64,000 nt of DNA, taken from an uncultured Desulfobulbaceae bacterium (GTDB taxonomy: Bacteria; Desulfobacterota; Desulfobulbia; Desulfobulbales; BM004). Both the position numbers and the translations under genes were made by a program. Positions 1 through 64,000 of this stretch are shown one piece after another. The stretch covers positions 1-64,000 of the forward strand of contig CAMYKS010000009.1 of assembly GCA_947259115.1 (NCBI GenBank), read 5' to 3'. Position 1 is the stretch's first letter, and each line of letters starts with the position of its first letter. A model generated the notes under the pieces. That model searched no databases, was not told where the DNA came from, and saw only the letters and a list, made by a program, of their open reading frames with translations.

Positions 1-273
1 TCCCTAAAAAAAGATTGCCTGATTGGCCTGTTGCTGTTGCCACTCCCTACGGTTTGTAGAAAAAAGTCTGAACAATCTGCTCTGCCGGCATGGTCTGAAC
101 CTATTGCATTGATCGAATCGATTGGCCGGGTAATACGTTGACACCGTGGCCGGTGATTCAGTATACATGTATTTATTTATCAGGATCTGGGGTGGTTTAG
201 GGTGGCCGCCCCCATTGTCAGCACGGGCTGAACAGGTGATCGCCTGCCACCATGGTTTTCGTGCCTGCTGTGG

Positions 274-3200
274 GTGTCTATCAACTGCTATTCCGTCCGT
301 ATCATGAGCAGGGAGAAGAGGGACATGAGAGAGTTGACCTGGAAAGAGATATTTTATTGCGCTCCTGTATATCGATGGGTCAGCACCTTGGCAGTTGTAT
401 GCCTGGCGCTGCTTTGGTGTGCTGAAGCAAAAGCCGAAGCACAGGTCTATTTAAAAGATGCAGCCGATACCCTGCTGCAGGACGGTTCATGTGTCTCAAG
501 CACGGACGGGCGGCTGCCGGTGTTGTTCGTGCATGGCCACAAACCGGGTGTTGGCAGCGACCCTGACCCCAATTACAAGATCAACTGGCGCAAGCCGTTC
601 AATGATCTGCCGTCGTTTGAAGAGGCCCTGGCCCAGAACAGTCATCTCGATATTGAACCGTACTATATCCACTTCGAGGACCAGCACCGCTCCATTGCCG
701 AGGACGCTGATGATATCGCCGATGCCGTGCGCCGCATTCTTATCCGGCATGATCCCGATTGCGTGCCCGGAACCGGCGGCTCCCTGAATCCCGCCACCGC
801 CATCAGGGTGGCGATTATTGCCTACAGCAAGGGCACGATCAGCAGTCGTCTGTTTTTAAAGAATGTGCCCCAATACGGCTTTACCTTTAACCCTATCTCG
901 GAGTTTATTGCCATTTCACCGCCCAATCACGGTCTTGCTCTCGCTGATATTTATACGGCAGCCAGCACGTCACTGCGGCAACTCAATAACGGCTTCAAAC
1001 AGAACTGCTCATCCTACTTCATACCAATGCCTGGCACGGTGGAGTTTATCGGTCAATTAAACGACACGGAGCCCCTGGCAGACAGTGCCGATGCAGGGCT
1101 CGGGGACATCCCCGCAGAGGCGCCCGGCAGCCGGGCCAACGGCAGCCCGCCCGCCGCCGGCACCCTCTATGTCGCCCTGTTTGCCGATGGGAACCGGGAC
1201 TTTGTCGGCGGCATGAATTCCTCAGGGCAATGCGGGGGACGCGTGCGGGCCGCCAACCTGGCGCCTGATGCAGAAAACCGCGAGTTCAGCGAAATTGCCC
1301 CGGGACAGACTGACAGCAGCCTCGTAGACAGCCCGGTGCACCAGGCGGCTGTGCATACGCCTGCAGTGATGTGCCTGGCGCTTTACGCTGTCGCCAACCA
1401 TGGGATTCCCGAGGATAACGCCTACCGTTGCGACGAGGAAAACGGCCTGCCTGTAGTTTCCCAGCGGGTGGCCCTGGTCCACGTCCTGGATGTCTCCGGC
1501 AGTATGCTCAGCCCCGCCTGCCCGGGCTGCAGCCAGAAGCTGGAGGTGCTCAAGCGGGCGGTACAGCTCTTCATGGATCTGTGGGCGGTGACCGCAGCAC
1601 CCGAAGACGTGATCGGGCTGCAGGTGTTCGGCACCCAGGTGGAGCCTTTGGAGCCAACGGGTCCGTTGCTGATGCCGGTTACTGACGATAACGTTACGGC
1701 GCTGTATTCAGCGGTGCAGGACATAAGCAGCGTCCCGCAGAACCTGACTGCCATGGGGGGAGGGCTGCAGCGGTCAGTTGAGATACTGAACGACCCTGCT
1801 GTCATCAACATGCCTGAGCGCCATATAGTGCTGTTCAGCGACGGCATGCAAAATGTCAACCCGATGCTGAATAAGGTTGTCGACGGTTCCGTCCCGAGCG
1901 GCTTTTACCACGAAATTGTTAATCTCCCGGGCTATCCCGCCTCCAATGTAACGCCCACCGGCGTCAACCTCCAGGAACTGGCCGGCATAACGATTCATAC
2001 TATCGGGGTGGGAGCCACCGAACCGTTCATGACGCTGCTCAGCGAAATTGCGGGCCAACCGGAGTATGCCAGTCTCACCCTTGATCCGGACACCGATCTG
2101 GCGGAGTTTTATACCGATACACTGATTGAAGCCCTGAAGGGCAACAGCCCGCAGCTGGTGGAGTATCGGCGCGGGATCCTGGCGGATGACGCCCGGGTGG
2201 AGGAGTTCACTCTGGGACGGGGCGGACGCCGTCTCGTCCTGCTGTTGAACTGGGACCAGGGCCGGCCGCTGTCCTTTAGCGTGCACAAAGACGGCGTTGA
2301 TCTCAGCGCCACGGGTCGCATGGTGGAACGGGAATTCTACCGCTTGTATATCGTTGATTTGCCCGTACAGGCCGGCGGTCGAACCATCAACTCCGAAGGC
2401 CAGTGGCAAATGCGGATTGGGGGCAGGAAAGGCGAAACATACAAGGCCGCCGCCATAATCGACGATCCAGCCCTGGATTACCGAATCGAGCTCAAGAACC
2501 GTGTTTTGCAGGCCGGCGAGGCCTTGCAGTTCAAAGTGCACCTTTCCAGCCAGGGCGCAGCGCTTCCCATAGCAGGCAAGGTGCAGGCGACAATCCAAAG
2601 ACCGGGCGACAGTCTGGCCAATCTCCTTGCAGTGGCGGTGCAGGACATTTTTACGCCAGGGCCTGAAGTCGAAGGCGCCGGCGCGGCGCGCCACGGGCTG
2701 CAGCGTTTATTGGAGCTGGAAACCACGCGGAGCAAACTCGCTCCTACCACCCACACCGTACCCTTACAAGATCTCGGCGACGGCTGGTACGCCGGCGAAT
2801 TTAAGAGCACCGAAGTGCCCGGCCCGTATACGATTACTATGAACGTTGCAGGAGAGGACAGCCGCCTCGGTTCCTTTCGGCGGCAACAGTCAATGACGGC
2901 CCTTGTGACCGCAGCCCGTCCGGACCCTGCAGGATCGGGCCTGCGCCTGGTTCAGGCTGCCGCGGCAAAGCAGGCACGCGGGATGGCGCTCACTGTAATT
3001 CCCCGTGACCGCTTCGGCAATTACCTGGGTCCGGATTACGGGGACCGGCTGCAGCTGACCGTGGCAGGACAGGCCGCACAGCCCGTTCAAGACTTGCTGA
3101 ACGGGTCCTACACCGTGTCGTTCAACGTGCAAGAGGGGGCTGACCCGATGATCTCTATTGCCATGCTTGATACAAGCTTATTTGAGGGGCCGATGTCAGC

Positions 3201-3306
3201 TCTGGAAGAGAAGGCCCCGTCCAGCCGCACCATACCATGGTTGCTCGTGCTGGTGGTCTTATTGGCCATATTTTTCGTATTTGTCATAAGAAGCCGGGCC
3301 AGGTAG
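274..3306 (+). CDS. Membrane-anchored protein with N-terminal alpha/beta-hydrolase-like region and central von Willebrand factor A domain
   Basis: ORF 1010 aa; 'LPVLFVHGHKPG' and 'IIAYSKGTISSR' lipase-like motifs; VWA MIDAS-like 'HVLDVSGSMLS'; C-terminal TM 'IPWLLVLVVLLAIFFVFVI' plus RSRAR. Start may be internal (e.g. MREL at ~325). Confidence 0.75.
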   Translation: MSINCYSVRIMSREKRDMRELTWKEIFYCAPVYRWVSTLAVVCLALLWCAEAKAEAQVYLKDAADTLLQDGSCVSSTDGRLPVLFVHGHKPGVGSDPDPNYKINWRKPFNDLPSFEEALAQNSHLDIEPYYIHFEDQHRSIAEDADDIADAVRRILIRHDPDCVPGTGGSLNPATAIRVAIIAYSKGTISSRLFLKNVPQYGFTFNPISEFIAISPPNHGLALADIYTAASTSLRQLNNGFKQNCSSYFIPMPGTVEFIGQLNDTEPLADSADAGLGDIPAEAPGSRANGSPPAAGTLYVALFADGNRDFVGGMNSSGQCGGRVRAANLAPDAENREFSEIAPGQTDSSLVDSPVHQAAVHTPAVMCLALYAVANHGIPEDNAYRCDEENGLPVVSQRVALVHVLDVSGSMLSPACPGCSQKLEVLKRAVQLFMDLWAVTAAPEDVIGLQVFGTQVEPLEPTGPLLMPVTDDNVTALYSAVQDISSVPQNLTAMGGGLQRSVEILNDPAVINMPERHIVLFSDGMQNVNPMLNKVVDGSVPSGFYHEIVNLPGYPASNVTPTGVNLQELAGITIHTIGVGATEPFMTLLSEIAGQPEYASLTLDPDTDLAEFYTDTLIEALKGNSPQLVEYRRGILADDARVEEFTLGRGGRRLVLLLNWDQGRPLSFSVHKDGVDLSATGRMVEREFYRLYIVDLPVQAGGRTINSEGQWQMRIGGRKGETYKAAAIIDDPALDYRIELKNRVLQAGEALQFKVHLSSQGAALPIAGKVQATIQRPGDSLANLLAVAVQDIFTPGPEVEGAGAARHGLQRLLELETTRSKLAPTTHTVPLQDLGDGWYAGEFKSTEVPGPYTITMNVAGEDSRLGSFRRQQSMTALVTAARPDPAGSGLRLVQAAAAKQARGMALTVIPRDRFGNYLGPDYGDRLQLTVAGQAAQPVQDLLNGSYTVSFNVQEGADPMISIAMLDTSLFEGPMSALEEKAPSSRTIPWLLVLVVLLAIFFVFVIRSRAR

Positions 3307-3431
3307 CTGCCAGGCTGGTGCTAAATTGCATAGAGATAGACCCTCCAGACAAAACGATCCCGGCTCATGAAAAAGATCGGGGCCCGCAACATCGCCAGCC
3401 TGGTATGTCATGCCGCCGTAACAGACCTGGC

Positions 3432-3747
3432 CCGCATTTTTCACGAGTCGATACGCCGGATAGACAAAGTGTAAGTCGTTTGAGTTATACTTTAGTATAC
3501 GAAACGCCTAACACTGCAGGCTATACGGATGTATCGGCTTGCCCGAAGGGTGAACAGTTTTGAAAAAAATCTATTCAGTCACTTGGTACAAACTGTAACC
3601 GAAGGGTGAACAGTTTTGAAAAAAATCTATTCAGTCACTTGGTACAAACTGTAACCGGGCAAATACACTGAAAAAATAAAATTTAAATTACAAAAACAGA
3701 TATTTAAACTAATTTTTCAAAACTGTTCATGAAATATTCGGGCTGGT
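3432..3747 (+). repeat. MITE-like dispersed repeat, copy 1 (with internal 56-bp tandem duplication)
   Basis: Near-identical to 12501-12760; imperfect TIRs CCCGCATTTTTCACGA / CCCGAATATTTCATGA (reverse complement of right end); flanked by CTGG on both sides. Confidence 0.8.
3543..3654 (+). repeat. Perfect tandem duplication of a 56-bp unit inside repeat copy 1
   Basis: ccgaagggtgaacagttttgaaaaaaatctattcagtcacttggtacaaactgtaa occurs at 3543-3598 and 3599-3654; single copy in the other element. Confidence 0.95.
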
Positions 3748-3822
3748 GGAGAAGGGCAACGGTCGCCCTGGCCCTGAAACCCATCTTCATACTCTTCCCT
3801 GCCGAATTTTCAGCCTTAAACT

Positions 3823-5472
3823 TTATACTTGTTCGCCTGAAGCAGCAGGTTCCTGGGACAGGCTAATGGTGATAGTTGTGCCTTTTCCCAACTCGGATTC
3901 AACATCGATGGTTCCTTGATGGGATTTAACAATTTCATAGACCACTGAAACACCCAGTCCGCTGTTCAGGCTGGCTTCCTTTTCAGGGGAAACCGTCTTC
4001 GTCGTAAAGAACGGTTCAAACATATGGGACCTGGTCTCCTCATCCATGCCGATGCCATTGTCCTGGATGGCAATTTCCACTCTTTTTTCTTGAGCAGATA
4101 AGCATGTGCTGATGACAATGGCGCCGGTGTCACTTTGTACGGCATCACAGGAATTGAGCAGCAGGGCTACGAGGGCCTGCTTTATTTTCTGGTCATCACA
4201 GCTTGCTTCAGGGGACTCGGGGGCAAGGTCAAGTTTTACCTCTATGTTGAGCAGATCGATCTGGTGCTGGACAAGACGCAGGGTTTCCCGCACCATGGTG
4301 TTGATATCATGTTTCTTGATCCGCGGCTTGGTGGGACGGGCAAACTGCAGCAACCCCCTGACAATTTCTCCGCAGCGGGCGGATTCGCTTTCAATGGTAT
4401 CAAGGTATTCTATGTATTTTGAATTTTTGTCGGGAAAAATATCTTCGCTCCTCTTCAGCATCAATTTGGCATAGGTACGGATGCCGGCAAGGGGGTTGTT
4501 GATCTCATGGGCAACTATGGCGGCAAGTCTTCCCATGGAAGCCATTTTTTCCCCCTGTATGGCATTTTCCTGGGCTCTTTGTAACTGCTCTGTACGCTCC
4601 TCGACAAGATCTTCAAGGGTCATGGTCCATTTTGTGTTTTCATCCCTGGCCTCTTTCAATTCATGGGTCATGGTGTTGAATGCTCTGGCAAAATCGCCTA
4701 TTTCATCAGGTGAAGGGGCATATATCTCAAAATCAAGGTCGCCTGCGGTCACTTTTTTTACACCGTTGGTAAGCCGATGCACCCGGCGGCTTATAAATTT
4801 ATCAATCAAGGCATAGCTTATGGTAATAATTGCCAGCAGGGCCAGAATGGTTGTAAATATAGTACGGTTTCTGGACTGGGTAACGGTCATAAGGGCCCGC
4901 TCCACATTTGTCCTGACTATCATACCGCCTATGACCTTTCTGGAAGAACCATGGCAGTGAAAACAATCCTTCTCATTGAGAATAGGCTCCATGACAATGA
5001 TATGTCTTTTGCCGTCAATCTGCGTCTCATAGGACTCCCGTAGAGAATCTCCGGACTGTAAAATGGAGCTCAGCGTTTCCAGGGGGCCACCGCTTAAAAT
5101 AGTATCGGATATATTTGTGTAGATCTTGTCCCTGTGCGTGGACCACGTGATGAGTTGATTGGAGTCGCAGATGAAAACTTCAATGCCTTCCATTTTTTCA
5201 CGTATATCCGTCAGGACCTTCTCAACTGCTCCACTGTCGCCTACCGACATGGGGTATTTGATGCCGGAGTATGTGGAGGCGGCAAGATCCATGCTGAGGG
5301 TTTCCATGAGTTGAATGGTGTCCTTTTTGCCGAAATGGAGATCCAGGGCAATCTCAACACCCATGACCAGGGAGATGCTGACGATTATGATCGTCATGAT
5401 CCTGTGGCTCAGGCTTTTCCTGATAAAATCAGAAAAGCGGTTCTTAATGATGGATTTAGCGAAAGTGGTCAT
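3823..5472 (-). CDS. Sensor histidine kinase with periplasmic CXXCH heme-binding motif, HAMP, HisKA and HATPase domains
   Basis: 'NEKDCFHCHGSS' in the periplasmic region; H-box 'AIVAHEINNPLAGIRTYAKLML'; G boxes 'DNGIGMDEETRSHMFEPFFTTK'. Confidence 0.85.
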   Translation of the reverse strand: MTTFAKSIIKNRFSDFIRKSLSHRIMTIIIVSISLVMGVEIALDLHFGKKDTIQLMETLSMDLAASTYSGIKYPMSVGDSGAVEKVLTDIREKMEGIEVFICDSNQLITWSTHRDKIYTNISDTILSGGPLETLSSILQSGDSLRESYETQIDGKRHIIVMEPILNEKDCFHCHGSSRKVIGGMIVRTNVERALMTVTQSRNRTIFTTILALLAIITISYALIDKFISRRVHRLTNGVKKVTAGDLDFEIYAPSPDEIGDFARAFNTMTHELKEARDENTKWTMTLEDLVEERTEQLQRAQENAIQGEKMASMGRLAAIVAHEINNPLAGIRTYAKLMLKRSEDIFPDKNSKYIEYLDTIESESARCGEIVRGLLQFARPTKPRIKKHDINTMVRETLRLVQHQIDLLNIEVKLDLAPESPEASCDDQKIKQALVALLLNSCDAVQSDTGAIVISTCLSAQEKRVEIAIQDNGIGMDEETRSHMFEPFFTTKTVSPEKEASLNSGLGVSVVYEIVKSHQGTIDVESELGKGTTITISLSQEPAASGEQV

Positions 5473-5505
5473 GTGTCTTATGCCCGCACAAAGTGATTAA
5501 GGAGA

Positions 5506-6012
5506 TTAATGCGCCCCGCCATGGATCAAAGGTTTATACTTGAAGGCTTTGACCCGTTCTGAAATATGGCATACCTCGCAATCCTTTTTGCTCATACTGC
5601 CGATTACTGCAGCGGGATCGCCTGTCCGCACGTGCTCTTCGCCGGGCCCGTGGCATACCTCACAGCCTGCGTTCTTAAGATGCGGGGTCTCTTCGATACT
5701 GATAAATCCACCGGGTCGGCCATAGCCTGTAGTATGGCAGGGATAACATTGCCTTATTTCTTCAGGAGTCAGATGTTTCATTTGTCTTTCAATACTCCGG
5801 AAAGATACGCTCTTTTTGGCATAGGTCATGAAATTGTCATACTCCTCGGGATGGCACTCCTTGCAAGCCAGTGAACCGACAAAGACACCGGCGCTATTTT
5901 GTTCTGTTCCCTGGGATGGCAAATGGGCTCCCAAAACCAGAAGAAGTATTAATGGTATCAGCAGGCCCCAATGGGGGTAGAGTTTTTGCACTGAATCTTT
6001 TCTTGTTTTCAT
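5506..6012 (-). CDS. Multiheme c-type cytochrome
   Basis: Four CXXCH motifs: CKECH, CYPCH, CEVCH, CEVCH; N-terminal signal/TM. Confidence 0.85.
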   Translation of the reverse strand: MKTRKDSVQKLYPHWGLLIPLILLLVLGAHLPSQGTEQNSAGVFVGSLACKECHPEEYDNFMTYAKKSVSFRSIERQMKHLTPEEIRQCYPCHTTGYGRPGGFISIEETPHLKNAGCEVCHGPGEEHVRTGDPAAVIGSMSKKDCEVCHISERVKAFKYKPLIHGGAH

Positions 6013-6038
6013 CAGGTGTATCTCCCGTTATTTGTCGC

Positions 6039-6752
6039 CTAAGTTGAGGGGGGAACAATTCCTTCACTAAATGCGGAAAAATAGGATGCAAATTTGTCCA
6101 GATCATGCTTGAGCGCTGAATGCATCGACACCGTCAGCATATCCAGGATGGTAATGGCATTCATGGGAGAGTCGTTTTCACAGAACTCCCGCAAGCGTTG
6201 GCAGATCTGTGTGTTGACTATATGGATATTGTTGTAAATGGTTTTAAGCCGGCTGAAATTCGTCGGGATGCAGCCGCTTTTTTTGTGAATGAAATACTGG
6301 GCCAGGAGAAACATTGTGGTGGCCCGGTAAATTGTTTCCTCGGCATCGGCAAAGGGCAGGTGGTACCTGGACATAGGCCTGAAAAAAGCGGTGTGGGGGC
6401 AGCCGCTTGCAGGGATGATAAGCCCCAGCAATGAACTTAACGCTTTCTGCACCGTTATGTCTGCAGAAACTATCCTGTTTTTATATTCTACCTGCGCATG
6501 CACTTCATCGTAAGACAGGAAATGATGTGTTTTCGAGATGATGCTGTCCAGGGTACTGGCGAGAGGACAGAAAGGGAAGTCTTCCTGGTTGAGGGGACAA
6601 TGGCTGCACTTGTGAAATGATAGCCTGGTCCAGTCTTTTTTGTCGGCATGATGATTGAGCAGGGAAAAATCTTTTTCATCAAATACAAGATCAATACTGA
6701 AATCTATATCAGTTGCTTTCAGAGTATATTTGATGGTTATTGTTTCAAGCAT
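6039..6752 (-). CDS. Conserved hypothetical protein (DUF6901-like, from memory)
   Basis: 'WTRLSFHKCSHCPLNQEDFPFCPLA' cysteine motif; directly upstream of the cytochrome gene on the same strand. Confidence 0.55.
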   Translation of the reverse strand: MLETITIKYTLKATDIDFSIDLVFDEKDFSLLNHHADKKDWTRLSFHKCSHCPLNQEDFPFCPLASTLDSIISKTHHFLSYDEVHAQVEYKNRIVSADITVQKALSSLLGLIIPASGCPHTAFFRPMSRYHLPFADAEETIYRATTMFLLAQYFIHKKSGCIPTNFSRLKTIYNNIHIVNTQICQRLREFCENDSPMNAITILDMLTVSMHSALKHDLDKFASYFSAFSEGIVPPST

Positions 6753-7386
6753 AATTTACCAACCTTTTTACAGCAGATCAGTCAGGCAGAAACAAGGAAG
6801 ATAGTGTTGCTGGAGTTGCTGGATATCTTAGCACCATTTCCAAGCACCCCAAAAAAATCATAGCAAATACGTGCCTGTTGACATGGGACGCCCGGAGGTG
6901 ATTCCTAAGTACTGGCCATAGCCCTAAGTACACTTCTGGAACGGTATTCATGCCTGCGCAAGGCAGGTTTGACAGAACCAATACTCATATAAAGATTTAT
7001 ACTAGTAAAAATACCTATGTCAAGCTTCTTTTTGTTTTGTAATCCACGGAAAAGGTAGAAGGCTATAATGAAAGAGACGGGGGAGTTAAGGTTGGAAAAG
7101 ATGCAGGAAATATAAATGGAGCCAATAAATAAGCCTGCAACAGCGGATGGTTAGAAATAATGTGACCGGGCCCTTTGGGCAATTCTCACAATGTAAATCT
7201 TGGTCTAAAGACTTTCATTGTTGCCAACTTCATAAAATCTACTATATAAAAAGAGTTCACTGCAGTGTAGTTTTTTGCTCAGCTCGGCCATGGATGAATA
7301 CTGGCAGGTTTTTTTTGATAACAGGTTGATTTGCTTGAAAATTGCAATTCGCTGTTTTAAACAGGCAGCTTTTTTAATAAAGTAAA

Positions 7387-7974
7387 ATGAGAATGAAACC
7401 AATACATCAGAAAAGCCAGTTGATTTTAGAGCAGGAACAGCGTTTTATTAGAGATCTCTCGCTAAGGGTTCTCGATAAACCACAGCTCCATATCTGGATG
7501 ATTTTTATTCCAATAATTTTTGTTCATTTTTATTTTGAATGGCAGAAGTACAAAAACTGCAGCACCTCATTTAAAAAAAATTACATTATAACATTTAAAC
7601 GCGCCTTAGATGAAGCAGCCGCTTTTGTTCAGGATGGCAGGGAGCCCGATCTCGACACTCTGGTAAAGATGGCGGACACACCTGCTGGAGCACAGCAGAA
7701 ATTGGCTGAGTTATTTTCCGTTCTTATCGAGCATTATGAAGCCCTGCTGCGAGCAAACGGCAGTGATTACAAATCGTTAGTGCGTTCGGTTTACATAAAA
7801 CGTGCGAACTATCTTCTCTTCATCAACCAGCTTAACAACGCGGAAAAAAAGTTTAACGCCGCGCTCAAACCCCAACTTGAAAGCACAATTGATGATGCAA
7901 AGGATATTATCTGCGCAATTGAACGATATTCGGAAAAAATTCGCAGAAACGATGCCGAGGAAATTTTCGCATAA
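7387..7974 (+). CDS. Single-TM hypothetical protein, paralog of 12760-13377
   Basis: Shares 'KPQLHIWMIFIPIIFV...KYKN', 'VLIEHYEALLRANGSDYKSLVRS', 'NYLLF...LNNAEKKFNAAL..QL' with the ORF at 12760-13377. Confidence 0.75.
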   Translation: MRMKPIHQKSQLILEQEQRFIRDLSLRVLDKPQLHIWMIFIPIIFVHFYFEWQKYKNCSTSFKKNYIITFKRALDEAAAFVQDGREPDLDTLVKMADTPAGAQQKLAELFSVLIEHYEALLRANGSDYKSLVRSVYIKRANYLLFINQLNNAEKKFNAALKPQLESTIDDAKDIICAIERYSEKIRRNDAEEIFA

Positions 7975-8080
7975 GGCTATACTGCTAATAAATGTTTTCA
8001 CTTATGACGGTAGTCGGCTCAATTGTTTCCATACATATTCTTCTCATATTCCATAGACAAAGGTGATCTGAACCTTCATG

Positions 8081-8114
8081 AAAAAAGCCGGATGATGCTA
8101 CCATCACCCGGCTC
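8081..8114 (-). terminator. Rho-independent terminator after the rhodanese gene
   Basis: Minus strand AGCCGGGTGATGGTAGCATCATCCGGCTTTTTT: hairpin followed by T-run. Confidence 0.8.
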
Positions 8115-8142
8115 CTTCTGTAGATTAGAGTTTTGTGGAAAT

Positions 8143-9234
8143 CTAGTCTTTATTTTCCTCTTCTTCCACGGCCTCTTCAAGTTTCTTAATCTTTTTCTCA
8201 AGTGCTGCGAGTTTTTTGTTTACGCCGTCAAAATTATACCATTGCTGACCATTGGACGCTTCAACCGGACGGTTGGCAGCCAGGTCGGATGCATAAACCC
8301 TCCAGGAATCATCCCAGTTGGCCGGGTTTTTAAAGCCCAACAATCTCAGCTGCAGGTATGTAAGCGTGGAACGTGTGCCGGTCTGGCAGTAGCCAATGGT
8401 TCTTTTGTTCTTATCAAGGGAGCCAAATTTTTCCTGCAAAGTATCAGCATCAATAAATCCGGTCGCTTCCATCTTTTCGGTCTTTTTGTCCAGTTCCTTG
8501 AGCATGGTATCCTTGTGCGACACATTGATGGTTGTGTTCGGAACATGTCCGCCCCTGATGGCTCTCATGTCCTGGCCGTTATACTCCTTTTTTGAGCGTG
8601 AATCAATCATCTGTACGCCGGTAATAGAACCTGTGGCAACCCCGAGAATTTCGTCAGTTGTAGCCAAACGGCTTGCGACCACATTGGCTTTAAATGTCTT
8701 GGGTTCCTTTATTGTCGGGTTCTTTTCCAGGCGGAAGCCTGAATTACGCCAGGCTTCAAGGCCGCCGTCCATGAAATGCACCTTATCATGGCCCAGGTAT
8801 TCCATGACCCAGAAGCCCACCGAGGCATCGGTCAGGGTTTTTATATCACCATGATAGAAAACCACATGGGTGTTGTTGTCGATTCCTGCCTTACCCAGGA
8901 GTTTTTCATATTTTGACACATCAGTAAACACCCTTGCCGTTGAGTCGCGCAAAGCCTTTTTAACGCGTTTTCCCAGGCTGATGGCCCCGGGTATATGGCC
9001 CTTGGCGTAGTCCTTCAAGTCCCTGGAATCAATGACCACCCAGTCAGGTTTGCTAATGTTTTTCTCTAATGCTTCAGGCGTGATAAGCAGGTCAGGATTG
9101 GCCCACCCTGCAGCGCCTGCCAGCCCTGCAACCAGGAGTAAATATGCTCCTGCGACGATCAATGTTGTTAATTTTTTCTGCATAAGCTTTCCTCCAAAAT
9201 TTTTATTGTTATTTGCGGCACCTTCACCTGACAA
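8143..9234 (-). CDS. Exported sulfurtransferase with tandem rhodanese domains
   Basis: 'LITPEALEKNISKPDWVVIDSRDLKDYAKGHIPGA'; C-terminal active loop 'CQTGTRSTLTYLQLRLLGF'; N-terminal signal peptide. Confidence 0.85.
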   Translation of the reverse strand: MSGEGAANNNKNFGGKLMQKKLTTLIVAGAYLLLVAGLAGAAGWANPDLLITPEALEKNISKPDWVVIDSRDLKDYAKGHIPGAISLGKRVKKALRDSTARVFTDVSKYEKLLGKAGIDNNTHVVFYHGDIKTLTDASVGFWVMEYLGHDKVHFMDGGLEAWRNSGFRLEKNPTIKEPKTFKANVVASRLATTDEILGVATGSITGVQMIDSRSKKEYNGQDMRAIRGGHVPNTTINVSHKDTMLKELDKKTEKMEATGFIDADTLQEKFGSLDKNKRTIGYCQTGTRSTLTYLQLRLLGFKNPANWDDSWRVYASDLAANRPVEASNGQQWYNFDGVNKKLAALEKKIKKLEEAVEEEENKD

Positions 9235-9291
9235 ATAGTTTCATGCACAAATCTGCGCACCGTTATTGCTCTGGATAAAATGAAATGCCCA

Positions 9292-9771
9292 TCACTTGGC
9301 AATTAAAACAGCCATCTCAGCATTGTTGGCCACTTCCCTGCTGATGCTGCCCATCCAAAGATTATGGAGCCTTTTGCCCCGTGATCCCATGACAATCATC
9401 TCAGCTTTTTCCTCCTGCGCTTTTTTCAGGATTTCCTCAGCTGGATGTCCCTGAACTGCCAGGGGTTTAATTCCTGAAAATCCCTGTTTTTCAAGGAGGT
9501 CTTTAAAATAGTTCAGCACCACTTCTGCCTTCTGATCCAGCTGCGCCTGGTGTTCAGTCCCCTGGAGGGACTCCTTCAAAGTTTTCATTTCAGAAGTACT
9601 GAGCAGTAAATCTCCCATAACGGAACGGCCTTGAGGTTTTTGGACATAGAGCAAGATAATGGTCTTCGGCACACAACCACCGCCCACACAATCACCCAGC
9701 AGGTTCTTCAAAGTTTCCACAACCTGTAGAGAGCCTTTGGTATCGTCAACCGCTATAAGAATTTTATTCAT
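9292..9771 (-). CDS. Universal stress protein (UspA) family
   Basis: 'MNKILIAVDDTKGS', 'EMIVMGSRGKRLHNLWMGSISREVANNAEMAVLI'. Confidence 0.85.
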   Translation of the reverse strand: MNKILIAVDDTKGSLQVVETLKNLLGDCVGGGCVPKTIILLYVQKPQGRSVMGDLLLSTSEMKTLKESLQGTEHQAQLDQKAEVVLNYFKDLLEKQGFSGIKPLAVQGHPAEEILKKAQEEKAEMIVMGSRGKRLHNLWMGSISREVANNAEMAVLIAK

Positions 9772-9781
9772 CCTTCATTCC

Positions 9782-9985
9782 CTATTCCTGGAGGCTCTTG
9801 TAATAGTCCTGCACCTCATCCGTAAGGCCCTCAATCTTCTCTTCAGCGGCGCCGCCATACCCGGCAGCTTCTACAGCGCCGAAATAACCGGGCTCAGTGC
9901 CGGTGTGCGCAGAAACTGCATAACCACCGCCAAATGCAAGGCCCCAAACCAAAATCGCCAGAATCAGCCATTGAATGCTCTTCAT
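9782..9985 (-). CDS. Small single-TM protein (67 aa) in the sulfur operon
   Basis: Hydrophobic N-terminus, acidic C-terminus; close spacing and same strand as neighbours. Confidence 0.65.
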   Translation of the reverse strand: MKSIQWLILAILVWGLAFGGGYAVSAHTGTEPGYFGAVEAAGYGGAAEEKIEGLTDEVQDYYKSLQE

Positions 9986-10000
9986 CGCAATCCCTCTCTG

Positions 10001-10192
10001 TTATTCGTCTTCTTCATCGTTATATAAATGCTCATACTGTTTTAAAAGATCGTCGGGCAACGCTTCCCCTTCTTCAAGCAGGTCAATGTTTTCACCGAAT
10101 CCAACTTCCAGAAAAGGCGGCACACTGTATCCCATCATGAAACCGGTAAAGCCGACAACGATAACTATCACCATCCATAGATTTTTATTCAT
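10001..10192 (-). CDS. Small single-TM protein (63 aa) in the sulfur operon
   Basis: 'MNKNLWMVIVIVVGFTGFMMGYSVPPFLEVGFGE' TM then acidic tail; co-directional, tightly packed. Confidence 0.65.
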   Translation of the reverse strand: MNKNLWMVIVIVVGFTGFMMGYSVPPFLEVGFGENIDLLEEGEALPDDLLKQYEHLYNDEEDE

Positions 10193-10215
10193 TATCCTGT
10201 CCTCTTGGCTATCCC

Positions 10216-10467
10216 TTAAGCTTTTTGAATTGTGAAGATGAATTTAGACCCGTTCCGCTGTTGATCGATAATCGGGTTGCCTTCATTTGTGCACATGGCA
10301 GAGATGGATTCGGCTGAAGATGGGTTGTCAAAGGCCAGTTCAAGTTTGTCGCCGCTGTGCAGTTTTTCCAAAATTTTCTTGGTGTAGAGCTGTGGGTGGG
10401 GACAGACATAGCCGCAAACATCCAATTCATACAGTCCGGGTCCTTTTTGGTTGAATTTCATTGCCAT
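10216..10467 (-). CDS. TusA-family sulfurtransferase-like protein
   Basis: 'YELDVCGYVCPHPQLYTKKILEKLHSGDKLELAFDNPSS', TusA CPxP-like motif (CPHP). Confidence 0.85.
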   Translation of the reverse strand: MAMKFNQKGPGLYELDVCGYVCPHPQLYTKKILEKLHSGDKLELAFDNPSSAESISAMCTNEGNPIIDQQRNGSKFIFTIQKA

Positions 10468-10490
10468 GATATGGATCTCCTGTATTTAAT

Positions 10491-11999
10491 TTATAAGTCA
10501 AAATCGATATTGGCCATTTCTCGGGCCATTTTTCGTTCCGTATACCAGTTGAAAAACTTGACGCCGATAAAGGCGCCACCGATCATGCCGAGACCGAAAG
10601 ACCAGCCGGAGACGTCGCCGTTGGCGGTTCTGACAAAAAAGGCACCAACATTACAACCAAGCGCCAACCTGGAGCCGATCCCCATGAGTGCGCCGCCGAT
10701 CAGGGCCCATATTGCCAATTCCTTTGTGGGCATCTTCCACTTAAATTCGTTATTCATCAGGGCCATGACAGCAGCGCCGCCGATGAGTGCCACCGACATC
10801 CAGTCAGCCGGGTTGATGGCCGGACTGGGGATGCCGTTAACCCAACCGAAATAAATATTGTCCATATTGTTAAAACCCAGTTTCTGGGCCATCCAGCCGA
10901 CCCACTGGGCCTCCTGGGTGGTGACATACCAGTAGCCCGGGTCAAAGACCGTACCTTTGGCCGAGATGCCATAATCAAAGCCGATGCGCTGCAGGATGGT
11001 GCCGGCATTCTTGACACCGAATTTCATGCGCAGACCCTCTATAACAAACATCTGCAAGCCGCAGGCAATACCAAGAAACAGGCCGGCAATGGCAGTACGC
11101 TTGGAAGATATTATCATGGCCCAGAAACCGCGGATGTGATCTGCAAAGCCGGGACTGCGTCCTTCACGGCTTTGCAGATCAAGAACATACCGTTTCCTGG
11201 ACCAGAAAATGTAAACCACGGCCAACAGTAGAATGGCCGGCAGAACAACGCCCACGAAGGTATTGGCAAACAGGGCGCCGACCAGGGTATGGTCCTCAAA
11301 ACCGAGGAGCCTGGCAAAGGTAATTACCGGCTGTTCCCACACATATCCGGCCAGGTATTGATCAACCCAGCCGTCAGATACATTGATGGAGCTTGGCAGT
11401 CCCTTGGTGAGCGCTGCTTCGGCCCAGGATTTGGGCACCAGCTTGTTGGCCCAGCCGCCAACGTCGACAAAGGCTGACTGGGTCACACTGATCGAAAGAA
11501 TGACCAGCATTGAGACACCGTTGCCTTCACCGGCCTTATACAGGGAACCGGAGGCACAGCCGCCGGCAAAGACCATGCCGATTCCGAATATTAACCCGGC
11601 AATAACGGCATGGACGGACCAGGGCGCGGCATGGAAGGTGGACCAACCGGTCGAAGCCACAAGGGAGGAGGTGATTGAGAATAAAACGGTGGCAATCATG
11701 ATGCCGACCACCATACGCGGCACCCCGACCGCAAAAAGGTCCCTGAATGCAGAAGCAAAACAGAACCGGCCATACTGCAGACACATACCATATATAAAGC
11801 CGAACCAGAGATAAGCGGAAAGATACAGGTAATACTCATGCATAGCATAAGTAGCAACGCTTACCAGGCCAAAAAAGCCAACAATGATATAAACCCACAT
11901 AATGTGTTTCCGCGACACAGCCTGAGCAATTGGCTTGCTGTCACTACAGCAATCTGCTGGCTTTGATTCCGGAATTGTTTGTGTGACTATTGCGTCCAC
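10491..11999 (-). CDS. YeeE/YedE family sulfur (thiosulfate-type) transporter
   Basis: 'GMVFAGGCASGSLYKAGEGN' and 'GIGSRLALGCNVGAFF' conserved Cys motifs; multi-TM. Confidence 0.85.
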   Translation of the reverse strand: MDAIVTQTIPESKPADCCSDSKPIAQAVSRKHIMWVYIIVGFFGLVSVATYAMHEYYLYLSAYLWFGFIYGMCLQYGRFCFASAFRDLFAVGVPRMVVGIMIATVLFSITSSLVASTGWSTFHAAPWSVHAVIAGLIFGIGMVFAGGCASGSLYKAGEGNGVSMLVILSISVTQSAFVDVGGWANKLVPKSWAEAALTKGLPSSINVSDGWVDQYLAGYVWEQPVITFARLLGFEDHTLVGALFANTFVGVVLPAILLLAVVYIFWSRKRYVLDLQSREGRSPGFADHIRGFWAMIISSKRTAIAGLFLGIACGLQMFVIEGLRMKFGVKNAGTILQRIGFDYGISAKGTVFDPGYWYVTTQEAQWVGWMAQKLGFNNMDNIYFGWVNGIPSPAINPADWMSVALIGGAAVMALMNNEFKWKMPTKELAIWALIGGALMGIGSRLALGCNVGAFFVRTANGDVSGWSFGLGMIGGAFIGVKFFNWYTERKMAREMANIDFDL

Positions 12000-12076
12000 T
12001 GCTACCTCCTTTACTGTTTCTAATTGTCTCTAGTTGGTTTACGCCTGTTTTTTATAAAGTTTACAATCATTGCTTG

Positions 12077-12091
12077 CAATGTGTGTGCCAC
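12077..12091 (-). promoter_or_regulatory. Sigma54 (-24/-12) promoter for the YeeE operon
   Basis: Minus strand TGGCAC-ACACA-TTGC, exact consensus spacing. Confidence 0.8.
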
Positions 12092-12204
12092 ATTGTGGTA
12101 CTTGATCTCGGATTATTTATTTGTAAACTTCAAAAAATCTCCCTGCATAACCAGTCAGATAGGCCTCAGGCTTTATTGGCAACTCTTTTTCAATGTCTGC
12201 TATT

Positions 12205-12234
12205 CCCGATTGTGTCATGAACAGTTTTAAACAA
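12205..12234 (-). repeat. Solo degenerate terminus of the MITE-like element
   Basis: CCCGATTGTGTCATGAACAGTTTTAAACAA vs element right end (reverse complement) CCCGAATATTTCATGAACAGTTTTGAAAAA: 25/30 by eye. Confidence 0.5.
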
Positions 12235-12236
12235 TG

Positions 12237-12284
12237 TGTTCCAAACTGAACACGGTGGCAGCCGAAGTTGTCCCAAACGGGACA
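12237..12284. promoter_or_regulatory. Tandem palindromic upstream activator sites
   Basis: TGTTCCAAACTGAACA (12237-12252) and TGTCCCAAACGGGACA (12269-12284), 32 bp apart, upstream of the sigma54 promoter. Confidence 0.7.
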
Positions 12285-12500
12285 GTTTTGCATGCCGTTA
12301 TTGCAGCATCCACAGACTCTTTTGGGTTAGGGATGAGGTGCTGTCGCTTCTATTCACAATTGAAAAGTGATTGTTTCTTAATAAAAATGGAGGCCTGCCG
12401 GGAAGCAGGCCCCCGGGGGGGGGAGCAATGAAGGTATTTATTTGCCTTCACTGGGGAACATATTCCGGTTGAGGGACCAGAATAAAATTATTGGACTAGT

Positions 12501-12760
12501 CCGCATTTTTCACGAGTCGAGATGCCGGATAGACAAAGTGTAAGTCGTTGGAGCTATACTTTAGTATGCGAAACGCCTTACACTGCAGTTTATAAGGATG
12601 TATCGGCTTGCCCGAAGGGTGAACAGTTTTGAAAAAAATCTATTCAGTCACCTGGTACGAACTGTAACCGGACAAAGACACTGGAAATATAAAATTTAAA
12701 TGACAAAAACAGATATTTAAATTAATTTTTCAAAACTGTTCATGAAATATTCGGGCTAGT
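12501..12760 (+). repeat. MITE-like dispersed repeat, copy 2
   Basis: Near-identical to 3432-3747 minus the 56-bp duplication; flanked by CTAGT on both sides. Confidence 0.8.
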
Positions 12761-13377
12761 TATGATGTCATAAATATCTGTTCAGCCTCGGTCCTCCGTA
12801 GTTGTTCCGAGCCGACTGCCATTTTTTGTATTGTGTCGCCAACACCGTCCTGTTCATTGCTCAGTTGGGGAGCGAGGGCCTGATTCAACTTCTTCTCTGC
12901 CTGGTTAAGCAGGTTGGAAAAAAGCAGGTAGTTTATACGGCTGTTGCCATAGGCTGATCTCACCAGTGATTCATAGCTGTCTCCCTTGGCCTTAAGAAGA
13001 CAGGTGTAATGCTCAACCAGCACAGTCAGGAATTCTGCATATTTTTCCTTGGCCTTACCTTTCAAGTCAGCCTGCCGGGCAATGGCTTCTGCATCAGGTT
13101 TTCTTCCTTGGACCAAGGCATCCTCCGCCTCATTAAGGGCTTTTTCGTGGCTCAGCAGAAAATAGTCAGAAAAGGCCCTGCGGCCATTTTTGTATTTCAT
13201 CAGGTCCTGGATGAAAAAAACAAAAAGGAAGGGGATGAGTATCATCCAGGTATGCAGTTTAGGCTTACTGAAAACCTGGCGGCCAAGTTGCGCGGCAAAT
13301 TTTCTTTCCCGGGCAAGGATTATTTCTTTTTTGTCGTTTAGACTGACCATAGTAAATACTCTTCTGCCTTTGTACAA
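12760..13377 (-). CDS. Single-TM hypothetical protein, paralog of 7387-7974
   Basis: 'KPKLHTWMILIPFLFVFFIQDLMKYKN', 'VLVEHYTCLLKAKGDSYESLVRSAY', 'NYLLFSNLLNQAEKKLNQALAPQL'. Start probably at 13350. Confidence 0.75.
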   Translation of the reverse strand: MYKGRRVFTMVSLNDKKEIILARERKFAAQLGRQVFSKPKLHTWMILIPFLFVFFIQDLMKYKNGRRAFSDYFLLSHEKALNEAEDALVQGRKPDAEAIARQADLKGKAKEKYAEFLTVLVEHYTCLLKAKGDSYESLVRSAYGNSRINYLLFSNLLNQAEKKLNQALAPQLSNEQDGVGDTIQKMAVGSEQLRRTEAEQIFMTS

Positions 13378-13456
13378 AGGATCATAAAGGTGTTTTAGTT
13401 AAAGAAAAGCTCAGTTCATGGCTTTGGTAAGTTTTGGCAAGGATGAACGCCTGCAG

Positions 13457-13804
13457 TTAGGGATCCATCATGTACCGCCAACCAAATGCCAGAAGGACAA
13501 AACATAGAGCCATGCCGGAGAAAAAGGCTTTGGTGGGCCCGTAATCATCTCTCCCGGAGTGTATGAACGAATCGCGCAGGTAATATTCACCATCATATGA
13601 TCCCACGCTTTCTTCATACATGTAGGCTGCTGAGTTTATATCCCTTTCTTCTACGATCTGAATAATCTCTTTATATATCGGGATGTTGTTTTTTATATAG
13701 GGACCGACAACCCAGCCGAAAGACCAAACAAGAAACGCAACAAATAAAAATGTTCCCCAGGAGCGAAATTTAGAGCTATTGGTATTGGTTGTTGAGCCAT
13801 TCAT
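13457..13804 (-). CDS. Small two-TM membrane protein of unknown function
   Basis: 115 aa; hydrophobic segments 'FLFVAFLVWSFGWVVG' and 'FFSGMALCFVLLAFGW'. Confidence 0.55.
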   Translation of the reverse strand: MNGSTTNTNSSKFRSWGTFLFVAFLVWSFGWVVGPYIKNNIPIYKEIIQIVEERDINSAAYMYEESVGSYDGEYYLRDSFIHSGRDDYGPTKAFFSGMALCFVLLAFGWRYMMDP

Positions 13805-13831
13805 TTCGAGTTTCCTTCATATAAAAATGCA

Positions 13832-13867
13832 CCCACTATCCGGGATTTTCACCTCCCGGATAGTGGG
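13832..13867 (-). terminator. Hairpin between the YeiH-type gene and the 115-aa gene
   Basis: Perfect 14-bp inverted repeat CCCACTATCCGGGA...TCCCGGATAGTGGG with a nearby T-run on the minus strand. Confidence 0.7.
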
Positions 13868-13878
13868 TTTTAGGCGTT

Positions 13879-15642
13879 CTAGATTGTCGCTGTAAGCCCA
13901 GGAAATACCAGATAAAACATGATATAGGCCATGAGCAGTGTGAGTACGAGATTTAATGATTGACCAAAAACATACAGAGTAAGAGGTTTGCCGCCTTTGA
14001 AATGGTGTCTCAATTCGCGGAAATTGGTTGCCAGGCCGATGCTGACAAAAGACAGGGAGAAAAACCATCCCCTGAACAGGTCGCTCATGCCCTTGATGGC
14101 ACCCTGGTCGACCATTGCCCGCCCGAGGCCACCGGCCTCTGCATTGTAACTGGAATAGACCAGCGAAAAAATCACGGAGGCAGCGATAAAGCCGAGGACA
14201 AATTTCGGAAAGCGAAACCAGATTTCAGAGAGACCGACCTTGGCGCCTGTTTCTGCAACTTCCACCCTGGTTGTGAAGTAGAGAGCCAGGAAGAAGGCAA
14301 TGACACCGATAAGGACGTTTTGGATCATTTTAATGGTGGCGGCAACGTAGAGGGCCTTTTCCCCTAAGAAGGCGCCGGCCGCAGCAACAGCGCCGGAGGC
14401 ATCAATGGTGCCCCCCATCCAGGCGCCACCGAGGATCATCTGCTTATCGACCGGAAAGGTTGCTTTAATAACAGCCGGCATAACGATCATCATGATTGCC
14501 GTAAAAACCAGGGAAAGCCCGACAGCCAGTGTCAGTTCCTCTTTCTTGGCCCGGCAGGCGGAGGCGGCGGCAATTGCGGCAGACACGCCGCAGACCGACA
14601 TGTCGGAGCAGATAACGGCATTCAGTCGCTTGGAAGGCATTTTAATGATTTTCTGACCAAACCAATAGGTAATGAGCCAGACGGTCGGGGTAACAACCCA
14701 GGCGACAAAGATACCGGCGGTACCAATGGTGATAATTTTTTCAAATAAAATTTTGGCACCCAGCAGAACAAGACCGGTCTTGATATAATATTCGGTCTGA
14801 ACTGCCGGCATGGCCCATTTCGGGGTGCCGATCGTGTTGCTGACTAACATGCCGATAAAGATGGCCCAAAATGCATAGCCGATGCCGTAATGTTTCATGG
14901 TTGCCTGGGAGCTGAAAAGCCAGGCAACAACCGTTATTGCGAACACAAAAATGAAGCCAATGAGAAACTTATGTATGGGTATGCCCATGAAGACCATGGG
15001 GATGCCGAAGAAGAAAGCGAAAAACACCCCGAGAAGTATGAGCCACCAGATCTGGTTATAGGGTTTGGCTTTGGTTTTTGCCTTGGCTTTTCCGGCAAAA
15101 AGTTTTGCGTCCCGCCATTCACTGATGGCAACTGCTGCCGCAGCGTTGAGTGACTCATCCCTGAAGCCGGCGGCTTCCGCCGCCGCTTCTGCCATCTCGG
15201 CAGCGGCAAAGGTTGTTTTTTCGGTTGCCTTTTTTGTTTCATACTTTGCCACGGCCGAGGCTTTCTTGGACGCTGCCAATTCCTCATCCATTACAAAGGC
15301 CTGCAAAGGATTATTTGTCCACCCATGAGGTTTTTTTGCGAAGTTCTTCATCCATTTGCCGGCGTCGATACCTGTGGCTTTGACACTCTTTTTGGCATCT
15401 GAAAGTTGGTACCAGGCTATGGTCTTTATGGCGGATGTCCTTGTTGCCGCATCCCCATATTTCGCCTGGGCTTCGTTTATTTTGGTTTTCATGTCTCCAC
15501 TGTGGGGGAAATAAACAAGCATTCCCGCAATGAGAATTATAAAACCAAGCCAAATGGCCCACCAGTCCTCCTTTTTCCACAACTCCGACCATTCCCACTT
15601 GCCGATATCAACGACAATGTCTTTTCCGGAATTCTCTGCCAT
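13879..15642 (-). CDS. YeiH/UPF0324-type putative sulfate (sulfur anion) exporter family transporter
   Basis: Multi-TM; 'FEKIITIGTAGIFVAWVVTPTVWLITYWFGQK', 'CSDMSVCGVSAAIAAASACRAKKEELTLAVGLSLVF', 'GGTIDASGAVAAAG'. Start chosen at MAENSGKD. Confidence 0.8.
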   Translation of the reverse strand: MAENSGKDIVVDIGKWEWSELWKKEDWWAIWLGFIILIAGMLVYFPHSGDMKTKINEAQAKYGDAATRTSAIKTIAWYQLSDAKKSVKATGIDAGKWMKNFAKKPHGWTNNPLQAFVMDEELAASKKASAVAKYETKKATEKTTFAAAEMAEAAAEAAGFRDESLNAAAAVAISEWRDAKLFAGKAKAKTKAKPYNQIWWLILLGVFFAFFFGIPMVFMGIPIHKFLIGFIFVFAITVVAWLFSSQATMKHYGIGYAFWAIFIGMLVSNTIGTPKWAMPAVQTEYYIKTGLVLLGAKILFEKIITIGTAGIFVAWVVTPTVWLITYWFGQKIIKMPSKRLNAVICSDMSVCGVSAAIAAASACRAKKEELTLAVGLSLVFTAIMMIVMPAVIKATFPVDKQMILGGAWMGGTIDASGAVAAAGAFLGEKALYVAATIKMIQNVLIGVIAFFLALYFTTRVEVAETGAKVGLSEIWFRFPKFVLGFIAASVIFSLVYSSYNAEAGGLGRAMVDQGAIKGMSDLFRGWFFSLSFVSIGLATNFRELRHHFKGGKPLTLYVFGQSLNLVLTLLMAYIMFYLVFPGLTATI

Positions 15643-15711
15643 GCTCGCTCTCCTTTTTAAAATTAGTTCGGGAATACAACACTTTTCAACTTCAGTATAG
15701 ACCCAAAACTT

Positions 15712-15738
15712 TACAAGGCTTATACCACAATGTGGCAC
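15712..15738 (-). promoter_or_regulatory. Putative sigma54-like promoter with overlapping CCACATTGTGG palindrome upstream of the YeiH-type gene
   Basis: Minus strand GTGCCACATTGTGGTATAAGCCTTGTA; GTGCCACATTGTGGTA is a 16-bp exact match (in opposite gene-relative orientation) to 12086-12101. Confidence 0.45.
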
Positions 15739-15827
15739 GTCATAATAAACCTGCTTTTGCAATAAACAGACCAGCTTTGCTGTATAAGGAAGAAAAAAGA
15801 AATGTGCCGGATAACTGCAGCCGTCAC

Positions 15828-17516
15828 TTAGGGTGATAGAACGGTCACAATGGTTCTGTAGCGGAAGACTTGTGTCTGTTGGTAAAATTTCTCAACTGAT
15901 CCTGGATTTTTTTGCTGGAGGTATTGGTTGAGTAGTTCTACCGGGTCCCGGCTGCTGATAATAACCTGTGGGTTTGTCCCATTAGGCACAGCAGGAGGAT
16001 AAAAGGGCGGCCTGCTGAGTTCCCAGGTAAAACGCAGGGATGATGATTTTTTGTTTTGATCCTCCGGTGGCAACACAGGCCATTGCTGAGATAAACGTAG
16101 CTGTCTGCTGGTATACAGGTCCAGGATAGGCAGAACTGCTCCGGTGCTGCCCGCAGATTCATGCTGCGGCAACAGATGGACATCAACTGTATTAAACGGT
16201 AAGGTGTTAAGGTATTGCCCTGCTTTTTTGAGATTCATCATGCTGGTCTGTTGCAGGAAAGGCTTATAGGCGCCAAACAGGACAACCATGGCAGACAGCA
16301 CGGCACAATAAGAACAAAATCGTTTCAAGGACTGGTCCCGAATCACGTTCAGTCCATAGGATGCCATCAGGGTAAAAAGAGGCAATAGGGGAACAATATA
16401 TCGTATCCTCTTGATCTGCAAAGGAAAAACAAAACCGATAAAGCAGGCTGCCACCAAAAACCGGTAATTCCTGTTTCGCACAGCCCGGTAAATTCCATAG
16501 ATAACAAACAGAGTAATAAAGGGATGGATCTGGAAGAAGAAGGTGGAAATATACCCCTCCTGCCAACGCTTCAAACCTTGCCGTTGGAATGTGCCAAGAA
16601 TAGCCATCTGCTCTCGGATCACTTCGTATTTACTGAAAAAAATAACACCCCAGAGAATGGCGGCACCAATAACGATGATCAGTGAACTGCGGATTATTAT
16701 GGCAGGCCTTTGCCGCAGGTGGACCCCGGCAATTACCGGCAGCATTCCTGCCAGCATAGGCCAGGTGGAAAATTTTACAGACAGCGCACACACTATGCTG
16801 ACGGCAGCAACTCCAAGCCACAGAGGTCCGCCGTGCTGCATTGATTTAATAAATGAGAAAACCGTCAAAATCATGAAAAACATGGTGCCGATATCGACCA
16901 GCATGAGAGGTGCCTGGGTGGGCAGGTAGGGAATCCCCAGGAGCAGCAATCCGGCATGGAAACCGGTCTCAGCATCCCAAAGAATTTTTCCGACATGGTA
17001 GGTGAGGACCAGCGAGAATCCAAAGAGGAGGCTGTTGAACGTCTGGACCGCGAGCCGGAATTCACCAAATAATTTAAAGAGAAGACCATACAAAAACGGC
17101 ATCAGCGGTAAATCAGTCCAGGGTGCAATGGCGTGTCCCCATTCTTTCAAGAAAAAGTCCATGCCGTTTTCAGAAAGATATTTTGCCTGCAGAAAATAGC
17201 GCGAAGCATCCAGCAGCATCTCCGGGGTGCTCCAGAGAAAGGCTGAGGTTATGAATCCGGCAATGAATAGAAATAATGATGGATAACGCTCGGGAATGGA
17301 CGATTTTGATAGCCATGCTGCCAGAAGGAGCAGTGGAACAAGGTACAGGAAAAGGGTGACCGGGCTGGTCCCTGCAAAAACCCAGCGCCAACTGGTTAGG
17401 GTGTTGTCATCCAAAAAACGCAGAAGATAAAGAATGGGCAGTGCAAACAGCGTTAAAAAGGATGCAAGCAGGTATGCTTCCAGGCGGTTAAGATAACTTT
17501 TTCCCATATCGTACAA
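15828..17516 (-). CDS. Glycosyltransferase family 39 (ArnT/PMT-like) membrane protein
   Basis: Many TMs; periplasmic 'WSTPEMLLDASRYFLQAKYLSENGMDFFLKEWGHAIAPWTDLPLMP'. Confidence 0.65.
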   Translation of the reverse strand: MYDMGKSYLNRLEAYLLASFLTLFALPILYLLRFLDDNTLTSWRWVFAGTSPVTLFLYLVPLLLLAAWLSKSSIPERYPSLFLFIAGFITSAFLWSTPEMLLDASRYFLQAKYLSENGMDFFLKEWGHAIAPWTDLPLMPFLYGLLFKLFGEFRLAVQTFNSLLFGFSLVLTYHVGKILWDAETGFHAGLLLLGIPYLPTQAPLMLVDIGTMFFMILTVFSFIKSMQHGGPLWLGVAAVSIVCALSVKFSTWPMLAGMLPVIAGVHLRQRPAIIIRSSLIIVIGAAILWGVIFFSKYEVIREQMAILGTFQRQGLKRWQEGYISTFFFQIHPFITLFVIYGIYRAVRNRNYRFLVAACFIGFVFPLQIKRIRYIVPLLPLFTLMASYGLNVIRDQSLKRFCSYCAVLSAMVVLFGAYKPFLQQTSMMNLKKAGQYLNTLPFNTVDVHLLPQHESAGSTGAVLPILDLYTSRQLRLSQQWPVLPPEDQNKKSSSLRFTWELSRPPFYPPAVPNGTNPQVIISSRDPVELLNQYLQQKNPGSVEKFYQQTQVFRYRTIVTVLSP

Positions 17517-17555
17517 ATAAATTGTAACGGTTTATTAAATCTTGTTTCAGTTATG

Positions 17556-17570
17556 TGGCACTCACCTTGC
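17556..17570 (+). promoter_or_regulatory. Sigma54 (-24/-12) promoter for the histidine kinase/NtrC operon
   Basis: TGGCAC-TCACC-TTGC, exact consensus; ATGTGGCACTCACCTTGCAAGC nearly identical to the YeeE promoter. Confidence 0.8.
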
Positions 17571-17643
17571 AAGCATAATGCCATAAATATCTACACAATG
17601 AGAAGGATATTTACCAACTGTGCGTTATCCGGCGCATTCCCTT

Positions 17644-17691
17644 TGTTCCATTATGCACAACTCGGCATATAGGGTTGTCCCAAATGGGACA
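17644..17691. promoter_or_regulatory. Tandem palindromic activator sites at the histidine kinase gene
   Basis: TGTTCCATTATGCACA (17644-17659) and TGTCCCAAATGGGACA (17676-17691), 32-bp spacing as at 12237-12284. Confidence 0.6.
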
Positions 17692-17712
17692 GTTTGGTAC
17701 AGTCAAAGGCAA

Positions 17713-19410
17713 ATGGAAGGACTCTACTCTTTTTCAAACACTTTATTTTCCAGAGAGTTCCTGCTTAATTACCACATCGGCGAGGAGTTTCTGATAGGAC
17801 TACTCTGTCTGCTGATTGCGGTCAGAGCATTCAGGACAAGCGGCATTCAGGTCAGCGGTAACCATGTCAAGGGCAGCAGGATTTTCCTGGTGGGCGCCAG
17901 TTTCCTGATCCTTGGCAGCAGCAGCGTGATCCATGGGTTAATCCATGCCAGCCACTCCAACCTGAATCTGCTCTACCAGACACTTTTGGCTTACAGCCTT
18001 GGGCTGTTCATTTTGATTATTGCCATTTCGGTGGAGAATCCGCGCAACAAGGTGGCCTTGCCGCTGCTCTACATCCCGCTGCTTGGACTGCTGCACCCGG
18101 CAGCCTACGAACAGTTCCCCCTATTCGGACAATTCCGGCCTCTGGTCTGGATCCTGATCGCTTACCTGTCCGGCATGGTCTGCATTCTCTATATCGGTAC
18201 ATTCTATCGCCGGCGGAGCAAACGCTTCCTTTTTTCCGCCTTAGGGCATCTTATAATCTGCATTGGTGCCATTTTTCTCTTCTTTCCGGCGCAGATCGGC
18301 TCGACAGTCTGGCTGCACGGCCATATCATGAGGCCAGTAGGCTTTATCATTTTATTTTTCAGCATGAGCCGCGGGGAATTATTAAAAATGGAGGGCTCTA
18401 TCCTCTACAGGGCCCTGGCAGCCTTTTCCATTCTTGCGGCCATACCCCTGCTTTTTTTCGGGACCTTTGTCTTCTATGATAATATCTCGCCGGTCACCAT
18501 AATCGGTCGCCGGTTTATTATTTTTCTTCTCCTGCTCATCACTCTCATCTCCGGTCTGCTGTTCGGGCTGGGTATGATAATCAGGCTGATCAAGCCCATT
18601 CTGCAGCTGAAAAACTCGGTGGACAACATGGTGGGTGAGGGTATGGTCAGGCAGATACCCATCAAGAGCTATGACGAGATAGGGGAGCTTTCCGGGGCAT
18701 TTAATGACATGCTGAGCAGGCTGGATAATGCCATCGAGGAGCAGGAGAGAATGTGCCGTCTGGCTGCCACCGGTGAGCTGGCCGCGACCCTTGCCCACGA
18801 AATAAAGAACCCGCTCAATGCCATCGGCGGTGCGGCAACCTATATCGGCAAAAACACTAAAGGCAGCCTGGCCAAGGAGTTTGTTTCAGTCATTACCAGC
18901 GAGGTGGCCCGTATTAATAAGTTGACCACCACGCTGCTGAGCTTTTCCAAAACCGCTGCCCCGAATCCGGAGCCGAACGACCTGAATAAGGTTGTAAGTG
19001 ATTCCCTTTCCCTGCTGAGCAAAGAGTCGCCGGGTCTTAATGTCACTCTTAAGGAAGAACTGGCAGAAGACCTGCCATTGAAGGACTTTGACTACAACCA
19101 GATCAAACAGGTCATTATTAACCTGTTGATCAATGCCCATGACGCAGTCGGTGAAAATGGCATCATCACGATAAAAACCTGGAAGAATAAAAAGGGAACC
19201 TACCTGGCTGTTGAGGATAACGGCAGCGGTATCTCTTCGGAAATTATCCATAATATTTTTAACCCGTTTTTCACCACCAAGACCCGCGGCACCGGGCTCG
19301 GCCTGGCCGTATCAAAAAGGATAGCCAGAGAACACGGCGGCGACCTGACAGTTACAAGCACCCCGGGTGAAGGGAGCACATTCACCCTGGAGCTTAAGGA
19401 TCGGAGATAA
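17713..19410 (+). CDS. Membrane sensor histidine kinase (NtrB-like)
   Basis: Multi-TM N-terminus, HAMP-like, 'ATLAHEIKNPLNAIGGAATYIG', 'FNPFFTTKTRGTGLGLAVSKRIA'. ORF opens at 17620; M at 17713 preferred. Confidence 0.85.
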   Translation: MEGLYSFSNTLFSREFLLNYHIGEEFLIGLLCLLIAVRAFRTSGIQVSGNHVKGSRIFLVGASFLILGSSSVIHGLIHASHSNLNLLYQTLLAYSLGLFILIIAISVENPRNKVALPLLYIPLLGLLHPAAYEQFPLFGQFRPLVWILIAYLSGMVCILYIGTFYRRRSKRFLFSALGHLIICIGAIFLFFPAQIGSTVWLHGHIMRPVGFIILFFSMSRGELLKMEGSILYRALAAFSILAAIPLLFFGTFVFYDNISPVTIIGRRFIIFLLLLITLISGLLFGLGMIIRLIKPILQLKNSVDNMVGEGMVRQIPIKSYDEIGELSGAFNDMLSRLDNAIEEQERMCRLAATGELAATLAHEIKNPLNAIGGAATYIGKNTKGSLAKEFVSVITSEVARINKLTTTLLSFSKTAAPNPEPNDLNKVVSDSLSLLSKESPGLNVTLKEELAEDLPLKDFDYNQIKQVIINLLINAHDAVGENGIITIKTWKNKKGTYLAVEDNGSGISSEIIHNIFNPFFTTKTRGTGLGLAVSKRIAREHGGDLTVTSTPGEGSTFTLELKDRR

Positions 19411-19414
19411 GAAT

Positions 19415-20758
19415 ATGGCACATGCAATTCTCTTGGTTGATGATGAAGTAAACACGCTCAAGGTGCTGTCCGCTGCCCTGCAAAACAGCACAACCCAAGT
19501 CGAGACGGCACGGTCAGGCGAAGAGGCGCTGGAGCGAATTAAAAAGCAAAAATACGATCTGGTTATTTCCGATTTTAAAATGGGCGGCATGAGCGGCGAA
19601 GAGCTGCTGGAGAAGACCAAGACCTTTAATCCCGACCTACCCTTTATTCTGCTCACTGCATACGGCACAATCGAGCTGGCTGTTAATGCCATGCGCAAGG
19701 GCGCTTACACCTACCTGACAAAGCCGGTGAATATCAACCTGCTGGAATCCATTGTCGGCGATATTTTGCAGAACGGCGCTGCAAAAGTCATTGAAGCTGA
19801 TGCCAGCTTGTTCCAGTACCTGAATATCATCGGCAAGACCCCTGTTATGCAGGAGGTCTTCACGCTCATCAAGCGGGTGAGCAAAACAGACGCCAACATC
19901 CTGGTACTGGGTGAGTCGGGCACCGGCAAGGAACTTGTGGCCCGGGCCATACATTATACATCCCTGCGGGCTGACAAGCCTTTTATACCCATAGACTGCA
20001 CGACTATTCCGGGCGAACTCATGGAAAGTGAACTGTTCGGCTATGAAAAGGGGGCCTTCACCTGTGCCGATGAAAGAAAACTTGGACTGATCGAGATGGC
20101 CCAGGGCGGCACAACTTTTTTTGACGAGATCGGCGACCTCGATTTTACCCTGCAGAAAAAACTGCTACGTTTCCTGCAGGAAAAGGAAATACGCAGAATT
20201 TCAGGTAAAAAGAAAATCCAAGTTGATGTCAGGGTGCTCTCAGCAACAAACAGGGACATTGAAGCATCCCTTGAAAGCGGCGAGTTCCGGTCGGATCTTT
20301 TTTACCGGCTCAATGTTATCTCCATCCGTATCCCACCCCTGCGGGAAAGGATGGATGATATACCCTTGCTGGCAAATCACTATTTTGAATATTTCCGGCA
20401 AAAGAACAAAAAGGAAATCCGCGAGATTGACCAAGAGGCCATGAATGCCCTGAAAAGCTACGACTGGCCGGGAAATGTGCGAGAACTGGAGAATATGATG
20501 GAGCGAGCTGTCATTCTCTGTCAGTATGACACCATAAACGTTGAATGTCTGCCAAAGAAAATGAAATTTTTCGCCGGGGAAGAGTATCCTGAGGTCAGGG
20601 AATTCAACCTGCCGGAAATAGAGAAGAGGACCATTCTCAAGGCCCTTGATAAGACATCCTGGAATCAGTCCCGGGCTGCGGGACTTCTCGGCATAAGCCG
20701 CAAACAGTTGCGTACCAAGATGAAAAACCTGGAATTGCTCCCTACATCTGAAAAATAA
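19415..20758 (+). CDS. NtrC-family sigma54-dependent response regulator (GAFTCA variant)
   Basis: Receiver 'AILLVDDEVNTLKVL', Walker A 'GESGTGKE', 'GAFTCADE', C-terminal Fis-type HTH 'NQSRAAGLLGISRKQLRTKMK'. Confidence 0.9.
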   Translation: MAHAILLVDDEVNTLKVLSAALQNSTTQVETARSGEEALERIKKQKYDLVISDFKMGGMSGEELLEKTKTFNPDLPFILLTAYGTIELAVNAMRKGAYTYLTKPVNINLLESIVGDILQNGAAKVIEADASLFQYLNIIGKTPVMQEVFTLIKRVSKTDANILVLGESGTGKELVARAIHYTSLRADKPFIPIDCTTIPGELMESELFGYEKGAFTCADERKLGLIEMAQGGTTFFDEIGDLDFTLQKKLLRFLQEKEIRRISGKKKIQVDVRVLSATNRDIEASLESGEFRSDLFYRLNVISIRIPPLRERMDDIPLLANHYFEYFRQKNKKEIREIDQEAMNALKSYDWPGNVRELENMMERAVILCQYDTINVECLPKKMKFFAGEEYPEVREFNLPEIEKRTILKALDKTSWNQSRAAGLLGISRKQLRTKMKNLELLPTSEK

Positions 20759-20941
20759 AAATTTTCCTGCTGGATAATAAAATGACCCCCCTCCTGTAAA
20801 CAGGGGTACCCCCCGAACAGATGTAATATTAACCGTATGCCCTCCTCTCAATATAAAAAATAATACTTGACACAATGGGCGAGGTATTGTCCCTATTTTA
20901 CTGGGCGAGATTGTTTTCAGTATTGGTTAAGGAGGGATGAT

Positions 20942-21484
20942 ATGAAAGCTGCATTCTGTATAATTGTTTTGGCCATAAGTTTTAATGCAGGGATAAGTTC
21001 ATTTGCAGCAAGTCACGGTGGTGCCGGCTCCGGGGGCAATTTGCAGCCCCTGGCAGATCCTGAGCGCATCATTGTTTCACCAGAGTTTACCGATACGATA
21101 AACCTGGAAATCCTACGGCAGAAACTTAATGATCCTGACCCTTTTGTCAGGGTTGAGGCGGTCCAGGCCCTGGGCGAGATACATAAAGAACAGTCCCTTG
21201 TCTCAGTATGCGCTTGTCTGAACGATGAAAATATTTATGTGCGGGCCTATGCTGCCGAGGCCTTGGGCAGGATAGGCCGGGTGGATATTTCCCTCACTCT
21301 GGCGAAACTGCTTTCCGCCCTGGATGATCCTTCACCCTATGTGCGGGCAATGATGATCGCAGCCCTGGGCGAACTTCAGGATGAAAAAGCGGCTGATTCA
21401 ATCAGGAAGCTCCTGCTTGATGATGATGAAAGTGTCAGGAAAATGGCGGCATGGGCTCTGGATACTATTGAAAATTCCCAATAA
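20942..21484 (+). CDS. Exported HEAT-repeat protein
   Basis: Signal peptide; repeated 'DPDPFVRVEAVQALGEI', 'DENIYVRAYAAEALGRIG', 'DPSPYVRAMMIAALGEL', 'DDESVRKMAAWALDTI'. Confidence 0.8.
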   Translation: MKAAFCIIVLAISFNAGISSFAASHGGAGSGGNLQPLADPERIIVSPEFTDTINLEILRQKLNDPDPFVRVEAVQALGEIHKEQSLVSVCACLNDENIYVRAYAAEALGRIGRVDISLTLAKLLSALDDPSPYVRAMMIAALGELQDEKAADSIRKLLLDDDESVRKMAAWALDTIENSQ

Positions 21485-21780
21485 TCTCTGTTGCTATCTT
21501 CAACGCTGAAGATCATTTTTGCTTGCGCAGCATGTTTGACTTTTTGGCCTGCTCTTAATTAATCTCATAGACCTTCAGTTGCACTGAAGGTCCAGGTTTT
21601 GCTTCGCGCCCAAGTAAGAGGAGATCTGAGAAAAGTTTACTCAATGTTAGCCAAAATCCTTACATGACAAGCATGTGAAGGATAAAAGATATGACTGCTC
21701 CTGGTGTCATGCTTTTTCCAGGCCTGAGCGGGACCTGAGAATGCCGTAACATCTATCTGCTTAATTACTCATCCATTTGA

Positions 21781-21809
21781 AGGGGAGCCCGCACGGCTCC
21801 CCTTTTTTT
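21781..21809 (+). terminator. Rho-independent terminator
   Basis: AGGGGAGCC-CGCAC-GGCTCCCCT followed by TTTTTT. Confidence 0.85.
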
Positions 21810-22224
21810 GGAGTGGCTGGCCCAAAACCGACCAGGCCACTTCGCGGACTTCGTGCCATTTGCCGGATATGGAAAAGAGTGACACAATTTCCATGTGAGA
21901 CAATGAGTCGGGAGGAAAAGATGGGAAGTTACATGAAAAAAGGATAATTTAAAAAAGCTGCTCTAAATTTTTTAAGTAATTATAGGCAACGAGCTAACCT
22001 TGCATGCGCTACTGTGAATTCGTTTTATTGTTATGGTAAAGAGTATGTGCCTTAAATGAGAGATACATGACAATACATGGAATAAAATCATACGATGCAT
22101 GATTGCTGCCCGCACATATTAAAAAACGGACTGAATTTCAGGACATGTTTGAGAAACACCTGCCCTGGAGCGGCGTATAATTCAGTTGTTCCATTATAAT
22201 TGTAAAGTTGAAACTTTTACCGAT

Positions 22225-22920
22225 ATGCACTTTAAGCAAGAACTCCAGCCCGGGAAATTAGTCCGCCGCTATAAGAGATTTCTGGCTGATATTCAGCTGG
22301 ATGATAATATTATCACAGTTCACTGCCCCAATTCCGGCTCCATGCTTGGGTGCTCTGCGCCGGGAAGTCCGGTGATGCTGTCACGGTCGGAGAATCCCAA
22401 TCGGAAATATCCCCAAACCCTTGAAATGGTAAAGAACGGCACAGTGTGGATAGGTGTGAATACTGCGCTGACAAACAGTTTGGTGCGTGAAGCTTTAGAG
22501 AATGACGTTATTAATGAATTCGGTCCGTTGGACTCAATAACCCCGGAGATAAAAACATCAGTCAGCACAAGGCTTGACTTTCTGCTGCAACATCAAGGTA
22601 AAAAGATCTTTCTCGAGGTGAAAAACTGTTCCCTGGCTGAAAACCGGGTTGCCCAGTTTCCCGATGCAGTAACAGCCAGAGGTACAAAGCATTTACGGGA
22701 GCTGGCAGCCTTAAAGCAGCAGGGGCATGGGGCCGCTGTATTATTCTGCGTACAACGGGGTGATGCCGATTGCTTCTCGCCTGCCGCACACATTGATCCA
22801 CTGTATGCTGAAACCCTGGCAAAAGTTGCGGCAGAAGGGGTTATGGTTCTTGCCTATCAGGCGGATGTCAGCCCGGAGAAAATAAGAGTTGCCAGGAAGC
22901 TGCCGGTGAGGATGGACTGA
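22225..22920 (+). CDS. sfsA: DNA/RNA nuclease SfsA
   Basis: 'LVRRYKRFLADIQLDD..ITVHCPNSGSMLGCSAPGSPVMLS', 'FLEVKNCSL'. Confidence 0.92.
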   Translation: MHFKQELQPGKLVRRYKRFLADIQLDDNIITVHCPNSGSMLGCSAPGSPVMLSRSENPNRKYPQTLEMVKNGTVWIGVNTALTNSLVREALENDVINEFGPLDSITPEIKTSVSTRLDFLLQHQGKKIFLEVKNCSLAENRVAQFPDAVTARGTKHLRELAALKQQGHGAAVLFCVQRGDADCFSPAAHIDPLYAETLAKVAAEGVMVLAYQADVSPEKIRVARKLPVRMD

Positions 22921-22966
22921 AGCATTATAGTTGTCGTCTTTAATCAGCTTTTGTAAGGTGCACAGC

Positions 22967-23680
22967 ATGGAAGAGAAAAACAGGGGAGAGAAAAAGGCTG
23001 TGGTATTATTAAGTGGCGGCCTTGATTCCACGACAATATTGGCAATTGCCAAAGATGCCGGTTTTGCCTGTTACTGTTTAAGTTTTCAGTATGGTCAGCG
23101 GCAGGCCATTGAACTGGAAAGAGCAAAAGAGGCCAGCGACAAATTGGGGGCAGCTGAGCATCTGGTGCTTGCCATAGACCTTGACAGGATTGGCGGTTCG
23201 GCACTGACAAGCAATATGCAGGTTCCAAAGGGCCGTTCGTTTGCAGCAATGGACGCAGGTATTCCCCAGACATATGTGCCGGGAAGAAATACCATTTTTC
23301 TGGCCTATGGTATGGCCTGGGCTGAAGTTGTCGGCGCCGATGATATTTTTATCGGGGTGAATGCCCTTGATTACAGTGGTTACCCTGATTGCAGACCCGA
23401 ATACATTGAAGCTTTTGAAGAAATGGCCCGGCTTGCCACCAGGGCCGGAACCGAGAGCAAGAGAACCTTGCGTATCCAGGTTCCGCTCCTACGCTGCTCC
23501 AAGAAAGAAATAATTCAAAAAGGTATGGCGCTCGGAGTTGACTATGGGGCTACCCATAGTTGTTATGATCCCGGCCCTGATGGCATGGCCTGTGGCCGGT
23601 GTGACGCCTGCCTGCTCCGGCTCAAGGGTTTTGCTGAAGCAGGTATAGATGACCCCCTGCCTTACCACGGAAAGGGATAA
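22967..23680 (+). CDS. queC: 7-cyano-7-deazaguanine synthase QueC
   Basis: 'KAVVLLSGGLDSTTILAIA', 'YVPGRNTIFLAYG', C-terminal 'ACGRCDACLLRLKGF'. Confidence 0.93.
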   Translation: MEEKNRGEKKAVVLLSGGLDSTTILAIAKDAGFACYCLSFQYGQRQAIELERAKEASDKLGAAEHLVLAIDLDRIGGSALTSNMQVPKGRSFAAMDAGIPQTYVPGRNTIFLAYGMAWAEVVGADDIFIGVNALDYSGYPDCRPEYIEAFEEMARLATRAGTESKRTLRIQVPLLRCSKKEIIQKGMALGVDYGATHSCYDPGPDGMACGRCDACLLRLKGFAEAGIDDPLPYHGKG

Positions 23681-23682
23681 TA

Positions 23683-24741
23683 ATGACCACAACCCCTGCC
23701 TCTACGGATATTTCGGCTTTGGGCCAGCTTTTCATGGCCGGGCTTCCCGGCTTGATACTGGATGATTCAACAAAAAACCTGATACAAAAGTATCGGATCA
23801 ATAACTTTATTTACTTCAAAAGAAATATTGAAAGCCCTGAACAGGTGAGGCAGCTGTCAAAAGACCTGCACCTCGCCTGCAGGGATAATGGTTTGTCGCC
23901 CCCACTCATTGCCATTGACCAGGAAGGCGGATCTGTTGCGCGGTTGCCACCCCCTTTCAGCCAGTTTCCCGATGCCAGAGTCCTGGCAGACGCAGCAGAG
24001 CCTGAAAAAGCACTTGTTGATTATGCCCATGCCTGCTCCTGCGATCTGCAAAGAATAGGCGTCAATTATAACCTGGCACCGGTGCTTGATGTCTGTGCGG
24101 CAGGGAAAGATTATTTTATGGAAAAACGTTCTCTGGGCGGGAACGCAGAAAATGTGGGCAGGCTGGGCAGCCTAATAATCAAGGAAATGCAGGAAAACGG
24201 TATTGCCGCCTGCGCCAAGCACTTCCCAGGTCTCGGTGCAGCAGTCGTTGATCCACACTTCCAGCTTCCTTTTGTGAAAAAAACGGAGCCGGATATACGC
24301 CTGCACGATATCCCTCCATTCAGGCAGGCCATAGATGTCGGCGTAGCATCCATAATGACATCCCATACAATCTACCACCACCTGGACCCTGAAAAGCCGG
24401 CCACCCTGTCTAAAAAAATCCTGACCGGGCTGTTGCGTAATGAACTGGGATACGATGGGGTTATAATAACCGATGATCTGGAAATGGGAGCAATTGAAAG
24501 GGAGGGGGATCTGAGCCAGGCTGCTGTGGAGTCTTTTGCGGCAGGTGCTGATATGCTCCTCATTTGCCAAAGCCATGAAAAAGTAATTGCGGCACTGCAT
24601 GAAATAACTGCGGCAATTATCCGGAACCCTGAATTGGCAACAAGAATGCAGGAGAGCGTACAGCGAGTCAGTGCAATGCGGCAGAAGTTTGCCCGTTTAG
24701 TTGTCGCGAAACCCACCACTTCTAGCGGTGGACCCGGATAG
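23683..24741 (+). CDS. nagZ: Glycoside hydrolase family 3, beta-N-acetylhexosaminidase (NagZ-like)
   Basis: 'LIAIDQEGGSVARL', 'AACAKHFPGLGAAVVDPHFQLP', 'GVIITDDLEMGAI'. Confidence 0.85.
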   Translation: MTTTPASTDISALGQLFMAGLPGLILDDSTKNLIQKYRINNFIYFKRNIESPEQVRQLSKDLHLACRDNGLSPPLIAIDQEGGSVARLPPPFSQFPDARVLADAAEPEKALVDYAHACSCDLQRIGVNYNLAPVLDVCAAGKDYFMEKRSLGGNAENVGRLGSLIIKEMQENGIAACAKHFPGLGAAVVDPHFQLPFVKKTEPDIRLHDIPPFRQAIDVGVASIMTSHTIYHHLDPEKPATLSKKILTGLLRNELGYDGVIITDDLEMGAIEREGDLSQAAVESFAAGADMLLICQSHEKVIAALHEITAAIIRNPELATRMQESVQRVSAMRQKFARLVVAKPTTSSGGPG

Positions 24742-24785
24742 GTTCAACGGATCCGGCGAGAAATTGAATGGGATAATTAAAAAAA

Positions 24786-24829
24786 CGAACCGCAGAATAT
24801 CGAACAAGGAACCGCAGAATGTCGAAGGA
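24786..24829. repeat. Two tandem copies of a 22-bp repeat
   Basis: GAACCGCAGAATATCGAACAAG / GAACCGCAGAATGTCGAAGGAG. Confidence 0.8.
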
Positions 24830-25107
24830 GCTAAAAAAGTTCAGCAACTGCATTTGCTTCTTTTCTCCAAAAGTTACTTGAACCTTAGAGAAGATAACTC
24901 ATGAAGTTATATAGTCTTTCCAGTTGTGTAATTTCATCTTTCAAAATTTCTCGGAGTCTCACACGTTCACTTACCTGTTCGATATTGTCCTCTAACGAAA
25001 CACCGGACGATTGACACGGTATTCAAACCAGGAAGTAGTTCGCCCTCTTTTAGGGGGCTCGAAGTCTTCGCTTATCTCCTGAGGCCTCCAGCTATGCTGG
25101 AGGAGAT

Positions 25108-26412
25108 TCACTCCAATAAAAGGTTGTGGGTTATTCTGCCGCCGCAAAGAGTAAGCACCGCCTTGCCCTGCAGTGCGGAACCTATAAATGGAGAGTTCTT
25201 GCTTTTGGAGAGGATGTCCTGCTCTTGAAAGACAAAGCGTTGTTCAGGGTCAATAACAGTGATATCGGCTGCCTCACCAATTCCCAGTGAACCTCCCTTG
25301 ACCCCGAGAATTCTGGCCGGGTTGCTTGACAGCAGCTCGACAAGTCTGTTTGCATCAATATGGCCTTTTCTGTGGAGCTCTAAGGCAAGAGGTAGGGCAG
25401 TTTCCAGGCCAATAATGCCGTTGGCCGCCCTGTCAAATTCAATATCTTTTTCCAGTATTGAATGGGGCGCATGATCTGTGGCAACAGCGTCGATGGTGCC
25501 GTCCTGCAAGCCCTCGATGATAGCGGCCCGGTCTTCCGGCGTGCGCAGTGGCGGGTTCATTTTGGCATTGGTGTTGTAATCTTTGACCGCCTCTTCAGTC
25601 AACATGAAATAATGGGGCGCAGTTTCGGCGCTAACCGGGCAGCCTCTTTTTTTTGCCTGCCGTATAAGATTAACCGACTCCCTGGTACTGATATGGGCAA
25701 GGTGCAGGTTGCAGCCGGTATAGCCTGCCACGGCAATGTCACGATAGACCATGATTTCTTCGGCAATATGAGGAATGCCTTTCAGTCCCATGCTGGTGGA
25801 GAGAAATCCTTCATTCATGGCGCCGTTGCGGCTGAGGCCTGCATCCTCAGAGTGCGAGATAACCAGCATCTTGTGATTGGAAGCATACTCTAAAGCCCTG
25901 CGCAGCAACTGGCTGTCCAGTACCGGCTTGCCGTCATCGGTAACAGCCACAGCGCCGGCCTTTTTCATCTCTCCAAATTCGGCAAGTGTTTCCCCCATGG
26001 ACCCTTTGCTGATAGCCCCCACAGGATAAACCCTGGCATAGGCAGTCTCCGCCTTTTCTAAAATGAGCCTTGTGACGGACTGGCAGTCGTTGACCGGGAG
26101 GGTATTCGGCATGCAGGCAACTGCGGTAAAGCCTCCTGCAGCTGCAGCCCTGGATCCTGTTTCTATGGTTTCCTTATGTTCTTCGCCCGGTTCGCGCAGG
26201 TGCACATGCATGTCAATGAGACCGGGAACAACCCATTTTCCATTCAGGTCAAAAGACAAAAGTTTTTTGGGCAGAACTGGCGCTTTCTGCCTTGATGTGA
26301 ATATCGCTTTGATCTTGCCTTTTTCAACCAGGAGGCTGGCCTTTTTATCAAGCTTGTTTGCAGGGTCAAGGATTCTGCAGTTTTTCAGTAGTATGGCTTG
26401 TGGCTGCACCAT
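25108..26412 (-). CDS. pyrC: Dihydroorotase
   Basis: 'GLIDMHVHLREPGEEHKETI', 'AVATDHAPHS'. Confidence 0.93.
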   Translation of the reverse strand: MVQPQAILLKNCRILDPANKLDKKASLLVEKGKIKAIFTSRQKAPVLPKKLLSFDLNGKWVVPGLIDMHVHLREPGEEHKETIETGSRAAAAGGFTAVACMPNTLPVNDCQSVTRLILEKAETAYARVYPVGAISKGSMGETLAEFGEMKKAGAVAVTDDGKPVLDSQLLRRALEYASNHKMLVISHSEDAGLSRNGAMNEGFLSTSMGLKGIPHIAEEIMVYRDIAVAGYTGCNLHLAHISTRESVNLIRQAKKRGCPVSAETAPHYFMLTEEAVKDYNTNAKMNPPLRTPEDRAAIIEGLQDGTIDAVATDHAPHSILEKDIEFDRAANGIIGLETALPLALELHRKGHIDANRLVELLSSNPARILGVKGGSLGIGEAADITVIDPEQRFVFQEQDILSKSKNSPFIGSALQGKAVLTLCGGRITHNLLLE

Positions 26413-26414
26413 TT

Positions 26415-27347
26415 CTATTTGCCTCCTAAAACGAGATAGATCAGGGCCATGCGGATGGCTACCCCGTTGGTGACCTGGTCAAGAATGACGGATTGAGGGC
26501 TGTCCGCCACATCTGGTGCCAGCTCCACCCCTCTGTTTATGGGACCCGGGTGCATGAGGAGCGCATCTGCTTTGGCAGCCTGTAATACCTGTCGGTTTAT
26601 GCCGAAAAACGTGGCATATTCCCGAAATGAGGGGATCAAGGGGTCATTCTGCCGCTCTTTCTGAATACGCAGGGGCATGACGACATCGGCATTTGTGACT
26701 GCCTCTTCTATGCTGCTGCATACTGTGGCCCCGAGTTTCTCTATTTTTTTGGGGATGAGTGTGGCCGGCCCGCTGACAAAGACGTGTGCCCCCATTTTGG
26801 CAAAGCCGATTATGTCTGAGTGCGCCACCCGGCTGTGGCTGATATCTCCAATAATTGCAACCTTGAGCCCGGAAATATTCCCTTTATGTTCCTTAACGGT
26901 CATAAGATCAAGCAAGCCCTGACTTGGATGTTCATGGGTGCCGTCACCGGCATTTATCACCGAAGTCTTTATATGCCTGGCCAGGTAATGGGGGGCGCCG
27001 GAGCTTGGGTGCCGCATGATGATGACGTCAGGCATCATGGCCTCAATGTTCCTGGCAGTGTCAGCCAGAGTTTCACCCTTGGTCGTGCTGCTTGTTGAGG
27101 CAGATATACTGAACGTGTCAGCACTCATTCTTTTTGCCGCTATATCAAAAGAAAGGCGTGTGCGTGTGCTTGGTTCAAAAAAGAGGGTTACGACAGTCTT
27201 GCCGCGCAGGACTGGAACTTTTTTAATGGTTCTGGCTGAAATTTCTTTGAAGGATTCTGCAGTAGTAAGGATGTGCTCGATGTCCGGAACAGAAAGGTGA
27301 TCGAGGCCGAGAATGTGTTTATGGGCGAAAAGGTACTCGCTGTTCAT
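26415..27347 (-). CDS. pyrB: Aspartate carbamoyltransferase catalytic subunit
   Basis: '[18 protein letters not shown]', '[11 protein letters not shown]', '[14 protein letters not shown]'. Confidence 0.95.
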
Positions 27348-27494
27348 GCTGGTCCTGTAATCATGCCGTAGCCATATATTGTACTTTAACCCTAAAGTTT
27401 GTAATTGGATAACAAGAAAGGAAAAAAGTCAAGCAAATGCAATATAAAATATCTATTAACTGGTGTGCTGCAATGTCTTTCTTGTAAATGCTGT

Positions 27495-28124
27495 TTAACG
27501 GACAAGGTCGGCGATTCTGTCCCACCGGACCGAAAAATTTTCCTTGTCCCAGGACCAGTAAAGAATGAAGGCCTTTCCTTTGACAGCTTTTAAATTGACA
27601 AATTTCCAGAATCTGCTGTCATAACTGTTGTCACGGTTGTCTCCCATGACGAATAGAGAGTTTTCAGGGACTGTTATCGGACCCATATTGTCTCTGCCCT
27701 GGACACTTGCCGGGAGGGTTTTGTTGTCAAGATAAATGGCGTAATTTTCAACCTGGAGTTCGCCGTTCACATATAGTTTTTTATCTTTGATTTCAATCGT
27801 ATCGCCTTCCACGCCTATGACCCTTTTAATATAGTCCTGGGCTGGATTTACAGGATACCTGAACACAACAATATCTCTTTTTTCCGGTTTACTTATAGAG
27901 ATCCAGGTGTTGCCGTTTAACGGGTTTTTTATACCGTATATAAATTTATTTACAAGAATGTGGTCGCCGATCTGCAGAGTGTCGAGCATGGAACCGGATG
28001 GAATTTTGAATGCCTGGACAACAAAGGTCCTGATAAAAAGAGCAAGCAGCAGCGCAATGAGAATCGCTTCGGCATACTCACGGATGGTGGACTTGCGTTT
28101 TGTGTTTAAGTTTTCCTCAGTCAA
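27495..28124 (-). CDS. lepB: Signal peptidase I
   Basis: 'IPSGSMLDTLQIGDHILVNKF', 'KRVIGVEGDTIEI', 'FVMGDNRDNSYDSRFW'. Confidence 0.95.
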   Translation of the reverse strand: MTEENLNTKRKSTIREYAEAILIALLLALFIRTFVVQAFKIPSGSMLDTLQIGDHILVNKFIYGIKNPLNGNTWISISKPEKRDIVVFRYPVNPAQDYIKRVIGVEGDTIEIKDKKLYVNGELQVENYAIYLDNKTLPASVQGRDNMGPITVPENSLFVMGDNRDNSYDSRFWKFVNLKAVKGKAFILYWSWDKENFSVRWDRIADLVR

Positions 28125-28976
28125 CGAATGAACTCCTTTGCAGCATAAGTATCTTTAAAATCGGCAAAGTTTTAAACCATAACCGGTTAAAAAACAAGAA
28201 GGATTAAAGGTGTACAGCATTTAATTGGCTGGGCAGAATCTATTTAACAATAATAGTCCCCAAATAGTCCCCAATAGTCCTCTGCAATATGAATTTTAGC
28301 TCAGGTTAAAAAATTACAGGTTCCGAAGAGATGGATCGCTTGGGTAATGTGTAAACTTAATTTGCAGTAATGTCAGGCTTTTGTGGAAGCCCGGTAAAAA
28401 AAGTTTACCTTGAAATGGGAGAATAACGCACCAAGGTTGATATGCAATGCAGCATTATTGTAATTGAAAGATAAAAGGAGTAGAGAAAATACTAAAAAGT
28501 ATGGAGGCTGAATAAATTTTAACAATAATAAAAGGTTAGAATGTTAATTCGTTTTGCGGCAAGATCCTTAATGCCCTGATATCCGGAATTTTCTTGGACA
28601 CAATTGAAAGAAATGAGACTAATTAAATTAAATGGCGCAGTTCTTGCTTAAGAATAATGCGTTTATGATTTTTTGTACAGATTACTCTGAAGAGGAAATT
28701 TCACACCAAAGGGAGAAAAAAATTCGAAAAATTTTGCAGTCTGAAATTGATATAAATGAATTTTTATCCTGAAAACTAAAATTTTATATATAAAACGGCC
28801 TGTTGTAGAGATTTAGCTTGACATTGAAAATAAAATTATGTCCTCTAATGGTGAAAATATTGCGGGCTGAGTATTACAGCAAACAAAATATAACTCGCAG
28901 GCTGGTATCGGTTTTATATGCATTTGATACAGAAAGTTTACGTACCGCGATATTAACTATCCTTAAATGGTGAACA

Positions 28977-30074
28977 ATGAGCAGTTTGCCTCTTTCCAAA
29001 ATTAAGCTTCCCCAAATTAAACTACTATCTGCCAAGAAAGAGCAGTTTCCCCTTGGTATAGATATTGGGTCTCATGCTATTAAGATTTGCCAGGTTACGA
29101 AATCCGGCGAGAATTTTAAGCTGTTAAGTCTCGGCAGTGTAAAGCTCCCTGAAGGTGCGGTCGAAGACGGTATCCTGCAGGAGCCTGAAGAAGTAGCAAA
29201 GGTAATTACGACCCTGATTAAAAATTTAAAAATAAAAGAAAAAAAGGTAGCAATATCAATTTCTGGTTATTCGGTCATAGTAAAAAAGATCAATCTCTCA
29301 GTGATGGAAGAAAAGGATCTTGATGAATATATCCAGACTGAAGTCGGCCAATATATACCTTTTGATATCGAGGATGTATACCTCGACTACCAGGACCTGC
29401 ACACGAATACGGCAGAGTATGACCGAACAGATGTCATGCTGGTAGCTGCCAAAAAGGAAGTTGTTGATGGCTATCTATCCATGCTGCAGTCGGCAGGTTT
29501 AAAGGTGGTCATTGTTGATATTGGCGGTTTTGCTCTGGAAAATATCTATGACGCTAATTACAGCCTGGAGGAAAATGTGGCCCTGGTTGATATCGGTGCC
29601 ACCAAAATGAGTATTAATATCGTTTCCCAGGGCATATCTGTACTGGCCCGAGATGTTGTTGTGGGCAGCCGACAGTTGACCGATCAGATCCAGAACAGGT
29701 TTGGCATTACCCCAGAGGAGGCTGAAGGGCTAAAAATGGGCTATGAGCCCGTTGAAGAAAAGCAGAAGGACCTGGATGAGATATTTGGCAACACCTGTAT
29801 TCAATGGGCCCTTGAATTGAAAAAGGCCATCGACCTTTACTATACCAATAATCCGGATATGGCTTTGAATAAGGTTATTTTAAGCGGCGGCGGTTCCAGG
29901 GTTCAAGGCTTAGGCCAGTTTTTTGCTGAGGAGATAGGGCTGGAAGTTGAAATGTTGGATCCATTGAATAAAATACAGGCAGACAGCAAAAATATTGACC
30001 AGGAATATTTGAAATATATCAGCCCGGAAATGGCAATTGCCCTGGGGTTGGCTATCAGACCATCAGAATTGTGA
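28977..30074 (+). CDS. pilM: Type IV pilus assembly protein PilM
   Basis: 'PLGIDIGSHAIKICQV', 'VALVDIGATKMSINIV'; first gene of pilMNOP order. Confidence 0.92.
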   Translation: MSSLPLSKIKLPQIKLLSAKKEQFPLGIDIGSHAIKICQVTKSGENFKLLSLGSVKLPEGAVEDGILQEPEEVAKVITTLIKNLKIKEKKVAISISGYSVIVKKINLSVMEEKDLDEYIQTEVGQYIPFDIEDVYLDYQDLHTNTAEYDRTDVMLVAAKKEVVDGYLSMLQSAGLKVVIVDIGGFALENIYDANYSLEENVALVDIGATKMSINIVSQGISVLARDVVVGSRQLTDQIQNRFGITPEEAEGLKMGYEPVEEKQKDLDEIFGNTCIQWALELKKAIDLYYTNNPDMALNKVILSGGGSRVQGLGQFFAEEIGLEVEMLDPLNKIQADSKNIDQEYLKYISPEMAIALGLAIRPSEL

Positions 30075-30081
30075 GAGTGGC

Positions 30082-30651
30082 ATGATTCATATTAACCTGC
30101 TTCCAGTAAGACAGATCAAGAAAAAGATCCAGGCCCGCAAGCGAGTTTTCGGACTTGGTATGACTTTTCTTGCTGTATTGGCGCTTTTGGGAGTAGTCGC
30201 CCTGGTTCTTGGTTTTAAGGTTGGCGAATTGCAGGCCTCGATAGCAGCACTGAAAAAGGAAAAGGCAAAATACCAGACAACTATCAATCAGATTGAACAA
30301 CTTAAAAAAGATCAGGCCCTCCTTGAAACTAAGCTCAACACCATAAGTCAATTGAAAAAAGGTTCACAGCTTGCAGTAAGGGTTATGGACGAATTTGCCT
30401 CTCTTACCCCCTCAAGCCGCCTTTGGATAAACTCCATGAGTTTTAGTGGAGCCATATTGCGGATATCAGGAATAGCTCTCGATAATGCTACAATAGCAGA
30501 TTTCATGGAAACAATTGTCACCTCTCCATATTTTGCATCTGCGGAGCTCTCAGGAACATCCACAACCGGGGTCCAGGGAAGGTACCTCAAATCATTCTCG
30601 CTAACCATTAGCGTGGTAAATGCAGATTATCAGCAAGAACCGGCAGAATAA
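30082..30651 (+). CDS. pilN: Type IV pilus assembly protein PilN
   Basis: 'MIHINLLPVRQIKKKIQARKR' and synteny. Confidence 0.9.
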   Translation: MIHINLLPVRQIKKKIQARKRVFGLGMTFLAVLALLGVVALVLGFKVGELQASIAALKKEKAKYQTTINQIEQLKKDQALLETKLNTISQLKKGSQLAVRVMDEFASLTPSSRLWINSMSFSGAILRISGIALDNATIADFMETIVTSPYFASAELSGTSTTGVQGRYLKSFSLTISVVNADYQQEPAE

Positions 30652-30761
30652 AACAAGCAAGAAAAATGGGTGCGGCAATAATCTTCAGGCGCTCAATGTA
30701 TTACATAAACAGAGAAAAATATTAACAGGTTTATTGTAAAGCTAGACGCTAAAAAAAACCG

Positions 30762-31385
30762 ATGAAAGTTAACAAGATAAAAGAAGCGTTTGACTCCTTT
30801 CTGGAGAAGAAAGTTGTCCCACTTGATAAAAAAATTATCATTGTCATATTTGTTTTGGTAATAATTTTGCCCGTAATTGCCTTTTATTTTCTGCATTATA
30901 CAAACAAGACAAAGGAAATAAAGGGTCTGGAGAGTCAGGCGGCAAATCTTCGCAAAGAGATTGCCGGAGCAAAGGCAAGAGCGGCAAAACTTGAAGAGCA
31001 CCTGGCGGAAATGGAGGAAACCAAGCGGTTGTTTGCTGAAGCATCGGTCCTTCTGCCTCAGAAAAAAGAAATCCCGTCACTTCTGACCAATATTTCCGCA
31101 CTTGGAACCAATTCAGGTCTGAATATGGTCACATTTTCACCTGGAGGCGAACGCAGGAAAGAGTTTTATGCCGAGATACCCGTTTCTATAAACGTAAACG
31201 GTCCGTACCACAACATCGGAACCTTTTTATATGAGGTCAGCAAACTCGACCGAATTGTTTCTGCAGTAAACATCAGCTTGGGCTCTCCTTCAATGCAAAG
31301 GGGAGAGATGGTCCTTGGTTCAGGCATCAGCCTCATTACTTACAGGTTCCTGGAACAAGCGGAAATAGATGCGCAAAACCCCTAA
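30762..31385 (+). CDS. pilO: Type IV pilus inner membrane protein PilO
   Basis: Single TM, coiled coil, 'LLPQKKEIPSLLTNISALGTNSGLNMVTFSPG'; synteny. Confidence 0.9.
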   Translation: MKVNKIKEAFDSFLEKKVVPLDKKIIIVIFVLVIILPVIAFYFLHYTNKTKEIKGLESQAANLRKEIAGAKARAAKLEEHLAEMEETKRLFAEASVLLPQKKEIPSLLTNISALGTNSGLNMVTFSPGGERRKEFYAEIPVSINVNGPYHNIGTFLYEVSKLDRIVSAVNISLGSPSMQRGEMVLGSGISLITYRFLEQAEIDAQNP

Positions 31386-31412
31386 AAGGGCAACAAGAGA
31401 TAAAGAGACACT

Positions 31413-31934
31413 GTGTATTTAAAAGCCATTAATAAGTTTGTTTTCATCATTTTTGCCGCATGCCTGTTTTTCAGCATGCAGAGTACTGTTGTATTCTCTG
31501 CCGAGGAGACGGCAGCTGAAGAACAAAAAGAGTTGAAGTTCACTGAAAAAATGGCGGCCATCCTCTTTCAGGAGGCTGCAGACGCTTTTGTTTATAAAAG
31601 AGAGGGCAGGAATGATCCTTTTATTCCTTTTGTCCAGGAAAGAGTGGTTGCAACGGTAGTACCTGTTGAAGAGTTGACGGGGATGCGAAAATATGAACCG
31701 GGGCAGCTTTCTGTAGTGGCAATTGTCTCAAGCCCGGGTGATACATTTGCAATGGTTCAGGATTCAAATAACCAGGGATATATTATTCGTGAAGGCATTT
31801 TATTGGGACGGACCGGCGTTGTTGAGGCGATTGTGCCGAACAAGGTGATTGTTAAAAACTACACCTACAACCTGGCCGGAGACAAAATATATAAAACCGT
31901 GGAAATGGTGTTGAAACAAGAGGGGGAAAAATAG
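31413..31934 (+). CDS. pilP: Type IV pilus lipoprotein/periplasmic protein PilP
   Basis: 'GRNDPFIPFV', 'YEPGQLSVVAIVSSPGDTFAMVQDSNNQGYIIREG'; synteny. Confidence 0.88.
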   Translation: MYLKAINKFVFIIFAACLFFSMQSTVVFSAEETAAEEQKELKFTEKMAAILFQEAADAFVYKREGRNDPFIPFVQERVVATVVPVEELTGMRKYEPGQLSVVAIVSSPGDTFAMVQDSNNQGYIIREGILLGRTGVVEAIVPNKVIVKNYTYNLAGDKIYKTVEMVLKQEGEK

Positions 31935-31936
31935 CA

Positions 31937-33538
31937 ATGACCCGCAGGGTATGCTTCAGAAAAACTGTGCTATGGTTAGCAGTGCTGCTTTTCACTTATT
32001 TTGTAGTAGGTAATGTGAATACCGCTATGGCGGAACAGCTTGCTTTTGCGGCCCCTGGCCCGTATCAGGTTACCGGGATTACAACGAGTAAATCTGAGGA
32101 TGGAATTATCATTCGGGTCACTGGTTCTGCTCCACCGACTTACACAATGTATGAACTGTTTGAACCCCAGAGGGTTATTCTCGACATTGCAGACGGTTCG
32201 TTCCTTGACTCCTTGAAACTCCCGATGAAACCGGGAGCAGGGCCTGTGACACAAATTAAGGGTCAGGTACTGGACGATAAAGAACCCCTCATTGTCAGGC
32301 TCGAAATGTTTACTGCAGGAGATGCCAGCTATACAGTTGAGCGGGATGTTAATGATATTTTAATTTATTTTAAGCAAACAGGAGCAAAGACAGCAGCCCA
32401 AAAGCCTCCAGTGAAAAAAATTGCTGCAGCTCCAGCAATAGTTGCTTCAGCAAAGAGATCTCCTGCAATGGAACAGCCAACTCCGGGAAAACAAAAAGTT
32501 CAGGAGGCTCCCCCTATAAAAGCTGAGCCGGTTTCCATGCCGGCCCAAGCTTCTGCCGGAGCCAGCAAAGATCTGGATGAATATACTGATGCCGGCTATG
32601 AAAAACAGCCGATAACCGTTGATTTTTACAAAATAGACCTGCACAATGTTTTTCGCCTTTTTGGGGAAATCAGCGGCATGAACATTGTTATTGCCCAAGG
32701 TGTAGGCGGCACCCTTACCCTGGCACTTGATAATGTGCCGTGGGATTTTGTTTTGGACGTCATTTTAAACCTGCAGAACCTCCAGGCCATTGAACGGTAT
32801 AATACTCTGGTCATTGCACCCCAGGGTACGGCTTTTGAATGGCCAGAACGTGAAGAAGAGAAGGTTGAAGTCAAGAAAGACCTTGCCATACTCCGGGAAG
32901 GGGAGAAGTTGCAGGTCGTGCAGAAAATGGAATTATCGCCCGAGGTTCTGGAATCCCAGAAGTTAACAAGAGAGGCGCGCGCCCTTGAAAAACAGGAAGA
33001 ATTTGAGGAGGCGCTTATATTGTATGAAAAGGCTTTTGCAGTGCGGCCGGACAATGGAAAACTTGCTGCCCGTTTGGCTTCTCTATACCTGGTCCACATG
33101 GGAATGAATGCCAAGGCCGTCTATTATGGCAAAGAAGCATTGAAGATTGACGAGAAAGATACGGTCAGCGCGCTTTATACAGCCATCGGACTTGCCAATA
33201 TGCAAAGAACTGCAGAGGCAAAAGAGTACTTTGATATTGCTGTCAGCGGCAAAAGACCTGACAGTGAATCCTTGATCAGTTACGCAATGTTCGCCGAAGA
33301 AAATGGTAACTACCTGGATGCCCTTCTTCTTTTGGCCCGGCATGAGGACCTCTACGGAGATTCAATTGATACAATGATAGCCCGCGCCAGAATTCTCGAT
33401 AAAGAGGGCAACAGCGTCAAGGCGGCTGCGGAATACAGGGCAATATTGCTTTCAGGATACCAGCTGCCGGCGGATTTAACGCGCTACATTAAAGGTCGGC
33501 TGGCCCTTGAAGAAACGAAGTCTAAAGGGCAGATGTAA
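31937..33538 (+). CDS. AMIN domain + secretin N-domain (STN-like) + TPR protein, PilQ N-terminal-like
   Basis: 'PPTYTMYELFEPQRVILDIADG' (AMIN), 'ITVDFYKIDLHNVFRLFGEISGMNIVIAQGVGGTLTLALDNVPWDFVLDVIL' (PilQ N domain), TPRs in the C-terminal half. Confidence 0.8.
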   Translation: MTRRVCFRKTVLWLAVLLFTYFVVGNVNTAMAEQLAFAAPGPYQVTGITTSKSEDGIIIRVTGSAPPTYTMYELFEPQRVILDIADGSFLDSLKLPMKPGAGPVTQIKGQVLDDKEPLIVRLEMFTAGDASYTVERDVNDILIYFKQTGAKTAAQKPPVKKIAAAPAIVASAKRSPAMEQPTPGKQKVQEAPPIKAEPVSMPAQASAGASKDLDEYTDAGYEKQPITVDFYKIDLHNVFRLFGEISGMNIVIAQGVGGTLTLALDNVPWDFVLDVILNLQNLQAIERYNTLVIAPQGTAFEWPEREEEKVEVKKDLAILREGEKLQVVQKMELSPEVLESQKLTREARALEKQEEFEEALILYEKAFAVRPDNGKLAARLASLYLVHMGMNAKAVYYGKEALKIDEKDTVSALYTAIGLANMQRTAEAKEYFDIAVSGKRPDSESLISYAMFAEENGNYLDALLLLARHEDLYGDSIDTMIARARILDKEGNSVKAAAEYRAILLSGYQLPADLTRYIKGRLALEETKSKGQM

Positions 33539-33585
33539 AGACACTGGTCTCATTTAATGTCAAATATATTGGTGGTACCTACTCT

Positions 33586-35265
33586 ATGAAAATAGGACAG
33601 CTTTCAAAACCAAAAAAAATGTTGGGAAAAAAGTCTATGCTTGCCAAAAAGAAAATACTACTGGGCGGAGTTGCATTAAGTGCATTGCTTATCCTGTTTG
33701 GCTGTGCTTCTAAATCGACGCAGCAGTCATCTGAGATGGAAGCTCCGGCAGCTGCCGGAGCAGCTGTTGCCGGAGAACCTCGTGAAAATGCAACGCAACC
33801 AGTTCATTCGGAAAGTACACCTGCCGTTCAGGCAGAAGGTGCACCAACAGCCTTACCGGTTCGTTTTCAAAAGCCGTCCTATCTTATAAAGGATACCGGG
33901 CTGGGAGAAGGGGCTGCTGATATGGATGAGGAGCTGACTTTGCAAGTGGGTGCCGATATATCAACCACAGCAGGCCCTGTGCCTCTGCGCGATATAATGA
34001 AAGGCCTTGCCTCGCTGCACAATATGAATGTCAGTTGGGCCAGTGATGTTGATCAGTATGTCTATATTGATGTTGATATCAGAGCCAATGACGATTTTTT
34101 CATTGCCATTGAGAACATGCTGCGCCAGGTGGACTATTTCTATGAATTAAAAGGGAATACCATCATCGTAAAGTTTAAGGAAACCAGAAAATTTCATGTG
34201 GCCCTGCCGCCCCGCATAAAAGGGCAGGCAAATATCAACACCACCGGCGGCACGACAACCAATACTGATTCTGATAATACCCGGTGGGAGATAATTAAGG
34301 GTAACCTGGCCCAGATTCTTGACATCTGGGCCCAGAGATATAAACCGCCGCCATCGGCAATGCCTTCAGAAGAGGACGAAGAAGGAGAAGTGCCACTGCC
34401 TCCCCAGGGAGCGACTATCACGCAGACATCGAGCGGATTTTATTCTGTTGACCCGTCCCTTGGTCTGATTACAGTTACAGCCCCCAGGCCTTTACTCAAT
34501 AAGGTCCAGATATATGTGGATACCCTCAAGGAGGAGATGTACAAGCAGATAAGCATCGAGGCCAAGATTCTTGAGGTTACCCTTGAAAAAAGTTCAGAAA
34601 AGGGAATTGACTGGAGCGGCCTGCTGAAAGACAGCGCCTTTGAATTTAATGTTAGCTTTGGAGATGGCGGCCAGATTTATCCTGACGATGCAAACTTCAT
34701 CGACACTATTAACCTGGGTGCAAAGTCATTTTCCCTCGTTCTGGATGCTCTTGAGGAACAAGGCTCAACCAAGGTGCTGGCCAATCCGAGGATAAGCGTC
34801 ATGAACGGTCAGCCGGCTGTCATCTATGTCGGCGACAATGTCACCTATATAAGTCAAGTAGAGACCACAGCCGATGAAGGTGTTGTGACAACATCTGCCA
34901 CAACGGCACAGGTTGTTTCCGGTTTACGCCTTGAGGTATATGCTACGATAATGAGTGATGATGAGATTGTTATGAGCATTATTCCCATGATCTCTCAGCT
35001 TGAAGAACCCATTGAATACCGGCAATTCGGCTTGAACCAGGTTGGCCTTCCCTTTGTCAGGGAAAGGACCATGAACTCTATTGTGCGTTTGAATAACGGC
35101 GAAATGCTCATAGTCGGCGGCTTAATAAGCTCTGTTGAAACCGATGCAGGCAGCAACATAGTCGGATTGGGCAAACTTCCGGGTATGAAGTATTTATTCG
35201 GCAATGAGGCAGATGCTGTTGTCAGAAAGGAGCTGGTAATACTGCTCCGCCCAAGAATATTATAA
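33586..35265 (+). CDS. Lipoprotein secretin (MshL/PilQ-like)
   Basis: Lipobox 'LLILFGCAS'; secretin core 'VLANPRISVMNGQPAVIYVGDNVTYI', 'MLIVGGLISSVE'. Confidence 0.88.
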   Translation: MKIGQLSKPKKMLGKKSMLAKKKILLGGVALSALLILFGCASKSTQQSSEMEAPAAAGAAVAGEPRENATQPVHSESTPAVQAEGAPTALPVRFQKPSYLIKDTGLGEGAADMDEELTLQVGADISTTAGPVPLRDIMKGLASLHNMNVSWASDVDQYVYIDVDIRANDDFFIAIENMLRQVDYFYELKGNTIIVKFKETRKFHVALPPRIKGQANINTTGGTTTNTDSDNTRWEIIKGNLAQILDIWAQRYKPPPSAMPSEEDEEGEVPLPPQGATITQTSSGFYSVDPSLGLITVTAPRPLLNKVQIYVDTLKEEMYKQISIEAKILEVTLEKSSEKGIDWSGLLKDSAFEFNVSFGDGGQIYPDDANFIDTINLGAKSFSLVLDALEEQGSTKVLANPRISVMNGQPAVIYVGDNVTYISQVETTADEGVVTTSATTAQVVSGLRLEVYATIMSDDEIVMSIIPMISQLEEPIEYRQFGLNQVGLPFVRERTMNSIVRLNNGEMLIVGGLISSVETDAGSNIVGLGKLPGMKYLFGNEADAVVRKELVILLRPRIL

Positions 35266-35354
35266 AATTGGGTTCGAGTTGTGATGTATTCATCATTATA
35301 ATTTAATCAAAGTATATAGCAAAAGCGAATTCAAATTTGGAAGGAGATTCCACC

Positions 35355-36437
35355 ATGTCAGTTAACAGATTCTTTCTCTACGGCTTTGTGGCACTGTTCG
35401 TTAGTGGCTGCGGCTCGGGACACACTGTCACCGAAACCCTCCATGTCTCGGATGCACCTGCGGCTGGAAATTATTGCGCTACCGATAAAGCAGTCGTGTT
35501 GCTGCCTTTTGCTGATTATTCTTCAGGGGACGATGTCATTTCTGTATATGAAAGGAGCAGAAGCGTATCAGAATCCCTTACTGACAAGTTTGTCGGCAAA
35601 GGCTTTAAGCTGCCGATCCAGGAAGATGTAACCCAGTATCTGGTGGACACAAATATCATCAGGATCCCGCTCCAGGGAAATACTTCGGGGCTGCAGAAAG
35701 AACTGGATGGAGAATGGTCGGATGTCATGAAAGGAGAGTTTGAAAAATGGATTGAGGCGGACAACATCCAGACATCTGCTTTAAGTGGAGGCTCAGGAAA
35801 TCCGGCAAGCGCTCCCGGTGTTCATGGATTGAACAAGACAAGCATTTCCAAAATTGGACGCAGATTTAATGCAGACTACATAGTACGGGGCCGCATCATC
35901 GAGTTTAACCTCCAGGAAGAACACACATGGGATATGAAGAAGAAAGGCTTCCTGCCTTTCATTATGAAGGGCACAACCCAGGCGGCTTTCGGTTTTGCAG
36001 AAACTGAGGAGTACGATAATCTTAATAATATTGCGCTCTGGGGCCTTGCTGGCGCTATTATCGGCTCTAATCTGGATACGCCGTTTGATCCAAGAACAAC
36101 TAAGAAAACAGTTTCTGGCGATACTGTGACCAAAACCAGGTCAGGTGACAGCAACGCCGAATTTTGGAATGGTGTAACCTGGGGTCTTGGTGCTGCAAGT
36201 ACAGCATATCTCGTCAACCATAGTGGGCAAACGCCCGAGGCCATTGTTCATCTGCGAGTCTGGGTGCAGGATGCGGCAACAGGTGAAGTCGTCTGGACCA
36301 ACAGGGCCGAAGTCAAAGTGGCACCCGAATCAATCTATGGCGACAAGCGTTCAAGCGAAATGTTCAAGACAGCTGTCAACAGGGCAACAACCATATTGGT
36401 TGATGATTTCTGGAATAAGACAAAAGCAATAATGTAA
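35355..36437 (+). CDS. Hypothetical lipoprotein, CsgG-like fold possible
   Basis: Lipobox 'LFVSGCGSG'; 'KAVVLLPFADYSS', 'FNADYIVRGRIIEFN'. Confidence 0.55.
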   Translation: MSVNRFFLYGFVALFVSGCGSGHTVTETLHVSDAPAAGNYCATDKAVVLLPFADYSSGDDVISVYERSRSVSESLTDKFVGKGFKLPIQEDVTQYLVDTNIIRIPLQGNTSGLQKELDGEWSDVMKGEFEKWIEADNIQTSALSGGSGNPASAPGVHGLNKTSISKIGRRFNADYIVRGRIIEFNLQEEHTWDMKKKGFLPFIMKGTTQAAFGFAETEEYDNLNNIALWGLAGAIIGSNLDTPFDPRTTKKTVSGDTVTKTRSGDSNAEFWNGVTWGLGAASTAYLVNHSGQTPEAIVHLRVWVQDAATGEVVWTNRAEVKVAPESIYGDKRSSEMFKTAVNRATTILVDDFWNKTKAIM

Positions 36438-36530
36438 AAGAATAAAGGGAACCTGGGAGCTGTAATTTTAACGTAAAGCTGCTGATTAGGCTAACCCGAA
36501 AATTTGTAATTCATTTATAGAGGGCTTTCC

Positions 36531-37994
36531 ATGGAAATACCCACAAAGTTAAGACCGGTATTGGTTGTTTTCCGGTATTGGTTTTTAGCGCTTATTCTTC
36601 TTGCTTCCTCAATGATTTTAATCTCATGTGGCGATAGCGATAAAACAATCACCACCGGGGCGTCGGAACCCAAGACGGGCGAGACCCCTGGCTCGATAGA
36701 CTTCGTTTCCGCCATTCCGGAAACCATTGTCTTGAGCGGGACAGGTGGTGTCGAGTCCGCCGAGGTAGTGTTCACGGTGTTCAATTTAACCAATCAGCCC
36801 CTGTCCGGCCAAACCGTGAATTTTAGCCTTTCCACCTCCGTAGGCGGGCTATCTTTGTTTAACACCTCTGGCGTGTCCAATGAAGAAGGTGAGGTCAGGA
36901 CGTTTGTCAATTCCGGCAACGTCCCAACTTCTGTGCGGGTGACTGCCACTGTGGAAGGTACGGATATCTCAACAGTCTCTGACTCCCTGGTGATCAGCAT
37001 CGGCTTGCCGGATCAGGACAGTTTTTCCCTCAGTGTGGACATTTTCAACCCCGAAGCTTGGCAGTATGACGGCGAAACAATTTCATTGAATATCCGGGCG
37101 GCAGACCATTACAACAACCCGGTTCCCGATGGCACGGCTATTTACTTTACCACCGAAGGTGGCAGCATTGATCCCCAATGCAATACCACTGGCGGTGGCT
37201 GTTCCGTGACCTGGGAAAGCCAGAACCCTCGTCCGTCCGGAAGCTTTTCCGATAACGCGGGATTATCCACCATATTGGCCACAGCCCTTGGAGAAGAGGT
37301 GTTCTTGGACGTTAACGGCGACGGCCAGTTCAGTCTGGTGGATAAGGCCCAATGGGATAAAAATCCGGACCTTGATTTGCCGGAGGCTTTCCGGGATGAC
37401 AACTTGAATGGTGATTATGATGTTGGGGAAGCCTTTTTCGATTTTAATATAGATGCTTTATATTCCCCAGCAAACGGATTGTTTAACGGCACCCTCTGTA
37501 CCGATGATGGAATTATTGACGGGGTCTGTACCCGGGATCTGGTGCATGTGCGTGAAACGATCGTGATTTCCATGTCGGGTAGTTTTGCTGAGATGGATAT
37601 TTTTGACGAGAATCTCAACCCCATCGAGGTCATTTGTCTGCGGGACCTCAGACCCGGTCAAGATGGATACTTTGATGGAAACGGTGATGGCTGTAATGAT
37701 GTGGTGACCCCAGGAGATCCCAATTGTGACGATGTCGGCAATTTTTTAGTCCGTGTTGCAGATGTCAACGACAATTCAATGCCGCTTAACACAACGGTCA
37801 CGGCGACCTCTTCTCTTGGTGAGATGCTTGGCACTTCCAGTTACACGATTGATAATACTATCTTTCCGTCTTTCCTGCTCTTCAGCATTCAGGAGGTCTG
37901 CGGCGGAGTACCAGAAGCGCAGATAGAAGTGAAGGCCTTGACACCCAAGGGGAACGAGACAATTAGAACCTTTACCGTGCTTGATGATGGCTGA
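36531..37994 (+). CDS. Lipoprotein with bacterial Ig-like (Big/invasin-type) domains and EF-hand-like segments
   Basis: 'LASSMILISCGDS' lipobox; 'LTNQPLSGQTVNFSLSTSVGGLS', 'NPVPDGTAIYFTTEGGSIDP'; Asp-rich 'DVNGDGQFS', 'DNLNGDYDVGEAFFDFNID'. Confidence 0.65.
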   Translation: MEIPTKLRPVLVVFRYWFLALILLASSMILISCGDSDKTITTGASEPKTGETPGSIDFVSAIPETIVLSGTGGVESAEVVFTVFNLTNQPLSGQTVNFSLSTSVGGLSLFNTSGVSNEEGEVRTFVNSGNVPTSVRVTATVEGTDISTVSDSLVISIGLPDQDSFSLSVDIFNPEAWQYDGETISLNIRAADHYNNPVPDGTAIYFTTEGGSIDPQCNTTGGGCSVTWESQNPRPSGSFSDNAGLSTILATALGEEVFLDVNGDGQFSLVDKAQWDKNPDLDLPEAFRDDNLNGDYDVGEAFFDFNIDALYSPANGLFNGTLCTDDGIIDGVCTRDLVHVRETIVISMSGSFAEMDIFDENLNPIEVICLRDLRPGQDGYFDGNGDGCNDVVTPGDPNCDDVGNFLVRVADVNDNSMPLNTTVTATSSLGEMLGTSSYTIDNTIFPSFLLFSIQEVCGGVPEAQIEVKALTPKGNETIRTFTVLDDG

Positions 37995-38041
37995 TATATA
38001 ATCCTTCTTGCATTAAATGAAGTGAAAAACAACCGAGCAAT

Positions 38042-38078
38042 AAAAATGGCTTATCCTCTCCGGGATAAGCCATTTTTT
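38042..38078 (+). terminator. Rho-independent terminator of the pil operon
   Basis: AAAATGGCTTATCC-tctcc-GGGATAAGCCATTTTTTATT. Confidence 0.9.
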
Positions 38079-38102
38079 ATTACTTCTTTAGCAGAAAAAA
38101 CT

Positions 38103-38225
38103 TCACACAACTATCATCTGATTCTCTTCTTTCTGCTTTTTATTTTGATACAATGCCGGAAAGTTAATGGGCACCAACAGGAACGGCATGAAGCCTCCGT
38201 CCACTGAGACCAGACTGCTATTACA
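38103..38225 (-). pseudogene. Second SecB C-terminal tail, in frame directly after the secB stop codon
   Basis: Minus-strand in-frame translation CNSSLVSVDGGFMPFLLVPINFPALYQNKKQKEENQMIVV*; compare SecB end SQASVDGGFMPFLMEPMNFAAMFQGKMKQQQEQQAG. Confidence 0.8.
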
Positions 38226-38705
38226 TCAACCGGCCTGCTGTTCCTGCTGCTGTTTCATTTTGCCTTGAAACATTGCGGCAAAGTTCATGGGCTCCATAAG
38301 AAACGGCATGAAGCCACCGTCCACTGAGGCCTGGCTTGCAATCTGCCTGGTATACGGAAAAACGATGGTCGGGCAGTCAACATGCAGGACCTGCTGCATA
38401 TACTCTTCCGGAATATTCTGCATTAAAAAAGCCCCTGCATGTTCAATTTCAATGATGTACATTACCTTGTCGGACTTGGTATCCTTCACGGTAGCAGCAA
38501 CTTCAAGACATACTTCCCAATGATTTTCATCAACTTTTTTATTGGTTAATTTTATGCGCATATCGGCATTTGGTTCAGGATTCTTGATAAAAAATGATTC
38601 CGGTGCATTGGGGTTTTCAAAGGAAAAGTCTTTAATGTAGAGTTTTTCCAGTCTGAAAACAGGCGCTGCACCTGCTTCTGTTGCCGCTGTGTTTTGGTCA
38701 CTCAT
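38226..38705 (-). CDS. secB: Protein-export chaperone SecB
   Basis: 'FRLEKLYIKDFSFENPNAPESF', 'HVDCPTIVFPYTRQIASQASVDGGFMPFLMEPMNF'. Confidence 0.92.
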   Translation of the reverse strand: MSDQNTAATEAGAAPVFRLEKLYIKDFSFENPNAPESFFIKNPEPNADMRIKLTNKKVDENHWEVCLEVAATVKDTKSDKVMYIIEIEHAGAFLMQNIPEEYMQQVLHVDCPTIVFPYTRQIASQASVDGGFMPFLMEPMNFAAMFQGKMKQQQEQQAG

Positions 38706-38936
38706 GCTATTGTCCTTCTGTCAGAGATTATGGTGTTTGTATGTAAAATTATATTTTAAATAGAGCCTGAAGGTACAATGTTTGCCTCTCAGATATCGAG
38801 CTATTAACTTCAGGCATTTCTGTCAATAGTCGGCAGTCGTTGTATGCTGACAAACTTTAGCTCGCTTTAAGCACTATTTTTGATGGTCAACGCCCTGCGA
38901 ATATAATTGAATCGGCTTTACATGCAAGAGGTTTTT

Positions 38937-41780
38937 TTATCTTGCAGCCGGCAAAATCTCCTTCAAAAAAGCCCCGGTATAGGATTTTGTGCTCCCTGAT
39001 ACTGTTTCCGGGGTGCCTTTGGCAATTATCCTGCCACCCTCATCACCGCCTTCCGGACCAAGATCAATAATATGATCAGCAGTTTTAATGACATCCAGAT
39101 TATGTTCAATGATGACCACCGTGTTGCCGCTGTCAACAAGACGGCCTAGTACACTGAGGAGATGCTGGATATCAGCAGGATGCAAACCTGTGGTCGGCTC
39201 ATCAAGGATATAGAGAGTTTTGCCGGTTGAGCGCTTGGCAAGCTCCCGGGCCAGTTTTATGCGTTGGGCCTCGCCACCCGACAGGGTCACAGAAGATTGC
39301 CCCAGGCTGATATAGGAGAGACCAACGTCAGTTAAGGTCTGCAGCCTGTTTTTTATGGGAGGGATATTGATAAAAAATTCCAGGGCCTCCTGCACGGTCA
39401 TGGACAGGATGTCGGCAATATTTTTACCGCGATATTTTACCTGCAGGGTTTCCCGATTATATCTACGTCCCTTGCAGGTATCGCAGGTGATATAGATGTC
39501 AGGCAGAAAATGCATGGCAATCTTGATGACACCGTCACCTTCACAGGCCTCGCAGCGGCCGCCCTTGAGGTTGAAGCTGAAGCGGCCCGGTTTATAGCCC
39601 CTGGCCCTGGATTCAGGCAGCCGGGCCAGCAGTTCCCTGATCGGGGTCAGAATGCCGGTATAGGTAGCAGGGTTCGAACGGGGCGTTCTCCCTATCGGGC
39701 TCTGGTCGATGTCAATCACCTTGTCGATATTTTCCAAGCCGTGTATTGCTCTGTAATTAACCCCGACCACCTTGCTGCCTGAGCGTACATGCTGTACAGC
39801 ACCCTTATAGAGAGTTTCAATAATCAACGAACTTTTGCCGGAACCGGAAACCCCGGTTACACAGGTCATGACACCGAGCGGAATGGTGGCATCAACTCCT
39901 TTGAGGTTATTTGCCCTGGCTTTTTTAATTGTAATGCTGCGGGATTTAATTTTTTTTGCCTTCCTTCTTTTTAAGGGTAATGGGATATTCAGACGGCCGG
40001 AAAGGTATTTGCCGGTAAGGGAGGTTTTGTCCTTTAAAAGTCCTTTTACCGGCCCGCTGTAGACAATTTCACCGCCGTGGACTCCTGCCCCGGGCCCCAT
40101 GTCGAGCACATGGTCAGCAGCCAGGATGGTCTCAGCATCATGCTCAACCACAACCACTGTATTGCCGAGATCGCGCAGGCTGGCCAGGGTCTTTATCAGC
40201 CTCTGGTTATCACGCTGGTGCAATCCGATACTGGGTTCGTCAAGAATATAGAGCACGCCGGCCAAGCGTGATCCTATCTGGGAGGCAAGCCTTATACGCT
40301 GGGCTTCACCACCGGATAAAGTTCCGGCCTGTCGGGCCAGTGCCAGATAGCCCAGTCCGACATCCTTGAGAAATGAAAGGCGGTCCATTATTTCTTTTAT
40401 CACCGGTTCGCCAATCTTTTTTTCCCTAGAGGAAAAAGATATTGCCGGCAACTCTGCAAGCAGTCTGTCAATGCTCATCATGGTCAGTTCATATATGTTC
40501 CAGGCCCCGGTGCGGACTGCCAGGGCTTCAGGGTTTAAGCGTGCGCTTAGGCAGGAAGGACAGGGTTGCTCATTCATGAACGCCGCCAGTTCTTCCCTGA
40601 CCATGGACGAGGATGTTTCCTGGTAGCGCCGGGCCATCTGGGGCAGAATGCCCTCAAAAGTCGTCTGGGCTGTCAGGCGGCGCCTTTCCTTTTGGTAGCG
40701 GAACATTATTTCTTCTTTGCCGGTACCGTATAAAACCACCCCCTGTGCTTTGGGGGAGAGCTTTTGAAACGGAGTATCAACGCTGAATTTATAATGCGCT
40801 GCAAGTGCCGTGATCATCTGCCCGGTATAACTGTCTAAAGAACGGTAGCCCCAAGGTGCAAGGGCTCCCTGGCTCAGGGTTAAACTTTGATCAGGCACGA
40901 CGAGCTGGGGATCGAAAAACTGTTTGACCCCCAGGCCACTGCACTCCGGGCAGGCTCCTTTGGGATTGTTAAAGGAAAAAAGTTGGGTTGTAAGATCCGG
41001 CAGGCTCCTGCCGCATTCAATACATGCTGCTCTCTCACTGAAAAGAATTTCCTGGTCCTCCGCCGGAAAATTAGCCAACAGGAAGCCGCCTGAAAGTTTC
41101 ACTGCTGTTGTTGCAGAATCTGTCAGCCTCTGTTCTGCATTTGGTTTGATAACAACTCGGTCAACTACGGCTTCGATGCTGTGGCGCTTTGTCCTGGCCA
41201 GCTGTATTTCATCATCAAGACTGCAGATATCACCATTGATCCGTACCCGGACAAAACCTTCTTTGCGCAGGTTTTCCAGGAGCTCGCGATGTTCACCCTT
41301 TTTGCCGTCGACCAGCGGGGCCAAAAGAACAATCCTGGTGCCTTCAGGTTGTCGTGTCAGGGAGTTGACCATATCTTCTATGGACTGAGAACGAATCTCC
41401 TTGCCGCAGTCAGGGCAATGGGGTCTGCCGGCCCGGGCGAAAAGCAGCCGCAGGTGATCATAAATTTCCGTGATGGTCCCTACCGTTGATCGAGGATTGC
41501 GGCTGGTGGTCCGCTGTTCTATGGATACGGCGGGCGATAAGCCCTCCAGGGAGTCGACATCGGGCTTGTCCATCTGGCCCAGGAACTGCCTGGCATAGGT
41601 GGACAGAGATTCGACATAACGGCGTTGGCCCTCGGCATAGAGGGTATCAAAGGCAAGGGTGGATTTACCCGAGCCGCTTAAACCCGTAAGCAGAACCAGT
41701 TTGTTCCTGGGCAGGTCGGCCTGGATATTTTTCAGATTATGCATCCTGGCGCCGCGGATGCTGATATATTTTGGTTCCAT
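38937..41780 (-). CDS. uvrA: Excinuclease ABC subunit UvrA
   Basis: '[38 protein letters not shown]', two ABC ATPase modules, Zn fingers. Confidence 0.97.
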
Positions 41781-41891
41781 GGATGTAAATTGAGAAGAGT
41801 GACAATGGGGACAGAATTGAATCCAGTCCCCATTAGAAAAATTTTATGCTAACCTTTCTGATATTGTTTTCTTTTTTATACATTAAGCGCC

Positions 41892-43268
41892 TTAGCGCCT
41901 TTTTATCAGTCTTGCCCCAAAAAAACCATCAAGATCATCCCGGCCCGGCAGGGTCCGGAAAAACCCCTGGCTGTCAACAAGGCAAACGCCATTTTCGGGA
42001 AGCACAGCCCTGCAATCTGACAGGGCAAACCGTGGATCAAGGGCAAGAAACCTTTTTATCACTTCATCGTTTTCCTCCGGCTCGGTTGAGCAGGTTGCGT
42101 AAACTAAAATCCCCTGCGGCGCCACAAGTTGTGCTGCAATTTTTAGTAGACCGATCTGCTTTTCCTGATAACTGAGCAGGTCATTGGGACTCCTGTTCCA
42201 ACGGATGTCCGGATGCCGCCTGATAACTCCCAGACCTGAGCAGGGCACGTCTATCAACACCCCGGCGAATTTATCTTTGTAGCTGGGTAGAAGCGACTCA
42301 AGTGTTCCTTCAACAATAGTCACTGTCGTATCCAGTCGCAAGCGTTGGAGGTTTTCCTGCAGCTTTTTAATGCGCCCAATGTTTGGCTCAATTGCAACCA
42401 ACCTGCAGTCTGATGGCAGCAGTTGGGCCAGATGCGAGGTTTTGCCTCCAAGTCCGGCACAACCGTCAAGATACGATCTCCCTGGTTGCAGAAATCCAAG
42501 GATCAGGGAGACTAACTGGGCCGCCTCGTCCTGCACCTGGAAAAGTCCATGAATAAAACCGGGAACAGCCGTAATCGGCCCATGAAAACCATGGAGTTTT
42601 ATGGCCAGGGGGCTATGCTCTCCTGCCGCAACAGTCAGTCCATGGTTTTTCAATTTTTCAAATAAAGCAGAAGGTGTTGTCTGTTCGGTGTTGACCCTCA
42701 GGCATATGGGTGGTTGTGTATTGTTTTGGCGGCAGATTCTGGTCGCTTCTGCATCACCGTAACGCTTTTGCCAGCGATCAATAAGCCATTGCGGATGACT
42801 CAGCAGGGCAGTTTCAGGCAGTGAATCAATATCTTCAGCATGTAACGGGTTAGGAATTTTTTTACGCTCACGGTCCACACTTCTCAGGACTCCATTGACA
42901 AAGCCCGTCAGCCACTTGGGCTGCTTCATGTTTTTCAGGGCCTGTACTGTCTCATTTATAGCTGCTGAAACCGGAATGCGGTCCAGAAAAAGGAGTTGAA
43001 ATATGCCGACTCTTAAGGCCTGCAGGGTACGGTTTTTTATTTTGGCCAGCGGGTGTTTTGAAAACTTTTCCACTACCCAGTCAAGATAGCCACGCCAGCG
43101 GAGAACACCGTAAACCAATGACATTGTCAATTGCCGGTCACGTGCGTCTCCCAGAGCCACGTTGGCAATGTACTGTTCCATGATCTGGTCCACCGGAAGA
43201 TGACTTTCTTCCCAGCTGCAAAGGACATCTATGGCAATGTAGCGTGCACTACGGTTCATTTTTTTCAT
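41892..43268 (-). CDS. rsmB: 16S rRNA (cytosine-C5)-methyltransferase RsmB
   Basis: NusB-like N-terminus; 'YLDGCAGLGGKTSHLAQLL', 'DVPCSGLGVIRRHPDIRW'. Confidence 0.92.
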   Translation of the reverse strand: MKKMNRSARYIAIDVLCSWEESHLPVDQIMEQYIANVALGDARDRQLTMSLVYGVLRWRGYLDWVVEKFSKHPLAKIKNRTLQALRVGIFQLLFLDRIPVSAAINETVQALKNMKQPKWLTGFVNGVLRSVDRERKKIPNPLHAEDIDSLPETALLSHPQWLIDRWQKRYGDAEATRICRQNNTQPPICLRVNTEQTTPSALFEKLKNHGLTVAAGEHSPLAIKLHGFHGPITAVPGFIHGLFQVQDEAAQLVSLILGFLQPGRSYLDGCAGLGGKTSHLAQLLPSDCRLVAIEPNIGRIKKLQENLQRLRLDTTVTIVEGTLESLLPSYKDKFAGVLIDVPCSGLGVIRRHPDIRWNRSPNDLLSYQEKQIGLLKIAAQLVAPQGILVYATCSTEPEENDEVIKRFLALDPRFALSDCRAVLPENGVCLVDSQGFFRTLPGRDDLDGFFGARLIKRR

Positions 43269-43314
43269 ATAAAAAGTATTTGGCCTGTATAGATAGTTGA
43301 CTATACTTTTTCCC

Positions 43315-43386
43315 TTGGCCCCTTGGCCCCTTGGCCCCTTGGCCCCTTGGCCCCTTGGCCCCTTGGCCCCTTGGCCCCTTGGCCCC
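43315..43386. repeat. Tandem octamer array (TTGGCCCC)x9
   Basis: Nine perfect contiguous copies between the pgeF stop and the rsmB start. Confidence 0.97.
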
Positions 43387-44168
43387 TATTTTAACCCAAT
43401 CACAGATGCAAACCTCCCTGTTGCCCTGTCCCTGCGATAGGAAAAATAGTCCTCGTTGCAGTAGGTGCAGATTTCTGCAGTATGAATGTTCTCCTGTTTC
43501 GCCCCGGCTGCACAGAGCTGGTCGCGGCTGATCGCCCAGAAGTCAAAATAATTGGGCTGCACCTGGTAGCCATGCAATGAAGTTGGAAGTTCAGAGCGGT
43601 AATTTACAAATTCAGCACAACAGGGACCCAATGAGGGAGAGATGGCTGCAATGAGGTCAGCCGTTTGAGTTGCATAGGCAGCGCCCATGGCCTTAACGGT
43701 TTTAGAAATTATGTTGGTCACGCTTCCACGCCATCCCACATGGGCAATGGCAACTGCCATTTTTATTGGATCGAAGAGCATGACTGCCTGGCAATCGGCC
43801 TGCTGGATCAGCAAACCCAGACCCTTAATATTGGTCAACAATGCATCGAATCCAGCAACCGTAAGGTCATTTTCAGGGCTTTCTTTGACAATAAAAGCCT
43901 GGGATTCATGCACCTGTTTGGCTGAGATAAGTTGTTTACAACCAAGGGCTTTTTTTATTCCTTCCCTGTTTGTCCGTATATTTTGAGAATCATCGCCAAG
44001 CCCAAAGCAAACGTTGCGTGAGTCCCATGGTACTGGACTGACCCCTCCGTAACGGTTGAAAACCCCGTGAAAAAGCAAGGGAGAGGCAAGAGCAGGAAAA
44101 GTAAGCATGTTGGTGTTTGGCTTCATGTTCCTTTGATGATCCCCGCCAGAGGGCTTAGGCCTGTTCAT
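43386..44168 (-). CDS. pgeF: Peptidoglycan editing factor PgeF (YfiH/laccase-domain family)
   Basis: 'HGVFNRYGGVS', 'QADCQAVMLFDP', 'AHVGWRGSVTNI', 'SPSLGPCCAEF'. Confidence 0.9.
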   Translation of the reverse strand: MNRPKPSGGDHQRNMKPNTNMLTFPALASPLLFHGVFNRYGGVSPVPWDSRNVCFGLGDDSQNIRTNREGIKKALGCKQLISAKQVHESQAFIVKESPENDLTVAGFDALLTNIKGLGLLIQQADCQAVMLFDPIKMAVAIAHVGWRGSVTNIISKTVKAMGAAYATQTADLIAAISPSLGPCCAEFVNYRSELPTSLHGYQVQPNYFDFWAISRDQLCAAGAKQENIHTAEICTYCNEDYFSYRRDRATGRFASVIGLK

Positions 44169-45813
44169 CGGGGTCCAGGAGATATGATTTTATGGTTTTA
44201 TCGCGGCGGGAGCGGATAGTATCGTGGCGCCAATTTACATCATCCGGGCCAGGATAATCGACAATGGCATGCAGCCCCCTGGATTCTTTGCGGATAAGGC
44301 TGCTCTGGACGATGAGTTCAGCAACCAGGGAGATATTGCGCAACTCGACAAGATCCGGGGTCAGGAGATAATCCTTGAAGTGATGCGCTATTTCGCGCAG
44401 AATGGGTGCCAACCGTTTTTTAACGAGGGCCAGGCGTCTTTCGCTCCGCACGATGCCGACATAGTTCCACATGAGGCGGCGTATCTGGTCCCAGTTATGG
44501 CTGATCAGCACGTTTTCATTAATCATTTTTGCCTTACCTGTTGACCATTCCGGTGACTCGTGAAATGCTGTGTGCATAATCTTTTCTTTTTCCTGTAAAC
44601 ATTGCAGATATGCCTGGTGCGCAAAAACAACGGCCTCAAGCAGGGAATTGCTGGCCAACCGGTTGCCGCCATGCAGACCGGTACATGCCGTTTCTCCCAA
44701 GGCATAGAGATTTTCAATATTAGTCCTGCCCCGCATGTCGGTCATTACGCCGCCGCACATATAATGGGCCGCCGGGACAACCGGGATCGGCTCCCTGGTG
44801 ATATCTATGCCAAGGGAGAGACAGGTCTGGTAAATGGTGGGGAACCGTTTTTTGATAAACTCGGCGTCCTTGTGGCTGATGTCAAGGTAGACACAGTCAT
44901 CGCCGCTGGCCTTCATCTCGGTATCGATTGCCCGGGCTACTGTATCCCGGGTGGCGAGGTCACCCCGGGAATCGTACTTCTCCATGAAGTGAATCCCTCT
45001 TTCATCAATCAACCTGCCGCCTTCGCCTCGCACTGCTTCGGAAATAAGGAAATTTTTTGTTTTTGCATGGTAGAGGCATGTTGGATGAAATTGGACAAAT
45101 TCAAGATTTCCGACATTGGCGCCGGCCCGGTAGGCCATGGCAATCCCGTCGCCCGTGGCAATATCCGGGTTGGTTGTATACAGGTAGACCTTGCCGCAGC
45201 CGCCGGAGCAAAGCACAGTCACCTTGGCCCGCCAGTTATCAATGTCCCCGCTTTTTCGGTCCAGGACATAAGCTCCCAGACAAAGGTCATCAAAGGTGCG
45301 ACCAGAAGGCTTAACCCCGGCTTTTGAACCAATGAGCAGATCCACGGCGAGGTGATTCTCAAGTAAGCGAATGTTTGGTTTTTCAGCAACCTTATGCAGC
45401 AGGGCATTTTCAATTTCCCTGCCTGTAAGGTCCAGGGCGTGGGCAATGCGGCGGGCTGAATGACCACCCTCGCGTCCGAGATCAAGGTGAGAGGCGTCTT
45501 GCTCCCTGGTCCTGAAATTGACACCGATATCAAGCAATTCCTGCACGCGGGCCGGCCCGTTCTCAACAACCATGCGGACAACCTCTTCCTTGCAAAGTCC
45601 GGCCCCGGATCGCAATGTATCCTGCATGTGAAGGTCAAAGGAGTCCTCATCCGAGAGGACGGCAGCTATGCCACCCTGGGCAAGATTGGTTGCAGTATCA
45701 ACCTTGGCCTTTTTAGTGACAATGGTGACCTGGCCGATTTTTGCTGCTTTTAAGGCAAATGAGAGCCCTGAAATTCCAGTGCCGATTACCAGGAAGTCGG
45801 TTGAATATGCCAT
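44155..45813 (-). CDS. nadB: L-aspartate oxidase
   Basis: 'LVIGTGISGLSFALKAAK', 'ATNLAQGGIAAVLS', 'AAHYMCGGVMTDMRGRTNIENLYALGETACTGLHGGNRLASNSLLEA'. Confidence 0.95.
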   Translation of the reverse strand: MAYSTDFLVIGTGISGLSFALKAAKIGQVTIVTKKAKVDTATNLAQGGIAAVLSDEDSFDLHMQDTLRSGAGLCKEEVVRMVVENGPARVQELLDIGVNFRTREQDASHLDLGREGGHSARRIAHALDLTGREIENALLHKVAEKPNIRLLENHLAVDLLIGSKAGVKPSGRTFDDLCLGAYVLDRKSGDIDNWRAKVTVLCSGGCGKVYLYTTNPDIATGDGIAMAYRAGANVGNLEFVQFHPTCLYHAKTKNFLISEAVRGEGGRLIDERGIHFMEKYDSRGDLATRDTVARAIDTEMKASGDDCVYLDISHKDAEFIKKRFPTIYQTCLSLGIDITREPIPVVPAAHYMCGGVMTDMRGRTNIENLYALGETACTGLHGGNRLASNSLLEAVVFAHQAYLQCLQEKEKIMHTAFHESPEWSTGKAKMINENVLISHNWDQIRRLMWNYVGIVRSERRLALVKKRLAPILREIAHHFKDYLLTPDLVELRNISLVAELIVQSSLIRKESRGLHAIVDYPGPDDVNWRHDTIRSRRDKTIKSYLLDPDEQA

Positions 45814-46138
45814 ATTGAATACTCCTGATTACAAGTATGTATTAAATTTCGTCTTGATTGTTTTTTCTAACATTGTGGGCTGATAAAATCAAAAAGATTA
45901 ACCAAGTATTGCACGGCAGCCACCCGTGTAGTTGACCTGTAATGCTCCTTGCATTTTTATTCCAGCGATATAAAGTAAAACCGGTTGCCGTAAATTCTTC
46001 CGTCAAGGTATTCTCCGGTGCAGGAAAACATCTTTCCATCTGGAGAATAAAGGAAGATTTGCCTGAAATAGATTATGGTTTCATACAGGTAATTTCAGTC
46101 ATAACAACATGAAAAAAGGGTAATAGGCAGGAGATGAA

Positions 46139-46459
46139 ATGGCCATTATGCAACTCACGATCATACCGCTGGGCACCGGTTCAACGAGTCTGGGCGAGTA
46201 TGTTGCAGATATACAGAAGGTCCTTGAGGAGTCAGGCTTTCCCCATAAGCTGACAGACATGGGCACAGTTATTGAGGGCAGCAGCAAAGAACTCCTGGTC
46301 TTTGCTGCACAGTTGGCTGAGATGCCTTTTAATATAGGAGCCCTAAGGGTAGTGACCCAGATAAGTCTGGATGACCGCAGGGACAAAAAGGTAGCACTTG
46401 GTGATAAAATCGCCTCTGTTGCCGGACAGCTGGCAAAAAAGAACCGGGTATGGAAATAA
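46139..46459 (+). CDS. MTH1187-family thiamine-binding-like protein
   Basis: 'MQLTIIPLGTGSTSLGEYVADIQKVLEESGFPHKLTDMGTVIEGS'. Confidence 0.85.
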   Translation: MAIMQLTIIPLGTGSTSLGEYVADIQKVLEESGFPHKLTDMGTVIEGSSKELLVFAAQLAEMPFNIGALRVVTQISLDDRRDKKVALGDKIASVAGQLAKKNRVWK

Positions 46460-46623
46460 TGAGCATGGGGAGCGAAAAAAAAGCAAAGCGAGTCAGGATT
46501 GCACCGTTTATCACTATCCTGTTTTTTCTCATTATGGGGATAGTCGGCATAATGACAGGTGAAGTGAGAAGGGTGTTGGAACAGGCCGTCCAGGTCTGCT
46601 TAAGCTGCATAGGCATCGGTTAG
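46459..46623 (+). CDS. Small CXXC-motif membrane protein (CD1871A family-like), not in supplied ORF track
   Basis: Read directly: MSMGSEKKAKRVRIAPFITILFFLIMGIVGIMTGEVRRVLEQAVQVCLSCIGIG*; TAATG overlap with upstream gene and next gene starts 2 nt after its stop. Confidence 0.8.
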   Translation: MSMGSEKKAKRVRIAPFITILFFLIMGIVGIMTGEVRRVLEQAVQVCLSCIGIG

Positions 46624-46625
46624 CC

Positions 46626-47534
46626 ATGGAAATTGTCAGAAAATGGATACAGACCATAATGGCCTTGCTGGTTAATGGTTCGTGGTCGTTTCCCTTTACG
46701 CGCACCATATACCAGGGGCCATTGAAGGTGGTCTGTTCACCGGGATTAAACTGTTATTCCTGCCCTGCGTCAACCACCTATTGCCCCATAGGTTCATTGC
46801 AGCAGTTGATGGCCGGAATACGGATTGCAATTGAAAACGGACAGAATTTTTTTGGTCTCTATGTTGTCGGGACCATGGGGGTTCTGGGCGGAGTCTTTGG
46901 GCGCCTTATTTGCGGCTGGGCCTGTCCTTTTGGTCTGATACAGGAGCTGCTGCACAAAATTCCCTCGCGGAAGTTCAGTATTCCGCAGAAACTTAATTAT
47001 ATAAAATACGGCTTTCTGCTTTTCTTTGTTTTCTTGCTGCCTTTGACTGTTGTGGATAAGTTTGGCTACGGAGAACTTTGGTTCTGCAAATATGTCTGTC
47101 CTGCAGGGACTCTGGAGGCCGGCTTACCCATGCTTATGCTGCAGCCGGCATTAGGTCAGACAATCGGCCTGGTTTTTTTCAATAAGTTGGCCATTTTAGT
47201 AGGTTTTATACTCTGGAGTATCTTGGCCAGCAGGCCCTTCTGCAGGACAACCTGTCCCCTTGGGGCTTTTTATGCATTGTTCAAAAAATTAAAGCTGGTA
47301 AAGCTCCGGCATATTGAAGAGAACTGCACCAGATGTGAAGCGTGCCACTCTGTCTGCCCCATGGGGGTGAAATTCAATGAATCGCCTGAAAATGCAGAGT
47401 GTATCTCCTGCCTGAAGTGCATGGATAAGGCCTGTAAGTTTGATGCAATTACCCTTGAAATAGCAGGGCTTCCTATGGGCAGCAGGGCCGGAGCCAGGAT
47501 TCACAGGCCCAAGCAGGGTGAAGTTTCAATGTAA
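46626..47534 (+). CDS. Membrane 4Fe-4S binding protein (NapH/YccM-like)
   Basis: 'GRLICGWACPFGLIQELLHKIPS', 'CRTTCPLGAFY', 'CTRCEACHSVCPMGVKF', 'CISCLKCMDKACKFDAI'. Confidence 0.88.
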   Translation: MEIVRKWIQTIMALLVNGSWSFPFTRTIYQGPLKVVCSPGLNCYSCPASTTYCPIGSLQQLMAGIRIAIENGQNFFGLYVVGTMGVLGGVFGRLICGWACPFGLIQELLHKIPSRKFSIPQKLNYIKYGFLLFFVFLLPLTVVDKFGYGELWFCKYVCPAGTLEAGLPMLMLQPALGQTIGLVFFNKLAILVGFILWSILASRPFCRTTCPLGAFYALFKKLKLVKLRHIEENCTRCEACHSVCPMGVKFNESPENAECISCLKCMDKACKFDAITLEIAGLPMGSRAGARIHRPKQGEVSM

Positions 47535-47710
47535 AGAATGTTTCCATCTCAATGCCTTAGCAATTATGATGTAAGCGTAAAATATATCGTTGCCTTCTGC
47601 AGGACCTGGTGATATCAGGTGATTCCGTGTACAATTACATTTGGCAGAGGTTTTTTTTTGCGAGGGCGACAAATGCCTGTAGGAAGGAAATTTAAATTTT
47701 CATAAGTTTA

Positions 47711-48202
47711 ATGGTTGCGAATAATCAAAAAGAAAGAATAGCAAAAACGTCCTGGGCATTGTTGCTGCTGCTTTTAGTAACATGGGCCACCTGCGGCCAG
47801 GCAGCAGGCATCACCATGGTCAGTGTAGCTGGAGAAAAGGTCAACCTCAGGAAGGGGCCCTCCACGCAGTACCCTATTGTATGGGAACTGGGCAAGGGCT
47901 TTCCTCTAAGGGTTGTCACCTCTAAAGGTAATTGGCTCAAGGTGTCGGATTTTGAGAGTGATGTGGGCTGGATCTATAAAAAACTGGTTTCCCGCAAGCC
48001 CTATTTGATAGTAAATACAAATAAAAACAGCAAGGCCCGTATAAATATCAGAAGCGGCCCGGGTACGAACTATAAAATAGTTGGTCAGGCTGAATATGGA
48101 GTTGTCTTTGAAACCCTGCAACGGGGAAAAGGCTGGGTCAAGGTGAGGCATGATACCGGTCTTACCGGCTGGGTTAAGCGCAGCCTGCTCTGGGGCTGGT
48201 AG
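47711..48202 (+). CDS. Exported protein with two bacterial SH3 domains
   Basis: 'VNLRKGPSTQYPIVWELGKGFPLRVVTSKGNWLKV', 'RINIRSGPGTNYKIVGQAEYGVVFETLQRGKGWVKV'. Confidence 0.85.
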   Translation: MVANNQKERIAKTSWALLLLLLVTWATCGQAAGITMVSVAGEKVNLRKGPSTQYPIVWELGKGFPLRVVTSKGNWLKVSDFESDVGWIYKKLVSRKPYLIVNTNKNSKARINIRSGPGTNYKIVGQAEYGVVFETLQRGKGWVKVRHDTGLTGWVKRSLLWGW

Positions 48203-48210
48203 TTAATTTG

Positions 48211-49347
48211 TTAATGGATACGATGAGCTGATAAGGACAACAGCGTATCTATGTTCTCAAATTCCCTCTTCTGTTCCAGCGCAATTTCCCTGTTGGTAAG
48301 AATGCCCTTATAGGTGTTAACCCCTCTTTTAAGGGCAGGATCGTCCTGGATCGCCGTCTGCAGTCCTTTGCCGGCTATTGCATGGGCATAGGGCAGTGTG
48401 GCATTTGTCAGGGCAAAGGTGGATGTCCTTGGAACGGCACCTGGCATGTTGGTCACACAGTAATGGATAATTCCGTCAATCTCATAGACTGGGTCAGTAT
48501 GGGTGGTGGGTCTTGCGGTTTCCATGCAGCCGCCCTGGTCAATGGATACATCGACAAGCACCGATCCTTTTTGCATGAGCGCGAGCATCTCCCTGGTGAT
48601 CAATTTGGGAGCTGCTGCCCCCGGCACTAGAACAGCCCCAATGACCAGGTCGGCCCGGCTGATCTCCTCAGCAATAGCTGCCCTGCCGGAAAGCCTGGTT
48701 CTTATTTTTCCTGAAAACGTTTTTTCAAGGGCAGCAAGACGGGCGGGATTTCTTCCCATTACCGTTACCGAGGCACCAAGGCCCACCGCCATCTGGGCCG
48801 CGTTTGCCCCAACAGTGCCGCTTCCCAGAATAACAACATGACCGGGTTCAACCCCGCTGACTCCTCCAAGCAGCACCCCCCTGCCGCCAGCCTCTTTTTC
48901 AAGGTAGTGCGCTCCAACCTGGATAGACATGCGGCCGGCCACCTCACTCATAGGAGCAAGCAGGGGCAGGAATTCATTATCCCGGCTTACAGTTTCATAG
49001 GCAATTGCAGTGACCTTTTTATCGAGTAACACCGTGGTCAGTTGCGGCAGCGGAGCAAGGTGCAGATACGTGAAAAGAATTAATCCCTCCCGCATGTAAT
49101 CATATTCCTGCTCCAGGGGTTCCTTGACCTTCATGATCAGGTCGGCTTCTCCGAATACTGCGGCCGGGTCCTTAACAAGCTTTGCGCCGGCAGACTCAAA
49201 TTCCCGGTCAAAAATACCGCTGCCGATTCCTGCTCCTGCCTCGATAAGGAGGCTATGGCCGGATTCAGCAAGCTTCCTGACACCGTCAGGTACAATAGCC
49301 ACCCGGAACTCCTTGTCTTTTATTTCCTTAGGGATCCCGATAATCAT
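48211..49347 (-). CDS. ald: Alanine dehydrogenase
   Basis: 'MIIGIPKEIKDKEFRVAIVPDGV', 'VVILGSGTVGANAAQMAVGLGASVTVMGRN'. Confidence 0.95.
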   Translation of the reverse strand: MIIGIPKEIKDKEFRVAIVPDGVRKLAESGHSLLIEAGAGIGSGIFDREFESAGAKLVKDPAAVFGEADLIMKVKEPLEQEYDYMREGLILFTYLHLAPLPQLTTVLLDKKVTAIAYETVSRDNEFLPLLAPMSEVAGRMSIQVGAHYLEKEAGGRGVLLGGVSGVEPGHVVILGSGTVGANAAQMAVGLGASVTVMGRNPARLAALEKTFSGKIRTRLSGRAAIAEEISRADLVIGAVLVPGAAAPKLITREMLALMQKGSVLVDVSIDQGGCMETARPTTHTDPVYEIDGIIHYCVTNMPGAVPRTSTFALTNATLPYAHAIAGKGLQTAIQDDPALKRGVNTYKGILTNREIALEQKREFENIDTLLSLSAHRIH

Positions 49348-49583
49348 CTGATCTCTCCGTAAGCTGTCAATTCCAATGCCTGAGATACTCGGCTTTATAC
49401 TCAGGAAGTATGGTAGACCAAATGGGCAAAATTTGACAGCTTCTTTTCAGCATGTACGGGGTTCGGCCAGGGTAAAACAATCTCCGGACGCGGCAGCATA
49501 ATTGTTTCACAGGATTGTAATGATGTTCTATAGTATATACTGATAAAAGCACGACTGTTTAAGGTTGAAGTTGAGGAGACTGC

Positions 49584-51704
49584 ATGGAAATAACCTTACT
49601 GCTGGCAGTAATATTAACCGTTGGTTTTGCTGCTGCGAAAGCCGGGCAGAAATTCAGGCTGCCCTCTGTTACCGGTTTCATTGGGGCCGGAGTTCTCTTG
49701 GGACCATCCGGGCTGAATATTATTACCACAGAGGCGACAGGCAACCAGCTGGGTCACTTTACCCAGATTGCCTTAATGCTGATCGCCTTCGGCATTGGCG
49801 AACATCTTGAGCTCAAACGCCTGAAAATTACAGCCAGTACAGTTCTGTCAATCTGCCTGGCTGAAACACTGGCTGCGCTTCTCCTGGTTTCCGGGGGAAT
49901 ATTTTTTCTAACCTGGCTGACATCTCCCGGGGGCGCAGCCTGGCACATAAAGGATTACCTGGTTTTGGCAATAACACTTGCCACGGTCTCCATAGCCACG
50001 GCTCCCGGCACCATTCTTTTCATTACCCGGGAATGCCGGGCTGTCGGTGCCATGACAACTATGCTGCTGCAGGTTGTTGCAGTGAACAACGGCATTGCCA
50101 TTGTCCTTTTCGGCGTGGCTCTAGTTCTTGCCAGGCAGGTAGTCGGAGCCGATCAGACCATTTTGGGGACCATGCTTGTCATTCTGGCAAAAATTTCCTT
50201 TTCGCTTTTACTGGGCGTAGTTACAGGGCTGTTAATTGATTTTGTCATACATCGCTTAAGGGACCGGGGAGAGATGCTCACCGTCGGACTTGCCCTGCTT
50301 CTATTAAGCGGCGAGACGGCAAGGTTTTTGACACTCTCGCCCCTTCTGGTGGGGATAGCAATCGGCTTTACCATTGTCAACAGAGATCGCAGGGATGTTA
50401 GGCTTTTCAGGACGCTCAACTCTTTTGAGCCGCCGATTTATGTGCTTTTCTTCACCCTGGCAGGAGCGCATCTGGATTTTTCAGCCATAACGGTTGCCGG
50501 CTGGCTCGGATTTATCTATTTTCTGCTCCGTTGTGCAAGCAAGACGGTCGGGGCATATCTGGGCGGCGTCATGGCCGGTGCCCCCCAGACTGTAAGAAAG
50601 TACCTTGGTTTTGCCCTGGTTCCCCAGGCCGGGGTGGCCATCGGCCTGGTCTTCCTGATGGACGCAGACCCCAATCTGCACCGCTATGCTGTAATTTTGA
50701 CTCCGACAGTTCTGGTGGGAGTGCTGTTTGCAGAGCTCATAGGTCCGGCCTGCACCAAGTATGCCCTGGAGAGTTCGGGTGAGGCGGCTGCCCCCAATGG
50801 TTTGGGAACAAAAGGCCATGCACTTGAAAACGGTGATCTTTTCCCTGATGAGCCCCGGGATGTGCAGCTTATCCCCTGGACATGGGAAAAACTTACACCA
50901 GCTGCATCACCGAGCGGAGCTGTTATTTTTGGCGTGTCTCACGGGAGTACTGTAAACGGCTTGGCCCGAATGGCAACATTACTGGCGCATCATTTCAAGG
51001 CCCAACCCGTCGCTGTAAGTATTGATATTGGAAAAGATGTTGCGCCAAAGCAAGTTGACACCAGGGAGCTGTTTGAATATGCAGCCCAGGAAGTAAGAAG
51101 CCTCGGGTACGGTTTGCATACGAGCGAGGTCAGGGCTGAAAACGTTGCCAAGGGGATAATTGCGGCGGCCCAGGAAAAGGGAGCAAGGACTCTGCTCCTG
51201 GGCTATCCCTTCCAGAGAACAGAGCCCAGTTTCAATAAGATCGTGGAAGAGGTCTCGGCGGTTGTCTCCTGCCCCATTATCATTGTAAGGTTTGCCGGCA
51301 TACTGCATACCGAGAGAATACTGGTGCCCATTGTCCATTCTGTGGACCTGGAAATAGTGGGTGATACCTTGTGTGCCCTGGCCCGTGTCGGAAAACACGC
51401 CATCACCCTGCTGCGCCTGCTTGCGGCCGATGTGCAGGATAAGGAGATAGAGGCGTATGAAAAGAGGTTATACAACTGGGCCGCGGCTAAGAACCTGCCA
51501 TTTGTGAAATGTATTATTTCCAGAACAGAAGCACGGATGGAAACCATCATAAAAGAGACACAGACCCATGACCTGTTGATAATGGCGGTATCAGAAGGCT
51601 TCGGCATTAAAAAAATGCTGCTTGGCTCCCTGGCGGATGATGTGGCCGGCAGCTGCCAGCGGCCAATGTTGATGGTGCACCGCCCCCGCCCGGCGACGTC
51701 TTAG
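49584..51704 (+). CDS. CPA2-type cation:proton antiporter fused to C-terminal universal-stress-like domains
   Basis: N-terminal multi-TM exchanger; C-terminal 'RTLLLGYPFQRTEPSFNKIVEEVSAVVSCPIIIVR', 'DLLIMAVSEGFGIKKMLLGSLADDVAGSCQRPMLMVH'. Confidence 0.82.
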   Translation: MEITLLLAVILTVGFAAAKAGQKFRLPSVTGFIGAGVLLGPSGLNIITTEATGNQLGHFTQIALMLIAFGIGEHLELKRLKITASTVLSICLAETLAALLLVSGGIFFLTWLTSPGGAAWHIKDYLVLAITLATVSIATAPGTILFITRECRAVGAMTTMLLQVVAVNNGIAIVLFGVALVLARQVVGADQTILGTMLVILAKISFSLLLGVVTGLLIDFVIHRLRDRGEMLTVGLALLLLSGETARFLTLSPLLVGIAIGFTIVNRDRRDVRLFRTLNSFEPPIYVLFFTLAGAHLDFSAITVAGWLGFIYFLLRCASKTVGAYLGGVMAGAPQTVRKYLGFALVPQAGVAIGLVFLMDADPNLHRYAVILTPTVLVGVLFAELIGPACTKYALESSGEAAAPNGLGTKGHALENGDLFPDEPRDVQLIPWTWEKLTPAASPSGAVIFGVSHGSTVNGLARMATLLAHHFKAQPVAVSIDIGKDVAPKQVDTRELFEYAAQEVRSLGYGLHTSEVRAENVAKGIIAAAQEKGARTLLLGYPFQRTEPSFNKIVEEVSAVVSCPIIIVRFAGILHTERILVPIVHSVDLEIVGDTLCALARVGKHAITLLRLLAADVQDKEIEAYEKRLYNWAAAKNLPFVKCIISRTEARMETIIKETQTHDLLIMAVSEGFGIKKMLLGSLADDVAGSCQRPMLMVHRPRPATS

Positions 51705-51767
51705 TGCAGGGACTTTTTTAAGGCTTAAACTTGACAACAGGCGCCAATCCAGGTAATCCAAGTAGAT

Positions 51768-52952
51768 ATGGAATTATACCGCATAAAAACAATCAACCGC
51801 ATAGCGGAGGAGGGTTTGACGCTTTTCGGCCCCGGCTTTCAAGTCGGCCCGGATGAGGTGAATCCCCATGGTATTGTTGTGCGCAGCAGCCAGGTTGATA
51901 CGGACGACTACCCTGATCTTCTCGCAGTGGCGAGAGCCGGTGCCGGGGTCAATAATATTACAGTGGAAAAGGCCACGGAAAACGGTATCTGTGTATTTAA
52001 CACTCCGGGCGCCAATGCCAATGCCGTGGCGGAATTATTATTTGCAATGCTTGGCATAATGATGCGGCATATCCATCAAGGTGTTGAGTTCTGCAATGAG
52101 TTGGCAGGGCTGGACGATGCTGCAATCAACGAACAGGTAGAATCCCGCAAAGCTTCCTTCCGCGGTGTGGAGCTGGCAGGCAAAACCCTGGGAGTCGTCG
52201 GCGCCGGCAAAATTGGGGTGATGGTTGCAAATGGCGGCGTGCAGCGCCAGATGAACGTACTTGCCTTTGACCCCTTCCCAGCCCTTGAAAACATCCATGC
52301 TTTATCCTACGATGTCAAGCTTAGCAGGAATCTTGCTTCGGTGCTGCAGCAGTCTGATATTGTCTCCATCCATGTACCTCTGAACAACAAGACCCAAGGG
52401 TTGGTAAACAGCGACTTCATTGCCGGGATGCGCCCAGGCGCCACCCTCATCAATTTTTCGCGCGGCGAGATTGTGGAAGATGAGGCAGTGCTCCAGGCCC
52501 TTGATGCAGGAAAACTGGACGGGTACATCACTGATTTTCCCAACCATAAAAATCTGGCGCACCCCCGGACGCTGACATCCCCGCACCTTGGAGCCAGTAC
52601 TGAAGAAAGCGAAGAAAATTGCGCCTGCCTGGCTGTTTCAGAGCTGAAAGATTATTTAGAGTACGGTACCATAAGCCGCTCGGTTAATTTTCCTACAGTT
52701 GAATCGATTCCATCCGGAAGCTGCCATGCCCGGCTCATCATGATAAACAGGGATATCCCCGGCATGATTGGCTTTGCCTCCAATATAATCGGGACCAACG
52801 GCATAAACATAGCGAGCTACATGAATGAGAGTAACGGCCTCATCGGCTATAATATAATTGATGTTGAGTCTGTCGTTCCCCATGATGTGATCGCTCAAAT
52901 CGAAGCGCACCCCGATGTTATCCGTACAAGGATCATATCCTGTCATAACTAG
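51768..52952 (+). CDS. serA: D-3-phosphoglycerate dehydrogenase-like, with C-terminal ACT domain
   Basis: 'GVVGAGKIGVMVANGGVQRQMNVLAFDP', 'LINFSRGEIVEDEAVLQALDAGKLDGYITDFP', ACT 'MINRDIPGMIGFASNIIGTNGINIASYMN'. Confidence 0.85.
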   Translation: MELYRIKTINRIAEEGLTLFGPGFQVGPDEVNPHGIVVRSSQVDTDDYPDLLAVARAGAGVNNITVEKATENGICVFNTPGANANAVAELLFAMLGIMMRHIHQGVEFCNELAGLDDAAINEQVESRKASFRGVELAGKTLGVVGAGKIGVMVANGGVQRQMNVLAFDPFPALENIHALSYDVKLSRNLASVLQQSDIVSIHVPLNNKTQGLVNSDFIAGMRPGATLINFSRGEIVEDEAVLQALDAGKLDGYITDFPNHKNLAHPRTLTSPHLGASTEESEENCACLAVSELKDYLEYGTISRSVNFPTVESIPSGSCHARLIMINRDIPGMIGFASNIIGTNGINIASYMNESNGLIGYNIIDVESVVPHDVIAQIEAHPDVIRTRIISCHN

Positions 52953-52992
52953 CGTCTATCCATACAGGACAGGCATAAACTGATCAGCGCCC

Positions 52993-53301
52993 ATGGCCCT
53001 CGTAAATATCGACTCTGTCAGCCGCAATCTTTTGCAGAAGCTGAAAAAACTGAGCCCGCCCCAGGGCATTGAACTACTGTCCTATAAACGCAATCGATCT
53101 ATCGCGGTGCTGTTGCTCGATGATGGGAAAATTCTGGTGCGGGAGCGGGGATATCGCGACCAAGAATACGTTGTTGAAAAATCTATACTGGCCAAGCATC
53201 TTAAATCTTTGATCAAATATGAATTTCCCAGGAGCAGGAAAGTGAGAATGTACCAGGTGGAGAATTCCCGGGAACTTGATATAGCCCGCAAGAAACTCTA
53301 A
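52993..53301 (+). CDS. Conserved hypothetical protein
   Basis: 102 aa ORF 40 bp downstream of the serA-like gene, same strand. Confidence 0.5.
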   Translation: MALVNIDSVSRNLLQKLKKLSPPQGIELLSYKRNRSIAVLLLDDGKILVRERGYRDQEYVVEKSILAKHLKSLIKYEFPRSRKVRMYQVENSRELDIARKKL

Positions 53302-53320
53302 CCTGCCCATGGGTTAACTG

Positions 53321-54499
53321 TCAGTTTTCAGAAGTTGATGAGGTGTCATTTGATGATGAAAAATATTCGTCATCAATATGATATAGCGAAAGCAATTGTT
53401 TGGTGACGCCAATCTTGTACTGGCTCAGCAGTTGGAGCAGATGCTTTCCGTCTATCAGTTTCACCGGCAGAGCCTCTGCAGTTAAGGCAGCCTCTTTGCA
53501 TTCCCTTGTGAAGCGGCCCAGGGTAATTAAGGTGCCGCGCAGGCAGTTACGGCGTGCAATGGCTTCATGAAGCTGGTCTAATGCGGGCCGTCCGGTTGAA
53601 GTCTGATAACGCCTGACATGTATTACCTCAGGGACCGTGCTGATACCGAACTGTATAAAGGCCGTTACCTCTACCCCCTTGCTGCCGCCCTCCTTGGTGA
53701 TTTTTATATCTTCATAGCCCATTGATTCGAGCAGTTCCAGCACGAGAAATTCGAAATCCCTCTGGTGCATAAAGGCAAGCAGGCTGCTTAGTTTTTGCAT
53801 CTGTTGCTGGTTAAAGGCCTTTATTGATCGAACAACATCGCGCTTCTGGTCAAGATCGGCCTGGGTGAACTGCTCGGCATAATCCAGGCCTTTCTTGGTG
53901 ATAAGGTAAGTGACGCCTTCCCGGCTGACAAAACCCCTTTCGACGAGATTATTCATTCTGCGGCGCAAAGTATCCCGGATGGTGGCCTGTGTCCCGAAGT
54001 GTGAGTGTTCTCTCAGGAAATCGGACCATTCAGGCAAAAGGTCACGCCGTCTGGCCGTTGTTTTGCCGGAGAGGATTCGCAACAGCTGGGGGATTCCTTC
54101 GCTGTCGTCTATTTCAGCCAGGATTTTTGGGTCATTGTCCAGAAAAGCCTGGCCGCGCGGCGTGATTTGATAGACGCCGAAAACATTATCGCTCAAAAGG
54201 CCGCTGTTGTTGATAAAAAGATACGAACCGTATACGTGGCGCGGATTGACTTCGTTGTTGCTTTCCTGCCAAATCCGTTGGGCCAGGACAGCCGATTCAC
54301 CACTTAAGCGTTTTTGGATCCAGGATCCAGGTGCGGTCCAGTCCACAGGATGTCTCGGGGTGCCGGTCTGCTCTTCTATGGTTTTGAGCATTTTTTTGAT
54401 GGCAGATTGGGAAATCCCTTCAAATGTCTGGAGCAGATGGCGCACTTCAGAATACAGGGGAAACTGGGGAGTCCGCACTTTGAGCGTCTGTTTACTCAT
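53321..54499 (-). CDS. Mrr-like restriction endonuclease-fold protein with degenerate catalytic motif
   Basis: Mrr-N-like winged-helix N-terminus; C-terminal 'FEFLVLELLESMGYEDIKITKEGGSKGVEV...VIHVRRYQTSTGRPALDQLHEAI...GTLITLGRFTRECKEAA'. Confidence 0.75.
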   Translation of the reverse strand: MSKQTLKVRTPQFPLYSEVRHLLQTFEGISQSAIKKMLKTIEEQTGTPRHPVDWTAPGSWIQKRLSGESAVLAQRIWQESNNEVNPRHVYGSYLFINNSGLLSDNVFGVYQITPRGQAFLDNDPKILAEIDDSEGIPQLLRILSGKTTARRRDLLPEWSDFLREHSHFGTQATIRDTLRRRMNNLVERGFVSREGVTYLITKKGLDYAEQFTQADLDQKRDVVRSIKAFNQQQMQKLSSLLAFMHQRDFEFLVLELLESMGYEDIKITKEGGSKGVEVTAFIQFGISTVPEVIHVRRYQTSTGRPALDQLHEAIARRNCLRGTLITLGRFTRECKEAALTAEALPVKLIDGKHLLQLLSQYKIGVTKQLLSLYHIDDEYFSSSNDTSSTSEN

Positions 54500-54587
54500 A
54501 CACTATCTCCATCAAAGATTATTATCCCGGTATTAATATCAGAAGCAATGGGCTTTTCAGAACTGTTGGCCTTGCCGGTGTTCTGGA

Positions 54588-55100
54588 TCACATGGAAACC
54601 TTTGTCTCCTTGCCTTCGGGCGTAACCAACACCCCTTCTCCCACAGCTTTGCCGTATCTGAATTCTCCACTGAATTTGCTGCCGTCAGGCCTGACCAGAG
54701 TGCCGATTCCATGCGGCAGGTCATCCTTCCAGGCCCCGGTATATGAACCTCCGTCAGCGGTGGTCAGTTTCCCCTGCCCATTATATTTGCCGTCCTTCCA
54801 TGCACCTGTATAGACTGTACCATCAGGATTGGCCTGGGTGCCAAACCCGTTTGGCAGATCGTTTTTCCAGGCCCCTTCATACGTTCTACCATCCGCCAGG
54901 ATCAATACTCCCTGGCCGTTATAACTGCCATCGATAAAGTTGCCGATATACCTGCGGCCGTCTTTAAATACAAGTGTGCCTGGACCGTTGATGCAATTCC
55001 CGTCTAAGCATTCTCCCTTCTCGGTGTCCTTGGGATAAAAAATGAAAAATGCTGCAATAAGTGCTGCGACCGTTCCCAATAAGACAAGTTTGTTCTTCAT
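54588..55100 (-). CDS. MORN-repeat protein with N-terminal membrane anchor
   Basis: Repeats 'GRTYEGAWKNDLPNGFGTQANPDG', 'GTVYTGAWKDGKYNGQGKLTTADG', 'GGSYTGAWKDDLPHGIGTLVRPDG'. Confidence 0.88.
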   Translation of the reverse strand: MKNKLVLLGTVAALIAAFFIFYPKDTEKGECLDGNCINGPGTLVFKDGRRYIGNFIDGSYNGQGVLILADGRTYEGAWKNDLPNGFGTQANPDGTVYTGAWKDGKYNGQGKLTTADGGSYTGAWKDDLPHGIGTLVRPDGSKFSGEFRYGKAVGEGVLVTPEGKETKVSM

Positions 55101-55164
55101 GCGCTTAGCGATCCAAAACCTGTTAGTAGGTCAAAGACAGACCGGAGAGAATATACGAAGATCA

Positions 55165-56313
55165 TCACTGGTAGATGACAAGTTTTTCACCTGGATAAAT
55201 ATGCCTGTTCGGGCTTAAGTCATTCCAGGCCATAAGGGCAGGCAGGGTAACATGAAACCGTTCCGCAATAGTGGTAAGGCTGTCACCTCTTCTGACAATG
55301 TAAATATGCATTTTGTATTCCTGCCGCCATTTTTCAGCAAGATCGGCAAAGCGCGAATGAAATTTTTCGCCTGAATTTTTTGGTACTGCTATGATATGGC
55401 TGCCTTTCAGCAGTTCATGCCCCCTGATCTCGGGATTGAGGTCTTTAATCTGTTTAAAGTATGTACCTGAGGCTTGGGCAACAAGGTATAGAGGAGTTCT
55501 GCCCGGCAGGGTAATTTTAACCCGGTCAAAGGTCACTGGCGGATAATAATCTTCCTCCTGGAGGTGAAATCCATAACGGGATGGATTGGAAAAAATAAGT
55601 TTGGCAGCCATAATTTTAAAAATATAACGCTGGGTCTCCAGAGGCAGATAAAACTCATAGTAATTGTCAACCTTCTGGCTCGCTTTTTCATTCTGGATTC
55701 TGTCTTCCCCTACGTTATATGCAGCAGCAGCCAGCGTCCATGAAGCGAAAAGGGTATGCAGGTCCTGCAAATAGGCGACAGCTGCCTTGGTGGAAGCAAA
55801 AAAGTTGCGCCGTTCATCAATGTCACGATCAATGGTAAGTCCGTAGTTGCGTCCGGTTGACTTTATAAACTGCCAGTACCCCATTGCTCCTTTTGGAGAA
55901 CCTGCATGGGGAAGCATGGCACTTTCAACAACAGCGATATATTTAAGGTCTTCCGGCATATTATGTTGGGCAAGTGTCTTTTCAATGTATGGAAAATAAC
56001 GGCTGGCGCGTTTGAGCCACAGAATGACCTGCGGTCTGTTCCAGAGAATGAGAAGCAGTTCCTTTTCAAGCCTTTCACGAACCTCAAAATTATCAAGGGG
56101 CACAGGTTCACCGCAAAAGTCAAGAGGTCCGGCAACCCTGACGGCTGAAACGAGTGACGGCAGGGACTCAGGAGCAAGGTCTTTTGGGATTTCTGCGAAG
56201 GCACTGCTCCTGGAGAAGCAGAGCGCTATTAAACAGAGCAACAGAAGTCGTTTCAGCACAGGGTCTCCTTTGCATGAGGGAACATTTATTTGAGACGGAA
56301 CAGGAGTTGCCAC
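55165..56313 (-). CDS. Lytic transglycosylase (MltD-like) with LysM domain
   Basis: 'AVVESAMLPHAGSPKGAMGYWQFIKSTGRNYGL', 'AAYNVGEDRI', C-terminal LysM 'IYIVRRGDSLTTIAERFHVTLPALMAWNDLSPNRHIYPGEKLVI'. Confidence 0.9.
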   Translation of the reverse strand: MATPVPSQINVPSCKGDPVLKRLLLLCLIALCFSRSSAFAEIPKDLAPESLPSLVSAVRVAGPLDFCGEPVPLDNFEVRERLEKELLLILWNRPQVILWLKRASRYFPYIEKTLAQHNMPEDLKYIAVVESAMLPHAGSPKGAMGYWQFIKSTGRNYGLTIDRDIDERRNFFASTKAAVAYLQDLHTLFASWTLAAAAYNVGEDRIQNEKASQKVDNYYEFYLPLETQRYIFKIMAAKLIFSNPSRYGFHLQEEDYYPPVTFDRVKITLPGRTPLYLVAQASGTYFKQIKDLNPEIRGHELLKGSHIIAVPKNSGEKFHSRFADLAEKWRQEYKMHIYIVRRGDSLTTIAERFHVTLPALMAWNDLSPNRHIYPGEKLVIYQ

Positions 56314-56969
56314 TTTTTCCCTCCATCACTGAGTACGACGTCATCCTGGTTAATGGCATCTAAACGGTAACCCATAACCATTTCCCCCTGACGCAAAATT
56401 TGGTTGTTGATAACCGCTATTCGTTTTTGGGGATTTTTGGACCAGGTGATGGCCTGCAGCTTCATTTCCGGGTCACTGAGCAGAGGAATAGAGCTTTTCT
56501 GCGCTTCTACTGCGACTTTAGAAGCAGGCGCCTTTGTTGGCGTAATTGCCGGAGACGAAGGCTGTGGTATTTTTACAGGCGCCGGCTCAGAAATCTGATC
56601 TTCGGCCTTTGGGGGAGTGACCATACCTGCAGATGGCTTGGTTAGCTCATCTGATATGCCCGCAGGTAGGGTATTTTGTAACTCCCCGGGCATGGCAGGA
56701 GGCGTTTCCGGGGGCAGCTCGTTTTGGCGGGAAATCTTTTGCGGCACAGTGGAAGGAGACTCAATTTTTTCTGCAAACAACCACCAGCCTGCCAGAATGA
56801 CTAGGCCGCAAACAATGCCGCCACCGATGATCATCATAAGGAGACCTGCCGAAGATTTTGGGGGACTGGTATCTGCCAAAGGCACAAATTTGCTGTGCAG
56901 CCCCTGGGTATCCTCCATGTGGCGTGGATTGTTCTCGAGTTTTTTCAGAGAGCGCAGTATTGAACTCAT
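56286..56969 (-). CDS. GspB-like general secretion pathway protein
   Basis: 'MSSILRSLKKLENNPRH' N-terminus, single TM, Pro-rich linker, C-terminal 'LQAITWSKNPQKRIAVINNQILRQGEMVMGYRLDAINQDDVVLSDGGKKWQL'. Confidence 0.88.
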   Translation of the reverse strand: MSSILRSLKKLENNPRHMEDTQGLHSKFVPLADTSPPKSSAGLLMMIIGGGIVCGLVILAGWWLFAEKIESPSTVPQKISRQNELPPETPPAMPGELQNTLPAGISDELTKPSAGMVTPPKAEDQISEPAPVKIPQPSSPAITPTKAPASKVAVEAQKSSIPLLSDPEMKLQAITWSKNPQKRIAVINNQILRQGEMVMGYRLDAINQDDVVLSDGGKKWQLLFRLK

Positions 56970-58798
56970 TTGGCGTCCTCCAATTTATCCTGCATGAATT
57001 GCGATAAGCTGGGAGTCGCAAAGGCATTATTTTCATTATACAGAGCGATTTTTGTCAGCGGTCCCACTATGCCGTCAGCATTAAGGCCGTTTTTTTGCTG
57101 AATGTCTTTAACGATCTGCATGGTGTAAGCATCATACCCGGCGCTATAGTTATCGTCTATGTAGGCAAGATCGTGGAGCAAAATTTTTAGGGTTTGGACG
57201 GACTCAGCACTGGATTGCGCCTTAATGGAGCCCTCAAGACCAAGAAAGTTTTTCCAGACTATGTGAGCTTCTCCGGACCAGAATTGGTGTAGAGTTCTCC
57301 TGTCAACTGCAATGACCCCGCCCTGGTCCCCGGTAACAAGATAAGCCTTTTCTGCGTCTATGCCTGTCAGGGTGAGATATCTGGGCCAGGCATGGTTTGG
57401 AAGATAAAAGGTCAGGATGGCCGGGAGGTTCAGGGTTTGAATGAGGGTTATGTCTGCATAGGTTGCCAGGGACTGGACGTGCAAGTCATTTTCTCCTGCA
57501 GCTGCACGGAAAAAGGCCTCGTCGGTTTCGATCATGCTGACCGGCCGGCTGATGTCTGCTGTAGAACTCCAGAGCTTGAGTGTTTCCAGCATTGCACTGT
57601 TGCGTGAAGGGCGGGCCCGAAGATTTTTTAGGAAATACAAAAATCTCTCAGCAGCTGCATTCGTCGCCTTTGGAGCAGCAGCAGGTAAAATCCGGTCCAG
57701 AGAGGTCGTTTCTGGGTGCAGTGTGTCCGGGGCAGTTTTTCCACCAGTCGATTGCCGGGATTCTCCAGATGACCCTGGGGCAGGAACAATGGCCGGAGAC
57801 GAGCCGGACATGGGCTGCCTGGCATCATCAACCCGGGCCTGGGAATTGCCGGACGGGGGCTTGACTGTAACAGCAGAATGGAACCATTTGCTGCCGGTAG
57901 ATAAATAAAGAAGCAGAGCAACCAGGCATACCACCGTCGCAACTATGGCAACCAAGGCTGTGGTTTTATGGGGTGCAGGAGGTTCTTTTCTGGTTCTATG
58001 GCTCAGCTCCTGTATTGCTTCTTTGCTGAGTGATCCTGTTATATTGAAGGTGTTGCGGCTGAAAGCGTTAAGCAGAATCCTGTCGCAGGCAATATTGATC
58101 AGGCGCGGCACGCCCCGTGAATATTCATATATGGCACGATGGGCTGCAGTATCAAAAGGGGGCCCGGCCCTGTGGGAAGCCAGGGCAATACGGTGCCTGA
58201 TGTAATCCTTTGTTTCCTGAAATGTCATGGGATCCAGCTGGCAGTTGATGGTGATACGCTGCCCCAGTTGCCGTAGTTGGTGGGAGGACAGCATGTCCCC
58301 GAGTTCAGGCTGCCCCACGAGAATGATTTGCAGGAGTTTGTCCTGTGTGGTTTCAAGGTTGGAGAGAAGGCGCAGCTGTTCCAGAACCTCCAGGGAAAGG
58401 TTCTGGGCCTCGTCTATGAGGACCAGAACTTTATGGCCGGCGCCTTTTTTTTCTATTAAAAAAGTATTGAGCCTGTCGATTAAATCCTTGGTGTTGTCAG
58501 GCGTGGCATCAATACCGAACTCGTCGTTTATTGCCTTGAGAAGCTGCAAAGCATCGAGTTTCGGGTTGAAGATATAGGCAGCCTCAATGGATTTATCGAG
58601 GTTTTCCAGAAAAACACGGCATAAGGTGGTCTTGCCGGTTCCGACCTCCCCGGTGATCTCGACAAAACCATCGCCCTGGGAAATGGCATAATTGAGGTGG
58701 GCAAGGGCCTCTTCATGGCTCTTGCTCAAAAAAAGGTACTCAGGGTTCGGTACCAGTTTAAAGGGCTTTTCTTTGAAACCAAAAAACTTGTTATACAT
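56966..58798 (-). CDS. ExeA/GspA-family ATPase with C39-like and peptidoglycan-binding domains
   Basis: 'MYNKFFGFKEKPFKLVPNPEYLFLSKSHEEALAHLNYAI', Walker A 'GEVGTGKTT', 'VLVLIDEAQNLSLEVLEQLRLLSNLET', C-terminal 'MQIVKDIQQKNGLNADGIVGPLTKIALY'. Confidence 0.9.
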   Translation of the reverse strand: MYNKFFGFKEKPFKLVPNPEYLFLSKSHEEALAHLNYAISQGDGFVEITGEVGTGKTTLCRVFLENLDKSIEAAYIFNPKLDALQLLKAINDEFGIDATPDNTKDLIDRLNTFLIEKKGAGHKVLVLIDEAQNLSLEVLEQLRLLSNLETTQDKLLQIILVGQPELGDMLSSHQLRQLGQRITINCQLDPMTFQETKDYIRHRIALASHRAGPPFDTAAHRAIYEYSRGVPRLINIACDRILLNAFSRNTFNITGSLSKEAIQELSHRTRKEPPAPHKTTALVAIVATVVCLVALLLYLSTGSKWFHSAVTVKPPSGNSQARVDDARQPMSGSSPAIVPAPGSSGESRQSTGGKTAPDTLHPETTSLDRILPAAAPKATNAAAERFLYFLKNLRARPSRNSAMLETLKLWSSTADISRPVSMIETDEAFFRAAAGENDLHVQSLATYADITLIQTLNLPAILTFYLPNHAWPRYLTLTGIDAEKAYLVTGDQGGVIAVDRRTLHQFWSGEAHIVWKNFLGLEGSIKAQSSAESVQTLKILLHDLAYIDDNYSAGYDAYTMQIVKDIQQKNGLNADGIVGPLTKIALYNENNAFATPSLSQFMQDKLEDAK

Positions 58799-58834
58799 AT
58801 GTGGCTTAAATTTATTTACAAACCTGGAGGCAGG

Positions 58835-59068
58835 TCAACAGTTTCTCTTGGTGCCGGAATATGTAAAGGCCTTGCTGATCATTTTGATAAATGATCCCTT
58901 GTCTATCCCAATATCTTTGCCGCAACTGCATTGTATCTTCTGATCACCGGCTGTAAAGCTATATTTTTTAGTAATTCTTGCCTTATGGCAGCGCAAAACC
59001 TCACCCGGGCCAATTTTGTCATATTTCCAAAGTTTATTTTTACAGGCAGCACACCGGATAACTAGCAC
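58835..59068 (-). CDS. Small zinc-ribbon-like protein
   Basis: 77 aa with paired 'CAACKNKLW' and 'CSCGKDIG'. Confidence 0.55.
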   Translation of the reverse strand: MLVIRCAACKNKLWKYDKIGPGEVLRCHKARITKKYSFTAGDQKIQCSCGKDIGIDKGSFIKMISKAFTYSGTKRNC

Positions 59069-59313
59069 ATTATTTCCTGGCAGGGTTTAATGATCCTTAG
59101 TACGTTCAGATTCGCATGATTTATCTGGGGTTGCGCACAACAATTTAGGTGTTACCATATAAAGTATAGTCCCGTTCAGTGGCCAGTCAAGCGTGCTGTC
59201 TGCACAAAGTTTATTTATTATTTACTGTTCATTTTATATTATGCCCTATTGTCAAAGAAAAAGAAACCACCGGATTTGTTGAAACCGAAAGCAGGAATTG
59301 ACTGGAGATCAAG

Positions 59314-60306
59314 ATGGGTAATGGTCAGGAATGGAATATCGGCCGCCTTTTAAGTACTTCAAGCGGTTATTGGCGCTCAAGCACACTCCATGCTGCTGTT
59401 AAATTAGAGATTTTTACCGTGCTCGGCAACGATCATCTGACATCTGCAGAGGTAAGTACAAAAATTAAAGCCAGCGAAAGGGGCCTGGCAATGCTCCTCA
59501 ATGGACTGGTGGCACTGGGGCTTTTGGAGCAGAATGAAGAGCGCTACCAAAATACCACTTTCAGCCGCTCATCTCTGGTCAAGGGTGAGCCCGGCTATGT
59601 TGGCTATATAATCATGCACCATTTTCACCTGGTTGATGCCTGGGCCAAATTGCACCAGGCGGTTATCCAGGGAGGGCCCGTGGAAAAACGGTCCCACGGT
59701 GAGGAAGTGGAACGGGAAAGCTTTCAGATGGGCATGTTTAACCTGGCCTCAGCTATTGCGCCGGCAATAGCGTCTGCAGTAAATCTTGAGGGCAGGAGAC
59801 ATCTGCTTGATCTTGGCGGCGGTCCGGGTACCCATGCCATCCACTTCTGTCTGGCAAATCCGGAGCTCAAGGCGACTATCTACGATCGCCAGACCACCGC
59901 GCCCTTTGCCCAAAAGACCACAGAGCGGTTCGGGGTTGCCGACCGTATTGATTTTGTCGCAGGCGACTTTAATGCAGACCCGATTGCAGGCTCATTTGAC
60001 GTGGCCTGGCTGTCACAGATACTGCACTCAAATTCCCCGGAAGAATGCCGGATCCTTATTGAAAAAACCGTGCAGGCCCTGGAGCCGGGCGGCCTTATCC
60101 TGATCCATGACTTTTTCTTGAACGACTCCCTGGATGGCCCGCTTTTTCCTGCCCTTTTTTCCATGAATATGCTCCTTAATAACCAGGGCCGCTCATACTC
60201 GGAAAAAGAGGTGAGTGCCATGTTGCGTCAGGCGGGAGCCCGGGAAATTCACCGCTTACCATTTCAGGGCCCCAATGATTCCGCCATACTCTGCGGCACA
60301 GTTTAA
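59314..60306 (+). CDS. SAM-dependent O-methyltransferase (acetylserotonin/hydroxyneurosporene methyltransferase-like)
   Basis: 'LLDLGGGPGTHAIHFCLANPELKATIYD', 'LIEKTVQALEPGGLILIHDFFLNDSLDGP'. Confidence 0.85.
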   Translation: MGNGQEWNIGRLLSTSSGYWRSSTLHAAVKLEIFTVLGNDHLTSAEVSTKIKASERGLAMLLNGLVALGLLEQNEERYQNTTFSRSSLVKGEPGYVGYIIMHHFHLVDAWAKLHQAVIQGGPVEKRSHGEEVERESFQMGMFNLASAIAPAIASAVNLEGRRHLLDLGGGPGTHAIHFCLANPELKATIYDRQTTAPFAQKTTERFGVADRIDFVAGDFNADPIAGSFDVAWLSQILHSNSPEECRILIEKTVQALEPGGLILIHDFFLNDSLDGPLFPALFSMNMLLNNQGRSYSEKEVSAMLRQAGAREIHRLPFQGPNDSAILCGTV

Positions 60307-60565
60307 ATGAAAATGCCTGCTCCGTGGGCGCTCTTACGTATGGACTTTTTCATTGGATACATCAGTAGTTGACGCCGGAGAGAAAAGTGCTGTATGGTGG
60401 GCTATTATTATAATAAAATCAGCCCAATAAGATAGATTTATATTAATTCTTGCAGCGGGCATCAGGGTCTAATAATATCAATAAGTTAGAGGCTGGGAGA
60501 CTTGTCGACCCCGAACTTTTCCAAGTCTGACCTTAGCTTTGAGACCGACAAATATCAGCAGAGAA

Positions 60566-63298
60566 ATGAAAACAATGCGCACTCTACTAATACTCCTCAA
60601 CATCTTACTGGTGGCAACTATGAGTACTTCACCCCTGACGGCAGAAGAACTGGCCCCGCACCTTCATAAAGCAACACTGGATAATGGCTTGACAGTCCTT
60701 GTCAAAGAGATGCCGGGAACCAAGGTGGCGACGGTCCAGATCTGGGTCAAAGCCGGGTCTGTTTATGAAAATGCCGACGAGGCGGGCATCACCCATTTTA
60801 TAGAACATATGATTTTCAAAGGTACGGAGACCAAGGGGCCGGGAGAGCTTGCCGGGGCCATCGAAGGGGTTGGTGGACGGGTCAATGCCTATACTTCATA
60901 TGAGTACACGGTCTACCATGCCACACTTTCAGCTGTGCATTGGGATATGGCTTTTGAGGTGCTGGCCGAAGCGGTCATGCATTCAGTCTTTGACCCGGAT
61001 GAACTGGAGCGTGAGATAAAGGTTGTCCTGGAAGAGCTTTCCATGCGTTATGACCGGCCCAATATCATGCTGTTCCATGAGCTGATGGCAACAGCGTATA
61101 CCCGACATCCGTACCGGCTTCCTGTCATCGGCAATGTGGAGACCATCAATAACTTCAACCGCGACAAGATTCTGAAGTACATGCAAAATCACTATTATCC
61201 CGAGAACTTGACAGTGGTTGTGGCAGGCGACGTCAAGGGAAGCGAGGTAATAGCAAAGGTTAATGACAGCATGGGCACCTTGGCCGCAGGCAAAACCGAA
61301 CCCCCGTCCCTGGCTGCTGAACCTGTGCAGGAGGAGGCGCGGTTTTTCACCCTGAAGGCTGATATTATGCAGCCCCAGATGGCAATTGCCATTCCCATTT
61401 CAAAATTTGCCAACCCTGATTCACCTGTCCTTGATGTGCTGTCCCAGATTGCCGGCCATGGAGAAACTTCACGCCTCTACAGGTCGCTGCGAGATGAAAA
61501 ACAACTTGTATACGGCATCAATGCCACGGCCTTTACCCCCACCGATCCCGGCATGTTTGAGTTAACCGCAGTTCTTGACGGTAACAATATGCTGCCGGCC
61601 TTTGAAGCAGCACTTGCCGAGTTGTTCAAGTTTAAATATTTTTCCGTAACAGATGTAGAATTAAAGCGGGCCAAGCGCAGCCTGGAAAGTGATTTTGTCT
61701 TTAATCTGGAACGGGTGGAAGGCCAGGCCCGTGTCCTGGGGTCCTTTGAGATGATGACCGGGGATCCGAGAGAAGATGACTACCTGGAGAAAATCCGTGC
61801 CGTAACCCATGACGATATCAAGAGAGTGGCCCGGAAATATTTTAGCGACAAGACCATAAATGTCGGTTTCCTGATGCCGAGGGACTCCACTTTTGATCCG
61901 GACAGGGAAGAGGTCGAAGCAGTTATTGCCAGAGCCCGGGAAGCCGCCTTCCATGGAGAATCAGAGGCTATGCTGCCAAATGCCTACCTGAGCGGGGTGC
62001 ATCGTTTCAGGCTTGAAAACGGCATAACCCTGCTGGTGCGGCAGGATGATACCGTGCCCACAGTGGGCATCAGGGCCGTCTTCCCGGGAGGGCTTCGGGA
62101 TGAAAGCCCGGTGACAAACGGTGCCTTTGCCTATATCAGTGACCTCCTGCCCAAGGGGACCCGGAGCATGACAGCCAAGGAACTTGCTGAGGCGGTGGCA
62201 GACATGGCAGGCGGGCTCAGCGGATTCAACGGCAAGAACACCTTTGGCATAAAGGCGGATTTTTTGGCACGTTTCTTTGCCGATGGCCTGGCCCTGGTTC
62301 GGGATGTCATTATGGAACCGGCCTTTAATCCTCAAGAGGCTGATAAGATCCGGCCGGAACTCCTGGCCCAGCTTAAACAACAGGAAGACTCCCTTACCTC
62401 GCTGGCCTTTCAGGAATTTAATAGTCAGCTGTTCGGCGGCCACCCCTACGGCTTGAACAGCATAGGCTCTGAAGATGCCATCAAGAGTTTCACAGCTGCA
62501 GCCTTAAAGGATATCTATTTGCAGCATGCCACACCTGGGAATATGGTCCTGGCAATTTCAGGAGATGTCAAGGCCGAGGAGACCAAAGAACTGGTCGTTC
62601 GTCTCTTCGCTGACTGGCAGTTTGCAAAAAGCCCGACAGCGCATGAGATCGAGGAGGACATTCTGCCGCCTTCCATGCTGGCAAAAGAAAAGATCCGGGA
62701 GATAAGCCGCGATAAGGAGCAGGTCCACCTGGTAATCGGGTTTCTGGGCACAACGCTGAAAGATCCCGATCGCTTTGGGCTTGAGGTGCTGGATACTATT
62801 CTCTCCGGACAGAGCGGCAGGCTTTTCACCGAGTTGAGGGATAAGCAGAGCCTGGCGTACAGTCTCTCGTCTTTTTCCTTTTTCGGTCTGGATACAGGTG
62901 CATTCGGCATTTATATAGGGACAAACCCCGAGAAAAAAGAACAGGCGATGAACAGCGTCTGGCATGAACTCAAAACCATCCGCGAAGTAAAAGTGGGAGA
63001 AGAGGAGCTCAACCGGGCAAAAAATATACTCATAAGCCAGTACGAGATGGCCATGCAGACCCATAGTGCCCAGGCGCTGGAATTGGGATTAAATGAAACC
63101 TACGGCCTGGGCCAGGATTATGGCAACAGGTATATTGAGTCCATCAGGGAGATTGATGGAGCTACGGTGCTTGAAGTGGCAAGAAAATATATACTGCCCC
63201 ATGCCTATGTTATGGTGGCCGTTGGCGCCGTCCATGAGGACAAGGCCGGGGAGCAGGGCGACACCACCATGCAGGCTCCAGGAGAAAAGGAGATGTAG
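60566..63298 (+). CDS. M16 family zinc metalloprotease (fused two-subunit type)
   Basis: 'HFIEHMIFKGTETKGPGELAGAIEGVGGRVNAYTSYEYTVYH' (HxxEH), second M16 repeat in the C-terminal half, signal peptide. Confidence 0.92.
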   Translation: MKTMRTLLILLNILLVATMSTSPLTAEELAPHLHKATLDNGLTVLVKEMPGTKVATVQIWVKAGSVYENADEAGITHFIEHMIFKGTETKGPGELAGAIEGVGGRVNAYTSYEYTVYHATLSAVHWDMAFEVLAEAVMHSVFDPDELEREIKVVLEELSMRYDRPNIMLFHELMATAYTRHPYRLPVIGNVETINNFNRDKILKYMQNHYYPENLTVVVAGDVKGSEVIAKVNDSMGTLAAGKTEPPSLAAEPVQEEARFFTLKADIMQPQMAIAIPISKFANPDSPVLDVLSQIAGHGETSRLYRSLRDEKQLVYGINATAFTPTDPGMFELTAVLDGNNMLPAFEAALAELFKFKYFSVTDVELKRAKRSLESDFVFNLERVEGQARVLGSFEMMTGDPREDDYLEKIRAVTHDDIKRVARKYFSDKTINVGFLMPRDSTFDPDREEVEAVIARAREAAFHGESEAMLPNAYLSGVHRFRLENGITLLVRQDDTVPTVGIRAVFPGGLRDESPVTNGAFAYISDLLPKGTRSMTAKELAEAVADMAGGLSGFNGKNTFGIKADFLARFFADGLALVRDVIMEPAFNPQEADKIRPELLAQLKQQEDSLTSLAFQEFNSQLFGGHPYGLNSIGSEDAIKSFTAAALKDIYLQHATPGNMVLAISGDVKAEETKELVVRLFADWQFAKSPTAHEIEEDILPPSMLAKEKIREISRDKEQVHLVIGFLGTTLKDPDRFGLEVLDTILSGQSGRLFTELRDKQSLAYSLSSFSFFGLDTGAFGIYIGTNPEKKEQAMNSVWHELKTIREVKVGEEELNRAKNILISQYEMAMQTHSAQALELGLNETYGLGQDYGNRYIESIREIDGATVLEVARKYILPHAYVMVAVGAVHEDKAGEQGDTTMQAPGEKEM

Positions 63299-63362
63299 TC
63301 TTTGTTAAACCAGGCAGCAGGGAACATGCAGAAGAATTTTTTGAATTGAGTTAAAAGGAGTG

Positions 63363-64000
63363 ATGATGAACAGCATGCAGGACTTTATGATGGCGCCGTC
63401 CATCCTGTCGGCTGATTTCAGCCGGCTGGGAGAGGAGATCAGGGCTGTTGAAAAAGGGGGGGCGGATGTCATCCATGTGGATGTCATGGATGGTCATTTT
63501 GTCCCCAATATAACCATCGGCCCACCTGTGGTCGCCTCTGTGCGCAAAATTACGGACCTGCCCCTGGATGTGCATTTGATGATTGCAGATGCGGACAACT
63601 ATATAGATGATTTCGCCAAGGCGGGCGCAGACTGGATTACAGTCCATGTAGAAGCCTGCCCCCATCTCCACCGCACCATCGGCAGGATCAAGGAGCTGGG
63701 AAAAAAGGCCGGCGTAGTTCTCAATCCTGCAACCCCCCTTGGCAGCCTTGATGAAATTCTGCCGGACCTTGACCTGGTCATGCTCATGAGCGTAAACCCG
63801 GGCTTTGGCGGCCAGTCGTTTATCAGGTCTTCCATCAACAAAATCAGGACGCTCAGGAAAACCATAGAAGAACGGGGCCTAGATACCGGTATAGAGGTTG
63901 ACGGCGGGGTGAGCCCGGTGACCATAGCAGATGTCGCCGGGGCCGGGGCCAATATATTTGTAGCCGGGTCTGCGGTGTTCGGGCAACAGGACTACGCAAA
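63363..64000 (+). CDS. rpe: Ribulose-phosphate 3-epimerase, 3' truncated by the window edge
   Basis: Read directly: [57 protein letters not shown]...[14 protein letters not shown]...IEVDGGVSP. Confidence 0.95.

Follow-up and report, generated by a model that had tools for sequence, protein, structure and literature searches.

A proposed local NtrC-type sigma54 regulon for sulfur-transfer genes in Desulfobulbales, with a symmetric promoter element beside its kinase gene

NtrC-type activators typically bind upstream of sigma54 promoters, at two sites separated by three turns. Local regulons of this type in Desulfovibrio have one to four operons per activator, TGT/ACA half-sites at spacings of 9, 11 or 12 bp, tGGcacg/tTGCt promoters, and a few sites downstream of the promoter (PMC4641369). 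In D. vulgaris a cluster related to cell division has DVU2106 as its cognate activator. This protein switches on divergent sigma54 orp operons and acts as a repressor at its own sigma70 promoter, with which its site overlaps (PMC3897727). No mention of a regulator, a kinase or a sigma factor for the sulfur-transfer genes of the YTD cluster was found in the available portions of three papers (PMC13293266, PMC13047784, PMC12998232), and a word search of the available text of the Desulfovibrio regulon paper yielded no rhodanese, YedE or thiosulfate targets (PMC4641369). An NtrC-type sigma54 regulon for sulfur-transfer genes is apparently so far undescribed.

The window, i.e., the whole stretch of 64,000 nucleotides from an uncultured Desulfobulbaceae bacterium that was analyzed, probably contains a dedicated local regulon of this kind, in which a kinase, a regulator and paired TGTCCC-N4-GGGACA sites would control the yeeE operon and a unit transcribed away from the kinase gene. 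It resembles the local regulons of Desulfovibrio in its small number of operons, its half-sites, its promoter pattern and its downstream sites, but the TGT-ACA spacing is 10 bp here (PMC4641369). The first locus comprises the following features:

8143..9234 (likely start 9183), minus strand: exported double rhodanese (PF00581, 9e-29; syntenic)
9292..9771, minus strand: universal stress protein, usp (PF00582, 1e-18; synteny in relatives)
9782..9985, minus strand: small membrane protein of 67 aa, kept before usp, like ORFs in L128 and L194
10001..10192, minus strand: small membrane protein of 63 aa, kept beside tusA, like ORFs in L130 and L194
10216..10467, minus strand: tusA sulfur carrier (PF01206, 9e-19)
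10491..11999, minus strand: yeeE/yedE-type sulfur transporter (PF04143, 4e-39)
12072-12093, minus strand: sigma54 (-24/-12) promoter of yeeE, ATGTGGCACACACATTGCAAGC, core TGGCACACACATTGC at 12076..12090, predicted start about 12064
12086..12100, no strand: a different palindrome, TGCCACATTGTGGTA, overlapping the -24 element of yeeE
12237..12252, no strand: weaker candidate activator site, palindrome TGTTCCAAACTGAACA
12269..12284, no strand: strong candidate activator site, TGTCCCAAACGGGACA, centred at about -212 relative to the start predicted for yeeE

An earlier note had described a similar promoter at the kinase gene (ATGTGGCACTCACCTTGCAAGC, plus strand, 17554-17575) and, at both loci, a strong palindrome with a weaker companion. 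All of this was recovered: the two promoters differ at 2 of 22 positions and are the only exact TGGCAC-N5-TTGC promoters in the 64 kb, and the weaker palindromes at 12237 and 17644 (TGTTCCATTATGCACA) lie exactly 32 bp from the strong ones at 12269 and 17676 (TGTCCCAAATGGGACA). The yeeE promoter has a counterpart 5' of all nine aligned yeeE orthologs, and at the yeeE locus of most relatives a distance of 31-32 bp separates the strong site from a second one. The palindromic sites are missing from yeeE paralogs (48-52% identity). The cut-offs of the NCBIfam equivalog for the thiosulfate transporter TsuA were not reached (111 bits vs. 400, 65 vs. 645).

As far as the available portions of the papers allow a comparison, the window resembles the YTD cluster and DsrEFH type II in carrying yeeE and tusA, but the dsrE-like gene that accompanies conserved hypotheticals in the YTD cluster is absent from the window genome (PMC13293266, PMC13047784, PMC12998232). 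In eight relatives a tusA/90-aa/56-aa/DsrE-like set, in which MSYC(D/E)HS is conserved, lies beside the same kinase. The DsrE-like protein matches Pfam DsrE just under the cut-off (E=3e-4) and a profile search against the PDB gave no match; its identity therefore rests on the sub-threshold Pfam match, synteny and the conserved Cys. The window genome also encodes DsrA, as well as RpoN (TIGR02395, 426 bits, above cut-off).

The second locus has promoters facing both ways:

13879..15762 (likely start 15642), minus strand: YeiH-like putative sulfur-anion transporter (PF03601, 2e-43)
15713..15727, minus strand: degenerate sigma54-like promoter of yeiH, TGGTATAAGCCTTGT, with TGCCACATTGTGGTA before it (15723-15737)
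15828..17516, minus strand: PMT_2-type membrane glycosyltransferase-like protein (PF13231, 2e-6; synteny in relatives), heading the outward unit
15975..15990, no strand: third palindrome, TGTCCCATTAGGCACA, in the 3' end of the glycosyltransferase-like gene
17556..17570, plus strand: core TGGCACTCACCTTGC of the kinase-facing sigma54 promoter, predicted start about 17582
17556..17583, no strand: symmetric element TGGCA-N6-TTGCAA-N6-TGCCA, both sigma54 promoters on one -12 core
17569..17583, minus strand: outward sigma54 promoter, TGGCATTATGCTTGC, reading 15828-17516, predicted start about 17557
17644..17659, no strand: weak candidate activator site (9/12 matches)
17675..17703, plus strand: weak sigma70-like promoter TTGTCC-N17-TACAGT, its -35 being the left arm of the strong palindrome
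17676..17691, no strand: strong candidate activator site, 37 bp 5' of the kinase ATG
17713..19410, plus strand: histidine kinase with multi-helix N-terminus, HAMP, HisKA and HATPase_c, ATG fixed by alignment
19415..20758, plus strand: NtrC-type response regulator with REC (PF00072, 2e-26), AAA+ (PF00158, 3e-66) and Fis-type HTH (PF02954, 3e-14)

Genome-wide, the motif is specific. TGTYCC-N5-GNACA has 7 matches in the window vs. 0.15 in shuffles, and the exact TGTCCCAAAYGGGACA occurs at the two main loci only in the 3.99-Mb genome. TGTSCC-N4-GGSACA has three places in the window genome (G000), all within the cluster (control 0), and in seven relatives (G004, G006, G007, G008, G010, G011 and G039) every match is on a contig with the kinase or yeeE, leaving a single outlier in G001. 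The sites in relatives are again at the yeeE and kinase loci, and 32 bp is the best-scoring spacing at both. Of 258 genomes of the order, 23 have the kinase. Among 395 phylum genomes it was found in the window genome alone; about 380 others that were sampled do not have it. The kinase is also present in all ten genomes whose yeeE reaches 75% identity, and in all eight with a dsrE-like gene, counts that are not independent as the relatives are draft genomes related by descent. Together with the promoter and sites in 13 genera, this specificity and co-occurrence uphold the earlier proposal of a local sigma54 sulfur regulon tied to the neighbouring NtrC-type regulator. When genome contigs were searched with the regulator, mostly generic NtrC proteins were found (best 51%), and the palindrome was present in none of the 80 loci (1.19 Mb).

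It is hardly credible that the palindromes and promoter look-alikes are due to chance or to coding constraints, as shuffles and genome-wide controls exclude this for the two main loci. It stands only for the palindrome at 15975, which is coding (codons for VPNGT) and is matched in just two relatives, perfectly in G010 and with one mismatch in G008. On these grounds the palindrome is a possible, not a proven, site for yeiH. Promoters 5' of yeiH are better in G008 (L125:8456) and G079 (L128:1521).

A second, unrelated palindrome regulon (TRCCACAWTGTGGYA) touches yeeE too. Palindromes of the TGCCACATTGTGGTA type are found at 31 places in the window genome vs. 1 in the control, and the one at yeeE is possibly the operator of a second regulator. 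The presence of this other regulon at yeeE lends some support to the view that the TGTCCC palindromes also belong to another regulator and that the kinase/regulator pair is merely a neighbour. We consider this improbable, because the motif follows the kinase and the targets both in their narrow distribution and in position, and because paired sites three turns apart 5' of sigma54 promoters fit NtrC-type activators.

For the proposed NtrC-type regulon, the membrane kinase (17713-19410) would phosphorylate the regulator (19415-20758) in a phosphorelay that we infer to be sulfur-responsive. The activated regulator would bind to the TGTCCC-N4-GGGACA palindromes, paired 32 bp (three helical turns) apart. 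Through looping, it would then remodel the sigma54 polymerase at two outputs that are conserved. The first would be the yeeE-tusA-usp-rhodanese operon, the second the unit divergent from the kinase, which in the window comprises the glycosyltransferase-like gene and probably yeiH, and in relatives would be tusA, rhodanese or tusA/dsrE-like operons. The cognate kinase gene adjoins the regulator gene directly upstream (HisKA, HATPase_c, HAMP). A kinase start at GTG 17620 was rejected, as in-frame stops lie 5' of the aligned ATG in G001, G004, G006 and G008. The regulator has a GAFTCA loop in the window's genus and GAFTGA, GAFSGA or GSFTGA in other orthologs; changes at the GAFTGA position (GAFTDA, GAFTHA) are listed with activity retained (PMC4641369). 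Nearly all orthologs have the recognition segment ISRKQLRTKM, which occurs also in a non-syntenic regulator of Thermodesulfobacterium (L027), so that the segment alone does not identify the binding site. L027 was rejected as an ortholog: its kinase differs and the sites are absent.

The outward promoter, which the earlier note does not mention (17583-17569, minus strand), overlaps the kinase-facing one and shares TTGCAA with it. It is found in 17 of 21 kinase upstream regions from 13 genera (shuffle mean 0.12, maximum 1), and the palindrome in 13 of the 21 (shuffle mean 0.003); of the 15 kinase regions from outside the genus, L172, L174 (280 bp only) and L177 have no clear outward promoter. 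Its target varies among genomes: tusA, a secreted rhodanese, a tusA/dsrE-like operon (90-aa/56-aa/DsrE-like genes) or, in the window, the glycosyltransferase-like gene. The product of the latter is no sulfur protein, which counts against a sulfur regulon. The kinase-facing promoter, which the earlier note had placed ahead of its activator sites, is real as a sequence, but it is limited to this genus (6/6 genomes, 0/15 outside); the conserved promoter points away from the kinase, and the palindromes occupy classical upstream positions for it, at roughly -94 and -126 relative to its predicted start. Both yeeE and the outward unit thus have -24/-12 promoters with upstream palindromic sites, as is characteristic of NtrC-type regulons. 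No IHF-like consensus was found between sites and promoters with a simple pattern. Within the genus the strong kinase-side palindrome is identical in 5/6 genomes, and the weak one is not kept in the other five (5-8/12 matches).

In the window's genus the outward promoter would have become one half of a 28-bp symmetric element, the other half of which faces the kinase, and the same enhancer may therefore also drive or tune the kinase/regulator operon. The exact geometry is present in 5/6 genomes of the genus, while the sixth retains the kinase-facing half. Judged by sequence, the core elements at 17556-17583 are symmetric and would permit two orientations, as expected of a bidirectional promoter. 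Like the E. coli sigma70 bidirectional promoters, the element is a pseudo-symmetric sequence that may seat polymerase both ways; unlike them, it joins two sigma54 promoters at the -12 core and has the enhancer on one side (PMC12825309). No mention of sigma54 was found in the available portions of that paper.

The direction of autoregulation can be read in two ways. Under positive autoregulation, the polymerase would bind in either orientation, and the regulator bound to the right of the element would be an upstream activator for the outward gene and a downstream activator for the kinase operon. This is a plausible reading to which we give slightly less than even weight: the symmetric element has only one place among 395 phylum genomes, and in D. 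vulgaris sigma54 activators are reported to act 40-70 bp downstream of promoters (PMC4641369), but the kinase-facing promoter is missing at orthologous loci outside the genus, and a 131-nt leader with no clear Shine-Dalgarno would make a poor kinase start. More doubtful, and proposed here tentatively, is its extension to a true bidirectional enhancer-controlled promoter, at which one bound activator would trigger outward transcription through upstream sites and transcription of its own kinase/regulator operon through downstream sites, the orientation of the sigma54 polymerase would switch between effector and sensor expression, and which would have originated in one genus upon loss or replacement of sulfur-transfer genes at the ancestral outward promoter.

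Alternatively, activation by the sites would be confined to the sigma54 promoters of yeeE and of the outward unit, as in the activator-repressor design of the Desulfovibrio orp cluster, and the regulator would repress its own operon via the sigma70-like promoter, the kinase-facing sigma54-like sequence being minor or inactive. The overlap of the strong palindrome with that promoter would favour negative over positive autoregulation. The sigma70-like promoter is found at the same position in 5/6 genus genomes, as TTGTCC-N17-TANNNT or close to it, and ends 8-9 nt before the ATG; the lack of a clear Shine-Dalgarno would fit a near-leaderless message, and the outward promoter is the sole one conserved outside the genus. 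DVU2106 is a precedent that shares the palindromic sites of a sigma54 activator, the divergent sigma54 operon and a candidate site overlapping the regulator's own sigma70(-like) promoter, while in the present system there is a kinase/response-regulator pair, the targets are sulfur-transfer genes, and the regulator operon, too, has a sigma54 promoter facing it (PMC3897727). However, with 8-9 of 12 the sigma70-like hexamers are weak, a consensus scan did not flag them, and the kinase-facing TGGCA-N6-TTGC is retained in 6/6 genus genomes despite diverged flanks. Repression is thus also a serious candidate, albeit one that we hold at somewhat under an even chance.

Whether enhancer-dependent promoters can be bidirectional is a question for which the symmetric sigma54 element offers a natural test case. 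Sulfur-transfer genes of the YTD/DsrEFH type count among the leading candidates for sulfur disproportionation or oxidation in sulfate-reducer lineages, and for such genes in 13 genera a candidate kinase, activator, binding site and promoters are now offered. With a specific candidate regulator that is testable in cultured relatives, the identity of the sensed sulfur species becomes a directly testable question.

The sequences quoted in the earlier note were each found where it had placed them, and its two matching sigma54 promoters, at yeeE and at the histidine kinase gene, are identical at 20 of 22 positions; no other exact TGGCAC-N5-TTGC occurs in the 64-kb window. A further sigma54 promoter, which the earlier note had not noticed, lies on the minus strand and is overlapped by the plus-strand promoter. 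The combined sequence is TGGCA-N6-TTGCAA-N6-TGCCA, so that one -12 core is common to two oppositely pointing promoters. The features are:

10491-11999, minus strand, yeeE, in an operon with tusA, usp and a rhodanese gene
12076-12090, minus strand, sigma54 promoter core of the yeeE operon
12237 and 12269, palindromic activator sites at yeeE
15828-17516, minus strand, PMT_2-type glycosyltransferase-like (PMT) gene
15975, third palindrome
17556-17570, plus strand, kinase-facing promoter
17583-17569, minus strand, outward promoter, TGGCATTATGCTTGC
17644 and 17676, palindromic activator sites at the kinase gene
17713-19410, plus strand, histidine kinase
19415-20758, plus strand, NtrC-type response regulator

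The outward promoter reads the PMT gene. The two kinase-side palindromes (17644 and 17676) are upstream of it, at roughly -94 and -126, which is an ordinary enhancer position. Therefore, the odd downstream layout that had been described for the kinase locus is restricted to the kinase-facing half. The exact symmetric element is present in five of the six genomes of the window's genus, the outward -24 element of the sixth (G008) being TGACA, and its exact geometry was found at a single place among 395 genomes drawn from the phylum, namely, the window's own.

Of 258 genomes from the order, 23 contain a kinase ortholog; among the 395 phylum genomes, only the own genome does. Upstream regions were compared for the 21 genomes with at least some upstream sequence, using dinucleotide shuffles as control; the relatives are draft genomes, and the following counts are not independent because of shared descent. 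Of the 21 regions, 17 contain TGGCA-N6-TTGC in the outward direction (shuffles: mean 0.12, maximum 1) and 13 contain TGTSCC-N4-GGSACA (mean 0.003), whereas the kinase-facing promoter is confined to six, all from the window's own genus (mean 0.09). The palindromes lie in the stretch that separates the outward promoter from the kinase. Thus, the ancestral design would comprise the outward promoter and its enhancer, and the kinase-facing half would be a later addition in one genus, where it is retained in 6/6 genomes despite diverged flanks.

Two competing designs can be proposed for the kinase operon. Under positive autoregulation, the symmetric element, a candidate bidirectional promoter, would drive the operon through an enhancer located downstream of it, an arrangement reported at a few promoters of D. 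vulgaris (PMC4641369). Under negative autoregulation, for which the DVU2106/orp system is a precedent (PMC3897727), the strong palindrome, which overlaps a TTGTCC-N17-TANNNT-like promoter, would serve to repress the operon. This sigma70-like promoter is found at the identical place in five of the six genus genomes, 8-9 nt ahead of an ATG that has no clear Shine-Dalgarno sequence, but it has weak hexamers, which a consensus scan did not pick up. Both designs could act together.

The palindromes are strongly specific genome-wide. TGTSCC-N4-GGSACA has three matches in the own genome (12269, 15975 and 17676; reversed control: 0), all within this cluster. TGTCCCAAAYGGGACA has two exact matches in the 3.99-Mb genome, both inside the cluster. 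In G004, G006, G007, G008, G010, G011 and G039 all palindrome matches are on a contig with the kinase and/or yeeE, and the sole outlier among the genomes scanned is in G001. Usable sequence upstream of yeeE was available in nine cases, and each of the nine contains the sigma54 promoter and, upstream of it, a site with at least 10/12 matches. Paralogous yeeE genes (48-52% identity) lack the activator sites. Ten genomes have a yeeE with 75% or higher identity to the window's gene, and all ten contain the kinase. In G006, the yeeE behind the conserved promoter at the regulated locus is 57% identical (L121:749-2263), and a separate, 92%-identical copy is on another contig (L154). The earlier note had paired each strong palindrome with a weaker partner 32 bp away. 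In a distance scan from the strongest site this spacing ranked first for yeeE, for the kinase over all genomes, and again outside the genus, and it would match paired dimers three helical turns apart; however, the weak kinase-side site is not conserved within the genus.

The outward unit varies in content. In the window's genus it starts with the PMT gene, encoding a membrane protein, and in the window, as in G008, the next gene encodes a YeiH-like transporter. It contains tusA and then the PMT gene in G010, tusA and then a secreted rhodanese gene in G011, and a rhodanese gene in G017 and G019. In families f10, f11 and f15 the operon encodes TusA (or a Cys-less TusA-like protein), 90-aa, 56-aa and 100-aa DsrE-like proteins, and then PMT and YeeE. 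One such TusA-like protein, encoded behind the outward promoter (L170, G171), has lost the catalytic Cys and has GLIPPQ instead of GLLCPxP. The 100-aa DsrE-like protein has an invariant MSYC; its Pfam DsrE match (E=3e-4) is slightly short of the cut-off and a PDB search found no relative, and therefore its identity also rests on synteny. Among 253 genomes from the order, 8 carry its gene, and each of these also carries the kinase. Similar yeeE-tusA-dsrE sets are named YTD cluster or DsrEFH type II and are linked to sulfur disproportionation or oxidation in three reports (PMC12998232, PMC13293266, PMC13047784), and YTD proteins are more abundant in Desulfolithobacter during thiosulfate disproportionation (PMC9751629). 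The window shares yeeE and tusA with these sets, but its genome contains no dsrE-like gene, and therefore classification as a YTD cluster was rejected.

In the genus, the -24 element of yeeE is also overlapped by another, different palindrome, TRCCACAWTGTGGYA (window 12086-12100), which in the window is present upstream of yeiH as well (15723-15737). With at most one mismatch it occurs at 31 places in the own genome (control: 1), and 12-24 times per genome across the genus (controls: 0); the loci concerned include L205-L224. It may serve as operator for a second yeeE regulator, possibly the product of a small, Cys-rich HTH (MqsA/XRE-like) gene that is found near TRCCACAWTGTGGYA in three genomes. 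Elsewhere in the window, a second histidine kinase (3823-6012), whose predicted sensor is Mcp40H-20/Tll0287-like and which contains a CFHCHG stretch, adjoins a cytochrome c554-like protein, a synteny kept in G004 and G007. The products of 7387-7974 and 12760-13377, each about 200 aa long, are related to each other and have no Pfam match; G008 contains another copy near the cluster (L125:14460-15038).

The regulator combines a receiver, an AAA+ and a Fis-type HTH domain; genes for RpoN and DsrA are present in the genome. The sigma54-contact loop of the regulator is GAFTCA only in the window's genus and GAFTGA, GAFSGA or GSFTGA in other orthologs. Judging from family knowledge and sequence, a signal most likely reaches the membrane kinase, which would phosphorylate the regulator; the phosphorylated regulator would then bind the paired palindromes, its putative sites, and contact sigma54 polymerase by DNA looping at both the yeeE promoter and the outward promoter.
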